Below the pieces are notes generated by a model. That model was given only the letters and a program-made list of their open reading frames with translations, was not told the origin of the DNA and searched no databases. DNA of 27,287 nucleotides from a virus, in IMG/VR virus record IMGVR_UViG_3300008266_012933, positions 1 to 27,287 of that record; one strand, given 5' to 3'. Positions within the stretch are counted from its first letter, which is position 1, and each line of letters begins with the position of its first letter. Shown one piece after another: positions 1 through 27,287 of the stretch. The position numbers and the translations under genes were made by a program.

Positions 1-74
1 CATTCAATTTTAAAATTTTCAAATAACTCGTTGTCTATTTTGACACTTGTTAATACCTGTTTTTTTTCACTCAT
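1..74 (-). CDS. Partial small protein, ribbon-helix-helix-like N-terminus
   Basis: Only the first 24 codons are inside the window; the gene runs off the left edge. The start is the ATG at 72-74, and the protein begins MSEKKQVLTSVKIDNELFEN. A short basic head, a beta-strand-like TSVKID and then an amphipathic helix (ELFENFKIE) is the usual opening of small ribbon-helix-helix (CopG/Arc-type) DNA-binding proteins in phages. The fold call rests on this pattern alone. It follows the Cas4-like nuclease gene by 42 bp; that gap is AT-rich with TATA-like runs and may hold a promoter. Confidence 0.5.
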   Translation of the reverse strand, partial: MSEKKQVLTSVKIDNELFENFKIE

Positions 75-116
75 ATATGTTAATTTTGTGTTATCGTATA
101 TACATATATGGGGATG

Positions 117-1058
117 TTAATAGGTTGCAGAGCACAAATGAGTTTTATGAAAAACACACCATTTACAATTATTGTTTACTTGTGGTTTATGCTCTACTTT
201 TTTATAACCATTTAAATCAAATGCTTGATCTATAAAGTTTTGGAGTGTTTGGGTTGCTCTGTTTATTTTGACTTTACCCGATGGGGGTCTAAATTTTTGA
301 ATTCTTCTAATAACAAAATCATCACTTTCAAATAACTTTCTTTTTACAATAAAAAATTCTACCTCTATATTTTCAATTGGAAAATTAAATTGCTCCGAAA
401 AATATTTTTTATAAAGTATAAGTTGAAATTGTTTGTTTTCGTCTTTTTTCTGCTTGTCGTTCCAACCCGAAGTGGATGTTTTTAAGTCTAGGATATATAT
501 TTTATTGGTTGGTTCGTGATATAAAACTATATCTAAATAACCTTGATATATTATGTTTGGTTTTTTAGGATCGGGGTGAAGTGAAATAGGTACCTCACAT
601 CCAATTAACCACCATCCACGTTTAGAGAAATGTTTTGTTTTGTTTTTTGAAAAGTCTCTTATAATTTCAACTCCATCTTCAAAGAACTCTCTTAATTCAT
701 CTGGGGATGAAAAGTGTTGTTTGTTGTTTGATTTGTATTGTTTGGTGTATTCTTCTCTTAGTTTGTCTTCAAACATTTCAGATGTGTTGATTTGGTCAGC
801 AGCAGTACTGCTTTGTTCATAGAACACAGTTAAGTAATGTTGAACAACCTCATGCAATGCTGTTCCAAATACAGTATGAATGGTAGAGGTAAATTGTTTA
901 TGCCCTTCAACATATTGTAAAGACCATTTTTTAGGGCATTCGTTGTACATTGAAAATTGAGAGTACGAGATCAATTTTTGATTAGCCCAATCAATTTCTT
1001 TTGGTTTAAAAGCTCTAACGTCTTTTACTATTTGAGGTATAACCTTCTTTTTTGACAT
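117..1058 (-). CDS. PD-(D/E)XK nuclease, Cas4/RecB-like, with probable Fe-S cluster
   Basis: 313 aa. It has the RecB/Cas4 core: a GTALHE helix with the metal-site histidine near residue 68, then GYLDIVLY and IYILDLKTS (about residues 171-194) supplying the catalytic Asp and the D-x-K pair. One cysteine near the N-terminus (C41, NECPKKW) and three at the C-terminus (C298, C301, C309) match the split four-cysteine layout that binds a 4Fe-4S cluster in Cas4 and AddB nucleases. No cas genes or CRISPR array lie nearby, so a DNA processing, recombination or host-DNA degradation role is likelier than spacer acquisition. The start is preceded by GGTTATG, the common start context here. It lies just after a terminator, so it probably has its own promoter at about 1060-1095. 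Confidence 0.8.
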   Translation of the reverse strand: MSKKKVIPQIVKDVRAFKPKEIDWANQKLISYSQFSMYNECPKKWSLQYVEGHKQFTSTIHTVFGTALHEVVQHYLTVFYEQSSTAADQINTSEMFEDKLREEYTKQYKSNNKQHFSSPDELREFFEDGVEIIRDFSKNKTKHFSKRGWWLIGCEVPISLHPDPKKPNIIYQGYLDIVLYHEPTNKIYILDLKTSTSGWNDKQKKDENKQFQLILYKKYFSEQFNFPIENIEVEFFIVKRKLFESDDFVIRRIQKFRPPSGKVKINRATQTLQNFIDQAFDLNGYKKVEHKPQVNNNCKWCVFHKTHLCSATY

Positions 1059-1093
1059 AACCTAAATGTATGAAAACTTTATTAATATTCCAA

Positions 1094-1129
1094 GGAAAAA
1101 GAAACCCCCACGATAGTGAACGTTGGAGG
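1094..1129 (-). terminator. Intrinsic terminator after the small basic gene
   Basis: Read on the minus strand, CCTCCAACG pairs with CGTGGGGG across an 8-nt loop (seven pairs including one G-U, one mismatch), followed by TTTCTTTTT. It lies between the small gene ending at 1164 and the nuclease gene starting at 1058, where an operon end is expected. Confidence 0.6.
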
Positions 1130-1134
1130 CTTCG

Positions 1135-1154
1135 CCGTTACAGTTTTGTAACGG
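1135..1154 (-). other. Perfect 8-bp hairpin just upstream of the terminator
   Basis: CCGTTACA, a 4-nt loop, then TGTAACGG: a perfect inverted repeat. It has no T-tract of its own and sits 5 nt ahead of the terminator hairpin in the 3' untranslated region. It could protect the mRNA end or bind a protein; the sequence does not decide. Confidence 0.5.
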
Positions 1155-1163
1155 TCCTAAATG

Positions 1164-1271
1164 TTATTTGTATTGCTCTAGTAATTGTTGGTTACGTTCC
1201 ATTGTTTTTAAACGTTTTACCAAATTTGCTCTGTTGCGTTTAGGTTTCCCTTCTTTTCTTGCCTTTGCCAT
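1164..1271 (-). CDS. Very small basic protein (35 aa)
   Basis: A 35-codon ORF starting MAKARKEGKPKRNRANLVKR. Its ATG lies one nucleotide after the TAA of the upstream gene (TAAGATG), a coupling-type junction used elsewhere in this genome. About a third of the residues are Lys or Arg, mostly in the first half, which suggests nucleic-acid binding. I recognise no family. It is followed directly by a hairpin and a terminator, which fits a real last gene of a transcript. Confidence 0.55.
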   Translation of the reverse strand: MAKARKEGKPKRNRANLVKRLKTMERNQQLLEQYK

Positions 1272-1272
1272 C

Positions 1273-1509
1273 TTACTTTATAATACCGGCTCTAACTTGC
1301 CAAATTCTCATTTCATCCAACTCTTCTTGAGAACCACCAACAATCATTTCATAGTCGGACATTGTTAATGTTTTACCTGTTTCTGATAGGGAAATTGCTT
1401 TTTCAGCTACATTGTGTAAGTCCATGTCTGTTTGGGCGTCTTCTCTAGCATATTCGAGTAAACGAATAAACAATGGAACGTCTAGTTTGATTGTGTCTTT
1501 TGGGTTCAT
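1273..1509 (-). CDS. Conserved small phage protein ending in RAGIIK
   Basis: 78 aa from the ATG at 1509. That start is preferred over an in-frame ATG at 1560 because it forms the tight TAATATG junction with the upstream stop, while the longer version would overlap the neighbour by 50 bp. It is mostly helical and acidic, opening MNPKDTIKLDVPLFIRLLEY, and resembles small phage proteins of unknown function. The last residues, QVRAGIIK, echo the C-terminus of the 320-aa protein at 4835-5797 (RRAGIIK) and the core of the N-terminal tag of four other proteins here (QMLAGII). It follows a tagged coiled-coil protein, so a head-related role is possible. Confidence 0.75.
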   Translation of the reverse strand: MNPKDTIKLDVPLFIRLLEYAREDAQTDMDLHNVAEKAISLSETGKTLTMSDYEMIVGGSQEELDEMRIWQVRAGIIK

Positions 1510-1510
1510 A

Positions 1511-2239
1511 TTATCTAGGTAGAGGTTTTTTGTTTTTTTCTGCTTCAATTTCGGATTCAATTCTAGCTAAAGCATCTTTAAGATCTTGGATTGCTTCTTT
1601 AGATGAACCAGATTCTTCAGCATATGCTATAAGTTGTTTTAAAACACCTCTTCTAAATTTTGGCATAACGTCTTCACCTTCCATTTCATATACTTGGTTA
1701 GCATCTGTTTCTTCGTGAGATGGTGCTGGGGGCATTTCATCGTCACCACCTTCTTCTAAATCTTGTTCTCCGTTTTCGAAATTAGTTAAATAACGCTCAC
1801 CTAAAAAATGTTCAAACGCTAATTCGTAATCTGATTTTTCACGGGGTGGTATTTGGGTAATTGCTCCAATTCCAACAATTCCACCTGCAATGTAGTGTTC
1901 GTTTAAAGATTCTTTCTTTTTTAATTTTTCAAGACGTTTTTGATCGTATTTTATTTCGGCTTTATCTTTTTTTATCTCGTCTTTAGCAAATTCAACATCT
2001 TCTAAATGTTTTTCTATGTTGTATTGGTTTGGTTTTGCCTTTTTCTTTTCTTTAGCAATTTTATCTTGTGCTGTTTTAAGAGTTTTTTCTAGCATTGCCA
2101 TGTGTTTTGTATACATTTCAATCCTATCTTCTACATCCTTAACAGTGACTTCTCCTTCGTTTAAAGATATTTTTGCTTTATATTCGCTTTCTGTGATAAT
2201 ACCTGAAAGCATTTGCATGCGTAGTTGCTCGTTTGTCAT
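1511..2239 (-). CDS. Coiled-coil protein with capsid-targeting-like N-terminal tag
   Basis: 242 aa. It begins MTNEQLRMQMLSGIITESEY, the tag shared with the proteins at 8305, 9423 and 12640, followed by an S-L-N-E site. Residues about 30-115 are a long, highly charged coiled coil rich in Lys and Glu. A glycine-rich stretch (AGGIVGIGAI) and an acidic region with a Pro/Asp/Glu linker follow, then a C-terminal helix. No enzyme motif is visible. The tag ends at I-T-E with L-N-E downstream, matching the (I/L)-x-E rule of T4-type prohead proteases. I infer a scaffold or internal head protein made late, consistent with the promoter-like 16-mer 11 nt upstream. No database family is recognised. Confidence 0.75.
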   Translation of the reverse strand: MTNEQLRMQMLSGIITESEYKAKISLNEGEVTVKDVEDRIEMYTKHMAMLEKTLKTAQDKIAKEKKKAKPNQYNIEKHLEDVEFAKDEIKKDKAEIKYDQKRLEKLKKKESLNEHYIAGGIVGIGAITQIPPREKSDYELAFEHFLGERYLTNFENGEQDLEEGGDDEMPPAPSHEETDANQVYEMEGEDVMPKFRRGVLKQLIAYAEESGSSKEAIQDLKDALARIESEIEAEKNKKPLPR

Positions 2240-2250
2240 ATTTTAAGTAT

Positions 2251-2266
2251 TTTATTATAAATATTA
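2251..2266 (-). promoter_or_regulatory. Late-promoter-like 16-mer, one-base variant
   Basis: On the minus strand this reads TAATATTTATAATAAA, one base different from the exact 16-mer at 8672, 9822, 13162 and 25779. Its first TAA is the stop codon of the upstream gene, and the tagged gene starts 11 nt downstream. The TATAATA core resembles the T4 late-promoter box TATAAATA. Confidence 0.6.
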
Positions 2267-2479
2267 GAGACCTTTTGTCTCTACAATTTTCTTTAACTTT
2301 TCCAAGTACAATATAGCATCCATATGTTCTTGTTTAGCATGCTCAATCCACTCCAAAACATTTAAATCTTCACGATCTAAATCAACTCCATATTTTGTTT
2401 TACCAAATGAAGCTCTTGAAACAAACTGGTCAATGATTGAGTCAACCACTGAGTCTGTAACCTTAATTTCTCTATTCAT
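2264..2479 (-). CDS. Small conserved phage protein, unknown function
   Basis: 71 aa, mostly helical, with the patterns KYGVDLDREDLNVLEWIEHA and MDAILYLEKLKK. Proteins with this layout are common in tailed phages and have no assigned role as far as I know. The start overlaps the end of the gp62-like gene by 4 bp (ATGA), so the two are probably translationally coupled. Its TAA stop forms the first bases of the promoter-like 16-mer. Confidence 0.7.
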   Translation of the reverse strand: MNREIKVTDSVVDSIIDQFVSRASFGKTKYGVDLDREDLNVLEWIEHAKQEHMDAILYLEKLKKIVETKGL

Positions 2480-2907
2480 TCTTTTAATAACTTTTTAATT
2501 TCTTTATCTTCTAATCCCATATCGTATAACACTCTTCTGGTGCCATGTTCTCTTAAAATGTCAATATATTCTTCTGCTTCGCCTAAACTGCATTCAAAAT
2601 GTTTTGCTACATATTCTACTAAAGTGGCTGGTTTTTTCTGTGTTTTTGTCTTGACATATTTCAAGAATGTTTTAGCTTTTGGGATCATCTCTCTATAAAT
2701 TTGATATATTTGTTGTTTGTTATCGTAGGGAATGGTTTGAATATAATTTACCAGCTCAATGTAACGTATATCCATCGATACATATCGGTGTATCATATAG
2801 GAATTCCATTTCTCCCACGATTCTTCAGAAATATTTTCTATAGGAGTTTTATAGAGGGTGATTTCATTTAACCACCCCCATATATCTTTTATCTGTTTTT
2901 TAGACAT
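2476..2907 (-). CDS. Probable clamp loader small subunit (gp62-like)
   Basis: 143 aa. In T4-type phages gp62 joins four gp44 ATPase subunits to load the gp45 clamp. The evidence is the pattern WEKWNSYMIHRYVSM, then a helical stretch with Tyr-Ile pairs and IPKAKTFLKYVK, then a C-terminal domain with EYVAKHFECS and a GLEDKEIKKLLKE end. This matches the divergent marine-phage gp62 family in length and layout better than in strict identity. Position supports it: gp44-like, gp45-like and gp43-like genes lie within 10 kb on the same strand. It overlaps its upstream neighbour by 8 bp. It could be another replication accessory protein. Confidence 0.6.
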   Translation of the reverse strand: MSKKQIKDIWGWLNEITLYKTPIENISEESWEKWNSYMIHRYVSMDIRYIELVNYIQTIPYDNKQQIYQIYREMIPKAKTFLKYVKTKTQKKPATLVEYVAKHFECSLGEAEEYIDILREHGTRRVLYDMGLEDKEIKKLLKE

Positions 2908-3148
2908 CTAAAGCCATATCTTTATATTCTTCCCTAATATCAGGAGGAAGAGTGTCTAAAATAATTTTTTTAGATTCTAAATCATAAAAAACAGGGATTG
3001 GAATTAATTGATCTTCATCGGCCCCTACTAAAAATTTAGAAATTCTACGGATAATAAAGGCTTGTCCGAATAGTTTTCCTCCGTTAAATCCTTCTACTGA
3101 AATAGTATTTGCGAAGTCGATACTCATTTGTGGTTGTTGATTTTGCAT
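2900..3148 (-). CDS. Small unknown protein between clamp-loader genes
   Basis: 82 aa, not recognised. It begins MQNQQPQMSIDFANTISVEG and has a compact beta-rich middle (KLFGQAFIIRRISKFLVG) and a conserved-looking PIPVFYDLESKKIILDTLPP end. There is no membrane segment and no metal motif. It overlaps the gp62-like gene by 8 bp and follows the previous gene with a 1-nt gap, so it is probably co-translated with the clamp loader genes. Confidence 0.65.
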   Translation of the reverse strand: MQNQQPQMSIDFANTISVEGFNGGKLFGQAFIIRRISKFLVGADEDQLIPIPVFYDLESKKIILDTLPPDIREEYKDMALDV

Positions 3149-3149
3149 T

Positions 3150-3398
3150 TTATTTTTGATTTTTAAGTGTCCAAATTTCTTTTACTTCATGAAAAACAGG
3201 TACACGTTGTTCAATAACTCGAGTACCAAATTCCAACTTTTTTGTTTCATACCCATGTTGATAAGTTTTTTTACCTGCTAGATATGCTTTAAGGTGTTTC
3301 TTTTCTTTTGTAGCTTCATCACGGTTTTCAAAATCCGTTAATTTGCCTCCGAATGAGCGAGTGTGCTCGTCTGATAGATAAAATGGTTTGTTTTGCAT
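3150..3398 (-). CDS. Small charged unknown protein
   Basis: 82 aa, basic, not recognised. It has an RSFGGKL segment, a Lys-rich helix (TKEKKHLKAYLAGKK) and a beta-type C-terminal half with GTRVIEQRVPVFHEVKEIW. The phrase FGGK also occurs in the protein at 7889 (RGFGGKVATGKE), and both have a Lys-rich helix, but the likeness is too short to claim homology. It starts 5 bp after the membrane-protein gene and is followed at 1 nt by the next ORF. Confidence 0.6.
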   Translation of the reverse strand: MQNKPFYLSDEHTRSFGGKLTDFENRDEATKEKKHLKAYLAGKKTYQHGYETKKLEFGTRVIEQRVPVFHEVKEIWTLKNQK

Positions 3399-3403
3399 AT
3401 GTT

Positions 3404-3607
3404 TTATTTATTTGTTTTATCTTTTTTATATTCTATAAAGTCGTGTATAAATCCTGCTGCAACTATTATGTTCATTCCAACAGAAGCTAATATTTCATAT
3501 ATATCTGCATAAACATTTGTGCTCAAGTGGATATGTCCTACCATCCAAAAAGGTACGGATAAATTTTGAGATACCCACGAAAGAGTGTATTTTGCAAAAT
3601 ATTTCAT
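3404..3607 (-). CDS. Small membrane protein
   Basis: 67 aa with two hydrophobic stretches, about residues 10-28 (weak, with aromatics) and 40-56 (LASVGMNIIVAAGFI), and a charged C-terminus ending YKKDKTNK. The start overlaps the clamp-loader stop as ATGA, which supports it as a real coupled gene. I recognise no family. A small inner-membrane protein in an early phage operon may act on host functions, but nothing here shows that. Confidence 0.6.
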   Translation of the reverse strand: MKYFAKYTLSWVSQNLSVPFWMVGHIHLSTNVYADIYEILASVGMNIIVAAGFIHDFIEYKKDKTNK

Positions 3608-4512
3608 ATTGCATCTATAATTTTAGCTATAGCTGACATTACGTTAATTTCTTTGTCAATTCTGAAATTTGCTTGGTATAGGTGCTCGTTTAATATAATT
3701 GCAACCATACCTTCTTTTCCAGGTGCATATTTTGAACTATATTCAAATAAATTGCGATACAATTCTTCAAAATCTTTAACTCCACTATCTGCTATAATTT
3801 GTCGAATGGTAAGCCATTTCTTATTACCCATCAACTCCTTTAACACCTCTTTAATGTAGCTGTTTGCTACTAAAACAGTTTTATCAAGTACAATTGCATC
3901 GTCTTTTACAGACATTTGTAAAACGTTTAACATTTTACGCATGTCAGGATAGTATTGCACAATCAATGTTTTAAGATCTTCCGGTGTATAGGATAAACTT
4001 AATTGATCCGCTAATATCCAAGTTAAATGATTGTAAACATCCTGTTTAGTTGGAGGTACAATTTTAAGTACTTGACATCTGGATTGTAAAGGGTCAATTA
4101 TTCGCTCTATAAAGTTACAAGTTAAAATGAAACGTGTTGAGCGTGAAAATGTTTCAATTACGTTTCGTAAAGCGGCTTGTCCTTGAATGGTGATAAAATC
4201 TGCTTCATCCAATATTACTACTTTGATACCTTTCCAAGATGCAGCACTTGCAAACCCTTTTACTTTATCTCTAATGGTGTCAATTCCATTTTCATCACTT
4301 GCGTTAATGTAAAGGTAATCACAATCTAGGTTTTTAACTATGATTTTAGCTAATGTAGTTTTACCTGTTCCAGCAGGACCGTAAAAAATAAAGTTTTGAA
4401 TATCACCTTGATCAAGGTATTTTTGAATTGTGTCTTTAACGTTTTCGTTTCCAACGTAATGTTTGAGTTCGGTAGGGCGAAAACGCTCTACATATAACGT
4501 ATTTTCTTTCAT
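3604..4512 (-). CDS. Sliding clamp loader large subunit (gp44-like AAA+ ATPase)
   Basis: 302 aa from the ATG at 4512. That start is chosen over in-frame ATGs at 4527 and 4518 because it carries the GGTTATG start context and begins directly with ENTLYVERFRP, the usual RFC/gp44 opening. Walker A is GPAGTGKT (45-52), Walker B ILDEAD (100-105), and the arginine-finger SRC motif follows in PLQSRCQ. Length and order match RFC-small/gp44 proteins. It opens and loads the sliding clamp in the replisome, with gp62-like (2476) as partner and the clamp at 8685 as substrate. A strong terminator lies 19 bp upstream of the start, so the gene probably has its own promoter (GTATATTATG overlaps the start region). 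Confidence 0.93.
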   Translation of the reverse strand: MKENTLYVERFRPTELKHYVGNENVKDTIQKYLDQGDIQNFIFYGPAGTGKTTLAKIIVKNLDCDYLYINASDENGIDTIRDKVKGFASAASWKGIKVVILDEADFITIQGQAALRNVIETFSRSTRFILTCNFIERIIDPLQSRCQVLKIVPPTKQDVYNHLTWILADQLSLSYTPEDLKTLIVQYYPDMRKMLNVLQMSVKDDAIVLDKTVLVANSYIKEVLKELMGNKKWLTIRQIIADSGVKDFEELYRNLFEYSSKYAPGKEGMVAIILNEHLYQANFRIDKEINVMSAIAKIIDAI

Positions 4513-4523
4513 AACCATAATAT

Positions 4524-4551
4524 ACAAAAAAAGCTTGTCATAGACAAGCTT
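4524..4551 (-). terminator. Strong intrinsic terminator
   Basis: A perfect 9-bp stem (AAGCTTGTC, ATA loop, GACAAGCTT; 4531-4551) followed on the minus strand by a run of seven T. It lies after the gene ending at 4558 and before the clamp-loader gene. Its stem is shared with the terminator at 12592. Confidence 0.9.
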
Positions 4552-4557
4552 CTTAAG

Positions 4558-4833
4558 TTAAATATTTTTTGATCTCATATAGGCTTTTTCTAAAGTAGTG
4601 GCTAGGTAAGCAGGATATGCTTCTGAAATTTTAATCAACTCTGATTTTTCTTCTGGGGTGTCAAAGAAACGGTAGAGGTTTCCTTTACCTTCAGCTTCTA
4701 GTTCATCTGCTTTTTCTTGGGTAAATAAACCAACTTGAGAGATCATTTCACCTGCTGTGTAATACAAGTCATTACCTTCAGCTTCATTTAACTTGTTTTC
4801 AGCTAAATATTTTTTTAAATCAAAATTGTCCAT
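4558..4833 (-). CDS. Small unknown protein with FDLKKYLAEN...LNE N-terminus
   Basis: 91 aa. It begins MDNFDLKKYLAENKLNEAEG. This N-terminal module resembles the opening of many uncultured marine-phage proteins and, like the QML-AGII tag, ends in an L-N-E site suited to a T4-type prohead protease. The rest is acidic and helical (GEMISQVGLFTQEKADELEA, then a helical C-terminus), with no enzyme motif. It is separated by 1 nt from the 320-aa gene upstream, and a strong terminator follows. I infer a minor virion or internal head protein, with low certainty. Confidence 0.65.
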   Translation of the reverse strand: MDNFDLKKYLAENKLNEAEGNDLYYTAGEMISQVGLFTQEKADELEAEGKGNLYRFFDTPEEKSELIKISEAYPAYLATTLEKAYMRSKNI

Positions 4834-4834
4834 A

Positions 4835-5797
4835 TTATTTTATAATTCCAGCTCGTCTTAACATTTGATATTTTTCAAAGTCAAATTCTTTTTCTTCTTT
4901 TAATGTTGATTTTTTAACTAAAAGTTTTTGTCTCTGATCTTTTGATATACCTGTTACTACAAGTTTGTATTTTCTACCTTCAGGTGTTTCAACAGATTCT
5001 GTTTCGTATTTTGCTGTTGGAACGTCTCCAATTTCTTTTTGAAACGTTTTACGGATTTTATCTATTTTATCCATATCATCTGCTGTTACAGATAAAGGTG
5101 GAACAGCTTCTGCTTGTGGTTTTTCAACTGTTTTAGGTGCTTCTGTGTCTTGTTCTACATCTACTAGTTTAAATCCAACATCAGCATTGTCCATAATTGT
5201 TTTTAACACTTTAGACAAATATGGTTTTGTTTTATATGGATTTTCTAGTGTAGAAGGAAAAATGATTTTATCGTCTTTTACTACATAATGTACATCTTGT
5301 TCCAATTTACCAGCATATTTTTTCAAATTGTCTGGTGTTTTCATTGGGTAGTAATTTTTTCCGTATGTACCAACTAAACTTTTTGGGAGTGACTTACCTG
5401 AAAGGGTAAATAGGTAGTCGTTTAAGCTACCATCGTTCCCTTCTGCTTGCCATTTTTCATATCCTGCTTCTGCTTCTTTTTCAGTAGCAGCCCATGCTTC
5501 AGGTACTCTATTTTTGATATCTATAATTTTGAATGCCTTTTCATCTTCCGAACGTTCATCCCAGTCTTTCCAAGCAGCTCCTGCTTTTTGTGCAGGAATT
5601 GAAGGACCAAATGCTTTTACAATAGCTTTTGGATCTCGCATGTTTTGTGCGTAGATGCCATAATTTTTAGTATCGTTTAAAGCATCTAAAGCAGCATTTA
5701 AATCATCGGGTTGAACAGCAAGATCGTAACGAACCTTTAATTGGCCCATTCCATCTTCATCCCCCTCAATTTCACGTAAAATATCAGTTAATTTCAT
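4835..5797 (-). CDS. 320-aa unknown protein, candidate virion protein, ends RRAGIIK
   Basis: Not recognised. The N-terminus MKLTDILREIEGDEDG has L-R-E and I-E sites like a processed head protein. Residues about 30-110 resemble a compact alpha/beta domain with a Trp-rich segment (AGAAWKDWDERSEDEKAF). The middle holds YGKNYYPMKTPDNLKKY, then a Pro/Glu/Thr-rich linker (DTEAPKTVEKPQAEAVPP) and a C-terminal domain. The last residues, KYQMLRRAGIIK, resemble the QMLAGII tag of four other proteins and the end of the 1273 protein. A TATA-like stretch (CATATTTATAAT) sits directly before the ATG, close enough that the transcript would be almost leaderless if it is used. Confidence 0.7.
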   Translation of the reverse strand: MKLTDILREIEGDEDGMGQLKVRYDLAVQPDDLNAALDALNDTKNYGIYAQNMRDPKAIVKAFGPSIPAQKAGAAWKDWDERSEDEKAFKIIDIKNRVPEAWAATEKEAEAGYEKWQAEGNDGSLNDYLFTLSGKSLPKSLVGTYGKNYYPMKTPDNLKKYAGKLEQDVHYVVKDDKIIFPSTLENPYKTKPYLSKVLKTIMDNADVGFKLVDVEQDTEAPKTVEKPQAEAVPPLSVTADDMDKIDKIRKTFQKEIGDVPTAKYETESVETPEGRKYKLVVTGISKDQRQKLLVKKSTLKEEKEFDFEKYQMLRRAGIIK

Positions 5798-5812
5798 AAT
5801 TATAAATATGTA
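5798..5812 (-). promoter_or_regulatory. Possible weak variant of the late-promoter motif
   Basis: The minus strand reads TACATATTTATAATT directly before the ATG of the 320-aa gene and shares an 11-nt core (ATATTTATAAT) with the variant at 2251. The distance to the start is very short, so the real role is uncertain. It may only reflect AT-rich composition. Confidence 0.3.
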
Positions 5813-5839
5813 AAAAAGAGGACCCGTTACTCAGGGTCC
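5812..5839 (-). terminator. Intrinsic terminator with stop codon in the loop
   Basis: On the minus strand GGACCC, an 8-nt loop, GGGTCC (5820-5839), then TC and six T. The TAA stop of the upstream 87-aa gene (5827-5829) lies inside the loop, so translation ends within the terminator. This ends the GroES/GroEL transcript. Confidence 0.88.
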
Positions 5840-6086
5840 CCATAAAGATTAAAGCGTTTAACTGGTTCAGGTTGAATCTCTTTTTCCTCACTTCGTATAA
5901 CATAAAGTTTACTGTCTAAAGGAGCTAAACGAAACTCTGCTTTTTCCTGTGTTTTTTCAAACCACGCCTCTAAAGCATCTGTAAGCGACTTATGGATCAC
6001 TTTACTTTTATCACCCACAAGTACCCAGGAATCTCCTGGGGGTACTCGTGTGGCAATAAGTTCATTGTATTCTACTTGCTCTACTT

Positions 6087-6090
<4 letters not shown>
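5827..6090 (-). CDS. Small unknown protein after groEL
   Basis: 87 aa, not recognised. It opens MKVEQVEYNELIATRVPPGD, and a helix with DALEAWFEKTQEKAEF separates two beta-type parts. There is no membrane segment. The ATG sits one nucleotide after the ancestral groEL TAA (6092-6094), the usual TAATATG spacing of this genome, which independently shows where groEL used to end. In the present frame the broken groEL tail runs on and overlaps this gene by 4 bp. Confidence 0.65.
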
Positions 6091-7888
<1,798 letters not shown>

Positions 7889-7892
<4 letters not shown>

Positions 7893-8248
7893 ATTTCGAT
7901 TGATTTTAATAGGGTTTCCATTCCTGTTTTAACTTTGTCCCAAGTGTTAATATATTCTTTAATAGAAGAATATTCACCTTGATTTTGATAAAATTTTTCT
8001 TTTGAGATTTTGTTTAGAGCGTTTGAAAAGCTTGTGTAATAACCAATTACTTTTTCTTGTTCTTTACCGGTAGCAACTTTCCCTCCAAATCCACGAGTGG
8101 AAATAGATTTTTCAATTACGGTAAAGTTTGTTGCATCTTTGACAATATAGAAAGGTTCCATTGCAGGATCTTTAATTGTGCAAAGTGATGATTGCGGATC
8201 AATTTCTTCGCCGCGAGCCGGACGACCTCTTCGTTTTGTTTCTTGCAT
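7889..8248 (-). CDS. Small protein with N-terminal AT-hook-like motif
   Basis: 119 aa. The N-terminus carries KRRGRPARGE, an AT-hook core (R-G-R-P) flanked by basic residues. The rest has a beta stretch (MEPFYIVKDATNFTVIEKS), a glycine-rich RGFGGKVATGKE and a helical C-terminus. I do not recognise the family. AT-hooks bind the minor groove of AT-rich DNA, and two more proteins here carry one (15041 and 22622). The start has the AAGTTATG context, and a TATA-like GTATATTATAG lies about 25 bp upstream. It shares a 4-bp overlap with GroES. Confidence 0.7.
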
Positions 8249-8304
8249 AACTTACTTTAAATTTATAACTATAATATACGAAAACTATTTTTAAAAACCA
8301 AATT

Positions 8305-8664
8305 TTAATTGGCTTTATATAATTTACTTTGATATCCTTTTTCTTCTAAAAATGAATTAATTTGTTGAATGTATTCTCCTTCATTAGGTAATTTTTCTCC
8401 AACTTTACCACTTGGAACAAGTTCAACTTCAATAGAAAATTTATTATCTGCAATTTGATGACCTGTTGTATCTAAAGGTTTAAGTCTAGCTACATCTCTA
8501 AATGGGGATTTTACGGGCCCTCCATTAATGAAATTAATAACATCTAAAAGTTCATCAACATCAGATCCTACCATTTCAAGTTTATTTTCATTTAACATGT
8601 TTTTATATTGGCTTTCAGTGATAATACCAGCCAACATTTGCATACGGAGTTGTTCTTGTGTCAT
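8305..8664 (-). CDS. Small protein with capsid-targeting-like tag
   Basis: 119 aa. It begins MTQEQLRMQMLAGIITESQY followed by K-N-M-L-N-E, the shared tag. Removing the tag at I-T-E or M-L-N-E would leave about 92-102 residues with a beta-rich core (HQIADNKFSIEVELVPSGKV) and a helical end (YIQQINSFLEEKGYQSKLY). No enzyme motif is seen. The 16-mer promoter-like motif lies 7 nt before the ATG. The 56-bp gap after it contains a TATA-like run but no clear terminator. I infer an internal head protein delivered with the DNA or a scaffold component. Confidence 0.72.
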   Translation of the reverse strand: MTQEQLRMQMLAGIITESQYKNMLNENKLEMVGSDVDELLDVINFINGGPVKSPFRDVARLKPLDTTGHQIADNKFSIEVELVPSGKVGEKLPNEGEYIQQINSFLEEKGYQSKLYKAN

Positions 8665-8671
8665 TTTATAC

Positions 8672-8687
8672 TTTATTATACATATTA
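8672..8687 (-). promoter_or_regulatory. Late-promoter-like 16-mer, exact copy
   Basis: The minus strand reads TAATATGTATAATAAA, identical at 9822, 13162 and 25779. Its first three bases are the clamp gene's stop codon. The ATG inside it meets a stop after four codons here, so the motif is not conserved as coding sequence. Confidence 0.68.
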
Positions 8688-9419
8688 AAAAGCAGACTCC
8701 TCTTTACGTACCATATAGTACTCACATAAAGTATCTTCTGATTTGAATTCGAGTTTCATCAAACCTTGATAACTCAAATATATAAAACCTTCCTCTAAAT
8801 CTTTATTTTCCTTTAAAATGTTTCGAAGCATATCTGAATTGAATGGTATCTCTACTTTTTCGTTTTTAATTTTACCATACATTTGGTATGTGATTTTGTT
8901 GTTATGGCCTTTTTCATCTCCAAAAGTAAATACACACATGTTATCTCCTTGCATATCTACATCTATAGAAACAGTCATTGAATCAACCCCAGATAAAGCA
9001 TTCTTTGCTTTAACTAAATTGTCAACAAATTCTTTTTCTAAAGGCAAAACTGCATCCCACTCTGGTTCTGCTACGGAACCTACTTTTCCGATCAATAAAG
9101 GATCTGCTAAAGCATATGTTAAGTTAAAGGCACTGTCTGCAAAGTGTAGTTTAGTGTAAACGTTTTTACCTTTTTCTAGATTAAACATTAAATCACCTTG
9201 TGTAATACTTAACAGGTTTAAGAATTTCTTTGTATCAAAGATAGCCAATTCACTGTCCTCTACATCAAAATTTTTATGTACAATTTTACCAATGACTTCT
9301 TTGTTTACAGACATAAAGTCAATGGTAAGTGTTTTGTCTTTGATTTTCCACTTGACGGATTCGTTTTCGCCCAAGTAGTATTTGTTTATAACCGATTGTA
9401 GAACTAATTTATTTACCAT
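8685..9419 (-). CDS. Sliding clamp (gp45-like)
   Basis: 244 aa, close to T4 gp45 (228 aa). It has the two-domain DNA clamp pattern: an N-terminal half with a basic surface (NKYYLGENESVKWKIKDKTL), the FDTKKFLNLLSIT strand-helix element and a KNVYTKL loop, then a second half with ITYQMYGKIKNEKVEIPFNS and a C-terminal strand with CEYYMVRKE. The clamp forms a trimeric ring in T4-type phages and holds polymerase on DNA; in T4 it also activates late transcription with gp33 and gp55. It lies between two tagged late-type genes. Identification rests on fold pattern, length and adjacency to the polymerase gene. Confidence 0.82.
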   Translation of the reverse strand: MVNKLVLQSVINKYYLGENESVKWKIKDKTLTIDFMSVNKEVIGKIVHKNFDVEDSELAIFDTKKFLNLLSITQGDLMFNLEKGKNVYTKLHFADSAFNLTYALADPLLIGKVGSVAEPEWDAVLPLEKEFVDNLVKAKNALSGVDSMTVSIDVDMQGDNMCVFTFGDEKGHNNKITYQMYGKIKNEKVEIPFNSDMLRNILKENKDLEEGFIYLSYQGLMKLEFKSEDTLCEYYMVRKEESAF

Positions 9420-9422
9420 GTG

Positions 9423-9809
9423 TTAAAGATAAGAAAAATCCCATTCTCCTTCATTTTTGTAAGCCCTCAATATTTCATTTGTTACCTCTATTGCATCTTG
9501 TAAATTAAAATTTTCAAAAAAACTAAGACTTTCTGGGTCATTAGAGTCAAGATAAGCAAGATCACCATCGTATGCTTCTGCTTCTATAGCATCTTTAACA
9601 TCTTCAGGGATTTTATATCCTGCTTGAGATAAAAGATTATGAAGGTACTCTAAAAAAAGATCTGTTTCTATATATGGTTCAGCTGGGTCTCCATCATCAT
9701 CAATTTCATCTTTTATAATGTAGTCTCTTTCCTCATTTAACATAGCTTTGTATTGTCCTTCTGTGAGAATACCAGCTAACATTTGCATTCTAAGAGTTTC
9801 TTTATTCAT
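9423..9809 (-). CDS. Acidic small protein with capsid-targeting-like tag
   Basis: 128 aa from the ATG at 9809. The in-frame ATG at 9833 lies inside the promoter-like motif and is rejected. It begins MNKETLRMQMLAGILTEGQY then K-A-M-L-N-E. The body is strongly acidic (DEIDDDGDPAEPYIETDLF, EAEAYDGDLAYLDSNDPES), with a helical C-terminus and no enzyme motif. A cleavable tag plus an acidic body recalls T4 scaffold and internal proteins, though that is inference. The first 14 nt of the coding region and the upstream leader are nearly identical to those of the gene at 12640. Confidence 0.75.
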   Translation of the reverse strand: MNKETLRMQMLAGILTEGQYKAMLNEERDYIIKDEIDDDGDPAEPYIETDLFLEYLHNLLSQAGYKIPEDVKDAIEAEAYDGDLAYLDSNDPESLSFFENFNLQDAIEVTNEILRAYKNEGEWDFSYL

Positions 9810-9837
9810 GTTATTTAGGTTTTTATTATACATATTA
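9795..9837 (-). repeat. 43-bp direct repeat, copy A (promoter plus start of tagged gene)
   Basis: Matches 13135-13177 at 41 of 43 positions. It covers the 16-mer promoter-like motif, the leader CCTAAATAA and the first codons of a tagged gene. The high identity suggests recent duplication, gene conversion or strong selection on promoter and start. Confidence 0.85.
9822..9837 (-). promoter_or_regulatory. Late-promoter-like 16-mer, exact copy
   Basis: TAATATGTATAATAAA on the minus strand, 12 nt ahead of the tagged gene's ATG. Its TAA is the stop codon of the DNA polymerase gene. Confidence 0.68.
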
Positions 9838-12564
9838 TGAAAAGTTAAAAAATTTTGCCTTAAACGGGTTCAAATTTAAAGACCATCCAATATCATTGTA
9901 AACGCCTTCCAATTTGTTTCTGATTACACTATCAAACAATCCATCACGATCAATATATTTGTTGATCAACTCTGTAATTTCAGGTGGGTCATTGTATCCG
10001 TTGTATCCTATAACGTCAATCTGATATGGATTTTGCTTTAAATAAGCAATGTACATTTTATCTCCAATTGTAAATTCAGGGTATTTTACATTAAGTTTCT
10101 TGTAACGTAAAAAGTCATTGTAGATAATAGCTGCTTTAGTGTTGATTGGGCATTTTAATTTCAATTTAGAGAACAATTCACCAGCCATAGGTCTACGCTC
10201 AATATATTCACCCATTTTCTTTAACCCTGTTGGTTTAAGCAACTTGATCCACTCTACAGTTTGCATTGAGTTTTTAAACTCCATTACATCCTTGTCTATA
10301 TCTTCTTTTGGTTTAGAGAACAAAATGTTTTTAATTAAACCCTCTCCAAAGTTTTTAAAGTATGGAGGGAAGTTTGATTTCATAATGTCCAAACCTTTCA
10401 TCTCTAATTCCTCAATTTCAACACCTTCTTTGTTTACAATGTACATTGCGTAACGGCGTTTACCTGACCAATATGCTTTTTCAGCAATTACCTCTTGCTT
10501 TAATACAAAGTGGTGTTTACCAGTCATATTGAACAGATCTTGCGTGATACTGTTTAGATTATTGTTGGCTACTGTTTGAAGCTCCTCTGTTAAGATAAGC
10601 AAACGTTGAATCTTTTCTTCACGATCATTGTAGTCTAGATCAGGATGTCTATGTTTAAGTAAATCTGTTAGCTCTATGTACAGTGAATCTGTATCCGATG
10701 CTATAACAAACTGTCTTAAGTCAATATCTAATTGATCTGAAATGTATTGGTTTACGTAAGCGATAGATTCTTTGGTTAAGCGCTGTCCGCTGTTTGTAAT
10801 AGCTGCAGAGCATATTTTAAATCCATCTGTAAAACGCCATGAGTTAATTGCATATGTACCATATAAAGCGTTTTGTAAGATTTTAAATGCCATTTGGTAC
10901 AAGTCATATAACTTATAGTTTGCCCAATCTTCTGCTTTACCTGCAGTTTTCTTAAGTGCTCGATAGTGTTCTCGTTGATCAAACCAGTCTTCTAGAACCT
11001 CACAAGCAATACTCTTAATGTCAGTTCTATAAAATGCTCCACTAGCAGAAATTGACCACTTATTTTGTTCAATAATTTGGATGAGTTGACCAATAGGAAT
11101 ATTTGCATCTTTTAATTTATAAGTTTTACGATCTAATTTTTGTATATGAATTTTTTCTTCAGGATCACGTTTTTTAAGTTGCTCAAGTGAATTGTATTGC
11201 TCGTAATTGTCTTTTGTAACAATTCTTCCCATTAACGTTTCAACACCCAAATTAAGTGATTTGATAATTGAAGGATATAGCGAGGTAAAGTCCAAGTCAC
11301 TCACATCCGAATACAATCCAGGGATTGGGTCAAGCAAGTAACCACCAGCATATGAATCCTTTTTACGGATCGATTTTGGGAAACGTGAAATATATTTTCC
11401 TGCAAATGTTTTAACTATAATCTCTTTGTCTTCAAAACTATAAACAGTACCCTCAATTGTAGGAGTACCTCGTTGATGTATAACGTGATCACCTAGCTCT
11501 AACTCTCTAATTGTGGGGTTAGTGGTTGTAGGTTTGTTTGGTGCGATTATGTTTTTACGTTTTAAATATGTTAAAATAGCACCTTCATTTAATGCTGTAT
11601 TGTAATAAATTGATTCGTAAGGGGTATGACATAAGTGGGATATCAAAATGGTTAATTCGATAAACTTTTGTTTTTCCTCTAACGCTTCTATAATCTCAAC
11701 ATCTCGAATGTTATAGTCTATAAATTTGATCGGATCTTCTCTAAATAAAGTATCAAGGTTACCATTGTACTCTATTTTACCTAGTTTAGCATATTTTGTT
11801 CCAATATCACCTAACTTATATGATGGTTCTTCTTTCATAATATATTTGCGAAGCAACAACATATAATCTAAGCTGTTAACTAAGCCAATACGAATTGGAG
11901 AATTACCGTTAGATAAATTTTCTTCAATTTTTCCAATTGGGGACAAGCGATATACTTCATCCCCCAAACGCTTTTTAATTCTATAGTACAAGTACGGGAT
12001 ATCAAAGAAATCACTGTTATACCCTACAACAATTGTGGGATCCATCTGTTCCCATTTATTTAAGAATTTACGTAATAAAGTGTTTTCATCAGGACAAGGT
12101 ACAACTACTTTACCATCTTGGTTTATCTCATCAATTTTACCTTCTTTATCTAAGATAAAACATATTTTTTCTTTAGTGGAAGTGTCAATCAAAGCAATAG
12201 CTGTAACTTCAGCATTTGCTTCTCTGATGGTTTGTGGGGTAAGTGCACCTAAAATTTCAATCTCAATATCTAAATAAACTGTATTGTGATAGGAGGGCAT
12301 TTCATCTGTCTTGTAATATAAATCTCTTAAAATTACAAGTTCACGATCTAAATCTTTTTCATAGATTGTAGAGTCTTTTTTGTCGTATTTGCCTTGAAAT
12401 GCGGAACATCTATCTCCAAACAGTGTTTCAAATTCACCTTCATCGTCTAACTTGTAGAGTGTAGGCCAATATTGAAAACAACTAATGCCTTTTTTATCAT
12501 CACGTAGATAATAATGCCATTGATCGTCTCCGGGTAATCTATTGTAGAAAACTGCTTGGTACAT
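9835..12564 (-). CDS. Family-B DNA polymerase (gp43-like)
   Basis: 909 aa, matching T4 gp43 (898 aa). The proofreading 3'-5' exonuclease is present: Exo I YLDIEIE (D99, E101), Exo II VGYNSDFFDIPY (about 180) and Exo III YNIRDVEIIE. Polymerase motifs follow in order: motif A DLDFTSLYPS, motif B KILQNALYGT and motif C ASDTDSLYIEL. The C-terminus ends KAKFFNFS, a hydrophobic tip like the clamp-binding end of gp43. No intein or intron interrupts it. The start has the AAGTTATG context, and a terminator lies 27 bp upstream. Its stop overlaps the promoter motif of the next, tagged gene. Confidence 0.97.
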   Translation of the reverse strand: MYQAVFYNRLPGDDQWHYYLRDDKKGISCFQYWPTLYKLDDEGEFETLFGDRCSAFQGKYDKKDSTIYEKDLDRELVILRDLYYKTDEMPSYHNTVYLDIEIEILGALTPQTIREANAEVTAIALIDTSTKEKICFILDKEGKIDEINQDGKVVVPCPDENTLLRKFLNKWEQMDPTIVVGYNSDFFDIPYLYYRIKKRLGDEVYRLSPIGKIEENLSNGNSPIRIGLVNSLDYMLLLRKYIMKEEPSYKLGDIGTKYAKLGKIEYNGNLDTLFREDPIKFIDYNIRDVEIIEALEEKQKFIELTILISHLCHTPYESIYYNTALNEGAILTYLKRKNIIAPNKPTTTNPTIRELELGDHVIHQRGTPTIEGTVYSFEDKEIIVKTFAGKYISRFPKSIRKKDSYAGGYLLDPIPGLYSDVSDLDFTSLYPSIIKSLNLGVETLMGRIVTKDNYEQYNSLEQLKKRDPEEKIHIQKLDRKTYKLKDANIPIGQLIQIIEQNKWSISASGAFYRTDIKSIACEVLEDWFDQREHYRALKKTAGKAEDWANYKLYDLYQMAFKILQNALYGTYAINSWRFTDGFKICSAAITNSGQRLTKESIAYVNQYISDQLDIDLRQFVIASDTDSLYIELTDLLKHRHPDLDYNDREEKIQRLLILTEELQTVANNNLNSITQDLFNMTGKHHFVLKQEVIAEKAYWSGKRRYAMYIVNKEGVEIEELEMKGLDIMKSNFPPYFKNFGEGLIKNILFSKPKEDIDKDVMEFKNSMQTVEWIKLLKPTGLKKMGEYIERRPMAGELFSKLKLKCPINTKAAIIYNDFLRYKKLNVKYPEFTIGDKMYIAYLKQNPYQIDVIGYNGYNDPPEITELINKYIDRDGLFDSVIRNKLEGVYNDIGWSLNLNPFKAKFFNFS

Positions 12565-12588
12565 AACTTTATTTTAATTAAAGATAAG

Positions 12589-12613
12589 AAAAAGCCTGTC
12601 GGTAGACAAGCTT
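12589..12613 (-). terminator. Intrinsic terminator
   Basis: On the minus strand AAGCTTGTC, TACC loop, GACAGGCTT (12592-12613; nine pairs including one T-G wobble), then TTTTTC. It separates the tagged gene at 12640 from the DNA polymerase gene and uses the same stem family as the terminators at 4531 and 24146. Confidence 0.85.
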
Positions 12614-12639
12614 TTCTATAAGGTTTATTAAAAATTAAA

Positions 12640-13149
12640 TTAAATTTCTTTTGGCTCTCCTTGTAAAGCAGCTGTAAAGAATTCAATTGCTTGTTTAGCT
12701 TCTTCCGGGGTAGCAGATTTTTCATATCCTGCACCTGATGTATATGCTGATGGATCTTTTAGTAAGGAAGTAGAAACTGCTTTAATAATTTCAGGGGCTA
12801 ATTTTTTGGCTAATTCTGCTGCTTTTGCTTTATCCATTTTATTTAGGCTAATTTGGAATTTCTTTTCTTGGGTATTAGCATATGGGTAAAAAATTATATT
12901 CGCTCCAGAAGCTTTATCTCCAAAACCAAATGTATAACCTAGTTGAGGGCCTTTTTCTCCTACATCTGCTTTTGGTCTAAAAGTAATACTAGGATTTTCT
13001 ATTACACTAAGTTCAGCATTATTAAAATAAGGTTTTGCTATTTCCATCCAATTCTGAGGTGGGCCAGCAAGTTCATTTAATTGTGATTTATATTGACTTT
13101 CAGTAATTATTCCAGCCAACATCTGCATACGTAAAGTTTCTTTGTTCAT
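12640..13149 (-). CDS. 169-aa protein with capsid-targeting-like tag
   Basis: It begins MNKETLRMQMLAGIITESQY followed by K-S-Q-L-N-E. The start at 13149 is chosen; the in-frame ATG at 13173 lies in the promoter-like motif. After the tag comes a compact beta-rich domain (GPPQNWMEIAKPYFNNAE, then PSITFRPKADVGEKGPQLGY and ANIIFYPYANTQEKKFQISL) and a helical C-terminal half (AKAAELAKKLAPEIIKAVST). I recognise no family. The second half is Ala/Lys-rich, as in DNA-binding internal proteins. Promoter-like motif 12 nt upstream; terminator 27 bp downstream. Confidence 0.75.
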   Translation of the reverse strand: MNKETLRMQMLAGIITESQYKSQLNELAGPPQNWMEIAKPYFNNAELSVIENPSITFRPKADVGEKGPQLGYTFGFGDKASGANIIFYPYANTQEKKFQISLNKMDKAKAAELAKKLAPEIIKAVSTSLLKDPSAYTSGAGYEKSATPEEAKQAIEFFTAALQGEPKEI

Positions 13150-13177
13150 TTTATTTAGGTTTTTATTATACATATTA
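13135..13177 (-). repeat. 43-bp direct repeat, copy B
   Basis: Second copy of the promoter-leader-start block at 9795-9837, with two mismatches: one inside the coding start and one just before the ATG. Confidence 0.85.
13162..13177 (-). promoter_or_regulatory. Late-promoter-like 16-mer, exact copy
   Basis: TAATATGTATAATAAA on the minus strand, 12 nt ahead of the 169-aa tagged gene. Its TAA is the stop codon of the MazG-like gene. Confidence 0.68.
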
Positions 13178-13789
13178 GAAAAACTTACTTAGGTCAGGTC
13201 TAAAGTAATTTATATTTTTCATCACTTTTTTATCACGTGTTCTATAGACGATATAATATGACCCAACCTTTTCATAGTGACATGGTTCGCCCTGTTCTTT
13301 GGAACGTGCTTCAACTGTCGCTTGTGCGTCTTCTTCACTTGTACAAGCTTTGCTAAGATTCGAGGCTTGAACTTCTTGATACGCGGGCCATACTTTATCC
13401 TTAAGACCATGTAGCATAGCACCGTTCCCAAGGGAAACATACGTGATGTCGCATAGAGCATCAAGAATTTCAACAATATTCCCTGTTTCACACGCATGTT
13501 TATATTCTTCGAGCTCTTCCAAGACAAAATTATAGACAAACATCCACTCCTTCTCATCGGGAATGACCGGGTTATAATTATTGGGCTTTCCCATAACTGC
13601 ATTGAACTCTTCAACTTCTGATACAAATGGTACATAGGTTTGTTTTAGGTCATTAATTTCCTCGTTTAATGTATTCCATTTCTCAATTACATCATCTCCA
13701 AATTCAATTTTGGACATCATGGAAAGATCTATTGCTTGACCTTTTAATAATTCAATTAATTCTTCTTGCTTTTTTTCTAGTGGTGTCAT
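13175..13789 (-). CDS. MazG-like / phosphoribosyl-ATP pyrophosphohydrolase-like NTPase
   Basis: 204 aa from the ATG at 13789, preferred over an in-frame ATG at 13843 because it forms an ATGA overlap with the small gene upstream. The all-alpha NTP pyrophosphohydrolase signature is clear: EELEEYKHA (Glu cluster), then EILDALCDITYVSLGNG, the E-x-x-D-A-x-x-D metal motif, with NLSKACTSEEDAQAT after it. The first about 60 residues are an extra helical region. Such enzymes cleave (d)NTPs to the monophosphate and PPi; in phages they clean nucleotide pools or lower ppGpp-type signals. Nearby FolE and phosphoribosyltransferase genes fit a nucleotide role. The exact substrate is unknown. Confidence 0.8.
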   Translation of the reverse strand: MTPLEKKQEELIELLKGQAIDLSMMSKIEFGDDVIEKWNTLNEEINDLKQTYVPFVSEVEEFNAVMGKPNNYNPVIPDEKEWMFVYNFVLEELEEYKHACETGNIVEILDALCDITYVSLGNGAMLHGLKDKVWPAYQEVQASNLSKACTSEEDAQATVEARSKEQGEPCHYEKVGSYYIVYRTRDKKVMKNINYFRPDLSKFF

Positions 13790-13953
13790 TTTTTGTTTTC
13801 TATTAAATGGTGATACAATCTTTCTTTTACTGTGTTTTTCCAAGTGGTAATTCGCATTTGGGAAAAACTGTCTTTTTGTTTTGGATCAATCAAAATCATA
13901 AGATTCCCTTGCAGTTCAGCATCTATTATAGCTAGTATTTCTTCTTTGGTCAT
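13786..13953 (-). CDS. Small unknown protein, 55 aa, coupled on both sides
   Basis: It opens MTKEEILAIIDAELQGNLMI, and a Lys/Arg-rich second half ends LYHHLIENKK. Its ATG overlaps the phosphoribosyltransferase stop (ATGA) and its stop overlaps the MazG-like ATG (ATGA). Two exact coupling junctions make chance unlikely and also fix the start of the MazG-like gene. No family is recognised; there is no membrane segment. Confidence 0.7.
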   Translation of the reverse strand: MTKEEILAIIDAELQGNLMILIDPKQKDSFSQMRITTWKNTVKERLYHHLIENKK

Positions 13954-14360
13954 TTTAAATAGTCTTGAATGGTATCTGAATCATCTTGTTCCCAAGGATA
14001 AACTATCCAATTGTCTGAAGGGAATATATTTGCTGCAAAATTTGGGTTAAATGCTGAAGTGTGGGGTTTAAAATGTAAACATGCAAATATAGCGTCTGGG
14101 TTTTTTAAAAAGAGTTCCTTGAATGTTTCTCCACTATCACATATATCATCTATAACTAGAGTATTTTGTCTAGTTAATTCTTGTGTCATTGGAATGCCTA
14201 ACCTATGTGAAAGTATAACAGCTGGGATAAGCCCTCCACGAGGCATTCCAAATATATATTCAACTTGTTTGCCTGATTGGGTTATTTGGTCGCAAAGAAT
14301 ATCAACAAATGTTTCTACACTATCCCAACTTACAAATATTTTAAATTTGGTGCCCACCAT
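13950..14360 (-). CDS. Phosphoribosyltransferase-family protein
   Basis: 136 aa. It carries the PRPP-binding motif of type I phosphoribosyltransferases, NTLVIDDICDSGETFKE (the two acidic residues plus SGET), and a PPi-loop-like GMPRGGLIPAV. Layout is closest to small purine or xanthine-guanine phosphoribosyltransferases. The hood region is reduced, so the base is not predictable. It would salvage a base using PRPP. It overlaps folE by 20 bp, putting purine salvage beside the GTP-consuming 7-deazaguanine pathway. A role on a deazapurine base is a possibility, not shown. Confidence 0.8.
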   Translation of the reverse strand: MVGTKFKIFVSWDSVETFVDILCDQITQSGKQVEYIFGMPRGGLIPAVILSHRLGIPMTQELTRQNTLVIDDICDSGETFKELFLKNPDAIFACLHFKPHTSAFNPNFAANIFPSDNWIVYPWEQDDSDTIQDYLK

Positions 14361-15039
14361 TGTTAATTTTTAATGAATCAAAAAATTCTTTACGTGCTTG
14401 ATTGTTGTTATCCATAAACACACCTGATGCTTTTGTTGTAACCATTGAAGCACCTTGATGTTTAACACCTCTACAAGATACACAGTTGTGAGTTGCTACA
14501 GTTGTAACGATTACACCTCTATTATTTTCACAGATTTTGTTTACAGCATTGTGGATAGCTGAGGTTAATTGTTCTTGAATAGCACCTCTACGACCAAACA
14601 ATTCTACAATGCGGTTTAGTTTAGATAGGCCAATTACTCTACCATGTTCTCCAACTACATAACCAACATGTACAACTCCTCCAATTGTTTGGTGGTGGTG
14701 TGAACACATTGAAGTTAATGGAATGTTTCTTTCAATTACAATTCCATCGTAACCATCAGAGGGGAAAGATGTAATTTCAGACATTGCATCGTAACGACCT
14801 TTCCATAAATCAAATACATATGCTTTTGCTACGCGTCGAGGTGTATCTTGTGAATTTGGATCGTTTTTCCAATCACAACCTAGAGCATCTAAAAATTTAC
14901 CATAAGCATAGGCAGCATTTTCTACCATATCCCATTTTTCTCTTTCTGTAAGTGGGAAACCAGGTGCAATCCCATTTGCAAAACCTACTTGAACACACTC
15001 TAAATCGTCGTGTTGTTTTTTACGTTTGTTTTCTGACAT
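14341..15039 (-). CDS. folE: GTP cyclohydrolase I
   Basis: 232 aa, with the usual about 190-aa FolE core plus an N-terminal extension. Motifs: DTPRRVAKAYVFDLWKG, the zinc and catalytic SMCSHHHQTIGGVVHVGY, GLSKLNRIVELFGRR, QEQLTSAI and a third zinc cysteine in THNCVSCRGVKHQGAS. It converts GTP to 7,8-dihydroneopterin triphosphate, the first step towards 7-deazaguanine (or folate/biopterin). In this block, with QueD, QueE, QueC and a DpdA-like protein, the deazaguanine route is favoured. It starts 1 nt after the AT-hook protein's stop and overlaps the phosphoribosyltransferase start. Confidence 0.95.
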   Translation of the reverse strand: MSENKRKKQHDDLECVQVGFANGIAPGFPLTEREKWDMVENAAYAYGKFLDALGCDWKNDPNSQDTPRRVAKAYVFDLWKGRYDAMSEITSFPSDGYDGIVIERNIPLTSMCSHHHQTIGGVVHVGYVVGEHGRVIGLSKLNRIVELFGRRGAIQEQLTSAIHNAVNKICENNRGVIVTTVATHNCVSCRGVKHQGASMVTTKASGVFMDNNNQARKEFFDSLKINNGGHQI

Positions 15040-15040
15040 A

Positions 15041-15331
15041 TTAATCTTTAATTGTTATTTCTTTAATGTTAAATTGCTTTTTATATCTTTCAATATACGA
15101 TTTTCCTACACCTATCTCAACGATTTCATAATCATCTGAGATAAGAGGGATATGTTTTCTATTGGTGATAATAGTGTCAACACCAAAATTTACATAAGTG
15201 TTAAGGTAATGTTTTTTACCTGTTGGTTTCTTATAAACAACGCAAGTAACAATTTTTTCAGAAGCAGGTCTACCTGTTCGAACAAATGGTGTTTTAGATG
15301 CGGTTTTTTTAGAAGGTCTGCCTCTTCCCAT
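15041..15331 (-). CDS. Small basic protein with AT-hook-like motif
   Basis: 96 aa. It starts MGRGRPSKKTASKTPFVRTG and has a second GRP core (TGRPASEK) shortly after. The rest is a beta-rich domain (KKHYLNTYVNFGVDTIITNR) ending IKEITIKD. The N-terminus is intrinsically basic and probably binds AT-rich DNA. I recognise no family. The start has the AAGTTATG context, and CATATATTATAG upstream is a possible promoter following the hairpin at 15358. Confidence 0.65.
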   Translation of the reverse strand: MGRGRPSKKTASKTPFVRTGRPASEKIVTCVVYKKPTGKKHYLNTYVNFGVDTIITNRKHIPLISDDYEIVEIGVGKSYIERYKKQFNIKEITIKD

Positions 15332-15357
15332 AACTTTAATTTTGCTATAATATATGA

Positions 15358-15373
15358 AGGAGCTTTCGCTCCT
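15358..15373 (-). terminator. Possible terminator hairpin with GAAA tetraloop
   Basis: Minus strand AGGAGC-GAAA-GCTCCT: a six-pair GC-rich stem with a stable GNRA loop, 6 bp after the thioredoxin stop. The following sequence (TCATATATTATAG) is only weakly T-rich, so this may end transcription inefficiently or stabilise the mRNA end. Confidence 0.5.
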
Positions 15374-15378
15374 CCAAA

Positions 15379-15624
15379 TTATCTATTATATAGTGCTCGA
15401 ATTTCTTCTTTTGATTTAGCACCAACTGCTCTGCCTATTTCCATTCCATTTTGTATCACAATTGTTGTAGGAACAGAACGAACGTTATATTGGGTTGCTG
15501 TTTGTGGAGATGAATCTACATCAATAAATGTAACCGGAATTTCGTTTTGCATTGATTCCATTAAAGGTTTAAATGCTTTGCACGGTCCACACCATGGTGC
15601 GCTAAAGTATAAAATTTGTTTCAT
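15379..15624 (-). CDS. Thioredoxin-like protein
   Basis: 81 aa, shorter than typical thioredoxin (about 105 aa) but complete in its core: strand, WCGPC active site (C12, C15), VTFIDVDSSP, and the cis-Pro loop VRSVPTTIVIQNG. It is likely an electron donor, for example for the class I ribonucleotide reductase encoded nearby. The short length is typical of phage glutaredoxin/thioredoxin-like proteins such as T4 NrdC. Its start forms an ATGA overlap with a 19-codon ORF upstream. Confidence 0.88.
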   Translation of the reverse strand: MKQILYFSAPWCGPCKAFKPLMESMQNEIPVTFIDVDSSPQTATQYNVRSVPTTIVIQNGMEIGRAVGAKSKEEIRALYNR

Positions 15625-15680
15625 TTTACTATAATATAATTGATTTGATAATCTCCGAATGTTGTTGTGACTGTATACAT
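15621..15680 (-). other. 19-codon ORF between queE and thioredoxin
   Basis: Begins one nucleotide after the queE stop (TAATATG) and ends in an ATGA overlap with thioredoxin. Its first bases, TAATATGTATA, copy the first 11 nt of the late-promoter-like motif, so this may be a degenerate promoter region rather than a peptide gene. It could also be a short coupling peptide. The region is kept as uncertain. Confidence 0.3.
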
Positions 15681-15681
15681 A

Positions 15682-16458
15682 TTAAACTCCTCTTTTAGTA
15701 TCGTAAGCAATAATGTGATCTCTTCCTGTCATATTATATCCTTTTTCAGCACACATTTCAAATACAATTGGATACATTTTAATAAGCTCTTCACGAGTAT
15801 CTCCTGCAGGCATAATATATGTTTTATCTTTTGGGATATCTAGTGATAGGCGGAAGGCTTCAATTTGATTTAAATTTCTTAAACTCCCATCCCAAACTGG
15901 TTTGTAATGGTAATCTGTGTGGTAATTCATCATTTGTCTAATAATGTCAACTTTTAGTCTGTGTTTATTATGTTGGTCTACCATTTTTTGGTCTACAATA
16001 GTCCCAAGAGGTGTAGTAGTACCAACCACGGGGACACTGTTGCTAAACTTAGGACTAAGAGAAATAAGACCCAATGGATAGTCTGTTTCAACAAAATGGG
16101 ATCCTTCAGTTTCAATAGTAATAAGAATATCTCTTTCATGAGCAAAATGAGTTAGTTCATTTACAAGTGCAGGATGCATTGTAGGTGAACCACCTGTTAA
16201 CATCATTTCCTTGATGTGAGGATTTTCATCATATATTTTAATAATGTCCTTAAAGGTAAATGTACCTTTTTCTGGGTGGATTGAAGTGTACCATGAATCG
16301 CACCAGCCACCCTCACCGAAATAACATCGATGGGTACATCCTGTTGTGCGTACTGCAATAGTTGGACGACCAAAGCGGCTACCTTCGGATTGTACACATC
16401 GATATAGTTCTACTATTGGGAGTGTTTTATTGTAATCTTCTATTCTTTTATTCTCCAT
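15682..16458 (-). CDS. queE: 7-carboxy-7-deazaguanine synthase (radical SAM)
   Basis: 258 aa from the ATG at 16458, which has the AAGTTATG context and overlaps queD by only 11 bp; in-frame ATGs at 16485 and 16479 are less likely. It shows the short-barrel QueE layout: VQSEGSRFGRPT substrate loop, then the 4Fe-4S cysteines C41, C45 and C53, spaced C-x3-C-x7-C with a Gly-rich insert (YFGEGGWCDSWYT) instead of the usual compact CxxxCxxC. The GGSP motif (LTGGSPTMHP) and an ISLSPKFSNS segment follow. It converts CPH4 to 7-carboxy-7-deazaguanine (CDG) using SAM. It sits directly after queD in one transcript. Confidence 0.93.
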   Translation of the reverse strand: MENKRIEDYNKTLPIVELYRCVQSEGSRFGRPTIAVRTTGCTHRCYFGEGGWCDSWYTSIHPEKGTFTFKDIIKIYDENPHIKEMMLTGGSPTMHPALVNELTHFAHERDILITIETEGSHFVETDYPLGLISLSPKFSNSVPVVGTTTPLGTIVDQKMVDQHNKHRLKVDIIRQMMNYHTDYHYKPVWDGSLRNLNQIEAFRLSLDIPKDKTYIMPAGDTREELIKMYPIVFEMCAEKGYNMTGRDHIIAYDTKRGV

Positions 16459-16912
16459 AACTTGCTGAGTTTCTTTCATGTTCATATACTTCTACTTTAG
16501 TGGCTTTAACTCTACCATCTGTTTCTTCTTTCAAGAATGCATTTATTACATAGTATAAATGTTCTGCAAATTTTTCACATCCAGTGGCAGGTAAAATTCT
16601 TAATTGAATTACACCATCTTCATCCATTTGTTTAAATTTCTCTAAATATGGATCATCTATAGCTACAATTGTAGTGTGGTCTAGTAAAAATGTAAAATAA
16701 TCTTTTGGAGACATACCTGCAATTTGTGTTTTTGCACGTTTCATACCTCCAAAATCCCATACCCAATTTCTTTCATCTAATTCGCCTTCGAACCATACTC
16801 TAAATGATACAGCATAACCATGTAAAAATTTACAGTGAGTACCATCTGCTTTCCATTGACGGAAACATGTACTAAATCCGTCAAATAATTTTGTTGAGTT
16901 AAATTTTGCCAT
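16448..16912 (-). CDS. queD: 6-carboxy-tetrahydropterin synthase-like protein (QueD)
   Basis: 154 aa. The PTPS/QueD fold is supported by THCKFLHGY (catalytic-type C27, H31), a long central WVWDFGGMKRAK, LDHTTIVAIDD (D78, H79) and a C-terminal VEVYEH glutamate. Two of the three usual zinc histidines are replaced: the H of F-x-A-A-H is F17 and the second H of HGH is Y33. The replaced residues sit in the pattern FSTCFRQWKA, which I believe is shared with a marine QueD-like subfamily, so it may be a lineage trait. The expected reaction is dihydroneopterin triphosphate to CPH4. It follows a 45-aa ORF with a 14-bp overlap and precedes queE. Confidence 0.88.
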   Translation of the reverse strand: MAKFNSTKLFDGFSTCFRQWKADGTHCKFLHGYAVSFRVWFEGELDERNWVWDFGGMKRAKTQIAGMSPKDYFTFLLDHTTIVAIDDPYLEKFKQMDEDGVIQLRILPATGCEKFAEHLYYVINAFLKEETDGRVKATKVEVYEHERNSASYGE

Positions 16913-17036
16913 CTTTTTTCTTTGTTGTTTTAATTACTGTACCTATTGTAGTTGGAAGTTCAATAGTAACATATTCAGGAAAGAACATGTTTAAACCTAT
17001 TCCTGTACAAAATGTAATTGTTTTTTTCTTTGCCAT
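16899..17036 (-). CDS. Tiny unknown protein between queC and queD
   Basis: 45 aa from the ATG at 17036, chosen because it carries the AAGTTATG context and lies after the queC stop; a longer reading from 17090 would overlap queC. It opens MAKKKTITFCTGIGLNMFFP and ends with a Lys-rich tail. It overlaps queD by 14 bp. Its C-x-x-x-x-N and hydrophobic pattern match nothing I know. Location inside the deazaguanine block suggests co-expression only. Confidence 0.6.
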   Translation of the reverse strand: MAKKKTITFCTGIGLNMFFPEYVTIELPTTIGTVIKTTKKKDGKI

Positions 17037-17070
17037 AACTTTTTGATGTAATTCCCAATCTATAATACAA

Positions 17071-17934
17071 CTATCCTTCATGATTTTCAAGTACTTTTGT
17101 TACTTCTTCTACTACATGTTCCCAACTTACAGGACCTGTTTCATCAGCATACATTACAGGATCTTTTCTTCCTAATTTAATAAATGCTTCTACACGTTCA
17201 ACAGATGAAGCTGATTTATAATCTGAAAACCATCCTCCTCTTTCTGCCATAACTCCATTTTTTAGTGGATTATATTCTATCCATGAATCTCCTTCACCCG
17301 GGATAAAGATTGGTTTATATGAAGTGTTTGTTCGTGAATATACTTCATCAAAATCTAAAAATAACTCTTTACATAATACTTCTCCATCTTGTAAAATGGT
17401 AAATTTATCACCTTCAAGGTAAGGTGTAAAGTAACCTACTTTTTCAGAACCCCAATTACCTACTCTAAAGGCATGGTCATCTGCATCTCTAAATTCTTGC
17501 CTGCAATCAGGATAAATTGCATGATCACCTGCATGTATTCCAAGTGCAATATCACACTGTTCACCTGTTTTTTCAGCGATTGAAAGTGCAACTGCTTGAA
17601 CAATAGAGGCAAATATTTTATTTCGATTTGGAACAACTGTTGCTTTCATATTTTCTTCAGCATAGTGTCCTTCAGGTACATCTTCTCCACCTGTTACAAG
17701 TGCAGAGTTAAGTAGATCTGTTAGTCCGTCTAATTTGATTTGGCGGTAACGGATAGGGGAATAGGTTTCATTAATATAATCTACTAATGATTGAGCACGT
17801 TCAAGCTCAACTCTATGTTTTTGCCCATAATCAAATGAAAGTGCAGTTACTGTATCGTACTCTTTCAAGCAACGAAGTAACAATGTGGAGGAATCCATCC
17901 CTCCAGATAAGGATACTACTACGTGTTTTGCCAT
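17071..17934 (-). CDS. queC: QueC-like 7-cyano-7-deazaguanine synthase, zinc cysteines absent
   Basis: 287 aa, about 55 longer than typical QueC. The adenylating PP-loop SGGMDSS (10-16), ALSFDYGQKH, VVPNRNKIF (100-108) and GIHAGDHAIYPDCRQEF are all QueC hallmarks. The C-terminal zinc site, normally four clustered cysteines, is absent: TNTSYKP (202-208) replaces the first, and SSVERVEAF (243-251) stands where CxxC-VERxEAF is expected. The only cysteines are C22, C127, C144 and C188. A roughly 30-residue insert with Trp and Gly (EGDSWIEYNP to RGGWFSDYK) sits there instead. It should convert CDG via the amide ADG to preQ0 with ATP and ammonia, but could stop at ADG or do another adenylation. It overlaps a 56-aa gene upstream. 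Confidence 0.85.
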   Translation of the reverse strand: MAKHVVVSLSGGMDSSTLLLRCLKEYDTVTALSFDYGQKHRVELERAQSLVDYINETYSPIRYRQIKLDGLTDLLNSALVTGGEDVPEGHYAEENMKATVVPNRNKIFASIVQAVALSIAEKTGEQCDIALGIHAGDHAIYPDCRQEFRDADDHAFRVGNWGSEKVGYFTPYLEGDKFTILQDGEVLCKELFLDFDEVYSRTNTSYKPIFIPGEGDSWIEYNPLKNGVMAERGGWFSDYKSASSVERVEAFIKLGRKDPVMYADETGPVSWEHVVEEVTKVLENHEG

Positions 17935-18089
17935 ATTTCGCTATTTAATTTTTTAAATTCTTCTTTTGTTAATCCTCTCATTAACATATACATTTCAAAG
18001 TCAATGTCCAAAAGTCTCCAATGGGCATACCATTCTTCTTTCCAAGTTTCACGAAACTTTTCAAATTCTTGTTTTGTTACTTTATCCAT
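17919..18089 (-). CDS. Small unknown protein, 56 aa
   Basis: It opens MDKVTKQEFEKFRETWKEEW; most of the protein appears helical, amphipathic and Trp-rich, with LTKEEFKKLNSEIW near the end. The start is two nucleotides after the upstream TAA, and the end overlaps the first codons of queC by 16 bp. The double junction supports a real gene. No family is recognised. Confidence 0.65.
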   Translation of the reverse strand: MDKVTKQEFEKFRETWKEEWYAHWRLLDIDFEMYMLMRGLTKEEFKKLNSEIWQNT

Positions 18090-18091
18090 AA

Positions 18092-18382
18092 TTAAAAAGG
18101 TAATTCATCATCATCAAGGTTTCCAGTCCAATCATGCCATTTAGGTAAAACATCTTCTATTTGGTTAGGTAAAACATCTTCCATTTGATTAGATTCTGGT
18201 TCTCTAAAACAAAATTCTAAGAAATCTTTAGGGTATAAATGTACAATACCTGTGTATTTTGGGTTATCAACTTCTCTAGTTTTAATTTCAATCCCTTGTT
18301 TTCTAGCTTCTACAGCTACTAGTGCACCTATTTGTCCACCTGCTGGTTTTCCTAGGTAATCATATAAACTTAAATATTCCAT
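18092..18382 (-). CDS. 96-aa phage protein with SSB-like acidic tail
   Basis: Domain of about 60 residues (YDYLGKPAGGQIGALVAVEA, then KYTGIVHLYPKDFLEFCF), a pattern I associate with small conserved phage proteins of unknown role. It is followed by an 8-residue unit occurring twice in tandem (NQMEDVLP, NQIEDVLP) and a tail ending DDDELPF, which matches the C-terminal tip of bacterial SSB proteins. No OB-fold is visible, so this is not an SSB itself. The tail may bind SSB-partner proteins. The start carries AAGTTATG. It follows the DpdA-like gene across a terminator. Confidence 0.7.
   Translation of the reverse strand: MEYLSLYDYLGKPAGGQIGALVAVEARKQGIEIKTREVDNPKYTGIVHLYPKDFLEFCFREPESNQMEDVLPNQIEDVLPKWHDWTGNLDDDELPF
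18141..18188 (-). repeat. Tandem 24-bp repeat inside the 96-aa gene
   Basis: Two adjacent 24-bp units (18141-18164, 18165-18188), differing at two positions. Each encodes NQ(M/I)EDVLP. A recent in-frame duplication lengthens the linker before the acidic tail. Confidence 0.85.
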
Positions 18383-18410
18383 AACTTGTTATTTTACATA
18401 AATATAAGAA

Positions 18411-18441
18411 GAAAAAATATGGACTCCAAATTAGAGTCCAT
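18411..18441 (-). terminator. Intrinsic terminator with stop codon in the loop
   Basis: Minus strand ATGGACTC, a 7-nt loop, GAGTCCAT (18419-18441), then ATTTTTTC. The TAA stop of the DpdA-like gene (18431-18433) lies in the loop, the same arrangement as at 5820. It ends the DpdA transcript, so the genes below it need another promoter. Confidence 0.85.
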
Positions 18442-19225
18442 TTATTTCTCTAAACATTTCAACATTAAAATTTACAAGATCTTCATTGACAAAATCAATA
18501 CTTGCATCTTGATATTTGTTCATGTTAGCGGATGGTTTTTTATACAATCCCATTCGTGTATATGGCATTTCACCAATTGCAGCCATAATTGGATTTGAAG
18601 TATCAATTGATTCTATACATTCAATGTTTTTATACATTCCAAATTCAATAGGAGATGCAGTTCCTAACAAATGTACACGATCAAATTTTGATAAAATTCT
18701 TTGTTCATATAAAGATGAAACCATTATAAAACGTCCAATTGCTTTACCTAAATCTTGATTTGGGTGAGGACAGATATCGTTGTAGTATGAAGCACCATAT
18801 GAATATGCTATCTTTTTATAACCTAAATCTTTATAAGTTACAGTACAAAGTAAAGCTTCATGCATGTTTTTTGCTTGTACTACAGCTACTTTCATTACTC
18901 CTTCAGGTAACTCTACCGTTGCCCATTGTCTTGCATTTCTAACTGAAGCATCTTTGTCTTCCCAGACATCAGGTACAATAAATTCATTTGGTTTAATTTC
19001 ATTTACCCAATACAATAAACGTTCTGTGTTGTATGCTTCTCCAAGTTCATGGAGTGAATTGTCCATTACAATGTAGCGGCCCATTTTCTTTGATTCGTAG
19101 AAGAAATTTCTATATTCTTCGTTTTCATCCATTAAATGGGGTAAACAATAGTCATAATCGTTAAAGTCTCTACTTTTTTCAAGCAGGCAAAATGGTACTT
19201 CGTGTGATATTTTTATTTTTTTCAT
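18431..19225 (-). CDS. DpdA-like tRNA-guanine-transglycosylase homolog (DNA deazaguanine transglycosylase)
   Basis: 264 aa. The TGT-type barrel pattern shows YIVMDNSLHELG (D55), FIVPDVWEDKD (D86), VAVVQAKN, a central HLLGTASPIEFG (185-196, like TGT LGxG-x-P) and ESIDTSNP (D208, where TGTs carry the nucleophilic Asp). DpdA enzymes exchange guanine in DNA for a 7-deazaguanine. At 264 residues it is a compact TGT-family variant without the zinc domain. The family subgroup cannot be told here. Linkage with folE, queD, queE and queC strongly supports this role. It has its own start after the 84-bp gene upstream and ends in a terminator. Confidence 0.8.
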   Translation of the reverse strand: MKKIKISHEVPFCLLEKSRDFNDYDYCLPHLMDENEEYRNFFYESKKMGRYIVMDNSLHELGEAYNTERLLYWVNEIKPNEFIVPDVWEDKDASVRNARQWATVELPEGVMKVAVVQAKNMHEALLCTVTYKDLGYKKIAYSYGASYYNDICPHPNQDLGKAIGRFIMVSSLYEQRILSKFDRVHLLGTASPIEFGMYKNIECIESIDTSNPIMAAIGEMPYTRMGLYKKPSANMNKYQDASIDFVNEDLVNFNVEMFREINGL

Positions 19226-19229
19226 AACA

Positions 19230-19478
19230 TTAATTTAATGCAAACATATATTCTTTTTCTTCAACCTCCACGCTATCTAAAGTAGAAAATCTATTAGCAT
19301 TGTATCCAATCCAACGCATGCCCCACTTTGTAGTTCCTTCATTTACTGCGCCTTTTATAATGTAAACTCGCTGATCTAGCGGGTTAATATATTCTTCTTC
19401 TATTTCATATTCTTGACCTTCTTTTAGAGCTGCTCCTAAAGGCAAGTTTTTATCATTTATACAAACTACTTTCTTCAT
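19230..19478 (-). CDS. Small phage protein, probable SH3-like fold
   Basis: 82 aa from the ATG at 19478, which overlaps the upstream lytic-transglycosylase stop as TAATG; an in-frame ATG 6 nt earlier is less likely. It opens KKVVCINDKNLPLGAALKEG, then EYEIEEEYINPLDQRVYII: an alternating strand pattern and a glycine-rich turn like small phage beta-barrel proteins. Its function is not known. It lies between the lytic transglycosylase and DpdA-like genes. Confidence 0.65.
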   Translation of the reverse strand: MKKVVCINDKNLPLGAALKEGQEYEIEEEYINPLDQRVYIIKGAVNEGTTKWGMRWIGYNANRFSTLDSVEVEEKEYMFALN

Positions 19479-20002
19479 TACCAATTAATTTTATGATTAT
19501 AAACTTTATGAGCATATCCATTTACACATGGTCTACCTGTGTTGTAACATCCAAATACTATTTTCCAATCTCCATACTTGTTATATAATTTACGAAGCAC
19601 TTTCATAGATGTTCTAACATTATATTCTATATCGTTTCGTAAACGTTCACGGGAAACATTGTCATGGTTGTTACTTCTAGCTGTAGATAACATAATTTGC
19701 ATAGGGCCTAACGCTCCTGCACTTGAACCTTGAGCATGGTTGTAGTTCCAATGAAACGGTCCTCTATACCCTGTTTCTGCACTAGCTATTCCAAAAGCAA
19801 AACGTAAAGGAATATCAAATGTATCTGCATACAGTTTAATATAGTTGTACATTTGAGTACATGAAGGTAAATCGCGTTGGATTATTTTTGGAATGCGTAT
19901 TTCTTGCTTTACCTCTGGTTCAGTGACTTGAACTACAGTAGTAACAGTGGTGGCAGCCGATATGACTGCCACAACACCTAGTTTTAGATTATTTAATATC
20001 AT
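19478..20002 (-). CDS. Membrane-anchored lytic transglycosylase (SLT type)
   Basis: 174 aa. An N-terminal hydrophobic segment (about 7-28) acts as signal anchor, placing the enzyme outside the cytoplasmic membrane. The SLT domain follows: catalytic Glu E76 in GIASAETGYRG, then SSAGALGPMQIM (95-104) and the C-terminal IVFGCYNTGRP-type motif. It cleaves peptidoglycan between MurNAc and GlcNAc to form anhydro ends. It is well away from the holin-endolysin cassette, so it could aid DNA entry or lysis; a virion or tail-associated role is also possible. It overlaps its upstream neighbour by 14 bp. Confidence 0.85.
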   Translation of the reverse strand: MILNNLKLGVVAVISAATTVTTVVQVTEPEVKQEIRIPKIIQRDLPSCTQMYNYIKLYADTFDIPLRFAFGIASAETGYRGPFHWNYNHAQGSSAGALGPMQIMLSTARSNNHDNVSRERLRNDIEYNVRTSMKVLRKLYNKYGDWKIVFGCYNTGRPCVNGYAHKVYNHKINW

Positions 20003-20303
20003 TGCCCTCTTGTTTAATACGACTTACATACATACTGAAAATTGTTTGGCCAATTTGATCAGAGTATACAATGTATTTCCCAGTAGCACGTTCTATCATG
20101 ATTAATTCGGAACTTTCGTTTACAGCAATTGAAATTTCTTCAGGTGAATAAGCATGTGCGTAAGGGTTTGTTGCAACCTCTTTTTTAATGCTTTGATTTT
20201 TTCCCATATAATTTCCAATTCCAAAACTTGCAGTTACTAAACCTGCTACTACAACATAGTTAAGGGTTTTTTTTCCTATTTCCATTAACTTTTCTTTATT
20301 CAT
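19989..20303 (-). CDS. Small single-pass membrane protein
   Basis: 104 aa from the ATG at 20303 (GTTATG context; an in-frame ATG at 20315 is the alternative). It has a basic head (MNKEKLMEIGKKTL), one transmembrane helix (about 15-31, VVVAGLVTASFGIGNYM) and an outside or periplasmic domain. Immediately beside and overlapping the anchored lytic transglycosylase, it may be a partner or spanin-type protein, but I see no lipobox or proline-rich spanin sign. Not recognised. Confidence 0.6.
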   Translation of the reverse strand: MNKEKLMEIGKKTLNYVVVAGLVTASFGIGNYMGKNQSIKKEVATNPYAHAYSPEEISIAVNESSELIMIERATGKYIVYSDQIGQTIFSMYVSRIKQEGNDIK

Positions 20304-20320
20304 AACATTTTTCATATAAC

Positions 20321-20575
20321 TTATTTTTTAGGGGTTTGTTTTTTATTTGGTTTTACTGTTTCTTTATGAATTTCTTTCCAAACATGTAATTCAGATTCAA
20401 AAGAATGTTTGTTTTCAGGTAATTTTTTAATTTTACCATGTTCTACAATTTCACCATCAGGGTAAATAGTTTTTGAAACTCGAATACGTTTTGAAGTTTC
20501 AACAGGTTTTTTACAAAGCACATTCATACCTCTTAAATAACTTAAAAACCTATACTTTAATCTTTTTTTCGTCAT
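20321..20575 (-). CDS. Small basic unknown protein
   Basis: 84 aa from the ATG at 20575, chosen for its AAAAGTTATG context. It opens MTKKRLKYRFLSYLRGMNVL and is Lys-rich throughout (KKLPENKHSFESELHVWKEI, then a Lys-Pro-rich tail). There is no hydrophobic segment. The upstream gap of 39 bp holds GTATATTGTATT, a possible early promoter. No known family. Confidence 0.6.
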   Translation of the reverse strand: MTKKRLKYRFLSYLRGMNVLCKKPVETSKRIRVSKTIYPDGEIVEHGKIKKLPENKHSFESELHVWKEIHKETVKPNKKQTPKK

Positions 20576-20614
20576 AACTTTTATTTTTATGAATACAATA
20601 TACAAAAAAATATT

Positions 20615-21037
20615 CTATTTTCCAAGTTCTCCTTTAGATTTTTCAACTAAAAGATTTTTTACCCTACTTCTTGCTTTTTCACCTAGTGGTATAGGATGTC
20701 CTTCTTCATCTATATGAACAAACTTGATATGTGTTTTTAAAACAACAGCTTGATTACCTGTATAGACGTTATGGGCTCTTGCTTCCATATATAAGTTAAT
20801 TGAAGAGTTCCCAATAGATTGGGGCCAACCGTAAATTTTAACTAATTGACCTTCACGAGCTGGTCTTTCAAAATTACATTGCTCAATTGAAACTGTTACC
20901 ATGCGAGGTGTATCACATAATTGCATTGCGTAACCTGCTGCTGAAGCGTCAATCCATGCTAGTAGCTTGCCACCGAATAGGTTACCGTGAAAACCTAAAT
21001 CGGATTTTTTAATTGGGTGTGAGTTTAGTAATTCCAT
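20615..21037 (-). CDS. Acyl-CoA thioesterase-like hotdog protein
   Basis: 140 aa, the size of YciA-type acyl-CoA thioesterases. The hotdog fold is supported by HGNLFGGKLLAWIDASAAGYA (the G-G-x-L-x-x-W-I-D helix with the catalytic Asp), VSIEQCNFERPAREGQLV and a VLKTHIKFVHID strand. Such enzymes hydrolyse acyl-CoA to free fatty acid and CoA. A thioesterase is unusual in a phage and may change host membrane lipids or CoA pools. It ends 3 bp before thyA's... stop side, so it is co-transcribed just after the small basic gene region and ahead in map order of thyA on the same strand. Confidence 0.8.
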   Translation of the reverse strand: MELLNSHPIKKSDLGFHGNLFGGKLLAWIDASAAGYAMQLCDTPRMVTVSIEQCNFERPAREGQLVKIYGWPQSIGNSSINLYMEARAHNVYTGNQAVVLKTHIKFVHIDEEGHPIPLGEKARSRVKNLLVEKSKGELGK

Positions 21038-21039
21038 TT

Positions 21040-22074
21040 TTAATTTGATAATGGTGCTTTAATGTGTGGATGTGCTTGATAGTCTTTTAATATAAAACCA
21101 TCTAACTCGTAATTATCAATATATGTTTCTTTTTCGTATTTGAAAAATAGTTTTGGTAATGGATATGGTTCTCTATTTAACTGTTCTTTTGCTTGTTCAA
21201 TGTGATTCAAATACAAATGTGTATCACCTAAGTTACCAATCAATTCATCAGGAACCATGTTCACTTCTTTTGCAATAATTTCAAGTAGTAGGCCATAAGA
21301 AGCAATATTGAATGGTAAACCTAAAAATGTATCTACTGAACGTTGATTCCACATTAAAGAGATTGCTCTAGTTGGGATGGTATTTTTATATTTTTCATAA
21401 TCCATTCCTGTATCTCCATACTTTTTAATATACAAATCAACTCTTTCTTCTCTATTCAACTCTCTTGTATAAACTTGAAATCCATAATGACAAGGTGGAA
21501 GAACCATTTGGTCTAATTCTCCAACATTCCACGCATTAACCATCAATCGTCTTGAGTCTGGGTTTGTTTTGAGGTCGTTTATTAGGTTTGTGATTTGGTC
21601 AAAATACAAATTATACCCATTGGCCAAATACTTCCCCCAACTTCTCCATTGTGCCCCATAAATTCTACCTAACTCACCCCACTTGTTAGCAAACTCATCA
21701 TCTGTTTTGATTTTGTTGATGAATTTATCTTTATTGATAATAAATTCTGTTTCACTATCTTCAGGTAATGAGTCTACGTATTTAGTAAAGTTTCTAACAT
21801 AGTTAGCAAAACAATCACCATCCCAAATATGACAATCATTATCAACAAGGTATTTGATGTTCGTATCACCACGCAAGAACCACATTAGTTCTGTTGCAAT
21901 AAGTCTGAATGGCATCTTCTTGGTTGTAATAAGAGGGAAACCAAGTTTCATATCATGTCGGATCTGTCTTCCAAATACAGCTAATGTACCTGTACCTGTT
22001 CTATCTTGTTTTTGTACTCCGTTATTTAAAATGTCTTTAAGGAGTTTAAGATAAGCATGTTCAATATTGTTCAT
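21040..22074 (-). CDS. thyA: Thymidylate synthase
   Basis: 344 aa, longer than the 264-aa E. coli enzyme. The active site is intact: N-terminal QDRTGTGTLAVFGRQ, WFLRGDTN, GELGRIYGAQWRSW, the catalytic cysteine C195 in LPPCHYGFQ, RSVDTFLGLPFNIASYG and the DTHLYLNH region. Extra segments occur at about residues 95-130 and near 205-235. It makes dTMP from dUMP with methylene-tetrahydrofolate. A 35-aa ORF overlaps its start by 14 bp, and the thioesterase gene follows 2 bp after its stop. Confidence 0.97.
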   Translation of the reverse strand: MNNIEHAYLKLLKDILNNGVQKQDRTGTGTLAVFGRQIRHDMKLGFPLITTKKMPFRLIATELMWFLRGDTNIKYLVDNDCHIWDGDCFANYVRNFTKYVDSLPEDSETEFIINKDKFINKIKTDDEFANKWGELGRIYGAQWRSWGKYLANGYNLYFDQITNLINDLKTNPDSRRLMVNAWNVGELDQMVLPPCHYGFQVYTRELNREERVDLYIKKYGDTGMDYEKYKNTIPTRAISLMWNQRSVDTFLGLPFNIASYGLLLEIIAKEVNMVPDELIGNLGDTHLYLNHIEQAKEQLNREPYPLPKLFFKYEKETYIDNYELDGFILKDYQAHPHIKAPLSN

Positions 22075-22168
22075 TGTTGTATTTTTTTCTTAAATATTCT
22101 GCATATGCTACTCGTCGTTTTGGTTTAATAAATAAAAAACCAAAGTTCATTTCAAACCATTTTATCAT
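22061..22168 (-). CDS. Tiny basic protein, 35 aa, coupled to neighbours
   Basis: It opens MIKWFEMNFGFLFIKPKRRV. The ATG overlaps the upstream stop as ATGA and the stop lies 14 bp inside thyA. The first half is hydrophobic and the second half very basic, so it may be membrane-associated. No family is recognised. Confidence 0.55.
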   Translation of the reverse strand: MIKWFEMNFGFLFIKPKRRVAYAEYLRKKYNNEQY

Positions 22169-22380
22169 AGTACTATTCCTTTTACTTGTTCATATTCAGT
22201 TGCGTTACACATTGATGGTTTATCATGTGGTCCATAATACCAAGCTGTGTTTACATTTAGGCAAACATTTTGGATTTCTGAAATTTCTGCGTAGTGGTAT
22301 CCACCTTCATAGCCAGGGGTAAAAACATGTAATTCAGGGTCTAACTCACTTAATTTTTCTATTAGCTCTTTTACTGTCAT
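22165..22380 (-). CDS. Small conserved phage protein (ELIEKLSELDP type)
   Basis: 71 aa. The opening MTVKELIEKLSELDPELHVF with GYEGGYHYAEISEI is the pattern of a widespread small phage protein of unknown function, usually with a hydrophobic strand and Gly-Gly turn. ATGA overlaps link it to both neighbours (upstream at 22377, downstream at 22168). Its role is unknown. Confidence 0.75.
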   Translation of the reverse strand: MTVKELIEKLSELDPELHVFTPGYEGGYHYAEISEIQNVCLNVNTAWYYGPHDKPSMCNATEYEQVKGIVL

Positions 22381-22625
22381 TTTATTAGATGTTTCTCTAA
22401 TATATTAAGAAGATTTTGAACTTCCTCGAATTTCCAAAAGCGGATTGGATCTTGTGTATTAAATACATCTACATACCATTGTCCATCTTCTCCAATTTCA
22501 TCACTTGCGCTTGAAATAAAGGACATTCCGTTTGTGATTTCATAAGCATAATAATGGTGGTCTCCATCCCAATCACCATATTCTTCTCTTTCGAATCTTA
22601 ATAACTGTACTTCTTTTTCTGTCAT
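22377..22625 (-). CDS. Small acidic phage protein
   Basis: 82 aa, with an aromatic and acidic first half (EREEYGDWDGDHHYYAYEIT), a strand-rich middle and a C-terminal helix (EEVQNLLNILEKHLIK). Its stop forms an ATGA overlap with the next gene and its start an ATGA overlap with the AT-hook gene. GTTATG start context. Not recognised. Confidence 0.65.
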   Translation of the reverse strand: MTEKEVQLLRFEREEYGDWDGDHHYYAYEITNGMSFISSASDEIGEDGQWYVDVFNTQDPIRFWKFEEVQNLLNILEKHLIK

Positions 22626-23131
22626 AACGTTTTATTTTTAGGTGGGCGACCTCTCCTTTCAACAGGTTTACCAGAGCGGTCAAATGTTTTTAAACAATAC
22701 ATATAAAATTCTTCGGTTGTGCCGTTAAAATTTGTAATATGATCTTCATATTCTTCTCCTGTCATTACAAATTCACGTAAAAAACCTTTTTTCAATTCAG
22801 CAAGCAAATCAACTTCAGTTTTATTAAAATCTTCCCACAAGCGTTTTCTACGAGCAAAATCAACACTATGTTTTTCATTCAATATTTGAATATCACCTCT
22901 GTATTCTTGATATTTTTGATTGATTTCAAGTTCACAAAATTGAGCTTGCCAATAAAAATGTGAAAATTCAAATTCTTTGTTTTGAATACGTTGTAAAAAC
23001 GTTGCTCCTTTAGGTAATGGTTTGTTTTTTGAGGCAAAACGTCTCCACCACATAAATTGATTGTAGTTAAGGGGTTGTAACTTTTTAATTTCTTTTAATA
23101 TAAGCTTAGGATCACTCGTTTTATATAACAT
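22622..23131 (-). CDS. Unknown protein with C-terminal AT-hook-like motif
   Basis: 169 aa from the ATG at 23131 (AGGTTATG context; an earlier in-frame ATG at 23167 would lie inside the next gene). It is mostly helical: KLILKEIKKLQPLNYNQFMW, then a long charged helix with a Lys/Arg and Trp pattern (HSVDFARRKRLWEDFNKTEV). It ends VERRGRPPKNKTL, an AT-hook core (R-G-R-P). Likely binds AT-rich DNA; no family is recognised. Confidence 0.7.
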   Translation of the reverse strand: MLYKTSDPKLILKEIKKLQPLNYNQFMWWRRFASKNKPLPKGATFLQRIQNKEFEFSHFYWQAQFCELEINQKYQEYRGDIQILNEKHSVDFARRKRLWEDFNKTEVDLLAELKKGFLREFVMTGEEYEDHITNFNGTTEEFYMYCLKTFDRSGKPVERRGRPPKNKTL

Positions 23132-23135
23132 AACC

Positions 23136-24128
23136 TTAATTTTCGTTAAATATAAAAAAAGGTTCAATAGCAGCTGCTATTTTTCTTCCGGTTGCCCCTG
23201 ATCTTTGTATTTTATTTATTTCTTGGGTTATTTGGGCTATTTTAACTGAATGATCTATTGGTTGGGGTTCGGGTTCTAGGGTTGGTTCTGGTTCTATAGG
23301 TTTAGGTTCGCTGTAGATATTAAATTTTGGTTTTAAATTGTTAAATGCTTGATTTGTTGCAATCACTAATACAATAGCTAAAGGATCAAAAACAAATATG
23401 ATCAGTAATATAAACCAATTTGCTACATCTTTTACATCACTTCCTGTAAGCTCACTTACATATTTTACAGCACCTAGTTCGTTTCCAAGTTCAGTTTCAG
23501 ACTCCATGTTTAAAACTTGAACATCTAAATTTATTATACTATCATTTAAAGCATCTATTTTTGAAGAAATAGTATCTCTTCTAATTTGTGCCTCTTTTAA
23601 TTGTAATTCAAATGCTTTTCTATTACCTGTATTTGCTTTGGTTGTAACTTGTCCTGTTTTTCTATCTACTGATTGAGTTGTTGTATTTGTAGATAAAGCG
23701 TTTCGCAACTGGGATATGTCTTTGTCTAAGGTAGATTTTTCTGCGGTTAGCTCTGTTTTAATATCATCGAACCGTTTCTTTTTAACCTCAACATTTGCAA
23801 TCTGTTTATCGCTAATGTTCATTTTAGCAATGTTTTCTTGAAACCCTGTTGTTAACAAACCATAAATACCTAACGAGGTTATAAATGATAAAATAACAAG
23901 TGCTGTTGTTAAATAAATTTTTAACCCAGTGTATGTTTTTTTCCACTGATCATGTAGGTAAGTTGCTATTGCTATTTTAGATATCTCTAAAAACGAGCCC
24001 ATTACCATAACAGGTATGGCTACACTAGCAAATAAAACAGATAATCCTAAAACACTGTAATAAGCAGCAGTTGCCGATAAACCTACTGCACAAAATAATA
24101 AAAAATAAGATAAAAATTTTTCTTTCAT
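23136..24128 (-). CDS. Membrane protein with large coiled coil
   Basis: 330 aa. The first about 100 residues hold three or four hydrophobic helices (LSYFLLFCAVGLSATAAYYS, AIPVMVMGSFLEISKIAIAT, LTTALVILSFITSLGIYGLL). A coiled coil of about 120 residues with long heptad-like Lys/Glu/Asp/Leu stretches follows, then another hydrophobic helix (WFILLIIFVFDPLAIVLVIAT, about 245-265) and an EPEP-rich C-terminal tail. The layout resembles a membrane protein family seen in marine T4-like phages, function unknown. A terminator lies directly upstream of the start, so it begins a transcript. Confidence 0.75.
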   Translation of the reverse strand: MKEKFLSYFLLFCAVGLSATAAYYSVLGLSVLFASVAIPVMVMGSFLEISKIAIATYLHDQWKKTYTGLKIYLTTALVILSFITSLGIYGLLTTGFQENIAKMNISDKQIANVEVKKKRFDDIKTELTAEKSTLDKDISQLRNALSTNTTTQSVDRKTGQVTTKANTGNRKAFELQLKEAQIRRDTISSKIDALNDSIINLDVQVLNMESETELGNELGAVKYVSELTGSDVKDVANWFILLIIFVFDPLAIVLVIATNQAFNNLKPKFNIYSEPKPIEPEPTLEPEPQPIDHSVKIAQITQEINKIQRSGATGRKIAAAIEPFFIFNEN

Positions 24129-24141
24129 AGTACTTAAAATA

Positions 24142-24170
24142 TAAAAAGCCTGGAAATGATTTCCAAGCTT
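24142..24170 (-). terminator. Intrinsic terminator
   Basis: Minus strand AAGCTTGGAAA, TCA loop, TTTCCAGGCTT (24146-24170; 11 pairs with one G-T), then TTTTTA. Same AAGCTTG family as those at 4531 and 12592. It ends the lysis and small basic gene transcript. Confidence 0.88.
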
Positions 24171-24193
24171 TTCTATTAGATAGTTAGGTTTAT

Positions 24194-24334
24194 TTATCGT
24201 CCTTGTCCTCTATAGGCTTTATTATAATTTTTAGAATTTTTAGATCTAGAAATTTTAGTTTTAGCATGCACACCAGGCCTTGAAACTTTAACGTCTTTTT
24301 TTGTTTTAAGAGCTTGTTCTTTAATCTTTGCCAT
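24194..24334 (-). CDS. Small basic protein, 46 aa
   Basis: It starts MAKIKEQALKTKKDVKVSRP and ends with a Ser/Lys/Asn-rich run and RGQGR. Extremely basic. The core VSRPGVHAKTK with the final YRGQGR resembles a small conserved protein I associate with T4-like phages of marine hosts; function unknown, probably nucleic-acid binding. The start lies 6 bp after the endolysin stop, and a terminator follows. Confidence 0.65.
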   Translation of the reverse strand: MAKIKEQALKTKKDVKVSRPGVHAKTKISRSKNSKNYNKAYRGQGR

Positions 24335-24340
24335 GACTTG

Positions 24341-25135
24341 TTATTTAATATCAGCTGACTCAATTAATGTGTATGTGAATTTGTTTCCGTTTGTTGCTTT
24401 CGCTTTACGACAAATCGCCATAAATTCTTCAAAATCTGCAGAACGTTTAAACACTTGACATCCTTCTGACCAGTTTTCAACATATGTCGAGTCTGCACCA
24501 GCTTTATGTATGTTGATACCAAATACACCTTCTTGAATTGACTTTTCATCGTATATCATGTCTTTATTTGGATCACGGAATACTTTAACTGGTTTATTTT
24601 GACCTAATGCTTCGTATTTTCCAGCATGTAAACGCATAATGTGAGAATCAATATATTGTCCTTCTACTAGGCGTGCAACACCAGCTTTGTTTCCGTACTG
24701 CATTACACCTTTTGTTCCAGGATCTGTAGTAGCAGGCCAGCAATGGAATTTCTTTTCGCCTCCAACTGTATAGGATAATGTAATGTGATCATCAAATACA
24801 TTTGTTACTTTTTGTCCAGTAGTTGAATTACGAACTCCAATTATGTTTAATACATAATCACCACCTTCAAACCATTTATATCCTTTAGTTTTTACTGCAG
24901 TTTCAACTTGTTCTTTAGTGTATTTAGTAGCTGCTGCAGGTTTAGCTGCTGTTACAATACCCATTTTAGATAATATTGCTTCTGTAACTATACCATCTGC
25001 TGTTAAACCATTTTTAGTTTGCCATGCTTTAACTGCTTCTTCTGTTTTAGGGCCAAAATTCCCTACTTGTTCTACACCTAAAACTGCTTGAACTTTTTTA
25101 ACTGTTTCGTTGTTGTCTCCTCTTTTTAGTACCAT
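24341..25135 (-). CDS. Endolysin-like protein: PG-binding plus YkuD-like domain
   Basis: 264 aa. An N-terminal peptidoglycan-binding domain (PG_binding_1, about residues 3-58: RGDNNETVKKVQAVLG, GNFGPKTEEAVKAWQ), an Ala/Pro/Thr linker, then a catalytic-looking domain with GVFGINIHKAGADS (H210) and WSEGCQVF (S223, C226). A His followed by S-x-G-C is the YkuD/L,D-transpeptidase active-site layout. Related phage endolysins use a WS-x-GCQV motif. It likely cleaves or edits cell-wall peptide links. There is no signal peptide, so export must come from a holin; two holin-like genes sit immediately upstream. Confidence 0.85.
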   Translation of the reverse strand: MVLKRGDNNETVKKVQAVLGVEQVGNFGPKTEEAVKAWQTKNGLTADGIVTEAILSKMGIVTAAKPAAATKYTKEQVETAVKTKGYKWFEGGDYVLNIIGVRNSTTGQKVTNVFDDHITLSYTVGGEKKFHCWPATTDPGTKGVMQYGNKAGVARLVEGQYIDSHIMRLHAGKYEALGQNKPVKVFRDPNKDMIYDEKSIQEGVFGINIHKAGADSTYVENWSEGCQVFKRSADFEEFMAICRKAKATNGNKFTYTLIESADIK

Positions 25136-25137
25136 GA

Positions 25138-25434
25138 TTATCCTAATTCTTCTTCGTTAGTAACTTCTTCTTTTTTTTCTTCTTCTTTTTTTTCTTCTAC
25201 TTGTTTTTTCAATTTAAAAATTCTTCCAGCTGTTGTAATACCAAAAGCACCTAAAGTAAGAATCATAAATCCATCAAAAATGAATTCTTGAATAACTAAT
25301 TCTTTACTCCAAATACCAGTTGCTACATCAACTAGTAATACGAATACCATTGCAAAAAACGATATTACTCCTACAAATGCTTGTTCGTTGATATGATTAT
25401 CATCCGAAATCAATTCTCTAAAAAATTTTCTCAT
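25138..25434 (-). CDS. Holin-like membrane protein
   Basis: 98 aa. Two transmembrane helices (about 19-45, FVGVISFFAMVFVLLVDVAT; about 53-75, GFMILTLGAFGITTAGRIF) and a Lys/Glu-rich C-terminal tail (EKKEEEKKEE), the layout of class II holins. Immediately upstream of the endolysin gene (2 bp apart). Function is inferred from layout and context. Confidence 0.7.
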   Translation of the reverse strand: MRKFFRELISDDNHINEQAFVGVISFFAMVFVLLVDVATGIWSKELVIQEFIFDGFMILTLGAFGITTAGRIFKLKKQVEEKKEEEKKEEVTNEEELG

Positions 25435-25443
25435 AATAATTTA

Positions 25444-25767
25444 TTATTTTATTTCTACATCATCGTTATTATTAGATTGGTTACTTGCAAATTGATAACC
25501 AAACACAACAAGAACAATATTTTTAATTAAATCAAATAAGTCATGCCTCATTTCATCATTCATAAGTTTAACATCCCAACTTATTAGCATATCAACTATA
25601 AAAACACCAAGTAAAGCAGCAAGAATAAGAGCAACATATCTAGTTAACCACTCTCTTTTTTTTAAATATTTAGGAATTTGACTATTGACATACCATACAA
25701 TCCCAGCAATAGTAGCTATAGAAATTAATATACCAACAACCATCATTATCCCACCACTTCCGTACAT
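25444..25767 (-). CDS. Second holin-like small membrane protein
   Basis: 107 aa. Three hydrophobic segments (about 6-26, 44-64, 84-98) with charged loops, and an Asn/Asp tail. It starts the lysis transcript: the exact promoter-like 16-mer lies 11 nt upstream of its ATG. Could be a holin, an antiholin or a lysis regulator. Family not recognised. Confidence 0.65.
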   Translation of the reverse strand: MYGSGGIMMVVGILISIATIAGIVWYVNSQIPKYLKKREWLTRYVALILAALLGVFIVDMLISWDVKLMNDEMRHDLFDLIKNIVLVVFGYQFASNQSNNNDDVEIK

Positions 25768-25778
25768 GACACGTTTTA

Positions 25779-25794
25779 TTTATTATACATATTA
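25779..25794 (-). promoter_or_regulatory. Late-promoter-like 16-mer ahead of the lysis cassette
   Basis: TAATATGTATAATAAA on the minus strand, an exact copy of that ahead of three tagged genes. It is 18 bp after the PAS-protein stop and here overlaps no coding region, the best evidence that the motif is regulatory rather than coding. Confidence 0.72.
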
Positions 25795-25812
25795 AAAAAT
25801 TTTAATAATTTA

Positions 25813-26918
25813 TTATTTTTTAGTTTCTTGTGTTGCATATTTAATTCCCATAATCGTTCCAACTATTGAAAATGCATTAGTTAACAATACACTGAACATA
25901 TTACTCCAAGTTGATCCAATGATTTGAGTGTCTTGTCCTGTCATAATAGCAGCCCAGTATAATACTGTAGTTACAGCTCCTACTCCAACTATAACAGCTA
26001 ATGCAACCCTAACAATTATTTTTATTAACTCACCTTGACTTTTTTTCATTATTACATCTAAATCATTCAAAGCTGCATTTTTTTCTATCTCTATTGAGTT
26101 TTTAAGTTTTTCAGAGTTATCTAGCTCTATTTGTAAATTTTTAGTAAGATCATCTATTTTTTTCTTGTTGTTTACGGCATCGGTAATATCAGTTGCAATT
26201 TTAACTACATCGGTAATATTGCCTTTACTATCCATTACAGGGTTATAAGATGCTTGTAAGTAACAGTAGATCCATCTACTTTTCTCCTTTCAAATATTCC
26301 ATCAAAGTACTTACCTTTTCTTAAACTTTCCCAAAACTTAGCATACTCATCAGATTTTGAATACTCGTAGCTAACAAAAACACTGTGGTGTTTTCCAATG
26401 ACTTTATCTTTTTCATTGGCTTTGTACCCCATAGTTTCTAAAAATATAGAATTTACATCTGTTATAAACCCATCAATATTAAAACTTATAAGAGCTGTAC
26501 TTCTATCGATTGCTTCTATTTGTTTTTTGCTTTTAATAATTGTAGTAATGTCAGTAGCAACTTTCATTATTTTAGTTATTTTACCACTTTCATCAAAAAT
26601 AGGATTATATGTAGCTTGCAAATTAATTAGACTTCCATCTTTTCTTCTTCTCTCAAATTCTCCAGTATAGTACTTTCCACTTCTTAAGATGTCCCAAAAT
26701 TTTTCATATTCAAGTGATCTTGAATAATCTTCACATACAAAAATACTGTGATGTTTACCAATAAGGTCTTCATGGTTACCTATCCCATACCCCATTGCTT
26801 CTAAAAAGATATCATTAACCCCTAATATAATACCATTAAGGTCAAAGTAAATAAGAGCATTACTTCTATTAATGGCTTCTATCCGACTTAATAGTTCTTC
26901 TTTTGGTAGATTTTTCAT
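25813..26918 (-). pseudogene. Tandem-PAS membrane protein split by a 1-nt frameshift
   Basis: The first frame (26918 down to 26235) encodes two PAS domains of the type in chemoreceptors such as Aer/BdlA: GKHHSIFVCEDYSRS, FERRRKDGSLINLQATYNP, KVATDIT; then a second GKHHSVFVSYEYSKS, FERRKVDGSTV. Here it runs into TYKHLITL and stop. A second frame, from about 26256, continues with LQASYNPVMDSKGNITD, KIATDIT, a coiled coil and two membrane helices (about residues 72-93 and 106-128 of that part). Restoring one nucleotide near 26256 gives one protein of about 365 aa. It lies directly upstream of the holin and endolysin genes. Sensing by PAS plus a membrane domain beside lysis genes is notable. A real loss, a sequencing slip or a programmed shift are all possible. 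Confidence 0.8.
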
Positions 26919-26990
26919 TGTTTGAATTAAATTTAAAAAGTTAACAAAAACAATTTAAAAAACTACTTACAGTTATACATATGAAATTAT

Positions 26991-27287
26991 CTACCCCTCA
27001 CAAGCAACACAGTTATCATCTCGAGAAATATTATCACCACGTAAAATTGATTCTGAACGCATGTAATACAAAGTTTTAATACCTTCTTTCCAAGCTAGTT
27101 TATGCACATCACTAATGTATTTTGGTGAATCCGAAGGATCAAATGTTAAGTTAAGTGAAATTGCTTGGTCAACGTATTTTTGTCTAATTCCGTTTTGGCG
27201 AACTACTTCGTATGGGTTAATTTCTTTAAATGTTAAGAAAATTTCTTTTTCCTCGTCAGTTAAAATATAGTCAGGTAATCCCATTAC
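26991..27287 (-). CDS. nrdA: Ribonucleotide reductase large subunit, C-terminal part
   Basis: The frame continues to the right edge (an ATG at 27284 is internal; V precedes it), so the N-terminus is outside. The last about 98 residues match class I NrdA: SLNLTFDPSDSPKYISDVHK, LAWKEGIKTLYYMRSESILR and a C-terminal CVACEG with the redox cysteine pair that passes electrons to the active site. It makes dNDPs from NDPs. It is followed by a 72-bp gap and the PAS protein gene. Confidence 0.92.
   Translation of the reverse strand, partial: VMGLPDYILTDEEKEIFLTFKEINPYEVVRQNGIRQKYVDQAISLNLTFDPSDSPKYISDVHKLAWKEGIKTLYYMRSESILRGDNISRDDNCVACEG

What the first reader, a model, noticed from the sequence alone, without database searches (positions are those of the whole stretch)
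8305..13149. Four unrelated proteins share a capsid-targeting-like N-terminal tag
The proteins at 1511-2239, 8305-8664, 9423-9809 and 12640-13149 have different bodies but start with almost the same peptide, consensus LRMQMLAGIITESQYK then x-x-L-N-E. T4 head-internal proteins use a short N-terminal capsid-targeting sequence that the prohead protease gp21 cuts after (I/L)-x-E. Here I-T-E (L-T-E in one case) and a second conserved L-N-E about 10 residues later fit that rule in all four. I infer a set of internal proteins packed in the head and possibly injected with the DNA. The bodies are unknown and could include host-takeover or anti-defence factors.
Basis: partly seen in the sequence, partly recalled or inferred. 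Interest (0 to 1): 0.82.

Follow-up and report, generated by a model that had tools for sequence, protein, structure and literature searches.

The report
Scaffold-tail tag on phage head proteins
Four otherwise unrelated proteins of this uncultured T4-like phage begin with the same short peptide, which closely resembles the tail end of the phage's own head scaffold protein, so they are very probably loaded inside the virus head during assembly and then cut free from the tag.

Summary
All genes are on the minus strand. Four proteins with different bodies start with MxxExLRMQML(A/S)GI(I/L)TE...LNE.

The tag is not local: about 176 distinct tagged proteins, in about 102 body clusters, occur in IMG/VR contigs and the isolate Flavobacterium phage immuto.

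Key result: the tag matches the C-terminal peptide of the prohead scaffold gp22. In 77 of 77 loci fetched only by capsid-protein similarity, the gene before gp23 ends in R-[MWF]-[QKR]-x-[LI]-A, and profiles built from either set find the other well above reversed controls. Also:
- Two more window proteins carry the tag at their C-terminus.
- A (I/L)-x-E site follows the tag in 45 of 45 N-tags from loci not chosen by the tag pattern.
- The nearest long relatives encode the S77 prohead protease, gp22 and gp23.
- All four genes sit behind one late-type promoter.
- Protein 1511-2239 shares modules with the core protein encoded next to gp21.

Best explanation: a capsid-targeting tag mimicking the scaffold's shell-binding tail, later removed by the protease. 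Targeting is strongly supported; binding to gp23, cleavage, injection and effector function are inferred or unknown. New variant of T4-type capsid targeting.

The parts
1511..2239 (-). Tagged protein 1 (242 aa); N-terminal tag at 2156-2239. Body shares two modules with the prohead-core protein encoded upstream of gp21 in relatives
8305..8664 (-). Tagged protein 2 (119 aa); tag at 8587-8664; small alpha/beta body
9423..9809 (-). Tagged protein 3; tag at 9732-9809 (L-T-E variant); C-terminal end unreliable
12640..13149 (-). Tagged protein 4 (169 aa); tag at 13072-13149
4835..5797 (-). C-terminally tagged protein (320 aa); tag LKEEKEFDFEKYQMLRRAGIIK at 4838-4903; begins MKLTDILREIE
1273..1509 (-). 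C-terminally tagged small protein (78 aa from MNPKDTIKL, ORF 1273-1560); tag ...EELDEMRIWQVRAGIIK at 1276-1326
4558..4833 (-). Protein with a second recurrent N-terminal tag, MDNFDLKKYLAENKLNE (4783-4833), found beside head genes in relatives; C-terminal end unreliable
2251..2266 (-). Late-type promoter motif TAATATNTATAATAAA before tagged protein 1
8672..8687 (-). Late-type promoter motif before tagged protein 2
9822..9837 (-). Late-type promoter motif before tagged protein 3
13162..13177 (-). Late-type promoter motif before tagged protein 4
25779..25794 (-). Fifth and last exact copy of the motif, before a likely lysis cluster (membrane proteins 25444-25767 and 25138-25434, peptidoglycan-binding protein 24341-25135)

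Best explanation
The peptide is a capsid-targeting tag that imitates the C-terminal tail of the prohead scaffold protein gp22. Shown by sequence: gp22 of this phage group ends in a short helical peptide, (I/L)xE...R(M/W/F)Q(K/M)LAGI(I)K; about a hundred unrelated protein families carry a version of it, usually at the N-terminus and sometimes at the C-terminus; a (I/L)xE site lies on the body side of the tag; the window's tagged genes sit behind the promoter used by tail and other late genes. Inferred: during head assembly the tag docks where the scaffold tail docks, most likely on the inner face of the gp23 shell, so tagged proteins are co-assembled into the prohead core. The S77 protease (gp21 type) then cuts after (I/L)xE, destroys the scaffold, clips off the tag and leaves the bodies loose in the head with the DNA. 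The bodies may enter the host with the DNA at the next infection, or may serve as core parts; protein 1511-2239 looks like a small relative of a core protein.
For: Scaffold likeness: immuto gp204 ends SRWQKLAGIIK and Mel-JY01 gp22 ends ERMKKLAGIVK; in 77 loci fetched only by gp23 similarity the gene before gp23 strictly ends in LAG[ILV][ILVM] in 49 and by inspection fits R[MWF][QKR]x[LI]A in all 77. A profile of N-tags from other loci, run on 1,966 ORFs of those loci, ranks tagged proteins and gp22 tails on top (scores 40 down to 7; reversed control at most 2.4). The gp22-tail profile finds tagged proteins at 6.4-17.8 (reversed control at most 6.0). Cut sites: (I/L)xE after the tag in 45 of 45 N-tagged proteins from loci not selected by the tag pattern, body background 11%; before the tag in 67 of 73 C-tagged sequences, background 14%. 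Machinery: S77 protease, gp22 with the tail and gp23 in close relatives. Timing: exactly five TAATATNTATAATAAA in the window, four before the tagged genes, one before the likely lysis cluster (expected 0.01); in G047 the shorter motif lies before tail sheath, tail tube, tape-measure-like and tagged genes, 15 of 16 on the sense strand. Core link: 1511-2239 shares modules with the protein encoded just upstream of gp21, and in L041 that core protein itself begins with a tag. Shape: gp22 of L167 is modelled with a last helix 410-418 after a disordered linker, window protein 2 with helix 3-11 over the same residues. The gp21 rule and the CTS are established in T4 (PMC9026906).
Against: No virion data for any tagged protein. 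The window itself holds no head genes. Within genomes the tags do not co-vary closely with the gp22 tail (for example G003 gp22 RFQKLAGII, tags LRMQMLAGII), so they are not simple recent copies. Several genomes have the gp22 tail but no recognisable tagged protein (G030, G031, G032, G035, Mel-JY01). gp23 itself is not directly preceded by the promoter motif. C-tagged examples are mainly two protein families, so they are not independent. That the gp22 tail binds gp23 is an analogy with herpesvirus scaffolds (PMC12474303), not shown here. AlphaFold confidence is moderate (mean pLDDT 69 and 68).
Confidence: 0.8

Rival explanations
1. The tag is recognised by the prohead protease or by the scaffold core itself rather than by the gp23 shell. 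Tagged proteins are still packaged and cut, but the likeness to the gp22 tail reflects a shared protease-docking or core-docking motif.
For: (I/L)xE sites flank the tag closely; T4 internal proteins co-purify with gp22 and are thought to have affinity for the core (PMC9026906).
Against: Protease specificity in T4 needs little beyond (I/L)xE, so it would not by itself demand a conserved R-M-Q-x-L-A-G helix; the C-terminal position in gp22 after a disordered linker fits a shell-binding tail better. No direct test was possible.
Confidence: 0.13
2. The tag has nothing to do with heads. It is a docking or degradation signal for host or replication proteins, since the window genes lie among polB, clamp and clamp-loader genes, and the likeness to gp22 is accidental.
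For: The genes sit between replication and nucleotide-metabolism genes.
Against: Reciprocal profile matches to gp22 tails against reversed controls; own late-type promoters inside an otherwise non-late region; tags also found beside head genes (L162, L192, L193) and on a core protein itself (L041); co-occurrence with protease and gp23; tblastn at E up to 10 against 50,697 phage records finds the tag only in immuto, whose gp22 has the tail.
Confidence: 0.04
3. The tagged proteins are only assembly helpers or leftovers of the scaffold core, like T4 gp67 and gp68, and are digested or expelled rather than kept and injected.
For: 1511-2239 is partly homologous to a core protein; many bodies are small and acidic and several hold further (I/L)xE sites.
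Against: About 102 unrelated body clusters is more variety than an assembly role should need; most bodies show (I/L)xE at only background rate, so they should survive cutting. This rival concerns the fate of the bodies and is compatible with the tag being a targeting tag.
Confidence: 0.3

Closest known systems
T4 capsid-targeting sequence (CTS) of internal proteins IPI-IPIII and Alt, cut by gp21 (PMC9026906)
   Same: Short terminal propeptide shared by proteins with different bodies; cut rule (I/L)-x-E; S77 protease; late expression inferred from promoters. T4 Alt is cut at both ends, as the mixed N- and C-terminal tags here would need.
   Different: The tag here matches the C-terminal tail of the scaffold gp22, can sit at either end, and is on about a hundred body clusters across one phage group. 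gp22 of a Tequatrovirus does not have this tail.
P1 DarB N-terminal capsid-targeting signal (PMC9024508)
   Same: An N-terminal peptide of about 30 residues suffices to send a protein into a phage head.
Herpesvirus scaffold C-terminus (PMC12474303)
   Same: Scaffold binds the shell protein by its C-terminus and is cut near that end by the maturation protease, like the gp22 tail with its upstream (I/L)xE.
   Different: No family of separate cargo proteins carrying the scaffold tail is described in the passages read; sequence relation not tested.
Engineered P22 capsids loaded through scaffold-protein fusions (PMC9962691, listed, not read in full)
   Same: Cargo enters the shell because it carries the coat-binding part of the scaffold (own knowledge).
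   Different: That is an engineered system; here the arrangement appears natural and includes a release site.
Encapsulin cargo-loading peptides (PMC8346489, abstract only)
   Same: A short terminal peptide docks unrelated proteins inside an HK97-fold shell (own knowledge).
   Different: Not phage heads, no protease release; tag sequences not compared here.

Membership tests
T4-type capsid-targeting sequence / internal head protein | Same short terminal peptide on proteins with unrelated bodies | tested here: met
   four in the window, about 176 in all, about 102 body clusters
T4-type capsid-targeting sequence / internal head protein | (I/L)-x-E site between targeting peptide and body | tested here: met
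   45 of 45 unbiased N-tags, background 11%; all four window copies
T4-type capsid-targeting sequence / internal head protein | Phage encodes a gp21-type (S77) prohead protease | tested here: met
   Met in close relatives G047, G003, G001 and in immuto; the window fragment does not reach the head genes
T4-type capsid-targeting sequence / internal head protein | Late expression | tested here: met
   By promoter motif only: shared with tail genes in G047 and likely lysis cluster in the window; no transcript data
T4-type capsid-targeting sequence / internal head protein | Cleavage after (I/L)-x-E in the prohead | not testable with these tools
   Needs virion mass spectrometry
T4-type capsid-targeting sequence / internal head protein | Peptide is sufficient to package a reporter | not testable with these tools
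   Needs an experiment
T4-type capsid-targeting sequence / internal head protein | Sequence similarity to the T4 IP propeptides themselves | not tested
   No comparison with T4 IP sequences was run
Scaffold (gp22) C-terminal tail | Reciprocal profile similarity of tag and gp22 tail | tested here: met
   with reversed-sequence controls
Scaffold (gp22) C-terminal tail | Tags co-vary with the gp22 tail of the same genome | tested here: not met
   Only one case looks matched (G037, RWQ in both); most do not. Common descent of tag and tail is therefore unproven; convergence on one docking site is possible
Scaffold (gp22) C-terminal tail | Binds the same site as the scaffold tail | not testable with these tools
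   Complex prediction and binding assays are not available
Prohead-core protein encoded directly upstream of gp21 (for 1511-2239 only) | Detectable sequence homology | tested here: met
   Partial: family profile E 2e-10 over the AINQIPP..K.DYE.AFEHFL module, and a second stretch by single BLASTP, E 3e-5, in a 64-sequence set; lengths differ (242 aa versus often about 500-600 aa)

The most novel reading that the evidence does not exclude
A large group of mostly uncultured T4-like phages, probably infecting Bacteroidetes-type hosts, uses one interchangeable, self-removing address label that works at either end of a protein and is derived from, or converges on, the scaffold's shell-binding tail. 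With it they load a fast-changing arsenal of unrelated proteins into the head for delivery into the host, so the label is a sequence key for listing injected effectors directly from metagenomes.
Probability: 0.4. Interest if true: 0.88.

Novelty: new variant of a known kind. Interest (0 to 1): 0.75.

Why it matters
In T4 it is known that the CTS sends proteins into the head, but what it binds has stayed vague. Here the targeting peptide matches an identifiable part of the scaffold, which gives a concrete docking hypothesis (scaffold tail on the shell) and a cut rule that can be checked in an existing isolate, Flavobacterium phage immuto. Because the tag can be read from sequence alone, it also gives a way to list candidate virion-internal and possibly injected proteins in many uncultured phages whose bodies match no known family. 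A terminal peptide that works at either end would also be a useful packaging tag.

Tried and rejected
- Plus-strand reading of the four coordinates: full of stops.
- DNA-level repeat or recombination sequence: rejected, because codons vary synonymously throughout the tag.
- Simple recent duplication from each genome's own gp22: not supported, because tags and gp22 tails do not co-vary closely within genomes.
- Function from bodies: Pfam and PHROGs on 102 tagged proteins gave only scattered single weak hits. One body (L076) that looked by eye like an ADP-ribosyltransferase had no support in Pfam or solved structures. The model of 8308-8664 gave only weak ferredoxin/ACT-like matches, best E 0.04.
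The capsid-protein route replaced it.
- Late-type promoter directly before gp23: 0 of 77. gp23 may be read through from upstream, so the promoter evidence rests on the window and G047, plus a weaker enrichment before tagged genes in other contigs (TATAATAA before 26% of tagged versus 5% of other ORFs).
- Literature: no paper in the held library contains the tag strings searched. I found no description of a scaffold-tail mimic tag, but most subscription papers and preprints are not held. I found no paper with virion proteomics of immuto.

Full report
WHAT IS THERE. The window is a 27-kb uncultured virus record whose genes nearly all run on the minus strand. It carries a T4-like family-B DNA polymerase (PHROG 262, E 3e-141), a clamp, a clamp loader, GroEL/GroES and queuosine-type genes. 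Its gene content resembles that of Flavobacterium phage immuto, which suggests a Bacteroidetes host (inference). The bodies do not resemble each other.

THE TAG IS WIDESPREAD. Translating these gave 163 tag matches, most of them within the first 30 residues of the protein, a few internal or at the C-terminus. Collecting all loci gave 176 distinct N-tagged ORFs. Their bodies fall into about 102 clusters by BLASTP at 1e-3, a figure that may over-split short proteins. Codons vary synonymously, so selection is on the peptide. In 50,697 phage records only immuto showed the tag by tblastn.

THE TAG MATCHES THE SCAFFOLD TAIL. In immuto and in Microcystis phage Mel-JY01 the gene in the gp22 position, between the prohead protease and gp23, ends in RWQKLAGIIK and RMKKLAGIVK. 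I then fetched 80 loci by gp23 similarity alone. In 49 of 77 the upstream gene strictly ends in LAG[ILV][ILVM], and by inspection all 77 end in R[MWF][QKR]x[LI]A. Profiles work in both directions against reversed-sequence controls. A similar ending is in Rhodothermus phage RM378 (ERIKRLAGL) and a huge uncultured phage (RMQKLADIS). It is absent from gp22 of a Tequatrovirus, a Dhakavirus, a cyanophage, Melnitz and a Campylobacter phage. So the tail is a feature of one broad group, and I found the tags only within that group.

CUT SITES. T4 gp21 cuts after (I/L)-x-E (PMC9026906). In 45 of 45 N-tagged proteins from loci not chosen with the tag pattern, such a site follows the tag, against 11% of ordinary body windows. 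For the C-tagged sequences the site comes before the tag, in 67 of 73 against 14%, though these are mainly two families. The site therefore lies between tag and body in either orientation, as expected for a removable propeptide. Before the gp22 tail the site is present in 63 of 69, but gp22 is so rich in such sites (45% of windows) that this says little. In the window this adds 4835-5797 and 1273-1509 as C-tagged proteins.

MACHINERY AND TIMING. The window does not reach the head genes. Its relatives do: G047 (166 kb, polB 90% identical), G003 (86%) and G001 (83%) encode the S77 protease, gp22 with the tail, and gp23. Of six contigs over 80 kb chosen only by tag, five have protease and gp23. 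The sequence TAATATNTATAATAAA occurs exactly five times in the window: before each of the four tagged genes and before a likely lysis cluster; chance expectation is 0.01. In G047 the shorter motif AT[AT]TNTATAATA has 15 of 16 copies on the sense strand, lying before genes that by sequence look like tail sheath, tail tube and tape measure, and before two tagged genes (these gene names are my reading). It was not found directly before gp23.

LINKS TO THE CORE. Protein 1511-2239 shares two stretches with the protein encoded directly upstream of gp21 in relatives. In one contig (L041) that core protein itself begins with a tag-like MKKPINEIERLKLIAGLINE. A second recurrent start, MDNFDLKKYLAENKLNE (window 4558-4833), is found on proteins beside the head genes in immuto, L138 and L144.

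SHAPE. AlphaFold2 models window protein 2 as helix 3-11, a loop holding I-T-E, helix 17-24, L-N-E, then a small alpha/beta body (mean pLDDT 69). It models gp22 of L167 as a long helical protein whose last helix (410-418) is the tag-like peptide, after a disordered linker. Confidence is moderate; the shared feature is a short helix over R-M-Q-x-L.

MECHANISM. Shown by sequence: the tag, its scaffold likeness, cut-site placement, presence of the protease in relatives, promoter sharing. Inferred: the tag docks where the scaffold tail docks, probably on the inner face of gp23, by analogy with herpesvirus scaffolds, which bind the shell protein by their C-termini and are cut there (PMC12474303); tagged proteins enter the prohead; the protease frees the bodies. 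Unknown: whether the bodies are injected and what they do. I put packaging through the tag at about 0.85 and the specific shell-docking mimicry at about 0.55; the overall figure of 0.8 is for the targeting explanation as a whole.

NOVELTY. It works like the T4 CTS, so the kind is known. New here are the match to the scaffold tail, use at either terminus, and the scale. I found no description of it in the held literature, which does not include most subscription papers.

Noticed in passing
window about 4599, 6130, 6645, 9440 versus L315 (IMGVR_UViG_3300042691_045324): Near-identical contig L315 has about 44-95 extra bases at each of these points. The window's groEL is split into two frames at about 6645 while L315 encodes it in one frame, so the gaps look like assembly faults or population variants.
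   Followed up: partly
window 25813-26918, minus: A phage-encoded protein with two PAS sensory domains (PF08447 E 8e-21). The second PAS domain appears to continue in another frame into 25813-26235, so the gene may be frameshifted.
   Followed up: partly
window 24194-24334, minus; immuto gp186 (L128:11063-11200): Small basic protein with a strongly conserved motif (VSRPGVHAKxKxSxxKxSKNYxKxYRGQG) shared with immuto gp186; function unknown.
   Followed up: no
window 4558-4833; L128:17631-18931; L138; L144: Second recurrent N-terminal tag (M..FDLKK(Y/F)LxENKL), about 20 distinct cases, several beside the head genes and also carrying (I/L)xE sites. It may be a parallel capsid-targeting tag.
   Followed up: partly
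window 4835-5797, first residues MKLTDILREIE: The C-tagged protein also has a conserved N-terminus with an L-R-E site, resembling starts of other proteins near the head genes; both of its ends may be propeptides.
   Followed up: no
L031:5896-6312, L051, L065: Tagged proteins whose body begins with a hydrophobic stretch, one of them followed by L-P-S-C like a bacterial lipoprotein signal; after tag removal such a protein could be a lipoprotein or membrane protein.
   Followed up: no
L040:205-690: Homologue of window protein 8305-8664 with its body domain duplicated in tandem behind a single tag.
   Followed up: no
L004:22429-23595 (Microcystis phage Mel-JY01): A protein encoded between the prohead protease and gp22 has a C-terminal half that by eye resembles ADP-ribosyltransferases (as in T4 Alt); Pfam gave no support.
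   Followed up: partly
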